Shown here: positions 1 to 64,000 of the stretch, one piece after another
How the letters are laid out: the number at the start of each line of letters is the position of its first letter
How positions within the stretch are numbered: the first letter of the stretch is position 1
Assembly (NCBI GenBank): GCA_945877355.1
Contig: CAMCRT010000001.1
Coordinates: forward strand, 1-64,000
Source: an uncultured Mitsuokella sp.
GTDB lineage: Bacteria; Bacillota; Negativicutes; Selenomonadales; Selenomonadaceae
Direction: 5' to 3'
Length of the DNA: 64,000 bases
Notes under the pieces: generated by a model
Seen by the model: only the letters and a program-made list of their open reading frames with translations
Told to the model about the DNA's origin: nothing
Databases searched by the model: none
Program-made: the position numbers and the translations under genes

Positions 1-470
1 ACTTCAACGTCTACGGCCCCCAGGAGCAGCACAAGGGCAAGATGGCCTCCATCTTTTACCAGCTCTACAATCAGATAAATGAGACCGGCAAGGCCCGCCT
101 CTTCAAGGGCACGGCCGGCTACGGCGACGGAGAGCAGCGCCGGGACTTTGTCTACGTCAAGGATGTCTGCAAGGTAAACCTCTGGTTCTGGGAGAGCCGG
201 GCCAAGTCCGGCATCTACAATTGCGGCACGGGCCACGCCCACAGCTACAACGAGGCGGCCAAGGCCGTCATCGCCGCCATGGGAAAGGGCGAGATCGCCT
301 ATCGGGAGTTCCCGGAGGTCCTGAAGGGCAAGTACCAGAGCTTCACCGAGTCGGATCCCACCCAACTCCTCGCCGCCGGCTACGACGGAGGCTTCACCCC
401 CATGGAGGAGGCCGTGAAGGAGTACGTGGACTTCCTGAACAAGGGCGGCTACTTCATCTATGGGGAGTGA
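1..470 (+). CDS. hldD: ADP-glyceromanno-heptose 6-epimerase, C-terminal part (5' end outside window)
   Basis: The reading frame is open from the first complete codon (position 3) and ends at a TGA; the N-terminal NAD-binding half lies upstream of the window. Visible are the short-chain dehydrogenase/epimerase motif FNVYGPQE at the start, the RRDFVYVKDV segment, and the C-terminal KYQSFTESD region, all typical of HldD. The family converts ADP-D-glycero-D-manno-heptose to the L-glycero form used for LPS inner core. It overlaps the next gene, gmhB, by 11 bp, so the two heptose-pathway genes are co-transcribed and probably translationally coupled. Because only about 155 residues are visible, another sugar-nucleotide epimerase is possible, but the gmhB neighbour argues for HldD. 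Confidence 0.88.
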   Translation, partial: FNVYGPQEQHKGKMASIFYQLYNQINETGKARLFKGTAGYGDGEQRRDFVYVKDVCKVNLWFWESRAKSGIYNCGTGHAHSYNEAAKAVIAAMGKGEIAYREFPEVLKGKYQSFTESDPTQLLAAGYDGGFTPMEEAVKEYVDFLNKGGYFIYGE

Positions 471-993
471 GGCGGCAAGACCCCGCGCAAAGGCCGTATT
501 CTTCGACCGGGACGGCACGCTGAATCGGGATGTGGACTACCTGCACCGGGTGGAGGACTTCGAGTGGATGCCTGAGGCAAAGGAAGCCATCCGCTACGCA
601 AAGGAGCAGGGATATCTCGCCATCGTCGTGACGAACCAGAGTGGCGTGGCGCGGGGCTACTACCCGGAGGAGGACGTGCGCAGGGTCTACGACTGGATGA
701 ATGGGGAGCTGGCAAAAATCGGCACACAACTCGACGGTCTCTACTACTGCCCCCATCTCCCCGGCGCCCCCATCGCCGCCTACGACCGGAACTGCGACTG
801 CCGCAAACCGAAGACAGGCCTCGTGGACGCTGCTGTCCGGGACCATGCCATTGACCGCAGCGCTTCCTATCTCGTGGGCGACAGCGAAAGGGATATTGTC
901 TGCGCCAAAGCCGCCGGCCTCACCGGCATCCCCTACAAGGGCGGCAGCCTGCTGGACTGCCTGAAACGAGCCTTGGAGGAAAGCAGAGCATAG
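460..993 (+). CDS. gmhB: D-glycero-beta-D-manno-heptose 1,7-bisphosphate 7-phosphatase
   Basis: A 177-residue HAD-superfamily phosphatase, the usual GmhB length. The nucleophile motif FFDRDGTLN supplies Asp16 and Asp18; VVTNQSGVARG is HAD motif II; CRKPKTG carries the motif III Lys; VGDSERDI is the Mg-binding motif IV. The CPH...CDC cluster between motifs II and III matches the structural zinc loop of GmhB. The enzyme removes the C7 phosphate of heptose 1,7-bisphosphate in cytoplasmic ADP-heptose synthesis, directly upstream of the HldD step. The start lies inside hldD (11-bp overlap). A histidinol-phosphatase-type HAD is the alternative, but the LPS context makes GmhB much more likely. Confidence 0.93.
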   Translation: MGSEAARPRAKAVFFDRDGTLNRDVDYLHRVEDFEWMPEAKEAIRYAKEQGYLAIVVTNQSGVARGYYPEEDVRRVYDWMNGELAKIGTQLDGLYYCPHLPGAPIAAYDRNCDCRKPKTGLVDAAVRDHAIDRSASYLVGDSERDIVCAKAAGLTGIPYKGGSLLDCLKRALEESRA

Positions 994-1015
994 CAAGCAG
1001 AAAGGAGGAGATTCC

Positions 1016-2587
1016 ATGGGCATCTATCTGAATCCTGGCCCACAGCGGCTCAAGATGGCGCGGGCCTCGAAGATCTATGTGGACAAGTCCGAGATTATCG
1101 CAGAGCTCAATGAAGTCATCGCCACGGAAAACCGTTTCGTCTGCGTCAGCCGTCCCCGGCGGTTTGGCAAGTCCATGGCCGTTGCCATGATTGGGGCCTA
1201 CTATGACCGCACGGTGGAGGCCTCCAGCTTCGACGGGCTGAAGATAGCAGGGGACTCCTCCTTTCCCGTGCATCAGGGCCAGTATGATGTGCTGCGCATC
1301 AATATGCAGGAATTTCTCAGCCGGGCGAAGAGCATGGAGGAGATGCTGGCGCGACTGACGAAGAAAATCGGCGTGGATTTGAAGCGGGCCTATCCGGATA
1401 CGGAGTTTTTTGATGAAAACAGCCTTTCGGATATGCTGGAGGATGTCTATGGAGAGACAGGGCGGCTCTTCGTGGTGCTCATTGACGAGTGGGACTGCAT
1501 TTTCCGGGAGTACAAGGAGGCCGAGGCGGAGCAGCGGCAGTATCTGGACTTCCTGCGGGATCTCTTGAAGGATAAGGAATACATCGCCCTGGCCTATATG
1601 ACGGGAATCCTGCCCATCAAGAAATACGGCACCCACTCGGCCCTCAATATGTTCACGGAGTACTCCATGGAGAGCCCCGGTAGCTTTGCTCCCTATGTGG
1701 GCTTCACGGAGGAGGAGGTACGTGCGCTCTGCGAGGCGAACGACATGAGCTTCTCCGAGTGCCGGGCTTGGTACGACGGCTACCGGCTCAAGGGCGTTGG
1801 CAGCGTCTACAGCCCCCGCAGCGTCGTCCAGGCCATGATGAGCCATGAGTTCGGCAGCTACTGGACGAAGACGGAGACCTACGAGGCCCTGAAGATCTAC
1901 ATCGATATGAATTTTGATGGGCTCAGCGACACGGTGGCAAGGCTCATGGGCGGCGAGCGCGTCCCCATTGATACCCAGACCTTCCAGAACGATATGACCA
2001 CCTTCCACGGGGCGGATGACGTGCTGACGCTGCTCATCCATCTGGGCTACCTCATGTACGACCAGGATAAAAGTGAGGTCGCCATCCCCAATAACGAGAT
2101 TCTCGGTGAATACGTGACAGCCACGAAGCGCGGCGAAAGGTGGGACCTCGTGCGCAGAGCCCTTGAGGAGTCCGATGCGCTCCTAGGCGCAATCCTCGCA
2201 GGCGACGAGGCCCGCGTCGCAGAGGGCCTGGAGCGGGCCCATCTGGAGACGAGCCACATCAAGTACAACGACGAAAACGCCCTCTCCTGCACCCTGTCCC
2301 TGGCCCTCTACACCGCAAGGAAGCACTACAATGTCATCCGGGAGCTTCCCACAGGCAAAGGCTTCGCCGATCTCGTCTTCCTCCCGCGACCCATGCACGG
2401 CCCTAGGCCTGCCATCCTCGCCGAGCTCAAATGGGACGAAAGCGCAGAGACGGCCATTCGGCAGATAAAGGAAAAGAAATACCTCGAAGCCCTGAAAGAC
2501 TATGCCGGCGAAGTCATCCTCGCAGGCATCTGCTACAACAAAAAGACCCGGGTGCACACCTGCCGGATTGAGAAGGTCATGCTTTGA
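1016..2587 (+). CDS. AAA-ATPase-like / PD-(D/E)XK nuclease-domain protein
   Basis: 523 residues with two recognisable parts. The N-terminal AAA-ATPase-like domain (PF09820 type) has a Walker A-like RPRRFGKS at 46-53 and a Walker B-like VVLIDEWD near 153-160. The C-terminal PDDEXK_9-type domain has GFAD (Asp452) followed by AELKW (Glu470, Lys472), the acidic-acidic-Lys core of PD-(D/E)XK folds. Such proteins are common in multiple copies in gut anaerobes; their role is not established and a mobile or defence-type function is only conjecture. AGGAGG lies 7-8 bases before the ATG. It separates gmhB from the heptosyltransferase gene and has no expected role in LPS synthesis. Translation runs on to a TGA with no sign of decay. 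Confidence 0.87.
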   Translation: MGIYLNPGPQRLKMARASKIYVDKSEIIAELNEVIATENRFVCVSRPRRFGKSMAVAMIGAYYDRTVEASSFDGLKIAGDSSFPVHQGQYDVLRINMQEFLSRAKSMEEMLARLTKKIGVDLKRAYPDTEFFDENSLSDMLEDVYGETGRLFVVLIDEWDCIFREYKEAEAEQRQYLDFLRDLLKDKEYIALAYMTGILPIKKYGTHSALNMFTEYSMESPGSFAPYVGFTEEEVRALCEANDMSFSECRAWYDGYRLKGVGSVYSPRSVVQAMMSHEFGSYWTKTETYEALKIYIDMNFDGLSDTVARLMGGERVPIDTQTFQNDMTTFHGADDVLTLLIHLGYLMYDQDKSEVAIPNNEILGEYVTATKRGERWDLVRRALEESDALLGAILAGDEARVAEGLERAHLETSHIKYNDENALSCTLSLALYTARKHYNVIRELPTGKGFADLVFLPRPMHGPRPAILAELKWDESAETAIRQIKEKKYLEALKDYAGEVILAGICYNKKTRVHTCRIEKVML

Positions 2588-2690
2588 ATTTTGTTTATCG
2601 CATAGTGCACAGGCGTGGTATGATAAAGGTGAAAACAGTATTCCTGCACGAAATCGGAAATGTTGTAAGTTTAGAGGAAAGGGAGACGCT

Positions 2691-3746
2691 TTGAAAACGT
2701 ATCGTAACATCCTCGTCAATGCACTGGTGAACCTCGGCGATGTCGTGCTGACGACGAGCGCCATTGCGCTCCTTCGGCGGGCGTACCCGGAGGCCCGTAT
2801 CACCATGCTTGTGCGGCCTGTGGTGCGGGAGGCGGTGGAGGATAATCCGCTCATCGATGAGGTCATCCTCTTTGACTACAAGCATGGGAAGGGCACCTTT
2901 TCTGCCATGCGCGACATGGTTCGAGAGCTACGGTCCCGTCACTTCGACCTCTCCCTTTCCTTCGACCGGAAGCTCCGACCGGCCCTCCTGGCCTTCCTTG
3001 CCCGCATCCCAGAGCGGGTGGGTCCCAGCCGGGTCTTCTCTCCGAAGCCCAGCCGGGTGACCTGGCTCTACACGAAGACCATCCCCATCACCCACGACCT
3101 GGACAAGACCCTCCAGGCGGAGACGTATCAGGCCATCGTGCGGGGGCTCACGGGCCTTGAGGATCACGCGGTGCCGGTTTTCCCCGCGTCCCTGCCGGAA
3201 AATGAACGGAAGGCGGAGGAGCTCCTCGCAAAGCTTCCGAAGGCGGATAAAATCATCGGCCTCTGCGTCAAGGGGACCTTCCCCCTCAAGACCTGGCCAA
3301 AGGAATACTTTGCCGAGACGGTGCAAAGCCTCGCAAAGGCCCACGATGCCGTATTCTACATCATCGGCGCCCCGGGAGACAGGCCCTACGCCGACGAGGT
3401 CATGGAGGCGATGGGGAAGGATGTCCGCGTGGAAAACTTCTGCGGCGAGACGAGGCTTCGTGACCTTCCGGCGCTTCTCAAGAGAAGCGACCTCTTCCTG
3501 ACGGTGGACACGGGCGCGACCCACATTGCCGCCACCACGGGCATCCCCATGGTGGTGCTCTACGGCTGCACCCCCGTGGCCCGCTGGAAGCCCATCAATG
3601 AACACGCCATCGCCCTCTCCTCAAAGGAGCCCTGCTGCCCCTGCACCTACCGAGCCGAGGAATGCCCCTCAAATCCAAAGCCCAACTGCCTGTATCACAT
3701 CACGCCAAGGGAAGCCCTCGAGGCGGTGGAAAAGCTCCTGCACTAG
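2691..3746 (+). CDS. Glycosyltransferase family 9 (LPS heptosyltransferase-like)
   Basis: 351 residues from a TTG start. I chose TTG because AGGAAAGGGAG sits just upstream and the protein then begins LKTYRNILV; the longer in-frame extension is unlike the family. GT9 hallmarks: NLGDVVLTTSAI near the N terminus (acceptor side), KTWPKEYFAE in the middle, and VDTGATHIAATTGIPMV forming the ADP-heptose binding region. The Cys-rich tail (EPCCPCTY...CPSNPKPNC) is typical of WaaF/WaaC relatives. It would transfer heptose onto lipid A-Kdo or inner-core heptose on the cytoplasmic face of the membrane. Whether it is heptosyltransferase I, II or a later enzyme cannot be told from sequence alone. Confidence 0.88.
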   Translation: MKTYRNILVNALVNLGDVVLTTSAIALLRRAYPEARITMLVRPVVREAVEDNPLIDEVILFDYKHGKGTFSAMRDMVRELRSRHFDLSLSFDRKLRPALLAFLARIPERVGPSRVFSPKPSRVTWLYTKTIPITHDLDKTLQAETYQAIVRGLTGLEDHAVPVFPASLPENERKAEELLAKLPKADKIIGLCVKGTFPLKTWPKEYFAETVQSLAKAHDAVFYIIGAPGDRPYADEVMEAMGKDVRVENFCGETRLRDLPALLKRSDLFLTVDTGATHIAATTGIPMVVLYGCTPVARWKPINEHAIALSSKEPCCPCTYRAEECPSNPKPNCLYHITPREALEAVEKLLH

Positions 3747-3767
3747 GGAGAATAGGAAGGATATGCC

Positions 3768-4571
3768 ATGGAACTGACGGAGAAGGAGCTGGAACATCAG
3801 AAGGACCTGGAGCGGATCAAGAGGCTTCGGCTTATGGACGATGAGATGATGAAATTCTGCTTCGATGGAAATATCCCGGCGGTAGAATTCACGTTGCGGA
3901 TTATCCTTGTCCACCCGGATCTCATCGTCAAGAGCGTCGTCAGCGAGGAAGAGGTGTCGAACCTCTACGGGCGAAGCGTCCGCTTCGACGTGCACGCTGT
4001 GGACAGCACCGGACGCGAGTACGACATCGAAATCCAGCGGGCTGACAAGGGAGCTGGCGCAAAGCGGGCAAGATTCAACAGTGCCTTGCTGGATCTGCAT
4101 GGTTTAAGGCCTGGGCAGGATCATGAAGCCCTTCGGGACAGCTACGTGATCTTCATCACGGAGAATGATGTGCTCGGAAAGGGCTATCCCGTTTATCACA
4201 TTGAGCGCACCATACAGGAAGACGGAGATACCTTTCAGGATGGAAGCCACATCATCTATGTCAATGGGGAGTATGAGGGTGAAGACCCTATTGGTGCCTT
4301 GATGTCCGACTTCCGCCAGTCAGACCCGAAGAAGATGCACGAAGGACCGTTAAAGGAAATCGTGGATTATACGAAGAACACAGAAAAAGGAGTGAGCAGT
4401 ATGTGCAGGGAACTCGAAGAAATGCGTAAAGAAGCCATAGAGAAGGGACGAGAAGAAGGCGCACTTGCAATGCTGAAATCTCTCGTTAAGCGAGGTGCAC
4501 TTCCCATTGCGGATGCTGCCAAAGAACTGGGAGTCAACGAGGAGACTTTTCGGAAGATGGCAATGCTATAA
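3768..4571 (+). CDS. Rpn/PD-(D/E)XK-type recombination-promoting nuclease or transposase-like protein
   Basis: 267 residues of the PDDEXK_2 (PF12784)/Rpn type. The N-terminal half holds the nuclease core: a FDVHAVD strand (Asp), a short turn, then YDIEIQR, giving the D...ExQ signature of this family. The C-terminal part contains the characteristic DYTKNTEKGVSSMCRELEE segment and a charged helix rich in Glu/Lys, ending in a short helix-turn-helix-like stretch (IADAAKELGVNEETFRKM). E. coli Rpn relatives stimulate RecA-independent recombination; here that is family knowledge, not shown. It lies 21 bp after the GT9 gene and looks more A+T-rich than its neighbours, consistent with an insertion into the glycan operon. 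Confidence 0.82.
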   Translation: MELTEKELEHQKDLERIKRLRLMDDEMMKFCFDGNIPAVEFTLRIILVHPDLIVKSVVSEEEVSNLYGRSVRFDVHAVDSTGREYDIEIQRADKGAGAKRARFNSALLDLHGLRPGQDHEALRDSYVIFITENDVLGKGYPVYHIERTIQEDGDTFQDGSHIIYVNGEYEGEDPIGALMSDFRQSDPKKMHEGPLKEIVDYTKNTEKGVSSMCRELEEMRKEAIEKGREEGALAMLKSLVKRGALPIADAAKELGVNEETFRKMAML

Positions 4572-4579
4572 CATAGTGA

Positions 4580-4870
4580 ATGATGCAATGCAAACTCCGC
4601 CAGACAGACCCGACAAAGATACATAAGAGTCCGTTGAAGGACATTGTGAACTATACAAAGAATACGGAAAAGGGAGTGAGCAGCATGTGCAGGGAACTCG
4701 AGGAGATGCGCATAGAAACAGCGGAAAAAGCAGAAAAAAAGGCGCGTGAAGAGGAACGTTTTACCATTATTCGTTCCGTAATGAAGTCACTTAACGTCAC
4801 AGCAGAGAAGGCGATGGACGTAATTGGCATCGACCCATCCCAGAGGGCCCATTATCTTGCCATGCTGTGA
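4580..4870 (+). pseudogene. Truncated duplicate of the Rpn-like protein tail
   Basis: This 96-codon frame begins with a few unrelated residues and then repeats the C-terminal segment of the preceding gene: RQTDPTKIHKSPLKDIV corresponds to RQSDPKKMHEGPLKEIV, followed by the same YTKNTEKGVSSMCRELEEMR block. DNA similarity is evident from about 4597 to 4720 against 4310 to 4435. The end differs (VMKSLNVTAEKAMDVIGID). No nuclease core is present, so this is most likely the remnant of a second family member whose N-terminal part was deleted. There is no good ribosome site before the ATG. A short expressed protein cannot be excluded. Confidence 0.7.
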
Positions 4871-4924
4871 GTATACTCCTTACAAGCCGTGGAAAATTTC
4901 AACTGCAGAGAGGAAAAGGGCTAT

Positions 4925-5872
4925 ATGGTTTCTGTGATTATGCCGGCCTATAATGTGGGGGCGGTGATTGGGCGATCCATTCAGTCGGTATTGGAGCAGG
5001 ACTATCAGGATTTGGAGCTCCTAGTTATCGATGACGGCTCCATGGATGATACGGCCTCTGCTACCCGCGACCTCATGGCAAAGGATGGGCGCATCCGGCT
5101 TCTCCAGCAGGAAAACGGCGGAGTCTCTGCGGCGCGAAATGCCGGCCTTGCGGCGGCGAAGGGGGACTTCATCAGCTTTCTCGATGGGGACGACCTCTGG
5201 GAGAAGGACACGCTCTCTCGCCTCATGGCACGGCAACGGGAAACGGGGACGGACTTCGTCTATGGCAGGACGGAGGAGATCTTTCCGGATGGCCGGCACG
5301 AGCGCATCGGAGGCGATGCGAAGGAAGGCTACGTGGAGGACTTCATCCATCGCGGTGTGGAGCTGCGCCTTCCCTTTCACATCAGCGCGATGCTCGTTCG
5401 GTCGGAGGTCATCCGGCGGGAGGGGCTTCGCTTCCCCTTGGGCGTCCCCATCTCGGAGGACACCTGCTTTTTTATAGAGCTCCTTTGCGTGGCGCGGGCC
5501 ACGGCACTCGATGAGAACGTGAGCCACTACATGCGCCGGGAGGGTAGCGCGACGGATGCCCGTGCCTGGGACCCCGCGGACTGGACCTGGCAGGCGGATA
5601 TCTACGACCTGGTCCGTCCCTTTGTGGAGGCCCATCGACCGGAGGCGGCAGGGGCGCTTGCCTATGTGCAGGCATACCTTCACTATCGCTTTGTCCTTCG
5701 GACGCTACGCCACGGCTTTTTGCAGAAGGCGCAGGAGACCATCGACCGGCGGCGGGAGCGCCTTCGCAGCTTCTCTGAGGGGAAGGGGAAGTGGCGCGAC
5801 CGCATGAAGTGCAAGGCATTCCTTGCCTTTTCAGAGCATCCCCGCATCTTGAAGGCCATCGCATCGCTTTGA
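4925..5872 (+). CDS. Glycosyltransferase family 2
   Basis: 315 residues from the ATG preceded by AGAGAGGAAAAGGG; an upstream in-frame GTG (4889) has no comparable ribosome site. The GT-A fold shows VSVIMPAYNVGAVIGRSIQSV at the N terminus, VIDDGSMDDT (nucleotide-binding Asp pair), and SFLDGDDLW (DxD metal site) at about residues 90-97. The C-terminal third is a charged helical region without membrane segments. It should add a sugar from a nucleotide donor to the growing core or O-chain on the cytoplasmic side. Donor and acceptor cannot be inferred. It follows the Rpn-like remnant and precedes a GT9 gene by 14 bp. Confidence 0.87.
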   Translation: MVSVIMPAYNVGAVIGRSIQSVLEQDYQDLELLVIDDGSMDDTASATRDLMAKDGRIRLLQQENGGVSAARNAGLAAAKGDFISFLDGDDLWEKDTLSRLMARQRETGTDFVYGRTEEIFPDGRHERIGGDAKEGYVEDFIHRGVELRLPFHISAMLVRSEVIRREGLRFPLGVPISEDTCFFIELLCVARATALDENVSHYMRREGSATDARAWDPADWTWQADIYDLVRPFVEAHRPEAAGALAYVQAYLHYRFVLRTLRHGFLQKAQETIDRRRERLRSFSEGKGKWRDRMKCKAFLAFSEHPRILKAIASL

Positions 5873-5886
5873 GAAAGGATTCGGAT

Positions 5887-6891
5887 ATGAACATCATGGT
5901 AGTAAAGCAGGGCGGTATCGGCGACGTGCTTCTCGTCACGCCGGTCCTGAAATGGCTCAAGGAGCACTATGCTCCCTGCCATCTCACGCTCATGGTGTTC
6001 CCCAATGCGGTGGATCTCGTGGAGGGACTTCCCTTCGTGGATGAGGTCTTTTCCTACGACAAGAAGAAGCAGGGGTTCCTCCCGCTCTGGCGGAAATTTC
6101 GCGGGAAGGACATGGCCCTTTTCTTCGACCTCTCCTATCGCCCGGCCCTGGCGGCGGCCTTCGCCCGGGTCCCCATCCGCATGGGCCTTCGTCACAAGCG
6201 GGGCTTTTGGCTGACCCATCCGATAGAGTGGCGGGAGTCCATGGACTCCACCTACGAGCCCTATGTCTTCGGGGAAATGCTGGAGGAATCCCTAGGCCTC
6301 TCCATTCCGCGGGAGGCTCTTTCCACCCTCTATGTGTCCCCTGCCATTGATGGGGCGGCAAAAAACCTTCGGGAAAAGCTTCGCGGGGCAGGCCTCACGG
6401 AGGGAGAGAGCTATTTCGCCTCCTCTCCAGTGACAGCCTTCTTCCTGAAAAATTGGCCCATCGACCGATGGGAAGCCCTGTACCAGCGCCTTTATGAGAC
6501 CTATGGCATCAAGACGGCCGTCTTTGGCACGGGAGAGCATCCTGCCCTCTCTGGAGAGGGCATCCTCGACCTATGGGGAAAACTCACCCTGCGGGAGGTG
6601 GGGGCCCTCATCAAGGGGGCACGGCTCCTCGTCAATGGGGACAGCATGCCCATCCATCTCGCCGCCGCCACAGGGACGCCCTGCATCATCCTGCAGGGCT
6701 TCAGCGACCCGGAGAGATGGCGGCCCCGAAGGGATGCGGTAAATGTCCGGGCAGGTCTGCCCTGCAGCCCCTGTGACGGCTACCATGGCACCACTTGTCA
6801 GTATCCTCGCTGCATGGATGCAATTTCCGTGGAGCAGGCTGCAGCTGCCTGCTCCAAGATGCTTTCCGCTACGGAAGGGAGAGGAAAATGA
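5887..6891 (+). CDS. Glycosyltransferase family 9
   Basis: 334 residues. The start at MNIMVVKQGG is preferred because the GT9 fold begins there (VVKQGGIGDVLLVTPVLKWL), with GAGAAAGGAT upstream. The ADP-heptose-binding half carries KNWPIDRWEALYQRL and VNGDSMPIHLAAATGTPCI; note Asn-Gly-Asp-Ser where many family members have GxDTG. The tail is Cys-rich (LPCSPCDGYHGTTC). A WaaF/WaaQ-type heptosyltransferase is the best description; the exact linkage is unknown. Its TGA overlaps the ATG of the next GT9 gene (ATGA), indicating coupled translation. Confidence 0.86.
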   Translation: MNIMVVKQGGIGDVLLVTPVLKWLKEHYAPCHLTLMVFPNAVDLVEGLPFVDEVFSYDKKKQGFLPLWRKFRGKDMALFFDLSYRPALAAAFARVPIRMGLRHKRGFWLTHPIEWRESMDSTYEPYVFGEMLEESLGLSIPREALSTLYVSPAIDGAAKNLREKLRGAGLTEGESYFASSPVTAFFLKNWPIDRWEALYQRLYETYGIKTAVFGTGEHPALSGEGILDLWGKLTLREVGALIKGARLLVNGDSMPIHLAAATGTPCIILQGFSDPERWRPRRDAVNVRAGLPCSPCDGYHGTTCQYPRCMDAISVEQAAAACSKMLSATEGRGK

Positions 6892-8051
6892 ATCGCTACT
6901 TGGAATATGTCTACCTTGCCCTGGCACGGCAGAAGGCAAAACGGATACGCAGGGCAGAAGGGGATGGCATCCTCATCATCTGCCGCCATCCTCTGGGGGA
7001 CACGGTGACGGAGCTCCCCCTTATCCGAGGCCTGAAGGAGACCTTTCCCCATCGGAGGCTTGTGGTGGTCTGTAGCAAGCTGAATTACAATATGCTGGAG
7101 GCTTCTCCTTGCATCGACAAGCTTTTCCTATACGATGATCGGGCGGAGAAGCACTACTTCAAAGCGAATCTGAAACGCACCTTCGCTTTTGCCAAGGAGC
7201 ATCTGTGGCAGGAGGGCATCACCCTCGCCATTGCCCCCTCCACCTGCATGCCTGCCCTTATCGATGCCCAGCTCGCCCTGTTTTCGGGAGCAGCGGAGCG
7301 CATCACCTACCCGGAAGAGCTTAATGAGGGACTCCATCGCGAATACATGGGCAGCTATGATGCCTGCTTTACAAAGGTGCTCCCGGATCCCGGCCTCATC
7401 CACGAGGTGGAGGCAAATCTCGCCATCTTGAAAACTCTCGGAGGTGACGCGTCGAATAAGGAAGTGCCCCTCTGGATCACGGAGGAGGATAGGGCGCGGG
7501 CCGAGGAACTCTTCCAGGAGCTGCCGAAGGGGGATGTCCGCTACATTGCGGTCAATATGAGCACGAGCATTCGCTCCAAGGACTGGCCGGTGGAGCGGTA
7601 TATTTCCGTATGCAAAAGGCTGCAGGAGCGGTACAAGGTGGCCTACCTTCTCATCGGGGCAGGCGACACGGCAGCGGCCTACGCCAAGACCTTTCTGGAG
7701 AGCATCCCCGCGGCCAATTTTGTGAATCGGACGACCGTGCGGGAGCTCATCGCGGTTTTGATAAAATGTGATTTTTATCTTGGCGGCGACACGGGCCCCA
7801 TGCACATGGCGGCAGCCTATGGCTTGCGGGGCGTCACCATCTACAAGGTGGCCGGCGATATCCAAAGCAGGCCGGAGGATGGGACAACCCGCCTCTATCC
7901 CTGGGGAAGGCGCATTGCCTTCCTGCAGCCGGAGCATGCCCTGCCTGGCTGCGAAAAGGGCTGCTTTTATGATGAGCCCCACTGCATCCTGCAGGTATCG
8001 GAGGATGCCTTCTTTGAGGCGATGTGCAAGCAGCTGGAGGACTCGCAATGA
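6888..8051 (+). CDS. Glycosyltransferase family 9
   Basis: 387 residues starting at the ATG inside the ATGA overlap with the previous gene; GGGAGAGG lies just upstream. The GT9 fold is recognised from ILIICRHPLGDTVTELPLIRGL near residue 27, SKDWPVERYISVCKRL in the middle, and GGDTGPMHMAAAYGLRGV near residue 300 (acidic loop of the donor site). It is longer than the two other GT9 proteins, with about 25 extra residues before the first strand, and has a Cys-containing tail (GCEKGCFYDEPHC). It should transfer heptose or a related sugar to the LPS core. Its stop overlaps the next gene by ATGA again. Confidence 0.85.
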   Translation: MNRYLEYVYLALARQKAKRIRRAEGDGILIICRHPLGDTVTELPLIRGLKETFPHRRLVVVCSKLNYNMLEASPCIDKLFLYDDRAEKHYFKANLKRTFAFAKEHLWQEGITLAIAPSTCMPALIDAQLALFSGAAERITYPEELNEGLHREYMGSYDACFTKVLPDPGLIHEVEANLAILKTLGGDASNKEVPLWITEEDRARAEELFQELPKGDVRYIAVNMSTSIRSKDWPVERYISVCKRLQERYKVAYLLIGAGDTAAAYAKTFLESIPAANFVNRTTVRELIAVLIKCDFYLGGDTGPMHMAAAYGLRGVTIYKVAGDIQSRPEDGTTRLYPWGRRIAFLQPEHALPGCEKGCFYDEPHCILQVSEDAFFEAMCKQLEDSQ

Positions 8052-9016
8052 AAAAGCTTCCCCTTGTATCCGTTATCGTACCCGTATATCGTGTGGAGAA
8101 GTATCTCGATCAATGTGTTTCTTCCATTGTATCCCAGACCTATTCCAATCTCGAAATTATTCTCATTGATGATGGATCTCCCGATGCCTGCGGGAAGATC
8201 TGCGATGCTTGGGCCGACAGGGACGAGCGGATACAGGTCATTCATCAGGAAAATAGAGGACAGAGTGCTGCGCGAAATGTAGGCCTTGATGTGGCAACGG
8301 GAGGGTATATTTCCTTTGTGGACAGTGATGACTGGATTGCCGCAGACTATATTTTGCATATGGTACAGGAGTGCAGGGATGGCTTTGCACAAATATGTAT
8401 CTGCGACCATTCCATTACGGGCGATATGCATTTGGATGTCCATGGGGGGGAGACGTATATACAATCTAGAGAAGAATTCACTTCGGGGAAGGAGCTCCTG
8501 CATGGTCATCCAGAATTTCTCTTTGCTGGCAGGGTTATTGGCGCCTTGTATGCAAAGGCTCTGATAGAGGGGGATGGAATCCGGTTTCCAGTCGGAAGGA
8601 TTCATGAGGATGTATTCGTGCTTTTTCAGTTGCTTTATCCTGCACAGGGAATCATCTTCCTGCCTGAGCAGCTATACTATTACAGGCAGCAACTCGAGAG
8701 CACGACTCATACCCTCGGGGCAAAGAGCATGATAGACCGGACGGAGCTGCAAATCTTTCGTATGGACTATATGTGGGATAAGGAAGTGGAGTTTTATCAT
8801 CGGGTGGAGCTGGCGGCCTATCAATTTTATTTTGGAATCTCCAAGAGGCAGGATAAAGTGTCGCAGGATTGTGGGGAAAGATTGTATGCTTACCTTGTGA
8901 CGCACTCGAAGGGACTCTTGTCAAATCCCTATGCGTCCCACGTGGAGAAACGGCGATATTTTCTTCGTTTTGTATTGCGCCCGTTTCTCCGCCGAATGAA
9001 AGAAAAATTCCTTTAA
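8048..9016 (+). CDS. Glycosyltransferase family 2
   Basis: 322 residues. The ATG at 8048 overlaps the previous stop (ATGA), so translation is probably coupled. GT-A motifs: PLVSVIVPVYRVEKYLDQCV, ILIDDGSPDACG (donor-binding Asp) and SFVDSDDWI (DxD metal site) near residue 94; a family-typical RIHEDVFVLF motif follows near 190. The second half, with several Tyr/His-rich helices, is shared with capsule and LPS GT2 enzymes. Base composition is visibly more A+T-rich than the GT9 genes before it, suggesting separate acquisition. Donor and acceptor sugars cannot be named. Confidence 0.86.
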   Translation: MKKLPLVSVIVPVYRVEKYLDQCVSSIVSQTYSNLEIILIDDGSPDACGKICDAWADRDERIQVIHQENRGQSAARNVGLDVATGGYISFVDSDDWIAADYILHMVQECRDGFAQICICDHSITGDMHLDVHGGETYIQSREEFTSGKELLHGHPEFLFAGRVIGALYAKALIEGDGIRFPVGRIHEDVFVLFQLLYPAQGIIFLPEQLYYYRQQLESTTHTLGAKSMIDRTELQIFRMDYMWDKEVEFYHRVELAAYQFYFGISKRQDKVSQDCGERLYAYLVTHSKGLLSNPYASHVEKRRYFLRFVLRPFLRRMKEKFL

Positions 9017-9045
9017 AACGGGAATACCATCTGAAAGGAGGCTTT

Positions 9046-10131
9046 ATGAAGGTTCTCGTTTGCACGGCACCGCGCCATGCACAGATTTTCCCCTTCGGGC
9101 GGGAGCTGGAGCACCTTGGAGCGGAGGCCGCCTTTTTCTATACGCCAGCCTATGGGGATGGCGCATCCTTTTTCGCCCGACGGCTTCAGAAGCTTGGCCT
9201 GGGGAATGGGGAGGCGAGCTACTGGAGGAGGCTTCGGAAGGAGCTTTTCCAGCGGACGGAGGCAGAGCGGCCGGATGTCGTGCTCTTCCTCAACACGGTG
9301 GATCAGATGCTGCCCCAGGAGGAGCTTCGTCGCTATCATGCTCTCCTGCAGCAGCAGGGCGCGAAGTTTTTTCTATGGCTCGTGGATCCTGTATATGGTC
9401 GGGAGGAGCTTCTCCCTACCCTTCGCCAGTATGATCGGGTATTTTCCTACGAGGAGCGGGATGCTTCCTGGCTATCGGGGCTCGGGCTCCCCACTTCTTT
9501 CCTGCCTCTGGGCTATGGCGCAGATTATGGGACGGTCGCGGCCAGGGAGCGGGATATCGATGTGCTTTTCGTGGGGACGCCCTATAGGAGCCGTCTGCCT
9601 CTCCTGGAGGCGATTGCACGGGTGGGACGGGCAGAGGGCTGGAAGCTGCGATTCTGTGGGCCCTTTTATCCTGCGGGCAATATCTGGAAGCGCCTCGTAT
9701 TCTCCCTGCGCCATGGGGCTCTATCGTGCCTTGTGGAAAACGGCACATTCTCCCCGGCGGAAATCGCCGCACTCTATGCCCGGGCAAAGATCTGCCTGAA
9801 CATCCATGGGAACGGCAGCACCGGGCTGAACCCGCGCTCCTATGAGATACTCGGGGCAGGATCTTTTCTGCTGGTGGACGAGCGGGAGAGCTACGATTGC
9901 TTTGTGCCGGGAGAGGATTTCGATGTATATCGCTCGCCAGAGGAGCTGGTGGAGAAAGTCCGCTATTATCTGGCACATCCCGAGGAACGGGAGAAAATAC
10001 AGCAGCAAGGACACGCAAGTGCGGAGGGGCGCTCTCTCCTGGAGAGCCTGCGTCGCTTGCTCGCCCTTGCGGGGAAGGCTGCCCCAAAGGGGCGTGAGGA
10101 TGCCCTTTCCGCAGGAGAAAGCGATTCTTGA
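9046..10131 (+). CDS. CgeB-like (DUF3880-type) glycosyltransferase
   Basis: 361 residues. The start at MKVLVCTAPRH has a strong GAAAGGAGG upstream; the 59-codon in-frame extension is unlikely. The protein resembles the CgeB/spore-maturation glycosyltransferases: an N-terminal Rossmann-like half (residues 1-160), DIDVLFVGTPYRSR as the linker, then GT4-like elements AKICLNIHGNGSTGLNPRSYEILGAG (around 250-275), where the Glu of the E-x7-E-like motif binds the donor. No signal peptide or membrane segment is seen. Within this cluster it probably adds a sugar to the LPS core. The acceptor is unknown. Confidence 0.78.
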   Translation: MKVLVCTAPRHAQIFPFGRELEHLGAEAAFFYTPAYGDGASFFARRLQKLGLGNGEASYWRRLRKELFQRTEAERPDVVLFLNTVDQMLPQEELRRYHALLQQQGAKFFLWLVDPVYGREELLPTLRQYDRVFSYEERDASWLSGLGLPTSFLPLGYGADYGTVAARERDIDVLFVGTPYRSRLPLLEAIARVGRAEGWKLRFCGPFYPAGNIWKRLVFSLRHGALSCLVENGTFSPAEIAALYARAKICLNIHGNGSTGLNPRSYEILGAGSFLLVDERESYDCFVPGEDFDVYRSPEELVEKVRYYLAHPEEREKIQQQGHASAEGRSLLESLRRLLALAGKAAPKGREDALSAGESDS

Positions 10132-10157
10132 CGCAGAGCGGACTTCGGCTGTACAAT
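10128..10157 (+). promoter_or_regulatory. Probable sigma-A promoter before the O-antigen ligase gene
   Basis: TTGACG (10128-10133) and TACAAT (10152-10157) are separated by 18 bp and stand about 65 bp before the ligase start. The -35 box overlaps the end of the CgeB-like gene. It would allow the ligase and downstream genes to be transcribed independently of the upstream LPS genes. Confidence 0.5.
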
Positions 10158-10222
10158 GCTCATGATAGAGTGGACGATGCGAGGTTTTCGCACAGAGGAA
10201 ATACAAGGAGGATGCTTGTTTT

Positions 10223-11419
10223 ATGAATCGTGAAAAATGGGTGGCGTATCTGGATAAGGCGGTATTCGTACTCCTATGCGCCTTTGCCCTCGGCGGCGTC
10301 GTGTCGGATATGTGGGTGCGCAACTGCATCCGCATCCTGCTGCCGCTGGCTGGCCTTCGCATCCTGCTGCAGCCATCCATCCTCCGCAAGTGCCTGGAGC
10401 TTCGGGGCTTCTTCATCGCCTTCCTCGTGTGGGCAGTCATCGTCGTGCTCAATGCCTATTTTGTCGGTGTTCCCGCTACGCTATATGAGAGGTACACCTA
10501 CTCCATGAGCTACTCTGTCCTGCTCATCCCTGCCATTGTCTGCTGTGTGCATTCCCGCAGGCAGCTGCAGACCCTCATCGCCTGTGCAGCCCTTTCCGTG
10601 CTGGCAATGGACTTCTATCTCATATACCAGTACATCCACGGCAACGTGCGCCCCGTGACCTGGGGCGGGCAGCATCCGCTGATCACGGCCTGCTTCTTTG
10701 TGACGCTGCTGCCTGTTTTCTTATACCAGGCCTTGGAAGCCCAGGGGAAGCGTCTGCGCTATGCCTATGGGGCCCTTTCCCTGCTGAGCCTCGTGTCCTT
10801 CTTTCTGACGAATACCCGGGGGGCCTGGATCGCCCTTGCCCCGGTGCTCGTCGTCATCATTTGGACAGCAATCCGCAGCCTGCGGACAAGACTTGCTATA
10901 CTTGGCGGCGTGCTACTTCTGGGCATCGCCCTCATGCTAGCGATTCCTTCTCTGGGAAGCCGGGTGGCGACGGTCGGGGATTCCCATGAGAACTCCCAGT
11001 ATACCCGCTTCCTCTATTATCAGAGCTCCCTCCACATGTTCGAGGACTACCCCCTTACCGGGGTCGGCATAGGGAATTGGGGCAGGGCATACGTGGGAGT
11101 CTACCACCTGCCCCAGGCCCCGGATCTGGAGACAAGGCACTCCCACAGCAATTATCTCCACATCCTGGCAGAGATGGGCATCACGGGCTTTGCAGCTTTT
11201 ATCGCAGCCTGCGGCTTTCTCCTGGCCTTTGCCTGGAAGCGGCGCCATACGGTCTACGGAAGGATGCTGGTGGCCTCGGCTGTCGGCATGTACCTTTACG
11301 GCCTGACGGACTACACCGTGGCCTCCGCCACGGCCATGCGCCTCTTCTGGTTCACGGCCGGCATCACCATGGCAGGGGCTCTCCTGGCAGAAAAGGAAAA
11401 ATCCCCAGGGCTTGAGTAG
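10223..11419 (+). CDS. waaL: O-antigen ligase family membrane protein (WaaL/Wzy_C type)
   Basis: 398 residues, about ten to twelve hydrophobic segments, no cleavable signal. The large periplasmic loop typical of the Wzy_C family lies between roughly residues 245 and 315 and contains ENSQYTRFLYYQ, PLTGVGIGNWG and the conserved HSHSNYLHILAEMG. WaaL ligases transfer undecaprenyl-linked O-polysaccharide to lipid A-core in the periplasm; Wzy polymerases share the fold, so polymerase activity is the alternative. CAAGGAGGATG precedes the ATG. It is flanked by core-type transferases, which favours ligase. No wzx/wzy or O-unit genes are in view. Confidence 0.8.
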   Translation: MNREKWVAYLDKAVFVLLCAFALGGVVSDMWVRNCIRILLPLAGLRILLQPSILRKCLELRGFFIAFLVWAVIVVLNAYFVGVPATLYERYTYSMSYSVLLIPAIVCCVHSRRQLQTLIACAALSVLAMDFYLIYQYIHGNVRPVTWGGQHPLITACFFVTLLPVFLYQALEAQGKRLRYAYGALSLLSLVSFFLTNTRGAWIALAPVLVVIIWTAIRSLRTRLAILGGVLLLGIALMLAIPSLGSRVATVGDSHENSQYTRFLYYQSSLHMFEDYPLTGVGIGNWGRAYVGVYHLPQAPDLETRHSHSNYLHILAEMGITGFAAFIAACGFLLAFAWKRRHTVYGRMLVASAVGMYLYGLTDYTVASATAMRLFWFTAGITMAGALLAEKEKSPGLE

Positions 11420-11434
11420 ATGAGGGTGGAATTT

Positions 11435-12427
11435 ATGGAAAAGCTGCTGTCGGTCATCGTGCCGGTCTACAATGTGGAGAACTATCTGCGGGAGTGTATC
11501 GAGTCCCTTCAGAAGCAGACGTATCGGAATCTCGAGATCCTCTTGATTGACGATGGCTCGACCGATAGCAGCGGACAGATTTGTGACGAGTATGCGAAGG
11601 ATGACAAGAGGATTCGCGTTTTTCATGTGGAAAACGGCGGCGTGAGCCGTGCGCGGAATATCGGCCTCAATGCCATGCAGGGGAAGTATATGGCCCTGGT
11701 GGATTCGGACGACTACGTATTGGCGGACTGTTTTTCTGATGTAATCCGCGTCCTGGAGGAGCATGATCTGGATTTCTGCGGCTATGGCTCCTTCCGTAAG
11801 GGTGAGGGCGGCACGGGGACGGGCAATGTGTCCCTAAGCCTGGAGGAGGATCATGACAAGCGTCTGGCGGATTGCCTCGCCCATGAGGGGGCCTTTGCCT
11901 GGGGCTGCGTGGTGCGAGCGGCTCTCTGGGAGGGCATCCGCTATCCCGAGGGGCGGATATTCGAGGATAGTGTCATTGCCTACCAGATGTGGGACAAGAT
12001 ACAGCGCGCAGGGGGGATTGACCGGGCCTATTACTTCTATCGGAAGAATCCCGGCGGGATATGCTCCTCCTCGGTATTCAAGCCGAAGGCAAGGTATGAC
12101 TTCATACTGGCAGGGGTGGACCGGCTGGCCTACGCGGAGAAGAAGGGCATGAGCGTCCCGGAGGCCAGGGCCAGCCTCATCAAGGCGGTGCTGTCCTTCT
12201 TTACCTCCTGGTATGGCATGGGGAGGAAGGAGAAGGGCCTTTATGAAAAGGGGGCAGAGATTCTCCGAAGGGAGGAGGCTCTGCCCTACGACGCGAGCTT
12301 CCTCAACACCAAATACAAGCTCTTCCTATGGAGCTTCAACCACTGCCCGGCTCTCCACCACATCGGAGGCCTCCTCTCCGTTAAGGCCCAGGATCTAAAA
12401 GCCACCCTCCAGCGGCTTTTCGCATGA
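11435..12427 (+). CDS. Glycosyltransferase family 2
   Basis: 330 residues from the ATG preceded by GAGGGTGG; an ATG five codons earlier (11420) directly follows the ligase stop and has no separate ribosome site. GT-A motifs: LLSVIVPVYNVENYLRECI, LLIDDGSTDSSG and ALVDSDDYV (DxD) near residue 92, then the GRIFEDSVIAYQ motif near 180. The C-terminal third is helical and basic. It is the same subfamily as the GT2 at 8048 and would extend the core oligosaccharide. Sugar specificity is unknown. Confidence 0.86.
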   Translation: MEKLLSVIVPVYNVENYLRECIESLQKQTYRNLEILLIDDGSTDSSGQICDEYAKDDKRIRVFHVENGGVSRARNIGLNAMQGKYMALVDSDDYVLADCFSDVIRVLEEHDLDFCGYGSFRKGEGGTGTGNVSLSLEEDHDKRLADCLAHEGAFAWGCVVRAALWEGIRYPEGRIFEDSVIAYQMWDKIQRAGGIDRAYYFYRKNPGGICSSSVFKPKARYDFILAGVDRLAYAEKKGMSVPEARASLIKAVLSFFTSWYGMGRKEKGLYEKGAEILRREEALPYDASFLNTKYKLFLWSFNHCPALHHIGGLLSVKAQDLKATLQRLFA

Positions 12428-12490
12428 GCCTCGGCGGAGGCATAGTACGAATAATAACCGCAGATAGAGGACCCGTTAGGAGGTGCAGAG

Positions 12491-13972
12491 ATGACGGCTT
12501 TTGTTTTTGGGGAAGAGACGGAGCGAGTGGAGTTCAAGAAGTCCACGAGCGAGCTCAAGGAGGCGGTCATTTCCATCGCCGCCATGCTCAACAAGCACGG
12601 GTCGGGCGACCTCTACTTTGGTGTGCGCAATAATGGTGAGGTCATCGGGCAGGAAATCACGGACCGGACGCTCCGGGAGGTGAGCCAGGCCATTCGCGCC
12701 AATATCAAGCCGATTATTTATCCGGAAATCGAAAAGGAAGCCATCGGCGACCGCTTCGTCGTCCATGTCCACGTCAAGGGGTATGCCCAGCCCTATCTGG
12801 CCTATGACAGGCCCCGTATCCGCGTGGCGGACGAGGATGTCATGATGGACCAGGCGACGTATGAGCGGATGTTGCGCCTTCGGGACGATGCGGGGAAATC
12901 CTGGGAAAACCGTCTATCCGACTACACCGTGCAGGATATTGACAAGGAGGCTTTTCGCCGTTTTTTAAAGCGGGCGAAGGATGAAAACCGTATTGCGCTG
13001 GAAAGCAGCACGCCGGATATCGTTCTTCGCAAGCTGGAGCTTCTGGATGGAGCTACGCTTCTCAATGCGGGGGCGGCGCTTTTTGTTGATTCCTCCATCA
13101 ATGAGCTGCAGATGGCAAAGTTTGCCTCAGATGAACGGTTGACGATTACGGATCTTCGTCGCTATACAGGCTCCATTTTCACACTTCTTCAGCGGGCAGA
13201 AGAGTATTTGGTTGACGCGATGGATTGGCGTGCTGTGTTCAATGGCAGCATGAGACGCATCGAGCTGCCGGAAATTCCTGTGGATGCTTTGCGAGAGGCT
13301 CTTGTCAACGCCTTCGCCCATCGGGAGATCGAGTCGGGGCAGAGCGTGGATGTTGCGATTCTCCGGAGCAGGATTGAGATATACAGCCCAGGGAAATTCC
13401 CATCAGACTTGACCCCGGAAATGTTTATCGAACGGAATGAAAAACCCATACGGCGCAATCCGAGAATTGCCCGGATTCTCTACTGTTCGCACGACATGGA
13501 AGGCTTTGCAACGGGGCTGAAGCGCATTCAGCAGTTATGTGATGAGGCAGGGTGTAAAGTAGAATATCGCAAGGAAGCCTATGGCTTTACGGTGGTGTTT
13601 CATCGAAGCCCCCCGAAGGGTATTTCCCAAGTTACCCCTCAAGTAGATGCTTCCTTTATGATAAAGGGTGAAAAAATACTCCAAGGAGAAGGGAATACCC
13701 CCCAAGTGACCCCCCAAGTGACCCCCCAAGTGACCCCCCCAGTCGAGGTACCCAAAAATCTGACGGAGAAAGAAGAACGACTTTTGGAATTCTGCACGAC
13801 ACCGCGTTCTGTCCAGGAAATGATGGATTTTTTGGAGCTATCGGATCGGAAGCATTTTCGGAAGCGTTATCTCTCTTTGCTGCTAGGACGTGGCCTCTTG
13901 CGCATGACGAATCCGGAGGCCCCACGTAGCAGCTTGCAACGATATGTAATTGTCGGGAAAGCTGAGGCGTAG
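12491..13972 (+). CDS. AlbA_2 (Schlafen AlbA-like) / HATPase_c_4 transcriptional regulator-like protein
   Basis: 493 residues with TTAGGAGG before the ATG. Residues 1-130 form an AlbA_2 domain: EFKKSTSELKEAVISIAAMLN and GDLYFGVRNNGEVIGQ. Around residues 255-370 is the HATPase_c_4 module (PVDALREALVNAFAHREI, then IEIYSPGKFP). A linker at about 403-417 is built of PQVT repeats from a 12-bp tandem repeat, followed by a winged-helix-like tail (QEMMDFLELSDRKHFRKRYL). Proteins of this architecture are widespread accessory regulators; the target is unknown. It interrupts the glycan genes and is unlikely to act in LPS assembly directly. Confidence 0.84.
   Translation: MTAFVFGEETERVEFKKSTSELKEAVISIAAMLNKHGSGDLYFGVRNNGEVIGQEITDRTLREVSQAIRANIKPIIYPEIEKEAIGDRFVVHVHVKGYAQPYLAYDRPRIRVADEDVMMDQATYERMLRLRDDAGKSWENRLSDYTVQDIDKEAFRRFLKRAKDENRIALESSTPDIVLRKLELLDGATLLNAGAALFVDSSINELQMAKFASDERLTITDLRRYTGSIFTLLQRAEEYLVDAMDWRAVFNGSMRRIELPEIPVDALREALVNAFAHREIESGQSVDVAILRSRIEIYSPGKFPSDLTPEMFIERNEKPIRRNPRIARILYCSHDMEGFATGLKRIQQLCDEAGCKVEYRKEAYGFTVVFHRSPPKGISQVTPQVDASFMIKGEKILQGEGNTPQVTPQVTPQVTPPVEVPKNLTEKEERLLEFCTTPRSVQEMMDFLELSDRKHFRKRYLSLLLGRGLLRMTNPEAPRSSLQRYVIVGKAEA
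13700..13740 (+). repeat. 12-bp tandem repeat coding for PQVT units
   Basis: CAAGTGACCCCC is repeated at 13703, 13715 and 13727 with flanking partial units. Because the unit is 12 bp, copy-number change would lengthen or shorten the linker by four residues without frameshift. A diverged pair of units (CAAGTTACCCCTCAAGTAG) lies upstream at about 13628. Confidence 0.9.
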
Positions 13973-13974
13973 CC

Positions 13975-15114
13975 ATGCGGATTGCGATTTTTGAGAATAT
14001 CATGACCCCGGGGGGCCATGAGGTGGATTTTGACCGGATTCTTGTGGAGGAGCTTCGCGCCCTGGGCCATGAGGTAGTCTTCTATGTGCCGGAGGGGTTC
14101 CGCTTTGCCCTGGACTATGGGGCAGAGGTGCGCCGTCTGCCGGGGGCGGTGGTGTCCTACTCTGGCGTGACGGGGCTTCGGAAGCTTTTTCGTACGGTGC
14201 AGCGGGAGAAGCGGCGCATGGGGTGGTTCCGCGCCCTCTTTGAGGCGGCAGAGGCGGGGGATTTTGATGGGCTCATCGTGCCCACCTCCACCTATCGGTA
14301 TCTCCGGGCCCTCTCCCACAGCGCCCTTCGCCGCTCGCCGGTGCCGGTGGTATTCATCCTTCACGGCATCAATCCGAAGGAGGCGCCGCGCTTCCTGAAG
14401 GCGGCGGACAGCCTCGCGTCTTTTCCCCGCATCCGGCCCACGGTGCTGACCCTCTCGGACTCCATCTTCGGGAAAAGGCGGGATACGGTGCGGCTCATCC
14501 CACCCCCCACCTTCGTGCCCCGGGATATCCCCTGGGAGCCGACGGACGGGACGGGAAACGACGTGCTGACCATCGGTTTTTTCGGCCAGTATCGGCGGGA
14601 AAAGCGGCTGGAGGATTTCCTCCAGGTCTATGTGTCCGGGAAGTATACCCCGCCCGTGCGGCTCCTGGTGCAGGGCTCCACCATGCACCCGGAGGACGCG
14701 GAGGACTTCGAGCGCATCATCGCGAAGTACCAGGGGACGGCTGGCATGACCTTCCTCCACCGGGGCCTCATCGGGGCCGAGTGGCAGGAGGCCATTGCTG
14801 GGGTGGATGCGCTGCTCCTTCCCTACTCCGCGCCCCGCTACCGCTACCATTGGGGCGGTATGCTCTTCACGGCCATCGGCTTCCAGAAGCCGGTCATCGC
14901 CAGCGACGACATGAATCCCGAGGTCTTCGCGTCCTACGAGATCGGGCGGCTTTTCGAGAGCGGCAATATGGGGGCGTTGAAGGAGTGCCTGGAGACCTTT
15001 ATCAATACCTATGACGTGAAGCGGGAGACCTACGGGGAGGCACTCCGGCGGGCGGCGGAGGCGTACAGCCCCCAGGCCTTTGCCCGGCGCATCGCAGAAA
15101 TCCTCTCGGAGTAG
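13975..15114 (+). CDS. Glycosyltransferase, GT4-like (group 1)
   Basis: 379 residues starting two bases after the preceding stop, with GAGGCG upstream. The N-terminal half begins MRIAIFENIMTPGGHEVDF, a Rossmann entry with a GGH loop; the second half has the GT-B donor domain: TIGFFGQYRREKRLEDFL (phosphate-binding strand-turn), VQGSTMHPEDAEDFE, GVDALLLPYSAPRYRYHWGG and FQKPVIASDDMN. The arrangement resembles GT4 transferases, though the usual E-x7-E is not obvious. It should act on the cytoplasmic face in LPS or surface glycan assembly. Substrates unknown. Confidence 0.75.
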   Translation: MRIAIFENIMTPGGHEVDFDRILVEELRALGHEVVFYVPEGFRFALDYGAEVRRLPGAVVSYSGVTGLRKLFRTVQREKRRMGWFRALFEAAEAGDFDGLIVPTSTYRYLRALSHSALRRSPVPVVFILHGINPKEAPRFLKAADSLASFPRIRPTVLTLSDSIFGKRRDTVRLIPPPTFVPRDIPWEPTDGTGNDVLTIGFFGQYRREKRLEDFLQVYVSGKYTPPVRLLVQGSTMHPEDAEDFERIIAKYQGTAGMTFLHRGLIGAEWQEAIAGVDALLLPYSAPRYRYHWGGMLFTAIGFQKPVIASDDMNPEVFASYEIGRLFESGNMGALKECLETFINTYDVKRETYGEALRRAAEAYSPQAFARRIAEILSE

Positions 15115-15187
15115 GTACCGGCTTCCTGCCGAGGGTAGGGTGTCTGGGGATTTTCGAGATGTTCACAAGCAGGAGAAATGAGGAGCT

Positions 15188-15964
15188 ATGGCAAGCCTGT
15201 CGGTACTGATTTTAGCGAAGAACGAGGAAAAGAATATCGGAGCGGCCGTCGAGAGCGTCGCCTTTGCCGATGAGGTGGTGGTCATCGACGACTTCAGCAC
15301 GGACGGCACGGCGGAGCTCAGCTGGAGCCTCGGGGCCCGGGTGGTCCAGCGGGCCCTCGCCGGGGACTGGGGCGCCCAGCAGACCTTTGCCATTGGAGAG
15401 GCGAGGGGGGACTGGGTGCTTTTCCTCGATGCGGATGAGCGGGTGTCGAAGGCCCTTGCGAAGCGGGTGCAGGACATCGTGGCGGCGGACGACCGCCGCT
15501 ATGCCTACAAGAATGCCCGGCTGAACTATTTCTGGGGGCAGCCCCTGCGGCATGGAGGCTGGTTCCCGGACTATGTGGTGCGCCTTTTCCCAGCGGAGGG
15601 TACGAGCGTCACGGGCCTCGTCCATCCGGCTATCTGCCACCCCTACGAGGAGGTGCGGCTCCCCCGGGAGGCCTATATGATCCACTATCCCTACCGGGAT
15701 TGGAATCATTACTTCTCGAAGCTGAATCTCTATACGACACTGGCGGCGGAGAAGATGCATGAGGCGGGGCGGGAGGCCCATTTGTGGGACTTCATCCTGC
15801 ACCCCTTCTGGGCGAGCTTTCGCATGTATGTGCTCCGGGGCGGCTTCCTGGATGGGCGCATCGGCTTTGTGCTGGCGGTGTTCCATTATTTCTACACCAT
15901 GGCGAAGTATGTGAAGCTCTACTATCTCGGCAAGGAAAATGAGCATGTGGGGGAGAAAGCATGA
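15188..15964 (+). CDS. Glycosyltransferase family 2, KdtX/WaaE-like
   Basis: 258 residues, ATG preceded by GAGGAG. The sequence starts SLSVLILAKNEEKNI, then DEVVVIDDFSTDGT, then WVLFLDADERVS, which is the signature of the short GT2 enzymes (WaaE/KdtX/LgtF type) that add beta-linked glucose to inner-core heptose. LRHGGWFPDYVVRLF and HPAICHPYEE match the family's second half. A hydrophobic patch near the C terminus may associate with the membrane. The gene overlaps the next by ATGA. Core glucosyltransferase is a family-based inference. Confidence 0.84.
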   Translation: MASLSVLILAKNEEKNIGAAVESVAFADEVVVIDDFSTDGTAELSWSLGARVVQRALAGDWGAQQTFAIGEARGDWVLFLDADERVSKALAKRVQDIVAADDRRYAYKNARLNYFWGQPLRHGGWFPDYVVRLFPAEGTSVTGLVHPAICHPYEEVRLPREAYMIHYPYRDWNHYFSKLNLYTTLAAEKMHEAGREAHLWDFILHPFWASFRMYVLRGGFLDGRIGFVLAVFHYFYTMAKYVKLYYLGKENEHVGEKA

Positions 15965-16866
15965 TCGGGGAAATCCTCGCCCTTGGGCGAAAGATGTATG
16001 ACACAGGGAACTGGCGGGAGTGCCATCGGCTCCTGACCTACTGGGGCCGCTGCCTCTGCCACGCGGGAGGCATGGGGGAGCTCTACCGTTTCTTCCAGCA
16101 GACAGAGGCCCGTCGGGAGATAATCGAGAAGAATCCCTATTTGCTGGAGCAGGCGACCCGGGCGTTTTTCTATGCGGGCTCTACCTTTGACGCACGAAAG
16201 AAGCTCATCGAGGAGCATATCGCCCTCACGGAGGAGCGGTTCCTCTCGGGAGAACTCGTGCGCTTTTGCACCTTTGATGCCCGCTATCCCATCTGGGAGC
16301 CCCAGGAAGCTTGGAATGGCTGGCACGCGGAGGTCACGTTTTCCAGCGGCCAGCGGAAGGAAGGGCTCTCCTCCGTCATTCTCTATCTGAATGGGCGGGA
16401 GCTCTACCAGATCATGTACTGGCTGGGGAGGGACAGGCAGGGGGAGGCGGCCCTCTTCATCGGCGCCATGCAGGGGCCGAATACGGAGAATGCAAAGGAG
16501 CTGGTGAAGGAGACGACGAAGCGCTCCCACCGCTATCGGACGAAGAACCTCATCCTCTACATGACGCAGGCGGTGGCCCGCTCCCTCGGCGTCCAGCACA
16601 TCTACGCCGTCAGCAACAAGGGCTACTACGCCAACAATCATGTGCGCCGGGACAGAAAGCTCAAGACCGACTTCGGCACCTTCTGGGAGGAGGCGGGGGG
16701 CCACGTGACGGAGGACGACCGCTTCTATGAGCTGCCCCTGGTGGAGCCAAGAAAGACCATGGAGGAGGTCCCTACGCGAAAGCGCGCCGTCTATCGCCGG
16801 AGATTTGAATTTCTGGACGACGTGGACGCGCAGATCGCGGCGAATATGAAGCGGGTGCTGCGATAG
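15961..16866 (+). CDS. DUF535 (VirK/YbjX family) protein
   Basis: 301 residues, translationally coupled to the upstream GT2 (ATGA). It matches DUF535/VirK: FDARKKLIEEHIALTEERF near residues 77-95, EGLSSVILYLNGRELYQ, IGAMQGPN, and a C-terminal KNLILYMTQAVARSLGVQHIYAVSNKGYYANN block near 196-225. No signal peptide is visible. VirK and YbjX have been linked to resistance to antimicrobial peptides and envelope remodelling in enterobacteria, but no enzymatic activity is established. Its position at the end of the LPS cluster suggests a part in envelope modification. Confidence 0.83.
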   Translation: MIGEILALGRKMYDTGNWRECHRLLTYWGRCLCHAGGMGELYRFFQQTEARREIIEKNPYLLEQATRAFFYAGSTFDARKKLIEEHIALTEERFLSGELVRFCTFDARYPIWEPQEAWNGWHAEVTFSSGQRKEGLSSVILYLNGRELYQIMYWLGRDRQGEAALFIGAMQGPNTENAKELVKETTKRSHRYRTKNLILYMTQAVARSLGVQHIYAVSNKGYYANNHVRRDRKLKTDFGTFWEEAGGHVTEDDRFYELPLVEPRKTMEEVPTRKRAVYRRRFEFLDDVDAQIAANMKRVLR

Positions 16867-16998
16867 GGGCTTGGTGGCGATACTTGCAAATAAGGCGGCT
16901 GCGGCCGTCTTTTTGCTTTTCCAGGCAATCCTGGGAAAGCATGGAGGGAAACGGGCCGGCTTTGTCGAATGTATAAACGTAGCATGGGAGGTGAGTGC

Positions 16999-17760
16999 AT
17001 GCAGATTTTCGTGGATGCGGATTCCTGTCCGGTGGTGGCAGAGGTGGAGTCAGTGGCGAGCTGGCATGACGTGCCCGTGACGCTTCTTTGCGATACGAAT
17101 CATGCGCTCACCTCCGACTACAGCAAGATCGTCGTCATCGGCGCGGGGGCGGATGCGGTGGACTTCGCCCTTGTGACCCGCTGCGAGGCAGGCGATATCG
17201 TCATCACCCAGGACTACGGCCTCGCCGCCATGGCGGTCGCCCGGGGCGCCCGCGTCCTCCATCCCGATGGCTGGCTCTACACGGAGGAAAATATCGATGG
17301 CCTCATACAGGGGCGTCACAGCAACTATAGAGCCCGCCACCTGCTCTATCGCCCCTTCTCCCAGGTGCCCCACAAGCGCACCCAGGAGGACGATGACAAC
17401 TTTGCAGTGCGCCTCGACGAGCTCCTGTCGAAGGCGGAGGAAGGAGAGTGGACGGATGTGGATGAGGTGACACCGGGAAAGACAGTGGAAAGGGCAACGG
17501 AGGAGATCCCGGATCTGGGATACGGCCGCCCTCTGCCAAAGGCCGGGGAGGTCTGGCATCACTTCAAGGGAAAGCAGTACAAGATCATCGCCTGCCCCGT
17601 CATCCACACGGAGACGCGGGAGCTCTACTGCGTCTACCAGGCTCTCTACGGTGACTACGGCATCTTCTGCCGTCCTCTCGACATGTTCATGAGCGAGGTG
17701 GACCGAAAAAAGTACCCGGAGGCACAGCAGCGGTACCGCTTTGAAAGGCAGGAGGCGTAA
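16999..17760 (+). CDS. DUF188 (YaiI/YqxD) protein fused to a C-terminal DUF1653 domain
   Basis: 253 residues from the ATG after GGGAGGTG; the in-frame ATG ten codons earlier is unlikely because MQIFVDADSCPVV is the standard DUF188 start. Residues 1-145 are a full DUF188 domain (FVDADSCPV, TLLCDTNHAL, GAGADAVDFAL, DIVITQDYGLAAMA, RGARVLHPDG), a PIN-like fold with acidic residues. Residues about 180-245 match DUF1653 (GEVWHHFKGKQYKII, ELYCVYQALYGDYGIFCRPLDMFMSEVD). Neither domain has a proven function. The linker (about 145-178) is acidic. The fusion is not the usual architecture of either family. Confidence 0.85.
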   Translation: MQIFVDADSCPVVAEVESVASWHDVPVTLLCDTNHALTSDYSKIVVIGAGADAVDFALVTRCEAGDIVITQDYGLAAMAVARGARVLHPDGWLYTEENIDGLIQGRHSNYRARHLLYRPFSQVPHKRTQEDDDNFAVRLDELLSKAEEGEWTDVDEVTPGKTVERATEEIPDLGYGRPLPKAGEVWHHFKGKQYKIIACPVIHTETRELYCVYQALYGDYGIFCRPLDMFMSEVDRKKYPEAQQRYRFERQEA

Positions 17761-17839
17761 GAGCAGACTTTTTTGATAGGAGTACAGATATTCTTTTTAT
17801 AAAGAATTCTTTTACAACGAGCTGGCAGTGAAAAGACTT

Positions 17840-17886
17840 AAAAGCCAAGGAAAGATTCACACGATTGAATCTTTCCTTGGCTTTTT
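17840..17886 (+). terminator. Strong bidirectional-looking hairpin terminator
   Basis: A 19-bp perfect inverted repeat (left arm starting AAAAGCCAAGG, right arm ending CCTTGGCTTTT) with an 8-base loop ends in a T-run. It separates the LPS/DUF188 region from the hexonate island. Confidence 0.92.
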
Positions 17887-18177
17887 ATGTAAAGTGTTAG
17901 GCGGTTTGTTTCGCTATGGTATCCATAATCTGTGCTCTTCTGATAGAGTATTTTGGTATTCGGCAGGTATTTGTGAGCAATTCATAAGATTCATATAAAA
18001 GATAAATTGCAATCAAAAATAAATAAATATATGACTTAAAACTTGCAATTACACTGTAGAGATGGTATACTATCACACAAAGAAGCAAAAATGATAAAAG
18101 TATGTCATAACGAGAAAGGAAAGGAGGAAAAGTTCTCGGATGATTGACTCGTAGGCAGATTGAAGGGGGAAGTTTGA
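17887..18177. other. A+T-rich intergenic region before gntP
   Basis: No convincing gene. A 95-codon hydrophobic frame on the - strand (17897-18184) lacks a ribosome site and covers the promoter and ribosome site of gntP. The region contains A/T-rich partial dyads (around 18001-18025) that could hold operators, but none repeats elsewhere in the window. Confidence 0.6.
18043..18071 (+). promoter_or_regulatory. Probable sigma-A promoter of the hexonate operon
   Basis: TTGCAA (18043-18048) and TATACT (18066-18071) are 17 bp apart, about 107 bp before gntP. TGG precedes the -10 box. No other promoter of this quality lies before the next five genes. Confidence 0.65.
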
Positions 18178-19500
18178 ATGCCACTCGTCATTTTAGCATG
18201 TGGAATCCTGTTATTGTTTTTCTTGATTGTAAAGGTCAGAATGAACAGCTTTATTTCATTGCTGCTCGTAGCTGGCGTGGTAGGCTATGCGGAAGGCCTT
18301 CCAATCGGACAAATCATTCCCGTCATTGAGAAAGGCTTGGGGGGAACTCTTGGAGGTCTTGCCATTGTTGTGTCCTTCGGTGCCATCCTCGGCAAGCTTA
18401 TGGCGGAGAGCGGCGGTGCTCAGCGGATCGCGACGACACTTATCAATGTCTTTGGTCGCGAAAACGTGAAATGGGCAGTCTGCTTGACGGGCTTTATCGT
18501 CGGTATCGCACTCTTCTATGAAATTGGCTTTGTCCTTTTGATTCCGCTTGTCTTTACGATTGCAGCGGAGGCAAAGATTCCTCTGCTCAAGGTCGGAATT
18601 CCTATGGCGGCAGCTCTTTCTGTCACACATGGCTTTCTACCGCCTCATCCGGGCCCGACGGCGATTTCAGTCATTTATGGCGCAGATATCGGTCTGACTC
18701 TCGTCTATGGTGCAATCATCGCTGTTCCGACGGCCATTGTCGCAGGCCCGCTTTTTTATAATACTTGCAAGGGGCTGAACCCGGAGATTCCGCAGGGCTT
18801 GTACAATCCTCATGTTTTTGAGGATAATGAAATGCCGAGCTTCGGTATCAGCGTTTTCACGGCACTTGTCCCTGTATTCCTCATGGCCGCATCTGCTATT
18901 GCAAAGCTCACGCTTGCAAAGGAGTCTCAGGTTTTCCAGGTTCTGACGTTCCTTGGAACGCCTGATATGGCCCTTACGATATCCATTCTGATTGCATTTT
19001 ATACCTTTGGCATTTCGCGTGGGAAGAGCATGCCGGAAATCATGAAGGTCGTTGAAGATGCAATCCTGGCTATCGCCATGATTCTTCTCATTGTCGGTGG
19101 TGGTGGTGCGCTGAAGCAGATTCTTATCGATAGCGGTGTCGGCCGTTATATCGGCGAGGTCGTTGGCGGATCGGATCTCTCGCCTCTTGTCCTTGCATGG
19201 GTCGTTGCAGCTGTCATTCGTATCGCTTGCGGTTCGGCGACGGTCGCTGCCCTTACGGCTGGTGGTATTGCGGCACCTATCGTTGCGGTTACAAATGTCA
19301 GCCCGGAGCTCATGGTGCTGGCAACTGGTGCAGGCAGTCTTATCATCAGTCCTCCAAATGATCCTGGATTCTGGCTTTTCAAGGAATTTTTTGGACTGAC
19401 GATAAAGGAGACGGTCAGAACCTGGTGCGCACTGGAGACGATTATCTCAGTTATGGGTCTGGCAGGTGTGCTTATCCTGTCGAAAGTTTTTGGAGTATAA
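18178..19500 (+). CDS. gntP: GntP-family gluconate/sugar-acid:H+ symporter
   Basis: 440 residues with about twelve to fourteen hydrophobic segments, the usual GntP length. Family landmarks are GFLPPHPGPTAIS near residue 150, GGGGALKQILIDSGVG near 305, RIACGSATVAALTAGGI near 343 and ISPPNDPGFWLFKEFFGL near 385. The family imports gluconate, idonate, glycerate or similar hydroxy acids with protons across the inner membrane. GAAGGGGGAAG precedes the ATG. As first gene of a kinase/dehydrogenase operon it probably defines the substrate: an aldonate or ketoaldonate. Exact specificity is not visible. Confidence 0.93.
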   Translation: MPLVILACGILLLFFLIVKVRMNSFISLLLVAGVVGYAEGLPIGQIIPVIEKGLGGTLGGLAIVVSFGAILGKLMAESGGAQRIATTLINVFGRENVKWAVCLTGFIVGIALFYEIGFVLLIPLVFTIAAEAKIPLLKVGIPMAAALSVTHGFLPPHPGPTAISVIYGADIGLTLVYGAIIAVPTAIVAGPLFYNTCKGLNPEIPQGLYNPHVFEDNEMPSFGISVFTALVPVFLMAASAIAKLTLAKESQVFQVLTFLGTPDMALTISILIAFYTFGISRGKSMPEIMKVVEDAILAIAMILLIVGGGGALKQILIDSGVGRYIGEVVGGSDLSPLVLAWVVAAVIRIACGSATVAALTAGGIAAPIVAVTNVSPELMVLATGAGSLIISPPNDPGFWLFKEFFGLTIKETVRTWCALETIISVMGLAGVLILSKVFGV

Positions 19501-19577
19501 ATGATTTTTCCATATCTCATAGTGTAGGCGCTTGATTCGAGATTTAGAGTGGCGCTATCTCTTCGGGAGGGAAAAAG

Positions 19578-21092
19578 ATGGGATATCTTATTGGCGTCGA
19601 TGTCGGGTCAACAAATTTCAAGGCAATCGCATGCAGCCCGGATGGAAAGGTCTTGACGGAGGCCAGACGTCCCGGTGTCACGGAATACAAGGATAATGGC
19701 TGGGCAGAGCTTGATCCATTGCGTTTGTGGCAAGGGGTTGCGGCTTGTATTCGCGAGGTCGTAGAGAATTTGCTGCAGGATAAATGCATAGGCGTAGGTG
19801 TTGCCAGCAATGGAGAAGACGCCTTTGTGGACGAAGTGGGCAACCCCGTACATTCGACGCTTCGCTGGTTTGATACAAGAACGACAGAAATTGCCGAGCA
19901 ATGGAAAACCTTTGGCTTTGACAGGGTTTATGGCATTACAGGAATTCGGCCGAATCCAGTGGCGGGAATTACGAAGCTGCAGTGGATTCGAGAGAATGCT
20001 CCGGAAGCCTACGCAAAAGGGCGTTGGTGGATCAGCAATCAAGGCTTTGTCAGCATGCGCCTGACAGGGGTTGCAAAAACGAGCTGGTGTAATGCCTGCC
20101 GGACAATGGCCTTCGATTTGAAAAAACGGGATTGGTCCGATGAGATCCTTGAAGCTGCAGGCATTCCTCGCAAGCTCTTTCCCGAAGCTGTGCGGTCGGG
20201 GGATTTGATCGGGCATGTGACGGAAATGGCGGCGGGGGAGACGGCTCTTCCGGTAGGTACCCCTGTATATGCAGGCGGTATTGATTATGCCTGTGGCACA
20301 TTTGCAACCGGTATAATCAAGAGTGGACAGCTGCTGGACTCCACCGGTACGAGCGAGCAGATTGTCGCGATTGTAGATGAACCCCAGAGTAATCCGCGCT
20401 ATATGGAGGACAATTTCACGTCTGTATCTTATGTCGTAAATGACAAATATTATATGATGGGACAGATTATTTCCTCAGGCGGGGTGTTTGAATGGTTCAA
20501 GAATACGTTCTCGAATGCAACATTCGATGAGCTCTGCGCAGAGGCTGCGAAGATGCCAATTGGCAGCCATGGGGTCATGATGTTGCCGTATTTCTCAGGT
20601 CGGTATACCCTCGGAAATGATTCTGCAGCACGTGGAGCATTCGTGGGCTTGACGCGCAACGCAGTTCGCGGTGATTTCGTACGGGCACTCCTGGAGGGGC
20701 TATGCTTCGAGATGAAATCCATTATTGACCGTATGCAGACGATATCAGGGCATGCAATCCAATCCATTTATGCAATCGGAGGAGCGGCAAGGAGTCCTGT
20801 ATGGCTGCAAATGAAGGCTGATGTCTCAGGCCTGCGTGTTCATGCACGTAATGTCCACGAGGCTGCAGCTTTTGGAGCAGCCATGCTGGCAGGGCTTGGA
20901 GCTGGCATATACAGCAGTCCGGAGGATGCTGTCGAGAAAGTGGCGAAGCATATCCCGGAAACCATATATGAGCCGGATGCCGAGCGGCACGGAGTATATC
21001 AAAAGATATATGAGCGCCTGTATGAGCATCTTTATCCGGAGCTGCGGGCAGTCAATCAGTCGATAACCGCACTGCAGAGAGAGCTCGCTTGA
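19578..21092 (+). CDS. FGGY-family carbohydrate kinase
   Basis: 504 residues. The N-terminal FGGY domain starts YLIGVDVGSTNFKAIA (phosphate-1 loop), with WAELDPLRLW and later RWFDTRT; the C-terminal domain has LDSTGTSEQI near 256, PYFSGRYTLGND (about 340) and AIGGAARSPVWLQMKADVSG (adenosine motif) near 400. FGGY kinases phosphorylate sugars such as gluconate, xylulose or ribulose with ATP. The active-site region differs from the gluconokinase at 26431, so the two probably use different substrates. GGGAGGGAAAAAG precedes the ATG. Confidence 0.88.
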   Translation: MGYLIGVDVGSTNFKAIACSPDGKVLTEARRPGVTEYKDNGWAELDPLRLWQGVAACIREVVENLLQDKCIGVGVASNGEDAFVDEVGNPVHSTLRWFDTRTTEIAEQWKTFGFDRVYGITGIRPNPVAGITKLQWIRENAPEAYAKGRWWISNQGFVSMRLTGVAKTSWCNACRTMAFDLKKRDWSDEILEAAGIPRKLFPEAVRSGDLIGHVTEMAAGETALPVGTPVYAGGIDYACGTFATGIIKSGQLLDSTGTSEQIVAIVDEPQSNPRYMEDNFTSVSYVVNDKYYMMGQIISSGGVFEWFKNTFSNATFDELCAEAAKMPIGSHGVMMLPYFSGRYTLGNDSAARGAFVGLTRNAVRGDFVRALLEGLCFEMKSIIDRMQTISGHAIQSIYAIGGAARSPVWLQMKADVSGLRVHARNVHEAAAFGAAMLAGLGAGIYSSPEDAVEKVAKHIPETIYEPDAERHGVYQKIYERLYEHLYPELRAVNQSITALQRELA

Positions 21093-21120
21093 TGAGACAG
21101 GAATAGGGGGAGGCAAGGAC

Positions 21121-21477
21121 ATGAAGTATGAAGTGATGATTACCGCAATCGGTGACTTTGTATTCCAATACATGAAGACACGAGATTCTTTGATTATCTT
21201 TGACAAGGATGTACCATATCACTATATGAACATGGTCATATCGCATACAAAGGGGGAAGTCAAGGGGGATATTGTGCCGGGGGATACACTCCTGCTTGCT
21301 GATCGTGAATACCAGGTCACGGCTGTGGGCGAGGAAGCCATGAAGAACCTCCGGGAGCATGGTCATGTGACACTCGTGTTTAATGGGAAAGATACGGCAG
21401 AGCAGCCGGGGCAGATCATGCTGTCCGGAGGGCATGCACCGCGTCTGATGGTTGGCGATACGATTCGATTTGAATAA
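21121..21477 (+). CDS. PTS glucitol/sorbitol-type EIIA protein (orphan)
   Basis: 118 residues, the length of E. coli SrlB (EIIA-Gut). The alignment by eye places His42 (MVISHTKGEVKG) on the phosphorylated His43 of SrlB (FIHCHGELKG); VTAVGEEAMKNLREHGHVTL and the C-terminal GDTIRFE also match. EIIA normally relays phosphate from HPr to EIIB/EIIC of the glucitol permease. No EIIB or EIIC occurs in the window, and the operon instead starts with a proton symporter. The retained His suggests it is still phosphorylated; a regulatory role on the operon's enzymes is inference. GGGGGAGGCAAG precedes the ATG. Confidence 0.88.
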   Translation: MKYEVMITAIGDFVFQYMKTRDSLIIFDKDVPYHYMNMVISHTKGEVKGDIVPGDTLLLADREYQVTAVGEEAMKNLREHGHVTLVFNGKDTAEQPGQIMLSGGHAPRLMVGDTIRFE

Positions 21478-21512
21478 ATCTTAGGATTTATATTTTTATA
21501 GGAGGAATTATT

Positions 21513-22580
21513 ATGAAAATTTTGGTCATCGGAGATCCACTTCTCCCATCTGCACGCTTAAAGGAAGCTGTCGTTTCTGTTCTCGGGAACAAGGAAGAGG
21601 TCTTTTGTGTCGACTGGAAGCCGGCGAGTGATGAAGAGTTCTGGAATCTCCGTAGCCTCGTAGAAAAAAATGGCCCTTCTGCAGGCAAGCCACCAAAAGA
21701 AATCTTCGATTATGTCGGCGATGTGGACATGGTCATCACCCAGCACACACCGCTGAATAAGGAGATTATCGAAGCCGCAAAGAAGTGCTCTGTTATCGGT
21801 GTCTGCCGTGCAGGCCTTGAAAATGTAGATATCGACGCAGCGACTAAGATGGGAATTGCCGTCAGCCGCACGATGGGCCGCAATGCCCATGCGGTCTCCG
21901 ATTATACAGTCGGCATGATGCTTGCTGAGATGCGCAATATCGCCCGTAGCCATGCAGAGCTCCGGAAAGGAAATTGGAAGAAGCAGTATGCAAATGCGGC
22001 CTTTGTCGGGGACATGTATGAAAAGACAGTTGGCCTCATCGGCTTTGGATATATTGGCAGCCTTGTCGCAAAGAAGCTGTCAGGCTTTGAGGTGAATCTG
22101 CTCGTATATGATCCGTTTGCCAAGAAGGAGGATATCGAGGCAGCAGGCGGGAAGTCCGTATCCATGGAAGAGCTTTGCCGTGAATCGGATATCATCAGCA
22201 TGCACGCCCGCCTTTCGGAAGAGACACAGGGCCTCTTGGGCGAAAAGGAAATTGCGCTGATGAAGCCGACAGCTTATGTCATCAACACAGCTCGCGCAGG
22301 CCTTATCGATGAGAAGGCACTGATTCGCGCCCTCGAGGAGCATCGCATCGGCGGAGCGGGGCTTGATGTATATTGGATTGAGCCGCCCCCGGCAGATCAC
22401 CCGCTCATGACCCTTGATAATGTGACAATCACGCCGCATCTTGCAGGCTCGACGAAGGATGCGTTTAACCGTACGCCGTATTTGCTGCTCAAGGAGCTCA
22501 AGCGCGTGGCGGCAGAGGGAAATCCGCGCTGGATTGTCAATGCAAAGGATGTTTCAATCGACTATAAGAAGTTCTTCTGA
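21513..22580 (+). CDS. D-isomer-specific 2-hydroxyacid dehydrogenase
   Basis: 355 residues. NAD-binding fold with VGLIGFGYIGSLVAKKL (GxGxxG) near 172-188, followed by the acidic end YDPF. Catalytic set: Arg in NTARAGLID near 262, Glu in the following HRIGGAGLDVYWIEPP region, and His in TITPHLAGST near 308. The family oxidises or reduces 2-hydroxy/2-keto acids (glycerate, 2-ketogluconate, phosphoglycerate). Between a hexonate permease and two hexonate dehydrogenases it is best read as a 2-ketogluconate or 2-keto-6-phosphogluconate reductase; this is inference. AGGAGG stands 9 bases before the ATG. Confidence 0.88.
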   Translation: MKILVIGDPLLPSARLKEAVVSVLGNKEEVFCVDWKPASDEEFWNLRSLVEKNGPSAGKPPKEIFDYVGDVDMVITQHTPLNKEIIEAAKKCSVIGVCRAGLENVDIDAATKMGIAVSRTMGRNAHAVSDYTVGMMLAEMRNIARSHAELRKGNWKKQYANAAFVGDMYEKTVGLIGFGYIGSLVAKKLSGFEVNLLVYDPFAKKEDIEAAGGKSVSMEELCRESDIISMHARLSEETQGLLGEKEIALMKPTAYVINTARAGLIDEKALIRALEEHRIGGAGLDVYWIEPPPADHPLMTLDNVTITPHLAGSTKDAFNRTPYLLLKELKRVAAEGNPRWIVNAKDVSIDYKKFF

Positions 22581-22638
22581 GTGTAGTGCCTGAAACTGGC
22601 AGATGCGAGGGTTCTGTAATAGAAAGGAAGGCGTTCTT

Positions 22639-23736
22639 ATGAGGGCGGCCATATATAAAGGCATCGAACAGATTGAAGTGGAGGACATTGAGAAGCCGCA
22701 GGCAGGAGCAGGAGAGCTCCTGGTCAAGGTGAAGGCCTGTGCAATCTGTGGCGGCGATCTACGGACTTATCGTTTTGGGCATAAGGCTATCAAGCCCCCT
22801 ATTGTGCTCGGACACGAGATTGCTGGTGTAATCGAAGAGGTCGGGGAAGGGATTTCCCGCTATAAAGTGGGGGACAGGGTCATTGTCGCGCCAGGAATTG
22901 GCTGCGGGGAATGCTCGTACTGCCTTTCCGGACACCAAAATCTTTGCTACCATCGCAAGACGATTGCGCATCACTATGATGGTGGTTTTGCCGAGTACAT
23001 CAAGATTCCTGCAAATGCGGTACGAGCAGGCAATGTCAATTTCATTCCGGATGAAGTCGATTATCTGTCAGCCTCTCTGGCAGAGCCGCTTGCTTGCGTC
23101 ATCAATGGGCAGGAGGCACTTGATATCAAGCTGGGCAATACGGTAGCAGTTATTGGAGCTGGGCCGATTGGCCTGATGCATGCAGAGCTTGCACGCGCCT
23201 CGGGTGCTGGCAAGGTATTCCTGCTGAATCGCAGCAAGAAGCGCCTTGAGAGCGCAAAAGCATTGGGCTATGATGCGTACATCAATACGTCTGAAGGCGA
23301 CCCAGTGCAGGCTGTGCTTGACCTTACGAACGGGCAGGGCGCAGATGTCACCATCGTGACAGCAGGAAGCGCCGAGGCACAGAACATGGGCATCCAGATG
23401 ACGGGAAAGATGGGCAAGACCTGCATGTTCGCAGGGCTCCCGAAGGATACACCAAATCTTACGTTTGATGTCAATTTTATCCATTATCGCCAGATCGGAA
23501 TTTATGGAACCTTCTCGTCGGCACCGCGTCATAATGCACTTGCGATAGAAATGATCCGCAGCGGGAAAATCAATGCGGATCGCATCTTGACACACGCCGT
23601 CTCGCTGGAGGATATCAACCTGGGCCTTGATCTCGTCAAGAATCGTGCGGGGCTTCGCGTGGCTGTCGTGCCTCACATGGAAGAGCTTAAGGATGATATT
23701 GCACGGCATCCGAATCTCACGATTGCAAAGGCGTGA
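22639..23736 (+). CDS. Zinc-dependent medium-chain alcohol dehydrogenase (sorbitol/idonate dehydrogenase-like)
   Basis: 365 residues from the ATG after AAAGGAAGG. Catalytic zinc site: Cys in KACAICGGDLR (about 36-39) and GHEIAGVIEEVG (His-Glu, about 61). Four structural-zinc cysteines appear in CGECSYCLSGHQNLC (about 92-106). The Rossmann motif is VAVIGAGPIGLMHAELA (about 170), so an NAD(P) cofactor is expected. Related enzymes include L-idonate 5-dehydrogenase, sorbitol and threonine dehydrogenases. In this operon a polyol/aldonate dehydrogenase producing a keto-acid is likely; substrate not assignable by eye. Confidence 0.9.
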   Translation: MRAAIYKGIEQIEVEDIEKPQAGAGELLVKVKACAICGGDLRTYRFGHKAIKPPIVLGHEIAGVIEEVGEGISRYKVGDRVIVAPGIGCGECSYCLSGHQNLCYHRKTIAHHYDGGFAEYIKIPANAVRAGNVNFIPDEVDYLSASLAEPLACVINGQEALDIKLGNTVAVIGAGPIGLMHAELARASGAGKVFLLNRSKKRLESAKALGYDAYINTSEGDPVQAVLDLTNGQGADVTIVTAGSAEAQNMGIQMTGKMGKTCMFAGLPKDTPNLTFDVNFIHYRQIGIYGTFSSAPRHNALAIEMIRSGKINADRILTHAVSLEDINLGLDLVKNRAGLRVAVVPHMEELKDDIARHPNLTIAKA

Positions 23737-23785
23737 GCAGAAAACCGGTTTGGAAACGTCTTGAGAGAAGATGTGGAGGGATTGT

Positions 23786-25216
23786 ATGAGCCAGGATAAT
23801 GCAGCGACAATGGACATAGGCGTTTACGGAATGGCTGTCATGGGAAGCAATCTGGCGCTCAATATGGCAGACCATGGTTTCAAGGTGGCGGGCTTCAACC
23901 GTCATGGAGATGTGACAAGAGAGGTCATTGCAAAGCACCCGCACCCCAATATGTCGGGCTTTTATGACCTGCAGGAGTTTGTCTCATCCTTGAAAAAACC
24001 GCGTCGCGTTGTCATCATGGTTAAGGCTGGCAAGCCGGTGGACCTTGTCATTGATTCCCTTATCTCTGTCATGGAGAAAGGGGATGTCATCATTGATGCA
24101 GGCAATTCTTTCTTCAAGGATACAATTCGTCGTTTCCAGCATGTGGACGAGCATGGCTTGCATTATTTTGGAATGGGGGTGTCTGGCGGGGAAAAAGGTG
24201 CGCGCTTCGGCCCCTCGTTGATGCCCGGCGGCAGTCGGGATCTGTATGAGTCCCTGCGTCCTATTCTGGAGGCAATTGCTGCGAAGGCGAAGGATGGTAA
24301 GCCATGCTGCACATTTATCGGTACAGATGGGGCAGGTCATTATGTCAAGATGGTGCATAATGGAATCGAGTATGCGGATATGCAGCTCATTGCAGAGTCG
24401 TACCTATTGATGAAGCACCTCGGTGGCAAAAGCAATGCAGAGCTTTCACGCATTTACCATGAGTGGAATGGTGGAGAGCTGAAGAGCTATCTCATAGGAA
24501 TCACGGCAGATATATTCGCTGAGAAGGATGACAAAGGATCTGGCGAACTCGTCGACAAGATTGTCGACAGTGCCGGGCAAAAGGGGACGGGACGCTGGAC
24601 TAGCATCCAATCCCTAGAGCAAGGTGTAGACACCGCCATGATTACAGCTGCCTGCAATGCGCGCGTGATGAGTAATCTTCTTGAGGAGCGGGAAAATTTT
24701 TCGAAAAGAATCGTTGCACCGGATAGCTGGGAAGCAAATGAGAATATAGTCGAGGATATCCGGCGCAGTCTTTATACGGCAAAGATTGTTGCGTATGCAC
24801 AGGGCTTTGCGTTGTATCGCTCTGCAGCGAAAGAGTTCGGCTGGCATCTGGATCTTGGCCGGATTGCCTCGATTTTCCGAGCCGGCTGCATCATCCAGGC
24901 CGTATTCCTTGATAAGATTACAGAGGCGTATCAAAAGAATCCGCAGCTTGCCTCTCTCATGGAGGATGAATTCTTCCTGGCAAAAATCAATGAGAACCTT
25001 CCTAGTCTGCGTAGGGTCGTGGCAGCTGCAGCATCAGCGGGGATTCCCGTTCCTGCCATGATGAATGCGCTTTCCTACATCGACACCAGTCGCAGCACAC
25101 AGCTGGGGGCCAATCTCATACAGGCACAGCGCGACTACTTTGGTGCGCATACGTATCAGCGTACCGATGCGGAGGGTGCATACCACCATGCATGGCAAGA
25201 GCATTATAAAGAATAA
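23786..25216 (+). CDS. gnd: 6-phosphogluconate dehydrogenase, decarboxylating (copy 1, probably NADP-dependent)
   Basis: 476 residues from the ATG after GGAGGG. Long-form 6PGDH: GMAVMGSNLALNMADHGF (nucleotide fold), MGVSGGEKGARFGPSLMPGG, KMVHNGIEYADMQ (catalytic Lys and substrate contacts) and the C-terminal SYIDTSRSTQLGANLIQAQRDYFGAHTY block with substrate Arg/His. The cofactor loop reads FNRHGD with Arg39 at the place of the arginine that binds the NADP 2'-phosphate, so NADP use is expected. Oddities: IDAGNS where IDGGNS is usual. It yields ribulose-5-phosphate and CO2 from 6-phosphogluconate. Last gene of the first operon. A paralogue lies at 29170. Confidence 0.93.
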   Translation: MSQDNAATMDIGVYGMAVMGSNLALNMADHGFKVAGFNRHGDVTREVIAKHPHPNMSGFYDLQEFVSSLKKPRRVVIMVKAGKPVDLVIDSLISVMEKGDVIIDAGNSFFKDTIRRFQHVDEHGLHYFGMGVSGGEKGARFGPSLMPGGSRDLYESLRPILEAIAAKAKDGKPCCTFIGTDGAGHYVKMVHNGIEYADMQLIAESYLLMKHLGGKSNAELSRIYHEWNGGELKSYLIGITADIFAEKDDKGSGELVDKIVDSAGQKGTGRWTSIQSLEQGVDTAMITAACNARVMSNLLEERENFSKRIVAPDSWEANENIVEDIRRSLYTAKIVAYAQGFALYRSAAKEFGWHLDLGRIASIFRAGCIIQAVFLDKITEAYQKNPQLASLMEDEFFLAKINENLPSLRRVVAAAASAGIPVPAMMNALSYIDTSRSTQLGANLIQAQRDYFGAHTYQRTDAEGAYHHAWQEHYKE

Positions 25217-25249
25217 GCAATGGCCTTTAGATGGAAAATAAGAGGAAAG

Positions 25250-25293
25250 AAAATCCTTTTGATTCTCTATGAATCAGAGGATTTCTTTTTTTT
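25250..25293 (+). terminator. Rho-independent terminator after gnd copy 1
   Basis: AAATCCTTTTGATTC and GAATCAGAGGATTT form a stem of about 14 bp with one bulge around a TCTAT loop, followed directly by a run of T. It ends the gntP-gnd operon. Confidence 0.82.
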
Positions 25294-25314
25294 AGAGGGA
25301 ATAGAAGATACATT

Positions 25315-25342
25315 TTTGCTCTTTCTGGAGTTGTGGTATAGT
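25315..25342 (+). promoter_or_regulatory. Probable promoter of the RpiR regulator
   Basis: TTTGCT (25315-25320) and TATAGT (25337-25342) are 16 bp apart; TGG forms an extended -10. Located about 75 bp before the regulator's start. Confidence 0.5.
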
Positions 25343-25415
25343 ATACGTATTCATTACGAAATTTTTGACATGGCGTAGATCCGGACTATGGAACCGTACG
25401 GGCAGGAGGAATCCC

Positions 25416-26267
25416 ATGAATGAGACAGTCTATATGCTTCCAATACTGCGAAGCTCCTATCATACTATGACAAAAGCAGAACGGAGAATAGCAAACTATA
25501 TCAATGCAAATGCGAAAGAAGTTCTGAAGGGTACCGTTGCAGATCTGGCACAGGGGGCAGGGAGCTCGGAGATTACCGTCTCGCGGTTTTGCAAAAAGCT
25601 CGGCTTCAGCGGCTTGCAAGGGCTGAAAATCGCGCTGGCGGGCGAGGTGTACTCTGCTGATGAAACGGTCTATCAAGATATACGGCAGGGCGACTCGTAT
25701 GAGATAATTGCAGGGAAGATGTTCAATGCCATTGCAGAGGGGCTTCAGGATACAATCAAGCTGCTTGACTTCGGGAAATTGGCAGAAGCAGTGGAGCTCT
25801 TGCAAGGCGCATCGCGTGTCGCGGTCTATGGCTTCGGAAATTCGGCCACTGTATGCCGCGATATGGAGACCCGTTTCCTGCGTTTTGGAAAGCCGGTACA
25901 GGCATATTCCGATGCGCATCTCCAGGTCACATCAGCTGTGCTTCTGACTGCTGCGGACGTGGTCGTTGCCATATCCCATACTGGAGGCAGTATCGAGCTG
26001 CTGAAATCTGTAGAGGTTGCAAAAAATTCCGGGGCAAAGGTCATCGGTATTACAAGCTATGCGCATTCCAAATTGTCTACGATGGCTGATGTCGTCCTTT
26101 GTGGTATGGGCCGGGAGACTCTGTATCAGTCAGAATCCGTTGCATCGCGGCTGATTCATATGGCGATCGTGGATCTCTTGTACATGGGATTGGCCATGCA
26201 CTCTTCTGCGTCATATCGAGATAACATGCGGAAAATGCGCGAGGTGATTGCTGAAAAGCGGGTATAG
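25416..26267 (+). CDS. RpiR/MurR-family transcriptional regulator (HTH_6 + SIS)
   Basis: 283 residues from the ATG after GCAGGAGG. Residues 1-80 carry the HTH_6 domain (MTKAERRIANYINAN, TVADLAQGAGSSEITVSRFCKKLGFSGLQGLKIAL); residues about 120-260 form a SIS sugar-phosphate isomerase fold (VAVYGFGNSATVCRDMETRFLRFG, VVVAISHTGGSIELLKSVEVAKNSGAKVIGIT). SIS-type regulators respond to phosphosugars. It lies between the two halves of the hexonate island, directly before a promoter with twin palindromes, so it probably controls both operons with a phosphorylated intermediate such as 6-phosphogluconate as effector (inference). Confidence 0.92.
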   Translation: MNETVYMLPILRSSYHTMTKAERRIANYINANAKEVLKGTVADLAQGAGSSEITVSRFCKKLGFSGLQGLKIALAGEVYSADETVYQDIRQGDSYEIIAGKMFNAIAEGLQDTIKLLDFGKLAEAVELLQGASRVAVYGFGNSATVCRDMETRFLRFGKPVQAYSDAHLQVTSAVLLTAADVVVAISHTGGSIELLKSVEVAKNSGAKVIGITSYAHSKLSTMADVVLCGMGRETLYQSESVASRLIHMAIVDLLYMGLAMHSSASYRDNMRKMREVIAEKRV

Positions 26268-26272
26268 CTGGA

Positions 26273-26308
26273 TATCAAAATTTGATATATTAATATCAAA
26301 TTTTGATA
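26273..26308. promoter_or_regulatory. Twin palindromic operator (candidate RpiR site)
   Basis: TATCAAAATTTGATA (26273-26287) and TATCAAATTTTGATA (26294-26308) are each near-perfect 15-bp palindromes and are exact reverse complements of one another. Their centres are 21 bp apart, two helical turns, so dimers would bind the same DNA face. They lie 18 bp upstream of a -35 box and immediately after the RpiR gene. Confidence 0.78.
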
Positions 26309-26325
26309 AAAAAGTGAAATAAATA

Positions 26326-26353
26326 TTGCAAAATTAATTGAATGTGATATACT
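26326..26353 (+). promoter_or_regulatory. Promoter of the gluconokinase operon
   Basis: TTGCAA (26326-26331) and TATACT (26348-26353) are 16 bp apart; TGA before the -10 makes an extended element. About 78 bp separate it from the start of the kinase gene. Confidence 0.65.
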
Positions 26354-26430
26354 TTTCCTAGGAGAAAAACACATTGGCGCTTATTGTATCAGAATAAATT
26401 TCTTGATGTTGTCGAAAGGCGGGAAAAAGT

Positions 26431-27975
26431 ATGTCGAAAGCAGCAGCTCAAAATGTGTGGATCGGTGTAGATGTGGGGACGACAGGCGTTCGTGCAATTG
26501 CCTACCAGGCAGATGGCAGGCGCTTGGCCTCAACGGAAGAGTTTTATCCGCTTTATACGCCGCACCCGGACTGGGCGGAAGAAGATGCCCTTGAGGTTCT
26601 CGATGCAACGGTTTCTGTAGTTCGAAAGACAAGCGAGACACTTGCTGCAAAGGGAATCGTCCCGAAAGGGATTGCCCTCAGCACGATAATGCATACACTC
26701 TTGTCTCTGGATGAATCATACCGTCCTCTTTCTCCAGTTATGACATGGGCGGATAGCCGTAGCGGAGACATCGTCAGGGAACTGAAGAAAGATACGAATT
26801 TCAGCAAAGGTCTTTACCAGCGGACAGGCTGTCCGCTTCATGCGTGTTATCCGTTTCCGAAGCTTCTATGGATGAAGCGGCATCAGCCGGAAGCCTTCCA
26901 GAAGATGTGCTATGTGGGATCCATCAAAGATTTCCTGTATGTTTCCTTTACCGGCGTGTGGCGCATTGACCATTCGACAGCAAGCACAAGCGGAATGTAT
27001 TCGGAAAGCGATATGGACTGGGATGAGGAAGCCTTAGCCTTCTTGGGACTTCGCCGCGATATGCTTCCAAGGCCTGTATCTACGACGCATAGTGAGCCGC
27101 TGGCTAGGGAAATGGCCGAGCGCCTTCATGTTCCTGCAGGAACGCTGGTTGTCATCGGTGCGACAGATGGCGTTCTGGTCAATGTGGGAATCGGTGCAAT
27201 CCGCCAAGGACAGCTCAGTGCCACGATTGGTACAAGCGGTGCAATCCGGATGCTGACAAAGACCCCGCAGACAGATGCAAAGATGCGCACCTGGTGCTAC
27301 AACCTTCTGGATGACATGTGGGTGTCCGGTGGCGCGATTAATAATGGGGGTATGATTCTTCGCTGGATGCGCGATGAGGTGCTGCGTTATACAGATGGAG
27401 AAATGCAGAAGCTCGATGTGGATGCATATGACCTGATGACGATGCAAGCGGGAAAGGTGCCAGCTGGATCAAATGGACTTCTGCTTCTTCCCTGCTTTAC
27501 TGGGGAGCGGGCTCCCTATTGGAATTCCGAGCTGCGTGGTGTCTTTTTCGGGCTGTCGCTCAATACGAAGAGGGCGGACATGATACGCGCCACGATGGAA
27601 GGAATCTGCTTCTCCCTGAAGGCAGTCTATGAGGCACTTCTCGATTTTGGATCTGTGAAGGATATCCGCGTGAGTGGAAGCTTCACGAAATCTCCTCTTT
27701 GGTTGCAGATCCTGGCGGATATTTTGGAGCATGACATTACATTGCCGGATAATAGCGAGGGAGCTGCATTCGGCGCGGCAGTGCTCGGCTTCCTGTCGGA
27801 GGGAAGCATCCAGTCCATTGAGGAGACGGCAAGCCTTGTACAGCCGAAGCAGGTATATTATCCTGTAGCGGAGAATGCGGATACATATCGTTCCCTCTAT
27901 AAGATATTCGATGGGGTTTACTGGAATCTGCAAAATCAATTTGCGGAAATCACTGCTTTGCAGGGACGTGCTTGA
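26431..27975 (+). CDS. gntK: Gluconokinase, FGGY family
   Basis: 514 residues. The N-terminal domain begins VWIGVDVGTTGVRAIAYQ and has WAEEDALEV, GIALSTIMHTLLSLD and PVMTWADSRS, a set characteristic of the FGGY gluconokinases (Bacillus GntK type). The C-terminal domain has ATIGTSGAIRM near 265, GLLLLPCFTGERAPYWNSE near 348 and the ATP-site VSGSFTKSPLWLQILADILE near 412. It phosphorylates D-gluconate to 6-phosphogluconate, the substrate of the dehydrogenases flanking it. Transcribed with the next two genes from the promoter at 26326. Related hexulose kinases remain possible. Confidence 0.88.
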   Translation: MSKAAAQNVWIGVDVGTTGVRAIAYQADGRRLASTEEFYPLYTPHPDWAEEDALEVLDATVSVVRKTSETLAAKGIVPKGIALSTIMHTLLSLDESYRPLSPVMTWADSRSGDIVRELKKDTNFSKGLYQRTGCPLHACYPFPKLLWMKRHQPEAFQKMCYVGSIKDFLYVSFTGVWRIDHSTASTSGMYSESDMDWDEEALAFLGLRRDMLPRPVSTTHSEPLAREMAERLHVPAGTLVVIGATDGVLVNVGIGAIRQGQLSATIGTSGAIRMLTKTPQTDAKMRTWCYNLLDDMWVSGGAINNGGMILRWMRDEVLRYTDGEMQKLDVDAYDLMTMQAGKVPAGSNGLLLLPCFTGERAPYWNSELRGVFFGLSLNTKRADMIRATMEGICFSLKAVYEALLDFGSVKDIRVSGSFTKSPLWLQILADILEHDITLPDNSEGAAFGAAVLGFLSEGSIQSIEETASLVQPKQVYYPVAENADTYRSLYKIFDGVYWNLQNQFAEITALQGRA

Positions 27976-28003
27976 AAAAGGAAACGTTAGGGAGGCGTTG
28001 CTC

Positions 28004-29038
28004 ATGAAGGGGCTTTTCTTCGACGAAAATAAGGCACGTGATGTTGTCTTGATCGGACGCGCAACGGTGGACTTCAATCCAAATGAGCTGAATCGCACAC
28101 TTGACAAGGTAAAGACGTTCTCCATGTATCTTGGCGGATCGGCCGGAAACACTGCAGTCGGTCTCAGCAGACTGGGCCTGAAGGTTGGATTCATCGGATG
28201 CGTTTCCGATGATTCGCTTGGCGATTTTGTCCTTCATTATTTGGAGGCTAGCGGGATTGACACAAGTCAGATGGTACGTGCAAAAAATGGAGAGCACATG
28301 GGTCTGACTTTCACGGAAATCAAGAGCCCGACGGAATCAAGCATTCTGATGTATCGGAGCAATGCAGCTGACCTGGCAATAGCGCCAGAAGATGTGAGAG
28401 AGTCCTATATAAGGGATAGCAAGCTCCTTGTTATCTCTGGAACGGCTCTTTCCAGAAGTCCGTCGAGAGAGGCATGCCTCCTTGCCCTGCAGTATGCGAA
28501 AAAACATGACACGCGCATACTCTTTGATGTGGACTATCGTCCATACACTTGGCGCACAAAAAAGGATATACAGATTTACTATTCGCTTATTGCATCACAA
28601 GCAGATATCCTTATCGGATCCCGTGATGAAATTAACTTGACAGAAGGATTGGATGAGGCAGCAAAAGAGCCGGCGGATTATGTACTAGCAGAAAAATATA
28701 TTTCGCAAGGTACGAAAATTGTTATCATAAAACATGGGAAAGATGGTTCGATAGCCTATACCGCGGATAAGGATGCCTATAAGGTTGCATCCTATTCTGT
28801 CAAGCTGTTGAAGTCCTTCGGTGGGGGCGATGCCTATGGAAGCGCCTTTGTTTATGGGATTGTCAAGGGGGTCAAGCTCCCTGAGGCGCTTCGTTATGCA
28901 ACGGCACATGCGGCCATGGTGGTTGCAAGTCACAGCTGTTCGGAGGCTATGCGGACAGCTGGACAGATTGAGGCATTTATCCAGGAGCATAGCGATGAAC
29001 AGGTCATCACCCAGTTGGAGTGGAAAAGCGCAATATAA
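28004..29038 (+). CDS. PfkB-family kinase, IolC-like (5-dehydro-2-deoxygluconokinase-like)
   Basis: 344 residues from the ATG after TTAGGGAGG. It closely resembles Bacillus IolC: VVLIGRATVDFNPNE, YLGGSAGNTAVGLSRLGLKVGFIG, GLTFTEIKSPTESSILMYR, LVISGTALSRSPSREA and FDVDYRPYTWRTKKD. The catalytic loop is KSFGGGDAYGSAF (GGGD in place of the usual GAGD, Asp as base). IolC phosphorylates 2-deoxy-5-keto-D-gluconate in myo-inositol breakdown, but no other iol gene is here. In a hexonate island a keto-gluconate (for example 5-ketogluconate) is a plausible substrate. Confidence 0.85.
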   Translation: MKGLFFDENKARDVVLIGRATVDFNPNELNRTLDKVKTFSMYLGGSAGNTAVGLSRLGLKVGFIGCVSDDSLGDFVLHYLEASGIDTSQMVRAKNGEHMGLTFTEIKSPTESSILMYRSNAADLAIAPEDVRESYIRDSKLLVISGTALSRSPSREACLLALQYAKKHDTRILFDVDYRPYTWRTKKDIQIYYSLIASQADILIGSRDEINLTEGLDEAAKEPADYVLAEKYISQGTKIVIIKHGKDGSIAYTADKDAYKVASYSVKLLKSFGGGDAYGSAFVYGIVKGVKLPEALRYATAHAAMVVASHSCSEAMRTAGQIEAFIQEHSDEQVITQLEWKSAI

Positions 29039-29169
29039 GACAGGGAGCTCTGCACTTGGCAGGGTCAGTGCCGCGAGAGTGTGTGGTGATTATTTGACTG
29101 CTTGATGCACATCGCGTGATGCTTGCACTGGGGTGCCTGCATCGTATGTTTAGAGGGGGCTGTACAATT

Positions 29170-30573
29170 ATGGGGACAACGAATAATATTGGCATGATCG
29201 GCATGGGGGTCATGGGAAGCAATCTTGCGCTTAATATGGCAGATCAAGGGTTTCGCGTGGCAGCATATAACTGGACGCCGGACCTTACGGAACGAGTGCT
29301 GAAAGAGCATCCGCATGAAAATCTGAAGGGCTATTTCTCCTTGGAGGATTTTATCGCTTCTCTTGAAAAGCCTCGGCGTATCATGATGATGATCATGGCG
29401 GGAGATCCGGTCGATTCCGTGATTGCCTCGCTCGTGCCACTCTTGGAGAAAGGCGATATTGTCATAGATGGAGGCAATTCGTTCTTCAAGGATACACGGC
29501 GTCGTTCCTCGATGCTTGCAGAAAAAGGAATCCACTATTTTGGGATTGGAGTGTCTGGTGGTGAAGAGGGGGCGCGTCGCGGACCTTCCTTGATGCCAGG
29601 CGGTGAGAGAGCAGCTTATGAATCCATTCGCCCTATATTCGAGGCGATTGCTGCAAAGGTGGAGGGGAAGCCATGCTGCACCTATATTGGAGCAGATGGC
29701 GCAGGTCACTATGTGAAGATGGTGCATAATGGAATTGAGTATGCGGATATGCAGCTCATTGCTGAAAGCTATCTTCTTTTGAAATACATTGGTGGGTTTT
29801 CAGATGATATGCTTTCAAAGACATATCATGCTTGGAATGAGGGAAATCTCAAGAGCTATCTGATTGAGATAACAGGCAAGATATTCCAGGCGAAGGATGA
29901 GGACGGCAGCCCACTCGTCGACAAGATACTGGATAGTGCTGGGCAGAAGGGAACAGGACGTTGGACAAGCATTGCAGCACTTGAGCAAGGCGTTGATGTT
30001 TCGATTATAACAGCGGCATGCAATGCGCGTGTGATGTCGAATCTGTTGGAGGAGAGGAAGGAGGCCTCCAAGAACTTTGGGCATCCATCGGGTGGACAGG
30101 CGGTTCCAGAGGATTTTGCCGAACTCGTCCGTCAGAGCCTTTATATATCGAAAATCATGGCGTATGCGCAAGGGTTTTCACTCTATCGCTCTGCATCGAA
30201 TCTCTATGGATGGTCTCTGGACTTTGGGAGGATTGCATCTATATTCCGGGCAGGATGCATTATTCGTGCGGATTTTCTTGGAAAGATTACAGAGGCGTAT
30301 CAAAAGAATCCGTCTCTGCCGAATCTTATTCAGGACTCGTATTTCCGAGAAAAAATAAATAAGAATGCGGATAGTCTTCGGAAGGTGCTCGCCCTTGCCA
30401 TGCAAGGCGGAGTGCCGGTACCAGCAATGGCAAATGCACTTTCCTATCTGGATGCATTTCGAAGCGAAAGCGTCGGTGCAAACCTTATCCAGGCACAGCG
30501 TGATTTCTTTGGAGCACATACCTTCCAACGCAAAGACAAGGAGGGAGTATTCCACCATATCTGGAATGAATGA
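29170..30573 (+). CDS. gnd: 6-phosphogluconate dehydrogenase, decarboxylating (copy 2, cofactor site altered)
   Basis: 467 residues, long form, ATG after GAGGGGG. Landmarks: GMGVMGSNLALNMADQGF, IDGGNSFFKDT, GVSGGEEGARRGPSLMPGG, KMVHNGIEYADMQ and SYLDAFRSESVGANLIQAQRDFFGAHTF, so catalytic residues are complete. The cofactor loop reads YNWTPDL: Trp35 stands where copy 1 and typical NADP enzymes have Arg. Loss of this 2'-phosphate contact suggests NAD preference (inference). Third gene of the gluconokinase operon. It differs from copy 1 across its length, so the two are old paralogues or separately acquired, not a recent duplication. Confidence 0.93.
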   Translation: MGTTNNIGMIGMGVMGSNLALNMADQGFRVAAYNWTPDLTERVLKEHPHENLKGYFSLEDFIASLEKPRRIMMMIMAGDPVDSVIASLVPLLEKGDIVIDGGNSFFKDTRRRSSMLAEKGIHYFGIGVSGGEEGARRGPSLMPGGERAAYESIRPIFEAIAAKVEGKPCCTYIGADGAGHYVKMVHNGIEYADMQLIAESYLLLKYIGGFSDDMLSKTYHAWNEGNLKSYLIEITGKIFQAKDEDGSPLVDKILDSAGQKGTGRWTSIAALEQGVDVSIITAACNARVMSNLLEERKEASKNFGHPSGGQAVPEDFAELVRQSLYISKIMAYAQGFSLYRSASNLYGWSLDFGRIASIFRAGCIIRADFLGKITEAYQKNPSLPNLIQDSYFREKINKNADSLRKVLALAMQGGVPVPAMANALSYLDAFRSESVGANLIQAQRDFFGAHTFQRKDKEGVFHHIWNE

Positions 30574-30623
30574 AGCTTGAAACAGACGAAGCGCGAATTA
30601 CAGGACGATATATAAATCTTGAG

Positions 30624-30690
30624 AGGTGTTGTTTCACACGGATGTGTCCCGTGAAGCAGCACCTTTCTTGTGGATTTTTTTATTTTGATA
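30624..30690 (+). terminator. Large hairpin, probable terminator of the second hexonate operon
   Basis: AGGTGTTGTTTCAC...GTGAAGCAGCACCT pair over about 18 bp with G-U pairs and one bulge (30624-30664). A T-rich stretch follows after a short gap (around 30674-30686), so termination is likely but not textbook. Confidence 0.55.
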
Positions 30691-30766
30691 TTGAAGAGTG
30701 CAGCTTGATTTCGTACACTGATAGAATCAGAAGAGTTCCTGTTTGCAAAATGGAAAGGGTGGTTTT

Positions 30767-31519
30767 ATGGCAATGTACACCGATCGCGTCGAGGCACCGC
30801 AGCCGCATACGCAGCTGACGCAGGCCATAGGGACAGACCGGGCTGTCATCATGGGGGACCCGGCGCGGGTGGATGTGGTGGCAGATTTTTTGGAGAACCT
30901 GCAGGAATGGGCCTTTAACAGGGAGTACAAGTCTGTCCTCGGTACTTATCGTGGGCAGCGCATCCTTGCCATGTCCACGGGCATCGGCGCACCCTCGGCG
31001 GGCATTGGGGTGGAGGAGCTCCACAATGTAGGAGTCCGCTATGTCATCCGGGTGGGCTCGGCAGGAGCGATGCAGAAGGATATCGATCTGGGGAAGCTTG
31101 TGATTGCAGAGGGGGTCGTCCGGGACGATGGCCTCTCGAAAAAGTATGTCCCGGAGATTTACCCGGCGGTGCCCTCGTATAAGCTGCTGGAGCTCGCCCA
31201 TCGCTATGCGCCGCAGGCTGTGTATGGAATCGTTCGCTCCCACGATGGCTTCTATATGGATGACAATGCGGATGCGGAGGCCTTCTGGTCGGGCAAGGGC
31301 ATCAAGGCAGATGACATGGAGTCGGGCATCCTGATGGTCATCGGCCGGCTTCGCGGGATGCATACGCTTTCCATCCTGAATAATGTCGTTCTGTACCAGG
31401 GAGATCTTGCCGAGGGGGTCAACAGCCTGGTCAATGGCGCCGAGCTTGTGGCAAAGGGGGAGCGGGACTCTATCCTTGCGGCGCTTGATATTCTTTCGGA
31501 CAAGGAACTGGAGGGCTAG
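30767..31519 (+). CDS. Nucleoside phosphorylase (uridine phosphorylase/PNP family)
   Basis: 250 residues from the ATG after GGAAAGGGTGG. PNP_UDP_1 fold: RAVIMGDPARVDVVADFL (phosphate-binding GDPxR), ILAMSTGIGAPSAGIGVEEL, YVIRVGSAGAMQKDIDLG (GTxG-like glycine loop) and DDMESGILMVIGRLRG (the Met-Glu pair contacting the ribose). It cleaves a nucleoside with phosphate to base and ribose-1-phosphate. Uridine is the commonest substrate. It is one base from pnuC, so nicotinamide riboside or another vitamin nucleoside imported by PnuC may be the substrate; that is inference from context only. Confidence 0.87.
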   Translation: MAMYTDRVEAPQPHTQLTQAIGTDRAVIMGDPARVDVVADFLENLQEWAFNREYKSVLGTYRGQRILAMSTGIGAPSAGIGVEELHNVGVRYVIRVGSAGAMQKDIDLGKLVIAEGVVRDDGLSKKYVPEIYPAVPSYKLLELAHRYAPQAVYGIVRSHDGFYMDDNADAEAFWSGKGIKADDMESGILMVIGRLRGMHTLSILNNVVLYQGDLAEGVNSLVNGAELVAKGERDSILAALDILSDKELEG

Positions 31520-31520
31520 C

Positions 31521-32237
31521 ATGGCAGAGCAGCACAATTGGTTTTACAGCCAGCTTTTTACGAATTGGAAACGATTTGAAATCCTCTATGTGACCATACT
31601 TCTTCTCCTGCAGATCGGGGTTTTTGTCCTTGTGCCGGACAGCCCGATTGGCATGATTTCCGGCGTGGCGGGTGTCATCTGTCTCGTCTATGGCATGAAG
31701 GGGAGAAAGATTTCCTTCCTCTTTGGCTTCGTGCAGTGCGTGGCCATGACCTATGTGGCATGGATCAGCCACGCCTTTGGCTCCTTCGCCATGGATGTGG
31801 TCTATGTGATTTCCCAGCCCATTGGTTGGTACCTCTGGGGCCGTCAGCAGGAGACCCACTCCTTTGCTCCTGGTACACGGAAAAAGGTGTTTTTCGGTGC
31901 CTTCATCGCCTGGGCTGTTGGCTGGTGGGTGCTTGTGGGGGTCGGCGGCCAGCTGCCTTGGTTTGATTCCATAAATTTCGTCATCAGCTTCATTGCACAG
32001 GTGCTCTACGTCCTCAAATACAATGAAAACTGGTCTCTCTGGATTTTTGTCAATATCGCGAATTTCCTCTACTGGTCGGTCCTTTCCTTCCAGATGATGA
32101 CGGGGGATAACACCATAGGGACGCTTGGCGCAAACCTCTCCCAAGTCGCGTTGCAGGCGGCATTGCTCTTCAATGCGGTATATGCCCAAAAGGTTTGGAC
32201 AAGCGGCGAAGCAGATAATGAAGGCGGCGCAAAGTAA
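31521..32237 (+). CDS. pnuC: PnuC-family nicotinamide riboside/vitamin transporter
   Basis: 238 residues with seven to eight hydrophobic segments. Family marks: the N-terminal WKRFEILYVTILLLLQIG, GVAGVICLVYGMKGRKISFLFG, the SQPIGWYLWG motif near 110 and the NENWSLWIFVNIANFLYWS segment near 178 (the W-x3-N-type substrate motif of PnuC). PnuC proteins are energy-independent facilitators whose substrate is trapped by an intracellular kinase or phosphorylase. No NAD- or TPP-type regulatory element was recognised upstream. The upstream phosphorylase gene ends one base before this start. Confidence 0.9.
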   Translation: MAEQHNWFYSQLFTNWKRFEILYVTILLLLQIGVFVLVPDSPIGMISGVAGVICLVYGMKGRKISFLFGFVQCVAMTYVAWISHAFGSFAMDVVYVISQPIGWYLWGRQQETHSFAPGTRKKVFFGAFIAWAVGWWVLVGVGGQLPWFDSINFVISFIAQVLYVLKYNENWSLWIFVNIANFLYWSVLSFQMMTGDNTIGTLGANLSQVALQAALLFNAVYAQKVWTSGEADNEGGAK

Positions 32238-32282
32238 ATGGCGCGCTAGCATCACAGGACGAAAAAAGGGTGGATTACAAAG

Positions 32283-32311
32283 AAAGCGGGCGCTTAGGGC
32301 GTCCGCTTTTC
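32283..32311. terminator. Terminator between pnuC and hepT
   Basis: AAAGCGGGCGC and GCGTCCGCTTTT pair around a TTAGG loop with one G-U pair, ending in TTTT. Sited in the convergent gap. Confidence 0.75.
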
Positions 32312-32348
32312 ATTCATGCATCGCATCGAGAGAGGTGTGATCCAGAAT

Positions 32349-32681
32349 TCAAATCTTTTTTTTTAGATTTTCAAGCTCTCGTTGCAGCTTTGGCATGTCT
32401 TCCGTGATGATTTCCCAGATAAGCTGGAGGTTTACACCCTCGTAGTCATGGACGATGCGGTTGCGCAGGCCATATATTTGGTGCCATGTAATTTCCGGAT
32501 GGGCAGCTTTAAAGTTTTCTCCTAGTTTTGTCGTGAGTTCCCCAATTTGGCTGAGGTTGAATATACAGGCCTCCAGAAGCATCTCGTTTCTACGAAATTC
32601 CGCAAAGCCAAGTGCATCGCAGTAGTTTAGAATCTTCGTCGTATAGCGGTGCATTTTCTCCAAGATTATCTTATCGCGCAT
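32349..32681 (-). CDS. hepT: HepT-like HEPN toxin (DUF86)
   Basis: 110 residues on the - strand. Four-helix HEPN protein with the RNase motif RX4HXY, read here as RNRIVHDY near residues 74-81. The middle contains EACIFNLSQIGELTTKLGE, the usual DUF86 core. HepT cleaves RNA until its tyrosine is AMPylated by the partner MntA. The start overlaps the end of mntA by 11 bp, giving a two-gene operon read from right to left. The motif is complete, so the toxin appears intact. Confidence 0.9.
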   Translation of the reverse strand: MRDKIILEKMHRYTTKILNYCDALGFAEFRRNEMLLEACIFNLSQIGELTTKLGENFKAAHPEITWHQIYGLRNRIVHDYEGVNLQLIWEIITEDMPKLQRELENLKKKI

Positions 32682-32976
32682 AGATTTTAATCCCCGTGTT
32701 TTTTATCTCATTGGCAATTTTTGACTTTGGATCGATATGCGTTTTGTCAAATACATCAAGCTCTTTTCCGTCCAGTGCCTCGCGCAAGTCCTCGATGAGG
32801 CCGACGAAGCGAAGGCCGTGCAGGTCGCAGTCCACAAGCAAATCCACATCACTTGTGGAGGCCGGCGTCCCTTTGCTATAGGATCCAAACAGGATGGCCT
32901 CACGAACAGAATTGCGGGAAAATACAGGGAAAAGGCGATGCTTTAGTTCATCCAATGAAAAAATGGCTGATTTCAT
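32671..32976 (-). CDS. mntA: MntA-like nucleotidyltransferase antitoxin
   Basis: 101 residues from an ATG preceded on the - strand by GGAGG; a five-codon upstream extension has no separate site. The minimal nucleotidyltransferase motif is intact: GSYSKGTPASTSDVDLLVD, a G-S-x(9-11)-D-x-D site. MntA transfers AMP to the HepT tyrosine and so neutralises it. Antitoxin gene comes first and toxin second with an 11-bp overlap. Nothing in the sequence suggests decay. Confidence 0.9.
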   Translation of the reverse strand: MKSAIFSLDELKHRLFPVFSRNSVREAILFGSYSKGTPASTSDVDLLVDCDLHGLRFVGLIEDLREALDGKELDVFDKTHIDPKSKIANEIKNTGIKIYAR

Positions 32977-33046
32977 AGGAAACACCTCCAAGTACGCTCT
33001 GTCTTCATCGTACCATGCAATAGAAGACAGAGCAAGGGGAGAACGT

Positions 33047-33235
33047 TTATATTCCTAGATTGCGCATGGAAAACCACTGGGCATTCTCGTCCCAGGAGAG
33101 CTCGACCCGGAGATCTGGGGCAAACTTCCGCTGGTATTGGTATTTCGCGCCTGGGGGGAGGTACTCATATTGGCTGGTGAGAATAAAGCGCCCTGCACCG
33201 TCTGCATTGATGCTCGTAAGGATTTGGTGCTACTT
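33047..33235 (-). pseudogene. 3' remnant of an unidentified gene
   Basis: On the - strand an open frame of about 60 codons reads sensibly (ILTSINADGAGRFILTSQYE, later FAPDLRVELSWDENAQWF) and ends at TAA 33047-33049. A TAG stands just before it, and no ATG, GTG or TTG is available at the beginning. AAGGAG occurs nearby but before an ATC. The most likely reading is a decayed gene end. I do not recognise the family. The whole 33.0-33.4 kb interval otherwise contains no gene. Confidence 0.45.
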
Positions 33236-33400
33236 CTCCTTTGTTAAAAGCGGATGAACATGCTAGTATATTTCAATACAAAACAATGAAATTCCTTCTA
33301 TTGCTGCAATAAATCCTCGTATGGACTGGAGCCGTGGCGTCGGTCTTTCTTCGTACAAATAGGGAGAAATCGTCGATGAAAAAATTTTACGCAAAAAGTC

Positions 33401-33447
33401 AAAAAATCAGAAAAAGTATTTGACTTTTTGACTTTTATATGTATAAT
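33401..33447 (+). promoter_or_regulatory. clpB promoter with overlapping TTTGACT heptads (CtsR-like)
   Basis: TTGACT (33420-33425) and TATAAT (33442-33447) are 16 bp apart. The -35 box overlaps TTTGACT heptads at 33419 and 33427, and a complementary AGTCAAA occurs at about 33396. Heptads of this type form the CtsR heat-shock operator, but spacing here (start to start 8 bp) differs from the standard 10 bp, so CtsR control is tentative. Confidence 0.55.
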
Positions 33448-33514
33448 AGAGTTCAGATAGAGTTCTGCGAGAGTGCGGGGCTCTGATAGAGACAGAATAC
33501 GGAGGAAGAACGTT

Positions 33515-36091
<2,577 letters not shown>

Positions 36092-36146
36092 TTCGTTTCT
36101 ATTTTTCCCCGGATATGGTATAATGATATGCCAATCGGAAAGAGAA

Positions 36147-36180
36147 AAGCGGCTTTCCCGCAAGGAGGGCCGCTTTCTTT
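36147..36180 (+). terminator. Hairpin after clpB
   Basis: AAAGCGGC (36147-36154) and GCCGCTTT pair around a loop, followed by CTTTTGG. A possible -10 (TGGTATAAT, 36115-36123) lies just before it, so it could also be a leader hairpin of the downstream pair. Confidence 0.55.
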
Positions 36181-36215
36181 TGGAGAAAAATCATGATAGA
36201 AAGGCGGCTGGTGCA

Positions 36216-36434
36216 ATGGAAGGAACAATCGTCTGGAGGAAAAACCAGTACATGTTGCAGTATTTCAAGGATGGGGCAGAGCAGCTCCATCCCCTGAAGG
36301 TGGGGGACACGGTAGAGGTGCTCATCAACGATGCCTGGATTCGGACAAGAATCGAAAGGAAGCTGGGGGAACCTCGCTTTGCGGACATCAACTATGGGAA
36401 TGGCATCGGCTGCCCGGGGAGGACGATAGAATGA
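36216..36434 (+). CDS. Small DUF5348-like protein
   Basis: 72 residues beginning MEGTIVWRKNQYMLQYF. The sequence GTIVWRKNQYML, LKVGDTVEVLINDAWIRTRIE resembles the small DUF5348 family, a beta-barrel-like domain often encoded near mobile or conjugative genes. No function is known. AAAGGCGG upstream is a weak ribosome site. The TGA overlaps the ATG of the HD-domain gene (ATGA), implying coupled translation. Confidence 0.62.
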   Translation: MEGTIVWRKNQYMLQYFKDGAEQLHPLKVGDTVEVLINDAWIRTRIERKLGEPRFADINYGNGIGCPGRTIE

Positions 36435-36991
36435 GTCTGACCTTGGAAAAGGCACGGGAAATCCTGCCGAAGCATACGACGGAGGCCCATCTCTTCACCC
36501 ATGCGGACTGCGTGAGCGGGGCCATGGGGGCCATGGCAAAGCACTTCGGCCTGGATGATTCGGAGGTGGAGCACTGGAGGGCCATCGGGTACCTCCACGA
36601 TGTGGACTATGAGAAGTACCCGGATGAGCACTGCCACCATGTACGGGAGCTCCTGGCCCCGGAGGGGGTGGAGGAGGCGGATATCGCCGCCATCATCTCC
36701 CACGGCTACGGCATCACCACGGAGGAGATAGAGCCCACCACGGACCTGATGAAGAGCCTCTTTGCGGTGGATGAGCTCACGGGCATCGTGGAGGCCTACG
36801 CCCTCATGCGGCCGGAGGGCATGGAGGGGATGCAGGTGAAGTCCCTGAAGAAGAAGTTCAAGGACAAGCGCTTCGCGGCGAAGTGCAGCCGGGAAATCAT
36901 CACGAAGGGCTGCGAGCTGCTGGGCATGGAGCCCAGCGAGGTCATGCAGTGCTGCATCGATGGAATGCAGGGGCTCTCCTTCGGAAAATAA
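36431..36991 (+). CDS. HD-domain metal-dependent phosphohydrolase
   Basis: 186 residues. The HD signature is visible as HLFTHADCVS (first His), AIGYLHDVDYEKY (His-Asp pair near residue 55) and AAIISHGYG (later His), with DEL near 116 (final Asp). Substrates of small HD hydrolases vary from nucleotides to phosphate monoesters. The protein is coupled to the DUF5348-like gene upstream and ends about 40 bp before a promoter. No membrane or signal sequence is seen. Confidence 0.8.
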   Translation: MSLTLEKAREILPKHTTEAHLFTHADCVSGAMGAMAKHFGLDDSEVEHWRAIGYLHDVDYEKYPDEHCHHVRELLAPEGVEEADIAAIISHGYGITTEEIEPTTDLMKSLFAVDELTGIVEAYALMRPEGMEGMQVKSLKKKFKDKRFAAKCSREIITKGCELLGMEPSEVMQCCIDGMQGLSFGK

Positions 36992-37010
36992 AGATTTGTA
37001 TGAATTATTA

Positions 37011-37085
37011 TGGACGGATTGCATTCCGTGTGCTATGATAGGAAATAGCTTTTCATGTGTTTTCCATGTTAGACAGAATGGAAAA
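37011..37085 (+). promoter_or_regulatory. cstA promoter and leader inverted repeat
   Basis: TGGACG (37011-37016) and TATGAT (37034-37039) are 17 bp apart. In the leader, TTTTCCAT (37060-37067) and ATGGAAAA (37078-37085) are perfect 8-bp complementary arms, a possible repressor site or RNA hairpin. Confidence 0.55.
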
Positions 37086-37117
37086 CGTACTGTGTTTATC
37101 TGGTTGAGGTGAAAGCT

Positions 37118-38560
37118 ATGGTCACATTCTTAGTCGCGCTGCTGGCGCTCATCCTCGGGTATGCCATCTATGGCAAAATCATCGACACGATGTTTGGCCC
37201 GACGGACAAGCCGACGCCGGCGCTTACGAAGACGGACGGGGTGGACTACATTCCGCTGCCCACCTGGAAGGTCTTCATGATCCAGTTGCTGAATATCGCG
37301 GGCCTGGGGCCCATATTCGGCGCCTTGGGCGGTGCCCTCTGGGGGCCGTCGGTCTATCTCTGGATTGTCATCGGCACCATATTCGCCGGCGGCGTCCATG
37401 ACTATCTCTCCGGCATGATTTCCGTCCGGGAGGATGGCAAGAGCATTTCGGAGGTGGTGGGCCACTACATGGGGCCGGTCATGCTCCTCATCATGCGGGT
37501 GGTCACCGTGGTGCTGCTGGTGCTGGTGGGCACGGTCTTCATGACGGGGCCGGCGGGGCTTCTGGCGAAGCTCACGGGCTTTGCCGTCACCCCGGTACTC
37601 ATCTGCGTCCTCATCTACTACTTTCTGGCGACGCTGCTGCCCATTGATACCATTATCGCCCGGTTCTACCCGGTCTTCGGCGTCTGCCTCATCGTCATGG
37701 CCCTGGGCATCATGGGGGGCATGCTCTTTGGGGTCGGCGGACACACCATGCCGGAGATGACTCTCGCGAACCTCCATCCGAAGGCCTACGAGATGCCCAT
37801 CTGGCCGCTGATGTTCGTCACCGTGGCCTGCGGTGCCATCTCGGGCTTCCATGCGACCCAGTCGCCCATCATGTCCCGGTGCCTGAAGAATGAGCACCTG
37901 GGCCGGCCCGTGTTTTACGGCGCCATGGTGGCCGAGGGTGTCATCGCCCTCATCTGGGCGGCGGCCGGCGTGACCTTCTACGACGGCACGGGCGGCCTTG
38001 GCGCTGCCATGACGGCCGGCGGCCCCGGCACGGTGGTCTACGATATCTGCGTGGGCTTCATGGGCGGCGCGGACAGCCTCACGGGCTATGTGGGAGCGGT
38101 GCTCGCCATGCTGGGCGTCATCGCCTGCCCCATCACATCGGGCGATACGGCCTTCCGCAGCGCGCGACTGACCCTTGCTGACTGGCTGAATGTGGAGCAG
38201 AGCCTTCCCCTGAAGCGCCTGCTCTTCGCGGTGCCTCTCCTCGGCATCGGCGGCATCCTCTCCCAGATGGACTTCAACATCATCTGGCGCTATTTCTCCT
38301 GGACGAACCAGGCCCTGGCCATGATTGTCCTCTGGACCGGTGCGGTCTATCTCTATCGGAGGCAGCCGAAGGCCCTGCACTACCTCTACGCGGCAGTGCC
38401 AGCCACCTTCATGTCGGCGGTCACGAGCACCTACATCCTGCAGGCCCCAGAGGGCTTCGAGCTCCCCACGAGCTTTACGTACCCCGCCGGCGTGGTATTT
38501 GCCATCTTCTGCGCGATCCTCTTCGCCCGGTTCACGGTATTTCAAAAGAAAACCTATTGA
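37118..38560 (+). CDS. cstA: CstA-family carbon starvation transporter
   Basis: 480 residues with about fourteen hydrophobic segments, shorter than the E. coli CstA of about 700 residues but typical for the short CstA-type. Characteristic elements: DGVDYIPLPTWKVFMIQ near 40, IAGLGPIFGALGGALWGP, GVHDYLSGMISVREDGKSISE near 93, SGFHATQSPIMSRCLKNE near 248 and GDTAFRSARLTLADW near 345. Members import peptides or pyruvate. The start is the ATG after GAGGTGA; an upstream GTG overlaps that site. A strong hairpin terminator follows. Confidence 0.92.
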   Translation: MVTFLVALLALILGYAIYGKIIDTMFGPTDKPTPALTKTDGVDYIPLPTWKVFMIQLLNIAGLGPIFGALGGALWGPSVYLWIVIGTIFAGGVHDYLSGMISVREDGKSISEVVGHYMGPVMLLIMRVVTVVLLVLVGTVFMTGPAGLLAKLTGFAVTPVLICVLIYYFLATLLPIDTIIARFYPVFGVCLIVMALGIMGGMLFGVGGHTMPEMTLANLHPKAYEMPIWPLMFVTVACGAISGFHATQSPIMSRCLKNEHLGRPVFYGAMVAEGVIALIWAAAGVTFYDGTGGLGAAMTAGGPGTVVYDICVGFMGGADSLTGYVGAVLAMLGVIACPITSGDTAFRSARLTLADWLNVEQSLPLKRLLFAVPLLGIGGILSQMDFNIIWRYFSWTNQALAMIVLWTGAVYLYRRQPKALHYLYAAVPATFMSAVTSTYILQAPEGFELPTSFTYPAGVVFAIFCAILFARFTVFQKKTY

Positions 38561-38570
38561 GGTCTTTACG

Positions 38571-38602
38571 AGCACTCAAGCATCTGCTTGGGTGCTTTTT
38601 TT
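38571..38602 (+). terminator. Terminator after cstA
   Basis: AGCACTCAAGCA and TGCTTGGGTGCT pair (one G-U) around a TC loop, then a run of seven T. Confidence 0.9.
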
Positions 38603-38635
38603 GCGCCGCAAGGGGAAATAATTGGGAAAAATGTG

Positions 38636-38653
38636 TTTTTGAGGCCTCAAAAA
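38636..38653. promoter_or_regulatory. 18-bp perfect palindrome before the AAA_14 ATPase gene
   Basis: TTTTTGAGGCCTCAAAAA is a complete palindrome in the gap between cstA and the ATPase gene, followed by repeated GGGAAAATGC units (38656 and 38720). It could be an operator of the ATPase gene. Confidence 0.5.
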
Positions 38654-38746
38654 CTGGGAAAATGCAAAGATCTATGGCGAAAAAACGCGGAAAAGTGTAA
38701 AATAAAGGGGTAAAATTACGGGAAAATGCAAAAGGAGGCGGATGAA

Positions 38747-40057
38747 ATGGAACGGACGATTATGCAGGAGCTTAATAGCTGGAAGGATTCTCCCCGCAGA
38801 AAGCCTCTGATTCTACGCGGAGCGCGGCAGGTGGGGAAGACTTGGCTCATGAAGGAATTTGGAAAGCGGCATTTCGAGAAGACGGCCTATATCAATTTTG
38901 ATAACAACCCCAGAATGCAGTCGGTTTTCCAGCAGGACTTCGACCTGGAGCGCATATTTCTAGCAATCAATGCAGAGACAGGCGTGCGGGTGACGCCAGG
39001 GGATACGCTTATCCTTTTTGACGAGGTGCAGGAGGCGCCCCTGGCAATAACGGCCTTGAAGTATTTTTGTGAAAATGCGCCGGAGTATCCGGTCATCGCA
39101 GCGGGCTCCCAGCTGGGGACAGCTATCCATAGGGGCGTATCCTTCCCCGTGGGGAAGGTCAATACCCTGCACGTCTATCCCCTCACTTTCTACGAGTTCC
39201 TGGAGGCTATGGGGGAAGCGGGGCTCTGTGCGCTGCTGGAAAAAAAGGATGAAATGCTTCTGGCTTCCTTCCATGAGCAATTTGTCCATTGGTTGAAAAA
39301 TTATTACTTTGTCGGGGGGATGCCAGAGGCGGTGGCTGTCTTTGCGGAGACGAAGGACTACCAGGAGGTTCGCCGGGTGCAAAAAGAGCTGCTGGAGCTC
39401 TATGAGGCGGATTTTGGCAAGCATATTCCAGAGGATGAGCTGGCCCTTGTCCGCCTCATCTGGAATGCCATCCCCATGCAGCTGGCAAAGGAGAATAAGA
39501 AATTCTTCTTCGGGCAGGTCAAGAAGGGGGCCAGGGCCAAGGACTTCGAAAGGTCCGTCCAATGGCTTGTGGACTGTGGTCTCGTGACAAAGGTGCCGCG
39601 GGTCACGAAACCCGGCGTCCCGCTGAAGGCCTACCAGGAGGAAAATGTCTACAAGCTGTTTTTCCTGGATGTGGGCCTCTTGACGGCCTCGGGGGATCTC
39701 ACGGCGCGAACGCTTCTGGAGGGGAGCAGCGTCTTTGTGGAGTTCAAGGGAGCTCTTACGGAGCAATACGTTTGTCAGGAGCTTTTGGCCGACGGGAAAA
39801 TCGCACCCTATACCTACATGTCAGAGCGGAGCCGCTATGAGATCGATTTCCTCATCCAAAGGGAGGACGCGGTCGTGCCGATAGAAGTCAAGGCAGAGGG
39901 CAATGTGCAGGCAAAGAGCCTCAAGGCCTATGTGGAAAAATACAAGCCAGAGAACGCAATCCGCCTATCGACAAACATGTATCGCAGGGAAGCATGGCTC
40001 GAAAATATTCCGCTCTACGCCATGCACGCGTTTTTGCGGCAGGAAAATCCGGCGTAG
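38747..40057 (+). CDS. AAA_14 / DUF4143 ATPase
   Basis: 436 residues from the ATG after AAGGAGG. The N-terminal AAA_14 domain has RGARQVGKTWLMKEFG (Walker A, about 27-42) and TLILFDEVQEAPLAI (Walker B, about 89). The C-terminal DUF4143 domain (about 200-420) includes YFVGGMPEAVAVF, PKGVPLKAYQEENVYKLFFLDVGLL-like strands and SRYEIDFLIQREDAVVPIEVKAE, which is a PD-(D/E)XK-like core. Proteins of this type occur in many copies in anaerobes, role unknown. It is a separate accessory gene, not evidently tied to uxaC downstream. Confidence 0.87.
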   Translation: MERTIMQELNSWKDSPRRKPLILRGARQVGKTWLMKEFGKRHFEKTAYINFDNNPRMQSVFQQDFDLERIFLAINAETGVRVTPGDTLILFDEVQEAPLAITALKYFCENAPEYPVIAAGSQLGTAIHRGVSFPVGKVNTLHVYPLTFYEFLEAMGEAGLCALLEKKDEMLLASFHEQFVHWLKNYYFVGGMPEAVAVFAETKDYQEVRRVQKELLELYEADFGKHIPEDELALVRLIWNAIPMQLAKENKKFFFGQVKKGARAKDFERSVQWLVDCGLVTKVPRVTKPGVPLKAYQEENVYKLFFLDVGLLTASGDLTARTLLEGSSVFVEFKGALTEQYVCQELLADGKIAPYTYMSERSRYEIDFLIQREDAVVPIEVKAEGNVQAKSLKAYVEKYKPENAIRLSTNMYRREAWLENIPLYAMHAFLRQENPA

Positions 40058-40157
40058 CTGGGAGAGCAGGGAGGAAAAAGCAGGGAAAAGGGGAAGGAAA
40101 GGCGAATTAAACAGGAAAGGAAAAGCACTATCGTGTAAGGAAAGGAAGGTGGCTATC

Positions 40158-41561
40158 ATGAAATTTCTTGATGAGGATTTCCTGCTGCGGTCGGAGCTTT
40201 CGCGGCGGCTTTATCATGGGTATGCGGAGGGCTTGCCAATCTTTGACTATCACACCCATATCCCCGTGCGGGATATCGCGGAGGATCGCAAGTATCGGAA
40301 TATCGCGGAGATTCTCGTGGACACGCCGGTGGCGCGGCGGCTCATGCGCATGGGCGGGGCGCCGGAGGTCTGCGTGGCGGGCAGAGGCTCTGCGGAGGAG
40401 CGGTTCCGGCAGTTCGCCCGGATCCTCCCGGATGCGGCGGGGAGCCTGGCCTATGTCTGGGTCCATCGGGTGCTGCGGCGCTGCTTTGACTGCGATCTAG
40501 TGCTGTCGCCGGAGACGGCGGACGAGATCTGGCGCCACTGCAATGGCAAGCTGGTGCAGCCCACCTACACCACGAAGCAGATTCTCGCCCGGGGCGGCAT
40601 GGAGTGCGTGATTACGTCAGACGATGAGGCGGGGGACCTCGGCCATCACAGGCGTATCCAGAAGGAGGGAGCACCCTTTACGGTGCTGCCTGCCATGCAC
40701 TTCGGGGCCGTGATGGCGGTGGAGGACTATGACTGGGGCAACTATATCGCCTATCAGCTGGGGCAGGCTGCGGACGTGGAGATCACCACCATGGCGGATG
40801 TGCGCACAGCTATCGCCCATCAGATGGATGCCTTTGGAGCCGTGGGCTGCGTGACGGCGGATCTGCCGCTGGCAGAGCTCCACTATGTGCCGGCAGAGGA
40901 GCCGGAGCTCGATGATATCATCGGGCGCATCGTGACGGGGGGCGGCGAAGCCACCCGGGCGGATGGCGATGCCTTCCGCACGGCGATCCTGCGCTTTGTG
41001 GGCAAGGAGTGCGCCCTTCGCGGCTGGGTCATGCAGATCCACTACGGCATCGTGCGGGGGACGAACAAGAGGATGCTCTCCCGCTACGGCCAGGATGCGG
41101 CCTTTGATTGCCTGGGCGGCGCAGAGGGCGGCCGGGACTTTGCGGAGCTCTTGAATGCCCTCGCTGTGGATGAGTCGCTGCCGCGGCTCCTTGCCACATC
41201 CATGAATCCTGCGGGGCAGAATGTGCTGGGAAGCGTCCTGGGCTCCTTCCGCCGGCAGGGCAGCGTGAATCTCCAGCAGGGCTTTGCCTGGATGGACATG
41301 CATGCCCGGCGGAGCCTGTCGGCCCAGCTGGAGAGCTTCGCGAGCCTCGGCATCCTGGGGCGGATCCTGGCTCCTGCCAGCGAGTCCCATACGCCGGTGT
41401 CCTGGCCCCGCCACGCCTTCTACCGCCGCATCCTCTGCGATTTCCTCGCGGGTCTTGTGGAGGAGGGGCTCTATCCCGCGGATGAGGAGGCCCTGGGGCG
41501 CATCGTGCGGAATATCTGCTACGAGAATGTGAAGGCGTTCTTCCAGCCGGTGAAGAAGTGA
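40158..41561 (+). CDS. uxaC: Glucuronate (uronate) isomerase
   Basis: 467 residues, ATG after AAAGGAAGG. UxaC family: MKFLDEDFLLRSELSRRLYHGY, IFDYHTHIP (metal-binding His-x-His near 33), TSDDEAGDL near 155 and MQIHYGIVRGTN near 292, QGFAWMDMHARRSLSAQLES near 372. The enzyme interconverts glucuronate and fructuronate (or galacturonate and tagaturonate) in the cytoplasm. No uxaA, uxaB, uxuA, kdg genes are in the window; the uronate pathway must be completed elsewhere. Upstream neighbour is an unrelated ATPase. Confidence 0.93.
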   Translation: MKFLDEDFLLRSELSRRLYHGYAEGLPIFDYHTHIPVRDIAEDRKYRNIAEILVDTPVARRLMRMGGAPEVCVAGRGSAEERFRQFARILPDAAGSLAYVWVHRVLRRCFDCDLVLSPETADEIWRHCNGKLVQPTYTTKQILARGGMECVITSDDEAGDLGHHRRIQKEGAPFTVLPAMHFGAVMAVEDYDWGNYIAYQLGQAADVEITTMADVRTAIAHQMDAFGAVGCVTADLPLAELHYVPAEEPELDDIIGRIVTGGGEATRADGDAFRTAILRFVGKECALRGWVMQIHYGIVRGTNKRMLSRYGQDAAFDCLGGAEGGRDFAELLNALAVDESLPRLLATSMNPAGQNVLGSVLGSFRRQGSVNLQQGFAWMDMHARRSLSAQLESFASLGILGRILAPASESHTPVSWPRHAFYRRILCDFLAGLVEEGLYPADEEALGRIVRNICYENVKAFFQPVKK

Positions 41562-41617
41562 AGGAAAATGAAAATGCCCCAAAAATCGGGGCAGGACACG
41601 ATAAATGAGGAAAGTAC

Positions 41618-42067
41618 ATGGCAGAAAAAACAGGCGTAGAGAGCAACGAGAAGGCGCTGAAGTTCCAGGAATTTCTGATGGAGAATGATATCCGCGCCTT
41701 TAGCACGGAGACGGTGGATGACGACAAGCTCACAGTCATCTTCCGCTCCCGCATCGAGACGGACGGGCAGATCCTCCCCATGGCGATATTCATCGACACG
41801 AGCATCTTCGTGGTGGTGCGCACCCAGATCATCAAGAATATCCCGGAGGACAAGCACGAAAAGCTCCGGACCTATCTCAACGAGCTCAATGAGCGGTTCA
41901 AGCTCTTCAAGTATTACCTTCGGGAGGACGGCACTATCTATATGGATGTGACGCTTCCCTATCTCGATGAGGGCTTTGACCCGAAGATGGTGCAGCTGAC
42001 GCTGAGCCTCATCGTGCAGCATTTTGCCTCCATCTACGCGGAAATCATGGAGCACATCTGGGGCTGA
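41618..42067 (+). CDS. YbjN-like protein
   Basis: 149 residues, no signal or membrane segment. The layout (FQEFLMENDIRAFSTETVDD, then VVRTQIIKNIPEDKHEKLRTYLNELNERF, FKYYLREDGTIYMDVTLPYL) resembles the YbjN/type III chaperone-like fold with an alternating beta-sheet followed by helices. YbjN relatives are multicopy regulators or chaperone-like proteins without a known reaction. Ribosome site GAGGAAAG precedes the ATG. It closes this run of + genes before a convergent junction. Confidence 0.62.
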   Translation: MAEKTGVESNEKALKFQEFLMENDIRAFSTETVDDDKLTVIFRSRIETDGQILPMAIFIDTSIFVVVRTQIIKNIPEDKHEKLRTYLNELNERFKLFKYYLREDGTIYMDVTLPYLDEGFDPKMVQLTLSLIVQHFASIYAEIMEHIWG

Positions 42068-42100
42068 GTGGAGATATTCTCTCGTCCACCAGCCGTGATT

Positions 42101-42287
42101 CATCTTTCTCGTAGACTCCCCCTTGCCCTGCGGGCGTTCCCCCTCGGGAGGGGGACGAGGCAAGACTCAGCAGGTCGCAATGGAACGTGGCTGCTTGCTG
42201 GTTGTGACAGGCTATTGGGAGCGCGGGAGTCTGGCCTGCCTCCCTCTCGAGGGAGGTGGCGCGCCGAAGGCGTGACGGAGGGAGTCT
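42101..42287. repeat. Dispersed GC-rich repeat, copy A
   Basis: Begins CATCTTTCTCGTAGACTCCC and ends GACGGAGGGAGTCT. Shares its left arm (about 90 bp) and right arm (about 45 bp) with copy B at 56981-57194; the middle differs. AGACTCCC at the left and GGGAGTCT at the right are complementary ends. Internal hairpins occur around CCCCCTCGGGAGGGGG and CCTCCCTCTCGAGGGAGG. No coding potential. Confidence 0.85.
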
Positions 42288-42329
42288 CCGAGGCAGGTGC
42301 AAACAGGTTGGTGAACGTGCTAAGAATAT

Positions 42330-42367
42330 AGAGGGAGGTGGCACGCGAAGCGTGACGGAGGGAGTCT
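42330..42367. repeat. Extra right-arm fragment of the dispersed repeat
   Basis: GAGGGAGGTGGCACGCGAAG followed by CGTGACGGAGGGAGTCTT repeats the right end of copy A forty-odd bases downstream, indicating a partial duplication or a nested insertion. Confidence 0.75.
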
Positions 42368-42389
42368 TGGCGTGGGACTGGCAGATAAC

Positions 42390-42437
42390 AAAAGACAGGC
42401 TGTGATGAAATGGGCATTCATCACAGCCTGTCTTTTT
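42390..42437. terminator. Bidirectional terminator between the YbjN-like gene and sdaAA
   Basis: AAAAGACAGGCTGTGATGAA and TTCATCACAGCCTGTCTTTT are perfect complementary arms of 20 bp around a 7-base loop, with T-runs in both directions. Confidence 0.95.
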
Positions 42438-42442
42438 CTGTC

Positions 42443-43321
42443 TTACTGATTCATTTCCTGCTGAAGGCGCCTCTGGGTGGCTTGGGCTGTGGGGGTCTTG
42501 GCTAGGCCCCCTTCGCTTGTTTCCTTTAGAGAGACGGGCATGGCCCTGCCTATGGCGGACATGGCGGCTATGACCTCATCCGGGGGAATGAAGCTCTTGA
42601 TGCCGGCGAGGGCCATTTCCGCTGCGCCTACGGCGAGGACGGCGAGGGCTGCGTTTCGCTTGACGCAGGGGACCTCCACGAGGCCGGCCACCGGGTCGCA
42701 GGTGAGGCCCAGGGTGTTCTTCAGGGCGAGGGCCATGGCCTCAAGGCTCTCCTCGTCCGTGCCGCCTGCGAGCTCCGTGGCAATGGCGGCTGCCATTGCC
42801 GCCGCGGTGCCGCACTCCGCCTGGCAGCCGCCTACGGCGCCGGCGATGGAGGCGTTCCTCGCTATGACCTCGCCGATGGCAGAGCCCGTGAAGAGGGCGA
42901 GCGTCGCCGCCTCCCGGGAGACATGCTTTTCCTCGATGAGGGCGGCCATGACGCCGGGGACGATGCCGCAGGCGCCGGCCGTGGGGCAGGCGACGATGCG
43001 GAACATCTTCGCATTGGCCTCGGAGGTGGCGAGGGCGTACATCTGGGCTTTCCGCGCGATGGGGCCCAGGAGGGTCGCCTTTTTCCGGGCGAGCTTTACG
43101 GCGTCGCCGCCAGTGAGACCGCTTCGGGAGGGGGCGGCGTCGTGGAGTCCTGCCTCGATGGACTCGCGGAAGACCTCGATGCGGGCCTCCATCTTTTTGA
43201 GGAGATGGGCTTCGGACTCTTCTGAGACCTCCGCCTCGCGGCGCAGGGCGATGTGGTGGAGACGGACGCCGTGGCTTTTTGCCTGCTCCAGAAGCTCTTT
43301 TAGGGTTCGGTATTCATACAT
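42443..43321 (-). CDS. sdaAA: L-serine dehydratase alpha subunit
   Basis: 292 residues on the - strand. Alpha-subunit marks: SRSGLTGGDAVKLARKKATL, CPTAGACGIVPGVMAAL and GCQAECGTAAAMAAA, CDPVAGLVEVPCVKRNA; the cysteines in CQAEC, CDPVAG and CVKRN ligate the oxygen-labile [4Fe-4S] cluster that activates serine. The heterodimer turns L-serine to pyruvate and ammonia. Downstream of sdaAB by 16 bp, last gene of the operon, terminated by the hairpin at 42390. Confidence 0.95.
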   Translation of the reverse strand: MYEYRTLKELLEQAKSHGVRLHHIALRREAEVSEESEAHLLKKMEARIEVFRESIEAGLHDAAPSRSGLTGGDAVKLARKKATLLGPIARKAQMYALATSEANAKMFRIVACPTAGACGIVPGVMAALIEEKHVSREAATLALFTGSAIGEVIARNASIAGAVGGCQAECGTAAAMAAAIATELAGGTDEESLEAMALALKNTLGLTCDPVAGLVEVPCVKRNAALAVLAVGAAEMALAGIKSFIPPDEVIAAMSAIGRAMPVSLKETSEGGLAKTPTAQATQRRLQQEMNQ

Positions 43322-43337
43322 GTTGATTTCCTCGGGG

Positions 43338-43997
43338 TCAAAGGGGCTCGAGGGTCAGGACGCACTCGATGGCGGGGACGCTCTCGATGCTCTCCACGAT
43401 GTCCTCCGCCACGGGCAAATCGGTGCTGATGAGCATGACGGCGTTGGCGTGCTTTGCACGGCGGAAGACCCGCATGGTGGAGATATTGATCTCCGCGGCG
43501 GAGAGGATGGCGGTGGTGCGGGCGATGACGCCGGGCTGGTCCCGGTGGAGCGTGATGAGGGTATGCTCCTCGCCATTTAGCTCCACAGGGAAGCCGTCGA
43601 TCTCCCGGATTTCGATGCGCCCGCCGCCTAAAGAGACCCCCACCACCTCCGTGCGCTTGCCGGAGGTGCCCCGCATGGCGATGCGCGCCGTATTGGGGTG
43701 GGCTGTCTCCTCCTCGGAGCGCACGAAGGAGAAGGAAAGCCCCTCGAGCCTTGCGTGGGAGAAGGCCTCCCGGAGCCTCGCGTCGTCGGCGCTGTAGCCA
43801 AGAAGGCCTGCAATAAGGGCACGGTCTGTACCGTGCCCCTTGTAGGTCTTTGCAAAGGAGCCGTAGAGGGTGATCGTGGCCTCCACGGGCACCTCGCCCA
43901 GGATGCGCCGGGCGAGAAGCCCGATGCGTGCCGCTCCCGCCGTGTGGGAGCTGGAGGGCCCGATCATGATGGGCCCTGCGATATCAAAGACACTCAT
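43338..43997 (-). CDS. sdaAB: L-serine dehydratase beta subunit
   Basis: 219 residues on the - strand. The N-terminal beta domain starts MSVFDIAGPIMIGPSSSHTAGAARIG and the C-terminal part (about 148-219) is an ACT domain (ITLHRDQPGVIARTTAILSAAEINISTMRV). It pairs with SdaAA to form the iron-sulfur serine dehydratase. It begins one base after the dapL stop with no strong ribosome site of its own, so its translation probably depends on dapL. Confidence 0.94.
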   Translation of the reverse strand: MSVFDIAGPIMIGPSSSHTAGAARIGLLARRILGEVPVEATITLYGSFAKTYKGHGTDRALIAGLLGYSADDARLREAFSHARLEGLSFSFVRSEEETAHPNTARIAMRGTSGKRTEVVGVSLGGGRIEIREIDGFPVELNGEEHTLITLHRDQPGVIARTTAILSAAEINISTMRVFRRAKHANAVMLISTDLPVAEDIVESIESVPAIECVLTLEPL

Positions 43998-43998
43998 A

Positions 43999-45240
43999 TC
44001 ACTTGATGAGGTGGAGGTCCTGGATGCGCTTTATGGCCTCCTCCGTGTTCTCCCGGGTACCGAAGGCAGTGAGGCGCAGATACCCTTCGCCGTGGGGGCC
44101 GAAGCCGGAGCCGGGGGTGGTGACGACATTTGCCTTCTCGAGAAGCAGGTCAAAGAGCTCCCAGCTCTTCATGCCCTTCGGGGTCTCGATCCAGGCATAG
44201 GGGGAGTTGGTGGCGCCGTAGACGGTGAAGCCTGCCGCCTGGAGGCCGTCGCGGATGATGTGGGCGTTCGTCATGTAGTAGTCCACATCGGCCATGCACT
44301 CTTTGTGGCCTTCCTCAGAGTAGTAGGCCTCGGCTGCCCGCTGGACGATGTAGGCGGTGCCGTTCGTGAAGGTGCCCTGGCGGCGGTTCCACAGGGGATT
44401 GAGCTTTACAGCCGTGCCGTCCTTTTTGTAGGCGATGAGATCGTTCGGCACAATGGTGTAGGAGCAGCGGACGCCCGTGAAGCCGGCGCACTTGGAGAAG
44501 GAGCGAAGCTCGATGGCGACCTCCGTGGCTCCCTCGATCTCATAGATGGTGTGGGGGACATCCTTCTCGGTGATGTAGGCCTCGTAGGCGGCGTCGTAGA
44601 TGAGGACGACCTTTTCCCGGCGGGCGTAGTCCACCCAGGCCTTGAGCTCCTCCTTCGTCATGGCCGTGCCCGTGGGGTTCGAGGGGTTGCAGAGGTAGAC
44701 GAGATCCACCTTTTCCTTCGGCGGCACGGGCTTGAAGCCGTTCTCGGGGGAGCAGGGGAGGTAGACGACGCCGTCGTAGATGCCCTTCTCCTCGTTCCAC
44801 TCGCCGGTGTGGCCGAACATGATGTTGGAGTCGAGGTAGACGGGGTAGACCGGGTCGGAGACGGCGAACTTCAGGTCGCTGCCGAAAATCTCCTGGATGC
44901 AGGCGGAGTCGGTCTTGGCACCGTCGCCGACGAAGACTTCGGAGATGTCGATATCGACGCCGCGGCTTGCAAAATCGCCCTTGACGATGGCTTCCCGCAG
45001 GAATTCGTAGCCCTGCTCGGGGCCGTAGCCCCGGAAGGTCTCAGCCTTGCCCATCTCGTCGACGGCCTTGTGCATGGCCTCGACGATGGCGGGGACGATG
45101 GGGCGGGTGACGTCGCCGATGCCGAGGCGGATGATCTTCGCCTCCGGATGGGCCTTGCTGTAGGCGTCCACCTTCTTCGCGATGGTCTGGAAAAGATAGG
45201 AGCCCTGGAGCTTCAAGTAGTTCTCGTTTACACTTGCCAT
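43999..45240 (-). CDS. dapL: LL-diaminopimelate aminotransferase
   Basis: 413 residues from the ATG preceded on the - strand by ACAGGAGG; the 23-codon extension upstream is improbable. Family marks: NENYLKLQGSYLFQTIAKKV, IIRLGIGDVTRPI, NPSNPTGTAMT, and the PLP-lysine SFSKCAGFTGVRCSY. DapL makes LL-diaminopimelate directly from tetrahydrodipicolinate with glutamate, giving a one-step route to the peptidoglycan and lysine precursor. A Cys follows SFSK where Thr is more usual. It is joined with sdaAB/sdaAA in one transcription unit; a gene for an HAD phosphatase lies just upstream. Confidence 0.95.
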   Translation of the reverse strand: MASVNENYLKLQGSYLFQTIAKKVDAYSKAHPEAKIIRLGIGDVTRPIVPAIVEAMHKAVDEMGKAETFRGYGPEQGYEFLREAIVKGDFASRGVDIDISEVFVGDGAKTDSACIQEIFGSDLKFAVSDPVYPVYLDSNIMFGHTGEWNEEKGIYDGVVYLPCSPENGFKPVPPKEKVDLVYLCNPSNPTGTAMTKEELKAWVDYARREKVVLIYDAAYEAYITEKDVPHTIYEIEGATEVAIELRSFSKCAGFTGVRCSYTIVPNDLIAYKKDGTAVKLNPLWNRRQGTFTNGTAYIVQRAAEAYYSEEGHKECMADVDYYMTNAHIIRDGLQAAGFTVYGATNSPYAWIETPKGMKSWELFDLLLEKANVVTTPGSGFGPHGEGYLRLTAFGTRENTEEAIKRIQDLHLIK

Positions 45241-45305
45241 AAAATCCTCCTGTATTTGCTTTGAAATGATATCTTTAACATTATGGACGAATGAAGCCTC
45301 ATTCG

Positions 45306-45962
45306 TCAAGGAGTATTGGTACGGGGAAGAATTTTTTCGAGGGAATCCGCTATGAGGACGTGGGGGTAGGCGGATAGGGCCTGGGCGCTCGTGGTGCCGG
45401 TGGTGATTCCGGCGAAGTCTAGGCCGGCGTTCTTGGCTGTCTCGGCGTCCGTCTCGCTGTCGCCGGTGTAGAGGGCATCTCTGGGGCGGCCGCCGAGAGC
45501 GGATAGGGCCCGCTCGATGCCCTCCGGGTGGGGCTTTGGGTTCTTCACGTCCTCGCTGCCGATGAAGAGGTCCACGAGATCCACGGCACCGTCCCGGAGG
45601 AAGCGCTCCCGGACCCGGGAGCCTGTCTTATTGGAGACAATGGCGATCTTTGCGCCCTGCTCTTTGAGCGTGCGCAGGGTGGGGAGGGCCTGGGGGAAGA
45701 AGCAGGTGCCGTCGGTCATGTAGCGGTCCGCCTCCACCCGGTAGGCGTCGATGAAGGCCTCGATGTCCTCAGGGGTGGCAAGCCCCGTGATCTTCGCCAC
45801 GGCCCTATCCATGGGGAGGCCGATGGTGTGGCGGATGGTGTCGTCCTCTGCGTCCGGCATTCCGAGCTTCTGGAAGGTGATATGGAAGCACTTCAGGATG
45901 CCCTCCTCGGAGTTTGCCAGGGTGTAGTCGAAGTCAAAGAGGTAGATGGGATATTTTTTCAC
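45306..45962 (-). CDS. HAD-superfamily hydrolase, phosphoglycolate phosphatase-like
   Basis: 218 residues, - strand, GTG start after AGAAAGGAT. HAD motifs: YLFDFDYTLANS (nucleophile and acid Asp), IVSNKTGSRV (motif II Ser), and KPHPEGIERAL plus YTGDSETDAETAKNAGLDF (motifs III and IV). The cap between residues about 16 and 80 is helical as in phosphoglycolate phosphatases and pyrophosphatases. Substrate cannot be assigned. It is the first gene of the dapL-sdaAB-sdaAA row, 65 bp upstream of dapL. Confidence 0.82.
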   Translation of the reverse strand: MKKYPIYLFDFDYTLANSEEGILKCFHITFQKLGMPDAEDDTIRHTIGLPMDRAVAKITGLATPEDIEAFIDAYRVEADRYMTDGTCFFPQALPTLRTLKEQGAKIAIVSNKTGSRVRERFLRDGAVDLVDLFIGSEDVKNPKPHPEGIERALSALGGRPRDALYTGDSETDAETAKNAGLDFAGITTGTTSAQALSAYPHVLIADSLEKILPRTNTP

Positions 45963-46120
45963 GATCTCGATCCTTTCTGTTCACGTTCCCTCAAGCATAT
46001 CATAAAATCTCCTGGCTGTCATAGGAGGGGCGTATTTTGCCTGTAAATAGGGCGGGAGTCTTATTTTGTCGGAAAGTTTCGTGATAAGAGCAAAATGTCT
46101 GCTTTTCTCAGGGGAAATGC

Positions 46121-46149
46121 TTGCATTTTTCGACGAAAGACGCTATACT
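46121..46149 (+). promoter_or_regulatory. Promoter of the zinc-ribbon gene
   Basis: TTGCAT (46121-46126) and TATACT (46144-46149) are 17 bp apart, about 105 bp before the gene. Confidence 0.6.
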
Positions 46150-46254
46150 ATTGGGCATAGTCGTTCTTTTTCTGCATCATGGCTCGATGACGGCCTTGTC
46201 CTGGAGAGATTGGGCTTCTATCCAAGTTTTATTTCATTTTAAGGAGTTTTACGT

Positions 46255-46542
46255 ATGGCTTTCGAGGACAAGACTCTCACATGCAAGGACTGCGGCAAGG
46301 AATTTATCTTCACCGCAGGCGAGCAGGAATTTTTCGCAGAAAAGGGCTTTGAGCACGAGCCGCAGCGCTGCCGTGACTGCCGCGACAAGCGTCGCCGCAG
46401 CCGGGATGGTGGCGAGCGTCAGATGTACCAGGTGGTCTGCGCTGCCTGCGGCAAGGAGACGGAGGTTCCCTTCCAGCCGAAGGACGACCGCCCGGTCTAC
46501 TGCCGCGACTGCTTCAACAAGAAGCGCGCTGCCGCCTACTAA
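46255..46542 (+). CDS. Zinc-ribbon protein
   Basis: 95 residues with two four-cysteine knuckle pairs: CKDCGKEF...CRDC (about 10-42) and CAACGKE...CRDC (about 62-85), each able to bind one zinc. A basic Arg/Lys stretch (DKRRRSRDGG) joins them, suggesting nucleic-acid or protein contacts. It resembles the small zinc-ribbon 'zf-trcl'/CxxC proteins of anaerobes, whose function is unknown. AAGGAG precedes the ATG. Confidence 0.82.
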   Translation: MAFEDKTLTCKDCGKEFIFTAGEQEFFAEKGFEHEPQRCRDCRDKRRRSRDGGERQMYQVVCAACGKETEVPFQPKDDRPVYCRDCFNKKRAAAY

Positions 46543-46564
46543 TCGGCAACACATCAAAAGCAAT

Positions 46565-46592
46565 GGGGCTTGGATTTTCCAGGCCCCTTTAC
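46565..46592 (+). terminator. Hairpin after the zinc-ribbon gene
   Basis: GGGGCTTGGA and TCCAGGCCCC pair over 10 bp, then TTTACTTT, a weak T-run. It may be only a partial terminator; a structured leader begins directly after it. Confidence 0.6.
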
Positions 46593-46738
46593 TTTGAAAC
46601 CCCAAGAGGTCTAGCCAAAGGTTGCAGACGGATTGGCTGGTTTCGTGCAAGGGCAGCGCGCAAGACCTATCGTGGCGTCTCTGTGTGCAGCCCGCTATGA
46701 AATCGCAGATTCCTGTGGATAGGCTCTGCGGCTTCAAA
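46593..46738 (+). ncRNA. Candidate structured leader RNA of the amino-acid ABC importer
   Basis: TTTGAA (46593-46598) pairs with TTCAAA (46733-46738) as a closing helix. Inside, AGGTCT (46607-46612) pairs with AGACCT (46663-46668), enclosing AGCCAA (46613-46618) with TTGGCT (46633-46638); a second arm is GCAGA (46705-46709) with TCTGC (46725-46729) plus CCT/AGG within. The order fits a multi-branched RNA of about 146 nt, ending 29 bases before the substrate-binding protein start. I do not match it to a known riboswitch class. Confidence 0.4.
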
Positions 46739-46767
46739 AGGATAACTCTTCTGGGAGGTATGTAAAC

Positions 46768-47541
46768 ATGAAATGGATGAAAGCACTCGCACTCGCTGCG
46801 ATCTGTGCCCTTTCCGTCGTCACGCTGGCTGGCTGTGGCGGACAGAGTGCCGACAATGGCGGCAAGAAGGTTCTAAAGGTGGGCTCTTCCATCGACTTCG
46901 CGCCCTTCGAGTTCCAAGACGAGGGGCAGAAGGACTACCAGGGCTTTGATATGGACCTCATCCGCGCCATCGGCAAGGAGCTGGGCTACGAGGTGGAGGT
47001 CAGCAATATCCCCTTCGACGGCCTCATCCCGGCTATGCAGAACAAGACGATGGACGTGGCCATCTCCGGCATGACCATCAATGACGAGCGCAAGCAGAAC
47101 GTGCTCTTCTCCGACCCCTACTACCAGGCAGGCCTCACCATGGTGGTCCGCGATGACGAGCAGGCCATCCAGAAGTTCACGGATCTCAAGGGCCACAAGG
47201 TCGCCGTCCAGATCGGCACCACCAGCGCCGAGGAGGTCAAGAAGCTTGAGGGCGTCGAGGTCCACGAGTTCAACACGCCGGCCGACTGCTTCACGGAGCT
47301 CAAGGCTCGTGGCGTGGACGCCGTCGTCAATGACCGCCCGGTCAATGACTACTACATCCAGAAGAGCGGCGCCACGGGCGTCAAGGCACTCCCCGAGCGT
47401 CTGACGGCTGAGGACTATGGCATCGCCATGGCAAAGGACAACACAGAGCTCCAGCAGAAGATCAACGAGGCTCTGAAGAAGCTGAAGGACAACGGCGAGT
47501 ACGACAAGATCTTCGCCAAGTGGTTCGGCGAGAGCAAATAA
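46768..47541 (+). CDS. Polar amino-acid ABC transporter substrate-binding lipoprotein
   Basis: 257 residues. A lipoprotein signal ends at the lipobox LAGC, with Cys23 as the modified residue. The mature protein is an SBP_bac_3 fold: LKVGSSIDFAPFEF, DYQGFDMDLIRAIGKELGYEVE, DVAISGMTINDERKQNVLFSDPYY and KDLKGHKVAVQIG-like segments, which bind Gln, Arg, Glu, His or cystine-type substrates. GGGAGG precedes the ATG. It works with the permease and ATPase downstream, which lie behind their own terminator-promoter unit. Ligand identity cannot be read from sequence by eye. Confidence 0.92.
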   Translation: MKWMKALALAAICALSVVTLAGCGGQSADNGGKKVLKVGSSIDFAPFEFQDEGQKDYQGFDMDLIRAIGKELGYEVEVSNIPFDGLIPAMQNKTMDVAISGMTINDERKQNVLFSDPYYQAGLTMVVRDDEQAIQKFTDLKGHKVAVQIGTTSAEEVKKLEGVEVHEFNTPADCFTELKARGVDAVVNDRPVNDYYIQKSGATGVKALPERLTAEDYGIAMAKDNTELQQKINEALKKLKDNGEYDKIFAKWFGESK

Positions 47542-47573
47542 GCGCCCAGATAACAAGACGCGTAAAGAAGCGG

Positions 47574-47610
47574 GCTGCGACGGGATTCTACCTGTCGCAG
47601 CTCATTTTTT
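47574..47610 (+). terminator. Terminator between binding-protein and permease genes
   Basis: GCTGCGAC (47574-47581) and GTCGCAGC (47594-47601) pair over 8 bp, followed by TCATTTTTT. It allows more binding protein than permease to be made. Confidence 0.8.
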
Positions 47611-47641
47611 GTGGGGGCGCAGAAGCCTGTCAAAACATATA

Positions 47642-47670
47642 TGGACAAAAGGCGTGGGATTCGCTATAAT
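47642..47670 (+). promoter_or_regulatory. Internal promoter of the permease-ATPase pair
   Basis: TGGACA (47642-47647) and TATAAT (47665-47670) are 17 bp apart, 45 bp before the permease start. Confidence 0.68.
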
Positions 47671-47715
47671 GAAGCATAAGTTTTCATTTTTCGTGCATAA
47701 ATATAAGGTGAGCCT

Positions 47716-48381
47716 ATGAATTTCAATCTTGACCTTGCGATAAACTCCTTTCCGCTGCTCCTCCTCGGGGCGGGGGTGACGATAAAGATCACAGCCCTCT
47801 CTGTGGCCCTCGGCATCGTCATCGGCCTCTTTGTGGGTATCGCCCGCATCTCCCAGGTGAGAGTGCTCCGGGGGCTGGCGGCGGTCTATGTGGACTTCTT
47901 CCGGGGGACGCCGCTCCTCGTGCAGCTCTTCCTCTTCTACTTTGCCCTGCCGGCCATCACCGGGCAGCGGGTGGATCCCTTCGTGGCGGCCATCGGCGCC
48001 TGCGGCATCAATTCCGGCGCCTACGTGGCGGAGATCTTCCGGGCGGGCATCCAGTCCATCGACGCGGGCCAGATGGAGGCGGGCCGGTCTCTCGGCATGA
48101 CCTGGGGCCAGACCATGCGCTACATCATCGTTCCCCAGGCCACGAGCCGGGTCATCCCGCCTCTCGGCAATGAGTTCATCGCCCTCCTGAAGGACTCCTC
48201 CCTCGTCTCCGTCATCGGCTTCGAGGAGCTGACGCGAAGGGGCCAGCTCATCATCGCCAAGACGTACGGGTCTCTCGAGATCTGGATCTCCGTCGCCATC
48301 ATCTATCTCGTCATGACGCTGACGATCTCGCGCTTCGTGGCATATCTGGAAAAGAGGTACAAGACGAATGATAAGCATTGA
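47716..48381 (+). CDS. Polar amino-acid ABC transporter permease
   Basis: 221 residues with five to six hydrophobic segments. HisM/GlnP family: [41 protein letters not shown] near 58 and the EAA-type loop [22 protein letters not shown] near 118. Forms the membrane pore (homo-dimer) for amino-acid import. Start follows AAGGTG. Its end overlaps the ATPase gene by 14 bp. Confidence 0.93.
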
Positions 48382-49090
48382 AGGACTGAAAAAGAAATTC
48401 GGCGACAACGAGGTCCTTCGCGGCATCGACCTCGAGATAAAGGAGCGGGAGGTGGTCGTCATCATCGGCCCTTCGGGCTCTGGGAAAAGCACGCTTCTTC
48501 GCTGCATGAACTACCTGGAGGTGCCCACGGCCGGCGCCGTCTCCGTGGACGGCATCCTCTTAGGCGGGGGCGAAGCGAATATCAACAAGGTCCGGGAGGA
48601 AGTGGGCATGGTCTTCCAGCGGTTCAACCTCTTCCCCCATATGACCGTGCTGAAAAATATCATGCTGGCCCCCATGAAGGTGAAGGGCGTGAAGAAGGAA
48701 GAGGCGGAAAAGACAGCCAAGGAGCTCCTGGCCCGGGTGGGCCTCGCCGACAAGGCGGACAGCTACCCCGGCAGCCTCTCCGGCGGCCAGCAGCAGCGCG
48801 TCGCCATCGCCAGGGCCCTTGCCATGCGCCCAAAGGTCATGCTTTTCGACGAGCCCACGTCGGCCCTCGATCCCGAGATGGTGGGCGAGGTCCTCGACGT
48901 CATGCGCAAGCTCGCCAAGGAAGGCATGACTATGGTCATAGTTACCCATGAAATGGGCTTTGCCCGGGAGGTGGGCGACCGTCTCCTCTTCGTGGACGAG
49001 GGCCGTATCATCGAGCAGGGAGAGCCCCGGGAAGTATTTGAACATCCGAAGGAGGAGAGGACAAAGAGCTTCCTCTCGAAGGTTCTTTGA
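48368..49090 (+). CDS. Polar amino-acid ABC transporter ATP-binding protein
   Basis: 240 residues, GlnQ family. Walker [10 protein letters not shown] near 36-44, Q-loop [16 protein letters not shown] near 82, signature [15 protein letters not shown] near 136, Walker [13 protein letters not shown] near 158 and the switch His in VTHEMGF near 193. It powers the preceding permease. The overlap with the permease end indicates coupled translation. Confidence 0.95.
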
Positions 49091-49171
49091 GATATAGTTA
49101 CACGAGAAAAGTATCGATTCTTTCCAAAGGACGATTCTCTTATTTCGCAAGGGGTTAGGCGGTTTTCTCTA

Positions 49172-49200
49172 TTGACATTCCCTTTGTATGTCGCTACAAT
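49172..49200 (+). promoter_or_regulatory. Promoter of the cold-shock gene
   Basis: TTGACA (49172-49177) and TACAAT (49195-49200), 17 bp apart. The implied leader of about 130 nt before the gene, with a GC hairpin (GGCGGGCAGAGCCCGCCC, 49291-49308), is like the long temperature-responsive leaders of cspA genes. Confidence 0.72.
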
Positions 49201-49334
49201 AGGAATTGTAAGAAAGTTAAATAAGAAAGAAAATCCATTATTCTTTTCCAAAGTGGGATTAGGTAGGGTTTTTCTGATAGTTGTTTCAAGGCGGGCAGAG
49301 CCCGCCCGCACACCCTTTTGGGAGGAGAATCATT

Positions 49335-49535
49335 ATGGTTGGCAAAGTGAAATGGTTCAGTGCGGAAAAAGGCTACGGCTTTATCGCACGGGAGGATGGA
49401 GACGATGTATTCGTGCATTTCTCCGCAATCCAGGACGACGGCTTCAAGACGCTCAATGAGGGACAGGATGTCACCTTTGAGATCGTGGAAGGCGCACGCG
49501 GACCACAGGCTGCAAATGTCGTGAAGACGGCATAA
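49335..49535 (+). CDS. Cold-shock protein (CspA family)
   Basis: 66 residues, normal CSP size. RNP1 KGYGFIA and RNP2 VFVHFSAIQ are intact, so it should bind single-stranded RNA and DNA as a chaperone. GGGAGGAG precedes the ATG; the upstream in-frame extension belongs to the leader. A strong terminator follows. Long structured leader suggests temperature control. Confidence 0.96.
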
Positions 49536-49559
49536 GGAAGGTTTGTTATCTGCATTCGA

Positions 49560-49586
49560 GGCTCCGAGCAATCGGAGCCTTTTTTC
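49560..49586 (+). terminator. Terminator after the cold-shock gene
   Basis: GGCTCCGA and TCGGAGCC pair around a GCAA tetraloop and are followed by TTTTTT. Confidence 0.93.
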
Positions 49587-49732
49587 GTATTCTGTCCGAA
49601 AACCTTTGAAATCACTTATAAATAGTATATTTTCCGCATTGATTTTTTGATGGCCAGCCGCTAAAATAGTAGTAGGGGGAGGGCGCGTCTCAGGCGGAGT
49701 CCTCCAATCGGATCGTTTGCGTGGGGGCGGAA

Positions 49733-51511
49733 ATGATGAAGCAGTTTGTAGCATTTGTAAAGAGCCGCGAGGAATTGCTCGCCGCCTATGAAAAGGCAAA
49801 GGCGGAGCAAGAAGCAAGAAAGCCCCGCACGACCCTCGTCATCGCCTATGTGGGGGCAGCGGAGGAGCGGGCCATCGGAGAGGTCCGGCAGGTTCACCGG
49901 GAGCTTCTCCCCACGGCAGAGCTCCTCGGCATCCGGGTGGATGCGGCCATCGCCAACGGAAAGATCGTCATTCAGAAAAACGAGCGGGAAATCGAGCCCG
50001 GCATGGGCGTGGTGCTTTCCTTCCTGTTCCTCCAGACCAGCAAGGCCCGGGTGCAGATCTACGACCAGGCGACGAATAGCGGCAGCACCGTCGGGGATGC
50101 CATCGTGAAGCGCATGAAGGAGACGCAGAAATTCCGCGCCATGATGATCTGCTCCACGCGCCCCTGGCCCGGCTTTGATGCCCTCATGGCGCGGATCGGC
50201 GCCGGGGCGAAGCGCCATGCCCTGATCTTTGGCGGGCTGGTCGGCGATGGGATACACACCCATGAGGACGAGGCCTTTACGGCAGAGGCCGTATATCAGG
50301 ATGCGCTGGTCACCATCTGCTTTTCTGGCGAGGATCTTTCCGTCGCCATGAAGTCGAGCTTTGGCTGGCATCCGCTGGGGCATCCGGTCACCGTGACGAA
50401 GACCTCCGGGACACGCCGGGTCATCGAGGTGGAGGGAAAGCCCGCCCTCGATGCCATCACCCACTACCTGGGCGGCGACAAGTCCTGGGGCGATGCGGAG
50501 AACCGCCTGCGCTTCCTGCCCTGCCTCGTGCGCAACGGCATCCTCCTGGGCAGGTATATCTATGAAATCGACGGGGACGACCTCATCCTCAGCGGCGACA
50601 TCTATACGGGGGAGGAGATCCGCCTCACCTGCGGCGACCCCAGCAGCATCATCGAGCAGGCCAATGACATGTGGGAGGATATGTACACCTTTGCGCCGGA
50701 GGCCACATTCGTGACGAGCTGCCTGGGCCGGCAGTTCATGATGAAGAACGAGACGGAAAAGGAGCTGGTGCAGCTCGCCCATTTCCCCGCCTCTGCCGGC
50801 TTCTACTCCTATATCGAGTACATCGGCACAAGGGGGACCCTGTCCGAGGCAAATATGACCATCGTGGGCGTCGGCATGCGGGAAGGTGCACCGAAGACAG
50901 GCGAGGCGCACCCGCCACTCCCGAAGTTTTCCTATGGAAAGAAGCTCACGACGACGGCCCTGCTCCTGCGCTTCGTCAATGTGCTGACGGAGGAGTGGGA
51001 GGAGGCCCAGAAGCGTCTGTCGGAGCTGGCGGAGCGGGACGATCTGACGGGGCTCACGAACCGGCGCACCATGGAGACAATCCTGCGCCATTCCCTGGAC
51101 ATCACCCGCGTCACAGGCCAGGCCATCTCCGTCCTCATGCTGGATCTCGACGACTTCAAATCCATCAATGACACCTACGGCCACGAGATGGGGGACAAGG
51201 CCCTGAAGGCGGTGGCGGAGGTGCTTCGCTCCTGCACCCGGGCCGGTGTGGATACCGTGAGCCGCTGGGGTGGGGACGAGTTCTTCGTCATCCTTATGGC
51301 AGGGCGCGAGCAGGCAGAGGAGATCGCCACCCGGATTCGGGAGGCGGTGGCAAGGCTTCACGTGCTGCCGAAGGGGCGGTCCTTCACCGTGAGCTGCGGT
51401 ATCCATGTGGTGCAGCCGGGCCTCGACCATGCCCAGGTTTTCCGGAATGTGGACCGGACCCTCTACAGCGCAAAATCCCTGCTGGGAAAGAACAGCATTG
51501 TAATCGAGTGA
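49733..51511 (+). CDS. FIST-domain diguanylate cyclase (GGDEF)
   Basis: 592 residues, ATG after GGGGGCGG. The N-terminal FIST_N/FIST_C sensory region spans about 30-390 (RTTLVIAYVGAAEERA, ALIFGGLVGDGIHTHEDEAF, FVTSCLGRQFMMKNETEKEL) and is followed by a linker and a GGDEF domain from about 430. The active motif is GGDEF at 513-517, with LTGLTNRRTMETIL as N-terminal start. FIST is thought to bind small ligands such as amino acids. The inhibitory RxxD is missing: the five-residue spaced position reads AGVD. No EAL domain and no membrane segment. It should make c-di-GMP in response to a ligand. Confidence 0.9.
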   Translation: MMKQFVAFVKSREELLAAYEKAKAEQEARKPRTTLVIAYVGAAEERAIGEVRQVHRELLPTAELLGIRVDAAIANGKIVIQKNEREIEPGMGVVLSFLFLQTSKARVQIYDQATNSGSTVGDAIVKRMKETQKFRAMMICSTRPWPGFDALMARIGAGAKRHALIFGGLVGDGIHTHEDEAFTAEAVYQDALVTICFSGEDLSVAMKSSFGWHPLGHPVTVTKTSGTRRVIEVEGKPALDAITHYLGGDKSWGDAENRLRFLPCLVRNGILLGRYIYEIDGDDLILSGDIYTGEEIRLTCGDPSSIIEQANDMWEDMYTFAPEATFVTSCLGRQFMMKNETEKELVQLAHFPASAGFYSYIEYIGTRGTLSEANMTIVGVGMREGAPKTGEAHPPLPKFSYGKKLTTTALLLRFVNVLTEEWEEAQKRLSELAERDDLTGLTNRRTMETILRHSLDITRVTGQAISVLMLDLDDFKSINDTYGHEMGDKALKAVAEVLRSCTRAGVDTVSRWGGDEFFVILMAGREQAEEIATRIREAVARLHVLPKGRSFTVSCGIHVVQPGLDHAQVFRNVDRTLYSAKSLLGKNSIVIE

Positions 51512-51512
51512 C

Positions 51513-52277
51513 ATGATAGAAGTAAGGAATCTGATAAAGCGTTTTCCCCATCGGGGGAAGGACGGGAAGCAGACGGAAAAGACGGCGGTGGACGGCATAT
51601 CCTTCTCCGTGAAGAAGGGGGAGATATTCGGCCTCCTGGGGCCAAACGGCGCCGGCAAAACCACCACCATTCGCATGATGACCATGCAGACCCGGCCGAC
51701 GGCAGGGGAGATCCTCTACGAGGGCCTCTCCACCCGGGAAGAGCCCCAGCGGGTCAAAGAGCTCCTCGGCATCGTGCCCCAGCATATCAATTTCGACCAG
51801 GACCTCACGGTGGGGGAGAATATGGAGCTCCACGCCCGCCTCTATCACATGGGGGCTTTGGAGCGGAAAAAGCGGATAGCGGAGCTCCTCGACTATGTGG
51901 AACTCTCTGACGTGGTAAATGACGGAGTGCGCCGCCTCTCCGGCGGCATGAAGCGCCGTCTCCTTATCATGCGGGCGCTCATCCATCATCCCCGCATCCT
52001 CTTCCTCGACGAGCCCACGGTGGCCCTCGACCCCCAGGTGCGGCGGCGTATCTGGGACATGGTGCAGAGCCTCGCGAAGGGCGGGGTGACGGTCTTTTTG
52101 ACAACCCACTACATCGAGGAGGCGGAGGCCCTCTGCGACCGGGTGGCCATCCTCGCGAAGGGGCGGCTCCTCGATCTCGACACGCCGGCGAACCTCCGGG
52201 AAAAGACGAACCTGCCGAGCCTCGAGGAGGTATTTCTGCAGATGACGGAGAAACAAAGTGCAGCAAAAGCTATTTGA
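51513..52277 (+). CDS. ABC-2 type transporter ATP-binding protein
   Basis: 254 residues, single base after the preceding stop. Walker A GPNGAGKTT near 46-54, signature LSGGMKRRLLIMRAL near 142-156, Walker B ILFLDEPTVALD near 164-175, switch His in TTHYIEEAE near 198. DrrA/CcmA-like exporter ATPase that pairs with the permease gene directly following (overlap 20 bp). Substrate could be a drug, polysaccharide or lipid; not decidable here. Confidence 0.9.
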   Translation: MIEVRNLIKRFPHRGKDGKQTEKTAVDGISFSVKKGEIFGLLGPNGAGKTTTIRMMTMQTRPTAGEILYEGLSTREEPQRVKELLGIVPQHINFDQDLTVGENMELHARLYHMGALERKKRIAELLDYVELSDVVNDGVRRLSGGMKRRLLIMRALIHHPRILFLDEPTVALDPQVRRRIWDMVQSLAKGGVTVFLTTHYIEEAEALCDRVAILAKGRLLDLDTPANLREKTNLPSLEEVFLQMTEKQSAAKAI

Positions 52278-53004
52278 TATCGGGACGGTCTTTTGGCGGG
52301 ACTGGGTGGTGCTGAAGCGGCGCCTGGCGAAATTCCTCGTCTCCCGCATGGTGGCGCCGCTCCTCTACCTGGTGGCCTTCGGCTGGGGGCTAGGGCGCAG
52401 CATCTCTGTGGACGGCGGCTCGTACCTGGACTTCATCGTGCCGGGCATCCTCGCGCTGAACTCCATGAATATCAGCTTCAACAGCATCACCCCCGTCCAC
52501 GCGGAGCGGGTCTACCACAAGAGCCTGGAGGAATACGTCAGCGCCCCCATCTGGCCCGATGCCTTCGTCATCGGCAAGCTCCTGGCGGCACTCCTGCGGG
52601 CGCTCCTATCCTCCGCCATCATCTGCGCCCTGGCCTTTGCCTTCGGCGCAAGGCTCACCCTTTCGCCCCTCTTTCTCCTGGTGCTGGCCCTGAACTGCAT
52701 CATCTTCGCCGAGATCGGCTTCGTCGCCGCCATGAAGATAAACACCTTCGAGGAAATGGGTCAGGTCAATACCTACATCCTCCTCCCCATGTCCTTCCTC
52801 TGCGGCACCTTCTTCCACACCGCCGCCCTGCCGTCCCTCGTCCGGCTTATCATCGACGCCCTGCCGCTGACCCATACAAGCTATCTCCTGAGGGCTCTGG
52901 GGAGCGGCCAGGAGGCCTCCGCGCTCTCCCTTTTTGTGCTGTTTTTTTACTGCCTCGTGCTTTATGCGTTCTGCGTGCGTTTTTTCCGTAGATTATCGGA
53001 TTGA
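52258..53004 (+). CDS. ABC-2 type transporter permease
   Basis: 248 residues from a GTG preceded by GGAG, overlapping the ATPase gene by 20 bp. Six hydrophobic segments; ABC-2 family marks are YLDFIVPGILALNSMNISFN near 60 and PMSFLCGTFFHTAALP near 178. It forms the membrane half of the exporter. NodJ/DrrB-like proteins of this size export antibiotics, lipo-oligosaccharides or similar compounds. Confidence 0.9.
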   Translation: MQQKLFDIGTVFWRDWVVLKRRLAKFLVSRMVAPLLYLVAFGWGLGRSISVDGGSYLDFIVPGILALNSMNISFNSITPVHAERVYHKSLEEYVSAPIWPDAFVIGKLLAALLRALLSSAIICALAFAFGARLTLSPLFLLVLALNCIIFAEIGFVAAMKINTFEEMGQVNTYILLPMSFLCGTFFHTAALPSLVRLIIDALPLTHTSYLLRALGSGQEASALSLFVLFFYCLVLYAFCVRFFRRLSD

Positions 53005-53030
53005 TCTTTTTACTTCAGAAAGGATAGAAT

Positions 53031-53825
53031 GTGTTCAAAAACATTCTTCATCATAAAGCCTCCTCCTCTGGCGACTGTGCACGCCTTTGCTGCACGAAGC
53101 TGGAGGATTTTTCTGTCCATGTGGGCAGCCTCCACATCTTCGACCATGTGAACCTCCACGTTCACTGCGGCCAGCTCACCGCCCTCATCGGGCCCAATGG
53201 CGCCGGCAAGAGCACCCTCCTGAAGGCCATACTGGGGGAGGTGCCCCACACGGGCTCCCTCCACTACGTGGATGCCAAGGGCGCCCACACCGGCCACCCC
53301 GTCATCGGCTACGTGCCCCAATACCTGCGGTTCGACGTGAGTGCCCCTTTGAGCGTCATGGATATCTTCCTGGCCTGCCTCACGAAAAAGCCCGTGTGGC
53401 TCACCTCCGGGCGCAAATACCGCCCCCGCATCGAGAGGAATCTAGCTAGGGTCCACGCCGAGCACCTCATCGACCGGCGCCTCGGGGCCCTCTCCGGCGG
53501 TGAGCTCCAGCGGGTGCTCCTGGCCCTCGCCCTCGACCCCATGCCCGACCTGCTGCTTCTCGACGAGCCCGTCTCCGGCGTGGATCGGGCCGGCCTCGAG
53601 CTCTTCTATGAGATCTGCGCCGAGCTCCGGGAAAAGGAGGACATGGCCATCATCCTCATTTCCCACGACCTCGCCATGGTGGCAAGGCACGCGGACCAGG
53701 TGGCCCTCATGAACAAGGGCATCATCATGACCGGTACGCCGGAGGAGGTCTTTGCCGACCCTCGTACGAAGGAGCTCTTCGGCATGCTGGCCGGCGGCGA
53801 TATCAAGAAGGGAGGGGAGACCTGA
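53031..53825 (+). CDS. Zn/Mn-type metal ABC transporter ATP-binding protein
   Basis: 264 residues from GTG after AAAGGAT. The N-terminal extension (about 30 residues) contains His-His and CARLCC, unusual for the family. Walker A GPNGAGKST near 54-62, signature LSGGELQRVLLALAL near 155, Walker B LLLLDEPVSGVD near 177, switch His in ISHDLAMV near 210. With the permease next door it resembles ZnuBC/MntBC metal importers. No solute-binding protein is found in the window. Confidence 0.88.
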   Translation: MFKNILHHKASSSGDCARLCCTKLEDFSVHVGSLHIFDHVNLHVHCGQLTALIGPNGAGKSTLLKAILGEVPHTGSLHYVDAKGAHTGHPVIGYVPQYLRFDVSAPLSVMDIFLACLTKKPVWLTSGRKYRPRIERNLARVHAEHLIDRRLGALSGGELQRVLLALALDPMPDLLLLDEPVSGVDRAGLELFYEICAELREKEDMAIILISHDLAMVARHADQVALMNKGIIMTGTPEEVFADPRTKELFGMLAGGDIKKGGET

Positions 53826-54661
53826 TGGACGCTATCTACACGGTCATGGAGGCACTGCTGCCCTTTGACTGGGCCCAGGCCACCTTCATGAAGAACGCCT
53901 TCCTGGCCATCCTCCTTGTGACGCCCCTCTTCGGAGTGCTGGGCACCATGGTGGTGTCAAACCGCATGGCCTTCTTCTCCGACTCCCTGGGCCACGGCGC
54001 CTTCACCGGCATTGCCCTGGGCGTGCTCCTGGGGGTGGTCAGCCCTCTGGCCTCGCTCCTCGTCTTTTCTATCATCTTCGCCCTTTTCATCACCTGGATA
54101 AAAAACAAGAGCGGGGCGTCGGCCGATACGGTCATCGGCGTCTTCTCCGCGACAGCCATCGCCCTTGGCCTCATGCTCATGTCGCGGGGAGGGAGCTTTA
54201 ACAAATACTCCACCTACCTCATCGGCGACATCCTCGCCATCACCCCGGGGGATCTGGCGGGGCTTCTCGCAGTCTTCCTCTTCGTCCTCCTGGCCTGGGG
54301 CCTCCTCTACAACAGGCTCCTCGTGCTCTCCGTCAACGCCTCTTTCGCCAGGAGCCGGGGCATCCCCGCCCTTCTCTACGAGAGCGCCTTCGCCGCGCTC
54401 CTGGCCGTCGTGGTGGCCATCAGCATCCAGTGGGTGGGCATCCTCATCATCAATGCACTGCTGGTACTCCCCGCCGCCGCCGCGCGGAATGTGGCCACCA
54501 GCGTCAAGAGCTACCACCTGGCCTCCGTCCTTATCGCCTTGGTGTCGGGAATCGTGGGCCTCATCCTCGCCTACTACGCAGACCTCGCCGCCGGCGCCAC
54601 CATCGTGGCCGTGGCCGCCTGCTTCTTCTTCATTACTCTCGCGCTAAGGGGGCGCAGATAA
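53825..54661 (+). CDS. Zn/Mn-type metal ABC transporter permease
   Basis: 278 residues with about eight hydrophobic segments, ABC-3 family. Landmarks: FMKNAFLAILLVTPLFGVLGTMVV, FFSDSLGHGAFTGIALG near 50, SADTVIGVFSATAIALG near 98, and VVVAISIQWVGILIINALLVLPAAAARN near 196. Start overlaps the ATPase stop by one base (TGATG). The family imports Zn, Mn or Fe; metal undecided. Its stop is immediately followed by the fluoride-channel ATG. Confidence 0.91.
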   Translation: MDAIYTVMEALLPFDWAQATFMKNAFLAILLVTPLFGVLGTMVVSNRMAFFSDSLGHGAFTGIALGVLLGVVSPLASLLVFSIIFALFITWIKNKSGASADTVIGVFSATAIALGLMLMSRGGSFNKYSTYLIGDILAITPGDLAGLLAVFLFVLLAWGLLYNRLLVLSVNASFARSRGIPALLYESAFAALLAVVVAISIQWVGILIINALLVLPAAAARNVATSVKSYHLASVLIALVSGIVGLILAYYADLAAGATIVAVAACFFFITLALRGRR

Positions 54662-55066
54662 ATGCAGCTGAGTAATTTCGCTAATTTTACTCTTGTCTTT
54701 GCCGGCGGCGGCCTGGGGGCCGTCTGCCGCTACAGCATCACCACCTACGTGGGCGCACGGTTCGTGGCCTTCCCCATGGGGACGCTGGCCGTCAACGCGG
54801 CAGGCAGCTTCCTCATGGGCCTCATCATGGGCCTCCTCCTCCTCGCCACAGAGCGCTACGGCCTCATCGCCGAGCCCTATCGCCTGCTCCTCACCGTAGG
54901 CTTCCTGGGCGGCCTCACCACCTTCTCCTCCTTCAGCTTCGAGACCCTTCTCCTCCTAAAGGGCGGCAGCTACTTTCCCGCCCTTTTCAGCGTAACAGCC
55001 AACGTCGTCCTTGGCCTCCTGCTAGCCGGTGGCGGCTTCCTCCTGACGAGGGGCCTTCTACGCTAG
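54662..55066 (+). CDS. crcB: CrcB/FluC fluoride channel
   Basis: 134 residues with four hydrophobic segments. GGGLGAVCRYSIT near 11, NAAGSFLMGLIMG near 40 (the conserved Asn) and GFLGGLTTFSSFSFET near 80 (the Phe box that lines the pore) identify FluC. The dimeric channel removes fluoride from the cytoplasm. It starts right after the metal-permease stop (TAAATG) and has no own ribosome site or fluoride riboswitch nearby, so it depends on the upstream transcript. Confidence 0.92.
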   Translation: MQLSNFANFTLVFAGGGLGAVCRYSITTYVGARFVAFPMGTLAVNAAGSFLMGLIMGLLLLATERYGLIAEPYRLLLTVGFLGGLTTFSSFSFETLLLLKGGSYFPALFSVTANVVLGLLLAGGGFLLTRGLLR

Positions 55067-55094
55067 CCCATTCCAACCGGCTAACAGCCAAACT

Positions 55095-55133
55095 AAAAAC
55101 CGCCCACCTGTATGCAGGTCGAGCGGTTTTTCT
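55095..55133. terminator. Bidirectional terminator between crcB and recQ
   Basis: AAAAACCGC and GCGGTTTTT flank an inner ACCTG/CAGGT stem; A- and T-runs on both sides serve the two convergent units. Confidence 0.9.
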
Positions 55134-56885
55134 TCAGGAGGCATCTGCGCGATGCTCCTTTAGGCAGGCGAGGAATTCCTCGCCGTATTTTTTTAGCTTC
55201 ATTTCGCCGACGCCCTTGACCTCGAGCATTTCGTCGAGGGTCGTGGGGAGCACGGTGCACATGTCCCGGAGGGTGGCGTCGGAGAAGACCACGTAGGGGG
55301 GGATGGCCTCCCGGGTGGCGATTTCCTTTCGGAGGGCCCGCAGGTGGTCGAAGAGGGCCGGTGGCGCCTCTTCTTTTTTGACCTCCACAGGGACGGCCTG
55401 GAGTACCTTTTTCTGGCCCCGCAGCACGGAGACGGCGGGGGCCTTTAGGCAGAGGACGGGGTACTTGGACTCGGTGAGGGCCAGGTAGTCCGTCGCCACG
55501 AACCGCTGGATCAGGAGCTTGATATCGTTCAGGCTCCTCTCCTTCATGAGGCCGTAGGTGGAGAGGCTGTCAAAATGCATGGTGCGCACCCGCTGGCTGG
55601 TGGAGCCCTTCAGCACCTCTGCCACGAGGGTGAGGCCGAATCGCTCCTGCATGCGGTAGACGCAGGAAAAGACCATCTGGGCATCCCTCGTAATGTCCCG
55701 CTCCTCCAGGCCCGCCTTGCAGCTGCCGCAGTTGTCGCAGGTGGCGGGGCTGTCGCCGCCGAAGTAGTGGATGATGAAGTGGCGGAGGCACTCGGGAGTG
55801 TGGCAGTAGTCCACCATTTTCTGGAGCTTGGCGAGGCCGTGGGCCTTTCGCTCCTCATTTTCCGTGGACACGTCGATGAGATATCGCTGGGTCTGGGTGT
55901 CCTGGGGAGAGTAGAGGAGGATGCAGGCGCCGGGCTCCCCGTCCCGGCCGGCCCGTCCCGCCTCCTGGTAGTAGGCCTCCAGATTCTTCGGCATATTGTA
56001 GTGGAGGACGTAGCGCACGTTGCTCTTGTCGATGCCCATGCCGAAGGCGTTCGTGGCGACGATGGCCTGGACGTTGTCGTAGAGGAAGTCGTCCTGGGCC
56101 TTTGTGCGCTCCGGGTCCGTGAGGCCCGCATGGTAGCGGGCGACGGCAAGACCCTTCTTCGTGAGCAGGGCGTAGAGCTTGTCCACGTCCTTGCGGGTGG
56201 CGCAGTAGATGATGCCGGACTCGGATTTATGGGCTTTGACGTAGCGCTCGACGAACTTCTTCTTGTCCTCGCCCCGGCGCACCTCGAAGTAGAGGTTGGG
56301 CCGGTCAAAGCCGGAGACGTGGACATCCGGGGAGCGGAGCCCGAGGAGGGCGATGATGTCCGCCTGGACCTCGGGGGTGGCCGTGGCGGTGAAGGCGGAG
56401 ACGAGGGGGCGACGCCGGAGGCTCTGGATAAAGGGGAGGATCTGCCGGTAGCTGGGGCGGAAGTCGTGGCCCCATTGGGAGAGGCAGTGGGCCTCGTCCA
56501 CGGCCACCATGCGGACGTCGCAGCACTCGAGGAGCCCCTGGAAGTAGGTGCTCTCCAGTTTCTCAGGCGCCACGTAGAGGAGGCGGATGTCGCCTGCGCG
56601 CAGGGCCTCCTGGCGCTCGTCCTGCTGCTCTAGCGTGAGGGTGCTGTTGATATAGGTGGCGGGGATGCCCTGCTCCCGGAGGGCGTCCACCTGGTCCTTC
56701 ATGAGGGATATGAGGGGGGAGATGACGACGGTGAGCCCGCCAAGGACGAGGGCGGGGACCTGGAAGCAGATGGATTTGCCGGCGCCGGTGGGCATGATGG
56801 CCACGGTGTCGTGGCGGGCAAGGAGGCTCCTTACCACCCCGTCCTGGGCCGGGCGAAAGGATTTGTAGCCGTAGTGCTCCCGCAA
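55134..56885 (-). CDS. recQ: ATP-dependent DNA helicase RecQ
   Basis: About 583 residues on the - strand as drawn from TTG 56885. Walker A MPTGAGKS (motif I), DEAH box VDEAHCLSQWGHDFRPSY (motif II), the zinc-binding RQC segment CDNCGSCKAG near 380 and a C-terminal HRDC domain (LFDHLRALRKEIA, VKGVGEMKLKKYGEEFL). It unwinds DNA 3'-5' in recombination repair. The drawn start omits a convincing N-terminal helix: the frame upstream reads SDYEKALALLREHYGY but has only non-canonical codons between a TAG and the TTG, so the true start may be an ATC/GTT-type codon. Confidence 0.9.
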   Translation of the reverse strand: MREHYGYKSFRPAQDGVVRSLLARHDTVAIMPTGAGKSICFQVPALVLGGLTVVISPLISLMKDQVDALREQGIPATYINSTLTLEQQDERQEALRAGDIRLLYVAPEKLESTYFQGLLECCDVRMVAVDEAHCLSQWGHDFRPSYRQILPFIQSLRRRPLVSAFTATATPEVQADIIALLGLRSPDVHVSGFDRPNLYFEVRRGEDKKKFVERYVKAHKSESGIIYCATRKDVDKLYALLTKKGLAVARYHAGLTDPERTKAQDDFLYDNVQAIVATNAFGMGIDKSNVRYVLHYNMPKNLEAYYQEAGRAGRDGEPGACILLYSPQDTQTQRYLIDVSTENEERKAHGLAKLQKMVDYCHTPECLRHFIIHYFGGDSPATCDNCGSCKAGLEERDITRDAQMVFSCVYRMQERFGLTLVAEVLKGSTSQRVRTMHFDSLSTYGLMKERSLNDIKLLIQRFVATDYLALTESKYPVLCLKAPAVSVLRGQKKVLQAVPVEVKKEEAPPALFDHLRALRKEIATREAIPPYVVFSDATLRDMCTVLPTTLDEMLEVKGVGEMKLKKYGEEFLACLKEHRADAS

Positions 56886-56980
56886 AAGGGCGAGGGCCTT
56901 TTCATAATCGGAGGGGATAAGAACACCTTCTTTCTGCTAAAGCTGAGATGCGATTTGGACCCGTCCTTAAGCGCGAAAAA

Positions 56981-57194
56981 CATCTTTCTCGCAGACTCCC
57001 CCTTTCCCTGCGGGCGTTCCCCCTCTAGAGGGGGACGAGGCAAGACTCAGTAGGTCGCAATGGGATGGATAGTCCGGGAGACTGTCAGGCAAGTCGTGTG
57101 AGTTTGCCGTTCGCAGCAAGCCATTGCGAGCATAGGAGCCTCGCTTGCCTCCCTCTGGAGGGAGGTGGCGCGCGAAGCGCGACGGAGGGAGTCT
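56981..57194. repeat. Dispersed GC-rich repeat, copy B
   Basis: Same left arm as copy A (CATCTTTCTCGCAGACTCCC, then CCCTGCGGGCGTTCCCCCTC, ending AGGTCGCAATGG) and same right arm (CCTCCCTCTGGAGGGAGGTG, then GACGGAGGGAGTCTT). The inner 50-60 bp is unrelated between copies. It fills the gap between recQ and putP together with about 50 bp of unassigned sequence on each side; no gene is seen there. Confidence 0.85.
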
Positions 57195-57250
57195 TGATGC
57201 TGGGCGTGACGATTTTTATACGTCAAGGCGAGAGAAAAGCGGCAGTTGCA

Positions 57251-58729
57251 TCAAATATTGCTTTTCCCTACTGCGTCGAAGGTCTTTGTAATCTCCATGC
57301 TAGGAGCTTTTCCCAGCAGGCTCACGACTGCGATGGCAATCGTGGAGAAGAGGAAGCCGGGGACGATTTCGTAGAGGCCGAAGAGGGCGAGCTGCTTCCA
57401 GACGAGGACGGTGACGCCGCCCACGATGATGCCGGCCAGCACCCCGTTTCGCGTCGTGCGGCGCCAGAAGAGGCTCAGGAGGATGGCGGGGCCGAAGGCG
57501 GCGCCGAAGCCTGCCCAGGCGTAGGCCACCATGTCGAGGATGAAGCTATTGGGCGTGAGGCCGATGTAGACAGCGAGGCTCGCGATGATGAGAACGCTGG
57601 CCCGGCTGATCCAGATGAGCTCCTTCTGCTCGGCGCTGGAGCGGACGAGGGAGCGGTAGAAGTCCTGGGCAAAGGCGGAGGCTGCCACGAGGAGCTGGCT
57701 CGACGCCGTGCTCATGATGGCGGCGAGCACTGCCGACAGCACGAGGCCGGCGATGAAGGAGGGGAAGAGCTCGTTCGTCATGACGAGGAAGACCGTCTCC
57801 GACGCCGTGCCCTCGAGGGGCGTCGTGAGGTACACCCGGCCCACCATGCCCACGGCGACGGCAGCGGCGAGCGACAGGACGACCCAGGTCATGGCGATGT
57901 GGGTGGCCTGCTTGATTTCCTTTGAGCTCTCGATGGCCATGAAGCGCACGAGGATATGGGGCTGGCCGAAGTAGCCGATGCCCCAGGCCAGGAGCGATAT
58001 GAGCTCGATGGCCCCCATGGTGGAGCCGTCCGGCTTCGTGAGCGGCGCCAGGAAGGAGTCCTGCACCGTCCGCATCTCGCCCAGCACATGGGCGAAGCCC
58101 CCCGCCTCCAGCGCCGCCGTGATGGGGACGATGAGGATGGCGAAGAACATCATGACGCCCTGGATGAAGTCCGTGCGGGACACGGCGAGAAAGCCTCCCA
58201 CCAGGGTGTAGAAGACGACGGAGCCCGCGCCGATGAAGATGGCATACTCGTAGGGGATGCCGAAGACCGTCTCGAAGAGCCGACCCGCCGACACGAAGCC
58301 GGAGGCGGTGTAGATGACGAAGAAGATGAGGATGAAGATGGCGGGCACGATGCGCAGGAGGTTCGACCCGTCGAGATACCTGTTCTGCAGGAACTCCGGC
58401 AGCGTCAGGGCGTTGCCGGCCAGCTCCGTGTATTTCCGGAGGCGGGCGGCGAGAAAGCGCCAGTTCGCCCAGGTGCCGATGGCGATGCCGATGGCAATCC
58501 AGCCCGCATTGAGGCCCGCAAGGTAGGCAAAGCCCGGCACGCCCATGAGCATCCACCCGCTCATGTCCGAGGCCTCCGCCGAAAGCGACGTGACCCAGGC
58601 CCCGAGCTTCCGGTTCCCCAGGAAGTAGTCGCTCATATTCCGGGTGCGGCGGTAGTAGTAGACGCCGATGGCCATCATGAGGCCGATGTACAGGACAAAG
58701 GTATTGAGTATGGCTAAATCGTGTGTCAC
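57251..58729 (-). CDS. putP: Sodium/proline symporter
   Basis: 492 residues on the - strand, about thirteen hydrophobic segments (SSS family). Marks: NRKLGAWVTSLSAEASDMSGWMLMG near 40 (Na+ site), GNALTLPEFLQNRY near 105, GIGYFGQPHILVRFMA near 225 and AGLVLSAVLAAIMSTASSQLLV near 320 with Ser-Thr for the second Na+ ligand set. The SDMSGW and PHILVRFMA signatures are those of PutP. Imports proline with Na+. Ribosome site AGGAGG precedes the ATG on the - strand. Confidence 0.94.
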   Translation of the reverse strand: MTHDLAILNTFVLYIGLMMAIGVYYYRRTRNMSDYFLGNRKLGAWVTSLSAEASDMSGWMLMGVPGFAYLAGLNAGWIAIGIAIGTWANWRFLAARLRKYTELAGNALTLPEFLQNRYLDGSNLLRIVPAIFILIFFVIYTASGFVSAGRLFETVFGIPYEYAIFIGAGSVVFYTLVGGFLAVSRTDFIQGVMMFFAILIVPITAALEAGGFAHVLGEMRTVQDSFLAPLTKPDGSTMGAIELISLLAWGIGYFGQPHILVRFMAIESSKEIKQATHIAMTWVVLSLAAAVAVGMVGRVYLTTPLEGTASETVFLVMTNELFPSFIAGLVLSAVLAAIMSTASSQLLVAASAFAQDFYRSLVRSSAEQKELIWISRASVLIIASLAVYIGLTPNSFILDMVAYAWAGFGAAFGPAILLSLFWRRTTRNGVLAGIIVGGVTVLVWKQLALFGLYEIVPGFLFSTIAIAVVSLLGKAPSMEITKTFDAVGKSNI

Positions 58730-58769
58730 AAAATTCCTCCTGTGGCCAAAGTTCTATTGCATAAGGACA

Positions 58770-58802
58770 GAAAAGAAGACCTCTCTGAAGAGAGGCCTTC
58801 CT
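58770..58802 (-). terminator. Hairpin between the 6S RNA region and putP
   Basis: On the - strand AAGGCCTCTC and GAGAGGTCTT pair around TTCA, followed by CTTTTC. Another 10-bp hairpin with arms AAGGGAGGCT (58839-58848) and AGCCTCCCTT (58869-58878) lies upstream and has no T-run. Confidence 0.6.
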
Positions 58803-58878
58803 GCTATTCTGGTTTTCCAATCTTCTCAAGATACGCGGAAGGGAGGCTACCGCCATGATGCATGCAGCAGCCTCCCTT

Positions 58879-59072
58879 CAAAGCAGGAGTCCAGAGTGCC
58901 GTTCACTTTAAATGCCTAAACCTGCGAAACGCAGGTGGGTACCCTAAGTCTGGTTTTTGCGACGCCGAGCAGTGCAAGGCACGCATCTGCCAGAATCAAA
59001 TCAGGTTCCCTAGGAAAAATGTAGGTTAGACACTGTTAAAGCTCACGCACACCCCAGGCCTGTCCTTCTTTG
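58879..59072 (-). ncRNA. ssrS: Probable 6S RNA
   Basis: About 194 nt on the - strand with no open frame. The ends pair: CAAAG with CTTTG, and CCTGGGGTG near the 5' end with CACTCTGG near the 3' end, as in the 6S closing stem. Further elements recalled from Firmicute 6S RNAs are GGTGTGCGTGAG, then CTAGGGAACCTGATT, then ACCAGACTTAGGGTACCCA. A promoter lies just upstream (TTGCGA 59102-59107 and TAATAT 59079-59084 on the - strand, 17 bp apart). 6S RNA binds the housekeeping RNA polymerase. The assignment rests on memory of the family, not a covariance search. Confidence 0.7.
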
Positions 59073-59078
59073 CCTGTT

Positions 59079-59107
59079 ATATTATCATAAAAATTTTTCA
59101 TTCGCAA
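59079..59107 (-). promoter_or_regulatory. Promoter of the probable 6S RNA
   Basis: On the - strand TTGCGA and TAATAT are separated by 17 bp; transcription would begin near 59072, the 5' end of the closing stem. Confidence 0.6.
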
Positions 59108-59190
59108 GACTTGACAAAAGAAGACTTCTCGCATGTCTGTGCAAAAAGTACAAAATACATAATTTTTTATGGAAATCAGCCGGAATCAAG

Positions 59191-59254
59191 CCCTTCTCTG
59201 GGAGGAGGGTGCCCCGAAGGGGCAGGAGGAGCCCGCCCGTAGGACGTCGCAATA
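59191..59254. repeat. Diverged fragment resembling the dispersed repeat
   Basis: CTCTGGGAGGAGGGTGCCCC and the following GAAGGGGCAGGAGGAG, then GACGTCGCAATAG echo the right arm and the GGTCGCAATGG motif of copies A and B, but similarity is weak. Confidence 0.35.
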
Positions 59255-59295
59255 GGAGTGAGTAGTAGGGACCGGCTACTATCCCGCCTTTCCCA

Positions 59296-59661
59296 TCACT
59301 TGGTGCGGATCGCTGTGATCTCGTAGCCGGAGCCGGCAAGGCTCTGGCGGATCTCGTCGTCGGAGACCTCTCGCGTCATCTTGAGGGTGGCGCGGTTGTG
59401 GTGGAGGTTCACCTCCGCTGCGGCACCGTCGATGGCATCCAGGGCCTGCTCCACACGGATCTTGCAGTTGCCGCAGGTCATGCCGCTGATATCGATGATC
59501 TTCTCCCCGACGATGGTGCCATTGAGCTCCTTCTTCGGAGGTGCGACGATCTCCCCGCCGCCCCCGCAACAGGAGCCCTCCCCCCGCCAGTGGCGCACGA
59601 CACCCCGCAGGGCAAAATATAGGGCAATGAGGACGATGACGCCGATAACAGCTGTAGCCAT
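59296..59661 (-). CDS. Membrane-anchored heavy-metal-associated (HMA) protein with Cys-rich FeoB-associated-like N terminus
   Basis: 121 residues on the - strand from the ATG after GAAAGAAGGAAG. Residues about 3-24 form one membrane helix (TAVIGVIVLIALYFALRGVV), followed by RHWRGEGSCCGGGG, reminiscent of the FeoB-associated Cys-rich membrane proteins. Residues about 45-121 are an HMA domain with the metal site GMTCGNC (CxxC) and a ferredoxin-like fold (EVNLHHNRATLKM). It should bind Cu(I) or a similar soft metal at the inner-membrane surface. No P-type ATPase gene is near. The combination of modules is unusual. Confidence 0.8.
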   Translation of the reverse strand: MATAVIGVIVLIALYFALRGVVRHWRGEGSCCGGGGEIVAPPKKELNGTIVGEKIIDISGMTCGNCKIRVEQALDAIDGAAAEVNLHHNRATLKMTREVSDDEIRQSLAGSGYEITAIRTK

Positions 59662-59871
59662 GATGCTTCCTTCTTTCAATAAGTCAGAATGGTTTTCAAT
59701 CTATATGTTTCTACCACTGTTATACGCGAGAAAGAGCAAAATGTCAAGAAATACTTTCATTATCAAAATAGAAACGGAGGGCAAGCTGTTTTCAGCAGCA
59801 AGAAAGGATCTATGGCACATAACGCAGAGGAACAAACCTGTAAATATGGACAGGAGCAGGGTCTTTTCCTC

Positions 59872-59900
59872 TTGAACTTTTCAGTTTGAGTGTGTATAAT
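59872..59900 (+). promoter_or_regulatory. Promoter before the FtsZ-like gene
   Basis: TTGAAC (59872-59877) and TATAAT (59895-59900), 17 bp apart. A second TATTAT-like element follows at 59921. The 59680-59870 stretch upstream holds no gene I can support. Confidence 0.65.
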
Positions 59901-59940
59901 CGATAGGTATTGTAATATGTATTATAGGGGAAGTGTACGA

Positions 59941-60015
59941 ATGTATTCGGAGAAGCTCGCGCTTGATTGGGTGAAGGTCGTCCTGGCCCTGTCGGCTGTT
60001 GTTCTTTTTTCTTGA
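59941..60015 (+). CDS. Possible 24-residue leader peptide
   Basis: ATG TAT TCG ... TTT TCT TGA encodes 24 residues (MYSEKLALDWVKVVLALSAV plus four), with AGGGGAAG 7 bases before the ATG. It lies between the promoter at 59872 and the FtsZ-like gene. It has a hydrophobic end and may be a small membrane peptide, a translation leader, or chance. Too short to judge by family. Confidence 0.35.
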   Translation: MYSEKLALDWVKVVLALSAVVLFS

Positions 60016-60070
60016 TATGGGTCTCAGGCCTTTTATTGTGCGGGGATGTTCCAGCGGGGGGTAGCGTCGC

Positions 60071-61213
60071 ATGGCGACAAAAACGGAAATCGTAAAACCG
60101 AAGATAAAGATCAAGGTGTTCGGCATCGGTGGCGGCGGCAATAATGCCCTTGCCCGCATGAAGACGTCGGAGGACCTTGACCTGGAGCTCGTCGCCATCA
60201 ACTCCGATAAGCGTCAGCTCTCCTTTGTGGAACGCCCCGATTTGCACATCCTGCAGATCGGCGAGTCCCTCACGGGCGGCCGGGGCACAGGCGGCCGGGT
60301 GGAGCTCGGCGACCAGGCGGCACGCCAGGAGGCGGCAAAGCTCCGGGAGGCCATGGCAGGAGCGGATCTCCTCTTCATCACGGCAGCCATGGGCGGCGGC
60401 TTTGGCACGGGGGCGGCCCCTGTCATCGCCCGCATCGCAAAGGAGGCGGGCATCCTCACGGCAGGTGTCGTGACGGAGCCCTTCAGCTTTGAGGGCAATC
60501 GCAAGAAGCGCCTCGCGGAGGCCGGCATCACGAGGATGCAGTCCCAGATGGATGCGCTCATCGTCGTGTCGAACGACAATCTCTCAAAGCTCCCGGAGAA
60601 CCACAACATGACCCTCTCCAATGCCTTCAAGGCGGCGGATGCGGTGCTGAACCAGGCGGTGAGCTGCATCGCAGAGCTGATACTCAAGACTGGCTTTATC
60701 AATGTGGACTTTGCGGACGTGACGACCATCTTCCGCCACAGCGAGTCCAGCGATGCGCTCCTCGGCATCGGCCGGAGCAAGCGCAGCGCGGTGGATGCGG
60801 TGAAGGCGGCGGTGACGAGCCCGCTGTTCTCCCGGAGCCTCGAGGGTGCCCGGGCGGTCATACTGAACCTCACGGGGGACAGCGAGCTCAGCATGTACGA
60901 TGTGGATGAGGCGACCCACTTCATCGCCGACAGCACGGACGACAATGTGGATCTCATCCTGGGTACGGTCATCGACGATACGATGGACGGCGAGGTCCAG
61001 GCGACCATCATCGCCATGGATTTCGCCGACAGCACGGTGCTGAAGGCGCCGACGGTGACGGTGCCGGAGAAAAAGGAAGCGGCGCCCACGCCGAAGATCG
61101 ACCTGGCCCCGCCGAGCTTCATGACGAACAAGAAGGGAAAGGATGCGCAGGGAGCCTTTGCAATCCCGGCGTTCCGGCTGGCACCCGATACGGAGGGGCC
61201 AGAGAAAAAATAG
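60071..61213 (+). CDS. FtsZ/tubulin-family GTPase paralogue
   Basis: 380 residues. FtsZ traits: VFGIGGGGNNALARM (GTP-phosphate loop), AINSDKRQL, NLDFADV-like T7 loop present as NVDFADVTTIF (catalytic Asp), and the domain order of FtsZ. Differences: the tubulin signature is GGGFGTG at 108-114 with Phe111 instead of Thr, the loop after the second strand reads GESLTGGRGTGGRVELGD in place of GKGLGAGANP, and the C-terminal tail ends IPAFRLAPDTEGPEKK rather than the canonical FtsZ peptide. Not in a division gene cluster. Possibly a second tubulin-like polymer. GTP binding is likely, hydrolysis uncertain. Confidence 0.84.
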   Translation: MATKTEIVKPKIKIKVFGIGGGGNNALARMKTSEDLDLELVAINSDKRQLSFVERPDLHILQIGESLTGGRGTGGRVELGDQAARQEAAKLREAMAGADLLFITAAMGGGFGTGAAPVIARIAKEAGILTAGVVTEPFSFEGNRKKRLAEAGITRMQSQMDALIVVSNDNLSKLPENHNMTLSNAFKAADAVLNQAVSCIAELILKTGFINVDFADVTTIFRHSESSDALLGIGRSKRSAVDAVKAAVTSPLFSRSLEGARAVILNLTGDSELSMYDVDEATHFIADSTDDNVDLILGTVIDDTMDGEVQATIIAMDFADSTVLKAPTVTVPEKKEAAPTPKIDLAPPSFMTNKKGKDAQGAFAIPAFRLAPDTEGPEKK

Positions 61214-61220
61214 GTGGATT

Positions 61221-61982
61221 TTGAGCAAGCTAGGCAGATTCTCTCGGACAGAGCTTCTTTTGGGCGAGGATGGCATGGAGCGCCTGAAGGGCGCGACGGT
61301 GGCGGTCTTTGGCGTGGGGGGCGTGGGCTCCTTTGCGGCGGAGGCACTGGCGCGATCTGGCGTCGGTCATCTCGTCCTCATCGACAATGACACGGTCTGC
61401 ATGACGAATATCAATCGTCAGATCCATGCGACCACAAAGACCATCGGCAAGGGCAAGACCCTCGTCATGAAGGAGCGCATCCATGATATCAATCCGGAGG
61501 CGGAGGTCACGACCATCGACGGCTTCTTCCTGCCGGACAGTGCGGCGGACTTCTTCCCAGTGCATTACGACTACGTCATCGATGCCATCGATACGGTCTC
61601 GGGAAAGATCGGCCTCGTGCTGGCCTGCCGGGAGCGAGGCATCCCCATCATCTCCTGCATGGGGGCGGGCAACAAGCTGGATCCGACGAAGTTCAAGGTC
61701 ATGGATATCAGCCGTACCACGGTGGACCCCATCGCGCGGGTCATGCGGAAGAAGCTCAAGGAGCTCCGCGTGCCGAAGCTCAAGGTGGTCTGCTCCACGG
61801 AAAAGCCCCTGAAGATCAGCCAGAGCGGCTGCGGATCGAATTGTATCTGCCCGCCGGGCAGCGCCCGGAACTGCGACAGGCGGCGGTCCGTGCCCGGGAG
61901 CATTTCCTTCGTGCCCTCCGTGGCAGGGCTCATCCTGGCCGGCGAAGTCATCCGGGATATTTCCGGTGTGGAAAAAGCATAG
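61221..61982 (+). CDS. tcdA: tRNA threonylcarbamoyladenosine dehydratase (ThiF/E1-like)
   Basis: 253 residues from TTG (MSKLGRFSRTELLLGEDG); AGGTGG stands close before it. E1-like fold: VFGVGGVGSFAAEALARSGVGHL (GxGGxG), LIDNDTVCMTNINRQIHA (the N-R-Q motif of ATP binding), DYVIDAIDTVSGKIGL, and a C-terminal CGSNCICPPGSARNCD Cys-rich stretch specific to TcdA/CsdL. It forms cyclic t6A in tRNAs decoding ANN. It starts seven bases after the FtsZ-like stop; functional linkage is not obvious. Confidence 0.93.
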   Translation: MSKLGRFSRTELLLGEDGMERLKGATVAVFGVGGVGSFAAEALARSGVGHLVLIDNDTVCMTNINRQIHATTKTIGKGKTLVMKERIHDINPEAEVTTIDGFFLPDSAADFFPVHYDYVIDAIDTVSGKIGLVLACRERGIPIISCMGAGNKLDPTKFKVMDISRTTVDPIARVMRKKLKELRVPKLKVVCSTEKPLKISQSGCGSNCICPPGSARNCDRRRSVPGSISFVPSVAGLILAGEVIRDISGVEKA

Positions 61983-62066
61983 CTATTGAGGTAGGCTGCA
62001 AATGGGCAGTCTCCCTTTTCATGAAAAAATTTTCGGGCGGGATTTTCAAAAAATACCGATATATGG

Positions 62067-62106
62067 AAAAGGCACAGCAGGCTTCGGCAGATGTTGTGCC
62101 TTTCCT
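62067..62106 (+). terminator. Terminator after tcdA
   Basis: AAAAGGCACA and TGTGCCTTT pair over 9-10 bp around an inner GC-rich loop, then TTCC, a modest T-run. Confidence 0.65.
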
Positions 62107-62187
62107 TGTTGTTCCTTTAGAGAAAGAGCTATTCTATAAGGAAAACGGGAAATGTAAAGGAGGATTCTCCTTCTCTTTAGCGAATTA

Positions 62188-62213
62188 TAAAGTAGAATTT
62201 ATCACCCACATAT
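62188..62213 (+). promoter_or_regulatory. Possible sigma-28-type promoter of the chemoreceptor
   Basis: TAAA (62188-62191), a 15-bp spacer and CACATAT (62207-62213), near the motility sigma pattern TAAA-N15-CCGATAT; five of seven -10 bases match. Confidence 0.35.
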
Positions 62214-62264
62214 ATTTATGGGCATTGCTTCTGAGCGGTGCCAGGCTTTCGAGGAGGTTATTTC

Positions 62265-64000
62265 CTGAAGCTGAAACCGAAGATGATGCTGGGCATCGGC
62301 ATCCCTCTTGTGGTGACGTTCATCATCATGGGCGCAATCATCTACTCCATGGCGAGCTCTGCGCTGCGCAACGTGACGGAGACGGCGCTGGAGGAAATCG
62401 GCTCCCACTACTTAGAGTCCATCAATGGGATCGTGACGGCGGACAACGCCATCATGGACACCATTGCGGCCAGTTGGGAGGAGGGCATGCCCCAGGGCGA
62501 CGAGCTCCAGGACGAGGTCAATACCCTCGCCAAGACCAGCAAGGGCGTCAATCTCGTCTACGTGGGAATGCCCGATGGCAGCTACAAGGCCAGCGGCTCC
62601 ATGCCCGCCGGCTACGATCCCCGCACCCGGGCCTGGTATAAGGATGCCATGGCCAACAAGGGCAAGGTTGTCGTCTCCAGCGGCTACAAGTCCGCCTCCA
62701 GCGGTAAGGCCGTCATCACCCTCTCCCGCACCATCGAGCATAATGGCGAGACGATCGCTGTGCTGGGCGCCAACATCGATCTCGACCTCATCGGCCAGAC
62801 ATTGAAGGACGTGAAGGTGGGCGAGACGGGAGCCCTCTTCGTCATCGGTCGTGATAGCGAGTACATCTTCCATCAGAAATTCACCATCGACGACAAGCTG
62901 GCAGAGATGGACGGGGGCGCCTACAAGGACTTTGCGAAGCGCCTCATGACGGGCAAGCAGGAACACTTCGAGGAGAACTTCCAGGGCGTGGACAAGTTCT
63001 TCGCCGCGACACCGGTGGGCTCCACGGGCTGGACCATCGTGGTGGCGGATCCGAAGGATGACGCCTACGCCGCTGTCACCCGCATGGCCACCATCATCGT
63101 CGTCATCTGCATCCTCGCCATCGCGATTCTCTCTGCCATCGTCTTCGTCATGCTGACGAAGGTCATCAACCCCATTGCCATGCTCTCCAGCACCGCAGAG
63201 AAGGTGGCAAATGGCGACCTCTCCGTGAAGCTGCCCCAGTCGTCCCTCTCGGATGAAATCGGTACGCTCCAGAATAACTGCGTGAAGATGATCGACTTCC
63301 TGCGGGATATGGTGGCAAATACGGGCAAGGCTGCGGATCAGGTGTCCTCCTCCTCTGAGGAGCTCACGGCAAGCGCCGGCCAGACGTCCCAGGCCTCCCA
63401 GTCGGCGGCAGAGTCCGTCGTCAATATTGCCGAGCAGTCGGCCGAGCAGCTGGACCTCGTGGACAAGGCGACCACGACGGTCACGGGCATGAACGACCAG
63501 ATGACGACGGTCATGGGCGCCGTGAACGGCGTCACCGAGTCCGCCGCCTCCACCCAGAAGGCCACGAAGGAAGGCCGTGCGGTCCTCGACAAGGTTATCG
63601 AGGGCGTCGATGGCCTCGCCCGGGGTGCTGTTGATGTGGGCGGCGCTGTCCAGGCCCTCTACGACGGCTCCAAGAACATCGCGGAAATCAATAAGACCGT
63701 CACCGACATCGCCGGCCAGACGAAGCTCCTGGCGCTGAACGCTGCCATCGAGGCAGCCCGCGCCGGCGAGCAGGGCCGCGGCTTTGCCGTCGTCGCCGAC
63801 GAGGTCCGGAAGCTCGCCGAGGAGTCTGAGTCCGCAGCCCAGGAGATCAACGGCGTCATTCAGAAGAACGCCGACGAGATCCAGAAGGCCTTTGATCTCA
63901 CGAAGAACCAGCAGGCCGAGGTCAAGGAGAACGTGGCCCAGGTCCAGGAGGCTGGCGACAAGTTCGACAGCATCGCTGGGCTCATCGAGAGCCTGACAAA
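62265..64000 (+). CDS. Methyl-accepting chemotaxis protein (3' end outside window)
   Basis: 578 residues visible, no stop before the window end. Start chosen at CTG 62265: GGAGG lies 7 bases before it and the protein reads [17 protein letters not shown]; the first ATG is 62283 (MMLGIG). Residues 7-30 are the first membrane segment, 31-270 a dCache-type periplasmic ligand domain with the [13 protein letters not shown] motif near 118-128, 274-297 the second membrane segment, then a HAMP domain and the signalling bundle with the hairpin [20 protein letters not shown] near 489-508. It should report an extracellular ligand to CheA. Confidence 0.95.

Follow-up and report, generated by a model that had tools for sequence, protein, structure and literature searches.

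The window, a stretch of 64,000 nucleotides from an uncultured Mitsuokella sp., carries the gene for a second FtsZ (FtsZ2), which is restricted to the lineage Selenomonadaceae within the Negativicutes and accompanies the canonical FtsZ (FtsZ1) there. FtsZ2 is ordinary in kind, being an FtsZ paralogue; what is unusual is that it is family-wide, found only there and altered at sites where substitutions slow turnover. No earlier description of a Selenomonadaceae FtsZ2 was found in the part of the open-access literature that was searched. We propose that FtsZ2 would hydrolyze GTP slowly and form a long-lived polymer alongside FtsZ1, under SigH-type control in many relatives, a reading that in our judgment stands an even chance of being right.

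The ftsZ2 locus and its product

Coordinates of the features are collected in Table 1. The original prediction of an FtsZ paralogue with a GGGFGTG loop and a retained T7 aspartate agrees with the translation, with Pfam and with the relatives. The product lies above the curated cut-offs of Tubulin (PF00091, 133 bits) and FtsZ_C (PF12327, 67 bits), no further Pfam domain was found in it, and it scores narrowly above the cut-off of the ftsZ equivalog TIGR00065 (299.6 vs 295.2). It does not contain the literal tubulin signature GGGTG(S/T)G and was therefore placed as a divergent FtsZ subfamily and not as a standard FtsZ. The AlphaFold model (mean pLDDT 79.5) shows an FtsZ core of high confidence followed by a disordered tail, and its best PDB match (2rhl, TM-score 0.91 by target length) identifies the FtsZ fold. 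The closest solved structures are the FtsZ proteins of B. subtilis and S. aureus, and crystals of the Q48A and R143K mutants are found within the top 8 matches, all top matches having close scores. FtsZ2 resembles these canonical proteins in fold (TM-score about 0.9 by target length), FtsZ_C, sequence (43–44% identity), T7 Asp residues and the frame of the GTP site. It differs from them in R143K, a replaced Q48, L69R, A71T, A73G and a relaxed T109, in two residues (SSD motif) inserted behind the T7 helix, in its tail motifs and in its separate locus. Concerning other non-canonical bacterial members of the superfamily, FtsZl-1 shows no similarity to known FtsZ C-terminal domains, and FtsZl-1 and FtsZl-2 carry other architectures (Makarova and Koonin, 2010; PMC2875224), whereas FtsZ2 possesses FtsZ_C.

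Exactly two Tubulin-family genes are present in the source genome, namely ftsZ2 and a canonical ftsZ on another contig (GGGTGTG, tail DIPVWMRKK), located 3′ of murC-/ddl-like, DUF881 and DUF1290 genes. As this canonical gene occupies the division cluster, ftsZ2 is not the ftsZ of that cluster; the original prediction had placed the locus outside it and had made its reading depend on a canonical FtsZ elsewhere, and both points hold. The ThiF-family neighbor had also been recognized correctly. Specifically, tcdA is established directly 3′ of ftsZ2 on the same strand in 17 of 25 Selenomonadaceae genomes and a DMT permease upstream in 13 of 25, a conserved synteny that agrees with vertical inheritance of ftsZ2. 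In other families, no conserved neighbor upstream of tcdA was found that would mark the insertion point of the locus.

Table 1. Features of the ftsZ2 locus, in window positions
Feature	Position	Strand	Evidence and remarks
SigA-type promoter TTGAAC-17-TATAAT	59872..59900	+	Consensus scan
24-codon sORF MYSEKLALDWVKVVLALSAVVLFS	59941..60015	+	Hydrophobic microprotein family; relatives VKLDSLKIVLACLAVFLFS
ftsZ2	60071..61213	+	Complete 380-aa FtsZ paralogue; ORF translation, profiles, tree, predicted model
Arg48 (canonical Gln48, K+ site at filament interface; PMC8936486)	60212..60214	+	Q in 41/41 canonical, 0/118 FtsZ2
Arg71 (canonical Leu69)	60281..60283	+	L in 41/41 canonical; R in 95/118 FtsZ2
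T4 loop GGGFGTG, residues 108–114, with Phe111 (canonical Thr109; E. coli Thr108)	60392..60412 (Phe111 codon 60401–60403)	+	Translation
Lys145 (canonical Arg143)	60503..60505	+	R in 41/41 canonical; K in 126/127 FtsZ2
T7 catalytic loop NVDFAD, residues 211–216 (Asp213, Asp216)	60701..60718	+	Both Asp in 132/132 FtsZ2
C-terminal tail, predicted disordered	61040..61210	+	pLDDT <50 for almost all residues 324–380
Tail motifs PSFM and terminal AIPAF	61112–61123; 61160–61174	+	Terminal motif in 89/95 full-length relatives
tcdA (ThiF/E1-like)	61221..61982	+	PF00899, 142 bits; 7-nt gap, probably co-transcribed

Distribution, phylogeny and selection

Both FtsZ1 and FtsZ2 were identified in 25 of 25 Selenomonadaceae genomes (23 genera). 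In a class-wide survey of 150 genomes, the FtsZ2 profile scored 479–631 bits in all 34 Selenomonadaceae and at most 408 bits, or nothing, in the 116 others. Conservation across the Negativicutes, a question that the original prediction had raised, holds within the Selenomonadaceae (34/34) and fails in the other families of the class (0/116). Additionally, a DNA pattern for the FtsZ2-specific T7 region was scanned over GTDB contigs (84,980 species, one genome each) and matched at least 118 stretches. Among the matches listed, every title named the Selenomonadaceae, directly or under an older or wider label, and the genera were Selenomonas, Mitsuokella, Megamonas, Pectinatus, Propionispira, Schwartzia and Quinella, next to MAGs. 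A recent horizontal origin was rejected, no relative outside the family having reached a comparable score. Two FtsZs per cell are also found in archaea (FtsZ1/FtsZ2, Odinarchaeota; PMC12583498), as a pair with differing filament behavior and a SepF anchor; the archaeal pair goes back to an ancient archaeal duplication, whereas the FtsZ2 presented here was found in one bacterial family only, as a branch of its own among Negativicutes FtsZ.

All FtsZ2 sequences form a single clade (support 100/100) on a long stem of 2.27 changes per site, with G007 and G009 as the earliest splits. Several sister groups appear in both the FtsZ1 and the FtsZ2 parts of the tree, which are broadly congruent, as expected if inheritance has been vertical from the family ancestor onward. 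FtsZ2 would thus have been present already in the common ancestor of the Selenomonadaceae and retained beside FtsZ1. It is under purifying selection, with a dN/dS between the two closest genomes of about 0.13 compared to 0.14 for the canonical gene. Further FtsZ copies were also encountered. Two other Negativicutes families have a second ftsZ, in tandem in G031 (L059) and as another copy in G034 (L061); kinship of these with FtsZ2 was rejected, as they pair inside the canonical side. Very divergent copies occur in G008 and G022 (L072), and G008 also has a second FtsZ2-like copy, which nests inside the clade; the two extra copies of G008 are L071 and L058. Finally, ORFs of about 250–320 aa match the C-terminal half of FtsZ weakly (G004:C2:61482, G016:C14:8338, G018:C50:3677, G021:C9:7481).

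Remodelling of the GTPase site

Sites were counted over 118–132 usable non-identical FtsZ2 and 41 canonical sequences, in B. subtilis/S. aureus numbering. N44, G72, G108, G110, T111, N166, D187, N208, D210 and D213 are invariant in FtsZ2, D46 is kept in 115 of 118, and the filament-interface residues are likewise invariant. Of the 129 columns invariant in canonical FtsZ, 39 are altered in FtsZ2 overall. Apart from R143K, Q48 is replaced in every one of 118 sequences (by K in 53, H in 37, R in 16, others in 12), A71 is T in 110/118, A73 is G in 113/118, N25 is mostly S and M218F is among the sites fixed to a new state. At least two of Q48, L69, T109 and R143 are changed in 118/118 sequences and at least three in 109/118.

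These positions have been studied in laboratory mutants. In S. aureus, the R143K and Q48A proteins still assemble, into straight, stabilized filaments, but their GTPase is roughly 6-fold lower, while D46A, N208L, D210N and D213N abolish assembly; the residues that touch the gamma-phosphate mimic are A71, A73, G108 and T109 (PMC8936486). Substitutions of L69/L68 lower the GTPase (PMC3618327), and E. coli T108A, at the Thr109 position, gives static, non-treadmilling rings with almost no GTPase (PMC5979038). FtsZ2 shares the very residue of the first of these mutants and the positions of Q48A and T108A, and differs from the laboratory alleles in that its changes arose naturally, mostly occur together and have become fixed throughout a family. 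Since FtsZ2 is altered at the sites of published slow, assembly-competent mutants, its pattern fits the one expected from selection for slow turnover with assembly kept, although this comparison of four attenuating with four to five assembly-essential sites is small and the sites were picked after the data had been seen. What single mutations do in S. aureus, B. subtilis and E. coli may not sum in FtsZ2, compensation (A71T, A73G, N25S and others) could restore activity, and about two thirds of the sequences (82/122) keep Thr109. Moreover, a natural low-GTPase FtsZ, that of Ca. Thiosymbion oneisti, need not polymerize well in vitro (PMC8953583).

Concerning Phe111, on which the original prediction had centered, the residue recurs in a second, independent genome from the genus of the window and is thus no obvious sequencing error. 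As the mark of the paralogue it did not hold up, because most relatives keep Thr and others have V (21), A (10), F (6), L (2) or I (1). The tree implies no fewer than 16 changes at site 109, and the Phe/non-Phe distinction needs four. The common feature, as read from the alignment, is the set of changes around the gamma-phosphate (R143K, Q48 replaced, L69R, A71T, A73G), with T109F as one optional extra. The repeated changes at T109, the relaxed N25 and the faster evolution of FtsZ2 than of FtsZ1 are what would be seen if FtsZ2 were a redundant, neutrally drifting copy and the altered sites its decay. We consider this highly improbable, given retention in every Selenomonadaceae genome of the survey, a dN/dS like that of FtsZ1, and sites such as 143, 218 and 71 that are fixed to new states.

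Upstream region, tail and possible role in division

The original prediction of a promoter and a 24-residue ORF upstream of ftsZ2 was borne out for both, the promoter being sigma-70-like. A profile built from the sORF detected relatives at 43 of 126 ftsZ2 loci (e.g., L104, L113, L098), most of them 18–19 residues long and fitting (V/M)KLDSLKIVLACLAVFLFS. In the class-wide sample, every match to a DNA pattern for the sORF lay immediately 5′ of ftsZ2. Compared with G001, the sORF shows seven synonymous and one nonsynonymous differences, and its codon-position differences are 0.35/0.17/0.51. Judged by this conservation, the sORF is a real microprotein gene. A TTG...TGTATAAT element 5′ of it is kept across the aligned relatives, and a hairpin with a T-rich stretch follows it directly in 38 of the 43 loci. 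The gene of this 18–24-residue microprotein usually has its own promoter and terminator. In the window and its close relatives the hairpin terminator is absent, 55 nt separate the microprotein from ftsZ2, and the upstream SigA-type promoter probably drives sORF, ftsZ2 and tcdA together. A classic attenuation leader is not favored, because the sORF is conserved as a protein and the terminator is missing in the window's clade. No Rfam match near gathering score was found in the ftsZ2 leader.

Between the terminator and ftsZ2, an AGGA-N17-19-GAAT element was identified in 43 of 104 distinct upstream regions (34/104 by a stricter form), compared to 0–2 of about 100 ORF windows and, for the strict form, 16 of 1,713 AT-rich windows (about 1%). 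Upstream of canonical ftsZ it was found in 2 of 25 cases. The element matches the SigH motif mapped by dRNA-seq in the Negativicute Sporomusa sphaeroides (PMC12456013), and in B. subtilis a SigH site boosts ftsAZ transcription early in sporulation (PMC12421865). The sigH gene is present in 24 of 25 Selenomonadaceae genomes, the exception being an incomplete one. From these motifs, ftsZ2 of many relatives is apparently switched on by a starvation-phase (SigH-type) promoter. The element is absent upstream of ftsZ2 in the window and in its clade, where the SigH-type promoter has been lost and SigA-driven transcription of all three genes would remain.

At the end of the tail, [ILVFM][PS]xF is found in 89 of 95 full-length FtsZ2 sequences, and PxFM precedes it in about 40% of tails. 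In S. flueggei and S. felix (L097, L126), and apparently also in several genus g9 genomes, FtsZ2 stops right after the globular domain and has no tail, therefore independent tethering is not universal. A true FtsA was detected in none of the 25 Selenomonadaceae genomes, the best candidates being larger FtsA-like proteins or partial matches, while 7 of the 16 genomes sampled from other families have one. A large FtsA-like protein of about 640–970 aa occurs in most Selenomonadaceae genomes. MinC is present in every Selenomonadaceae genome examined and SepF in all genomes, usually in two copies across the Negativicutes; a link of ftsZ2 to SepF copy number was dismissed, as a pair of SepF genes is usual throughout the class. 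With no true FtsA detected, SepF is the probable partner through which the IPxF-type tail would tether most FtsZ2.

The original prediction had suggested a non-division filament or a membrane-shape factor. FtsZ2 might be such a separate filament, acting in cell curvature or in placing the lateral flagellar tuft of Selenomonas, much as CetZ acts in archaeal shape, and its own locus and promoters, its long stem and a tail unlike the canonical DIPxWM motif would suit that role. Mitsuokella and Megamonas, however, are non-motile and not crescent-shaped and still keep ftsZ2; furthermore, the longitudinal interface is conserved enough to permit mixing with FtsZ1 and most members retain a canonical-like IPxF motif, making this role unlikely in our view. 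Alternatively, FtsZ2 could act as an inhibitory or capping subunit, joining FtsZ1 filaments, poisoning their turnover and arresting division in stationary phase. The same slow-GTPase signature and SigH-type promoters would be expected of it, and the loss of the tail in one clade suits a protein acting only by joining FtsZ1. We regard this as doubtful, since the molecule looks competent for assembly on both faces, more than a capper would need, and since the tail motif is so widely conserved. Overall, the evidence leans toward a slow, division-associated FtsZ2, because the filament-interface residues are invariant, most members have the IPxF-type motif, SepF and MinC coexist with it, and the sigma-H-type promoters resemble that of B. 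subtilis ftsAZ.

As a slow, long-lived partner of FtsZ1, FtsZ2 would bind GTP and assemble, by itself or within FtsZ1 filaments, through the usual head-to-tail interface, and slow hydrolysis would make its polymer poorly treadmilling. Where the SigH-type promoter is present, FtsZ2 may stabilize the division ring, or hold it, as cells pass into slow growth. A more extensive version, of division by two FtsZs with a GTPase-attenuated, filament-stabilizing FtsZ2 under SigH in many members, a membrane microprotein as anchor or regulator, and FtsA lost, seems improbable to us. A central question of cell division is what FtsZ needs its fast GTP turnover for, and artificial mutants have been used to probe it. 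Common rumen, gut and oral bacteria have natural changes at the sites of these mutants, one of them the identical residue, beside a normal FtsZ. FtsZ2 can therefore serve as a natural test of what use a slow FtsZ may have, whether it joins the normal ring and what role it may play in slow growth.
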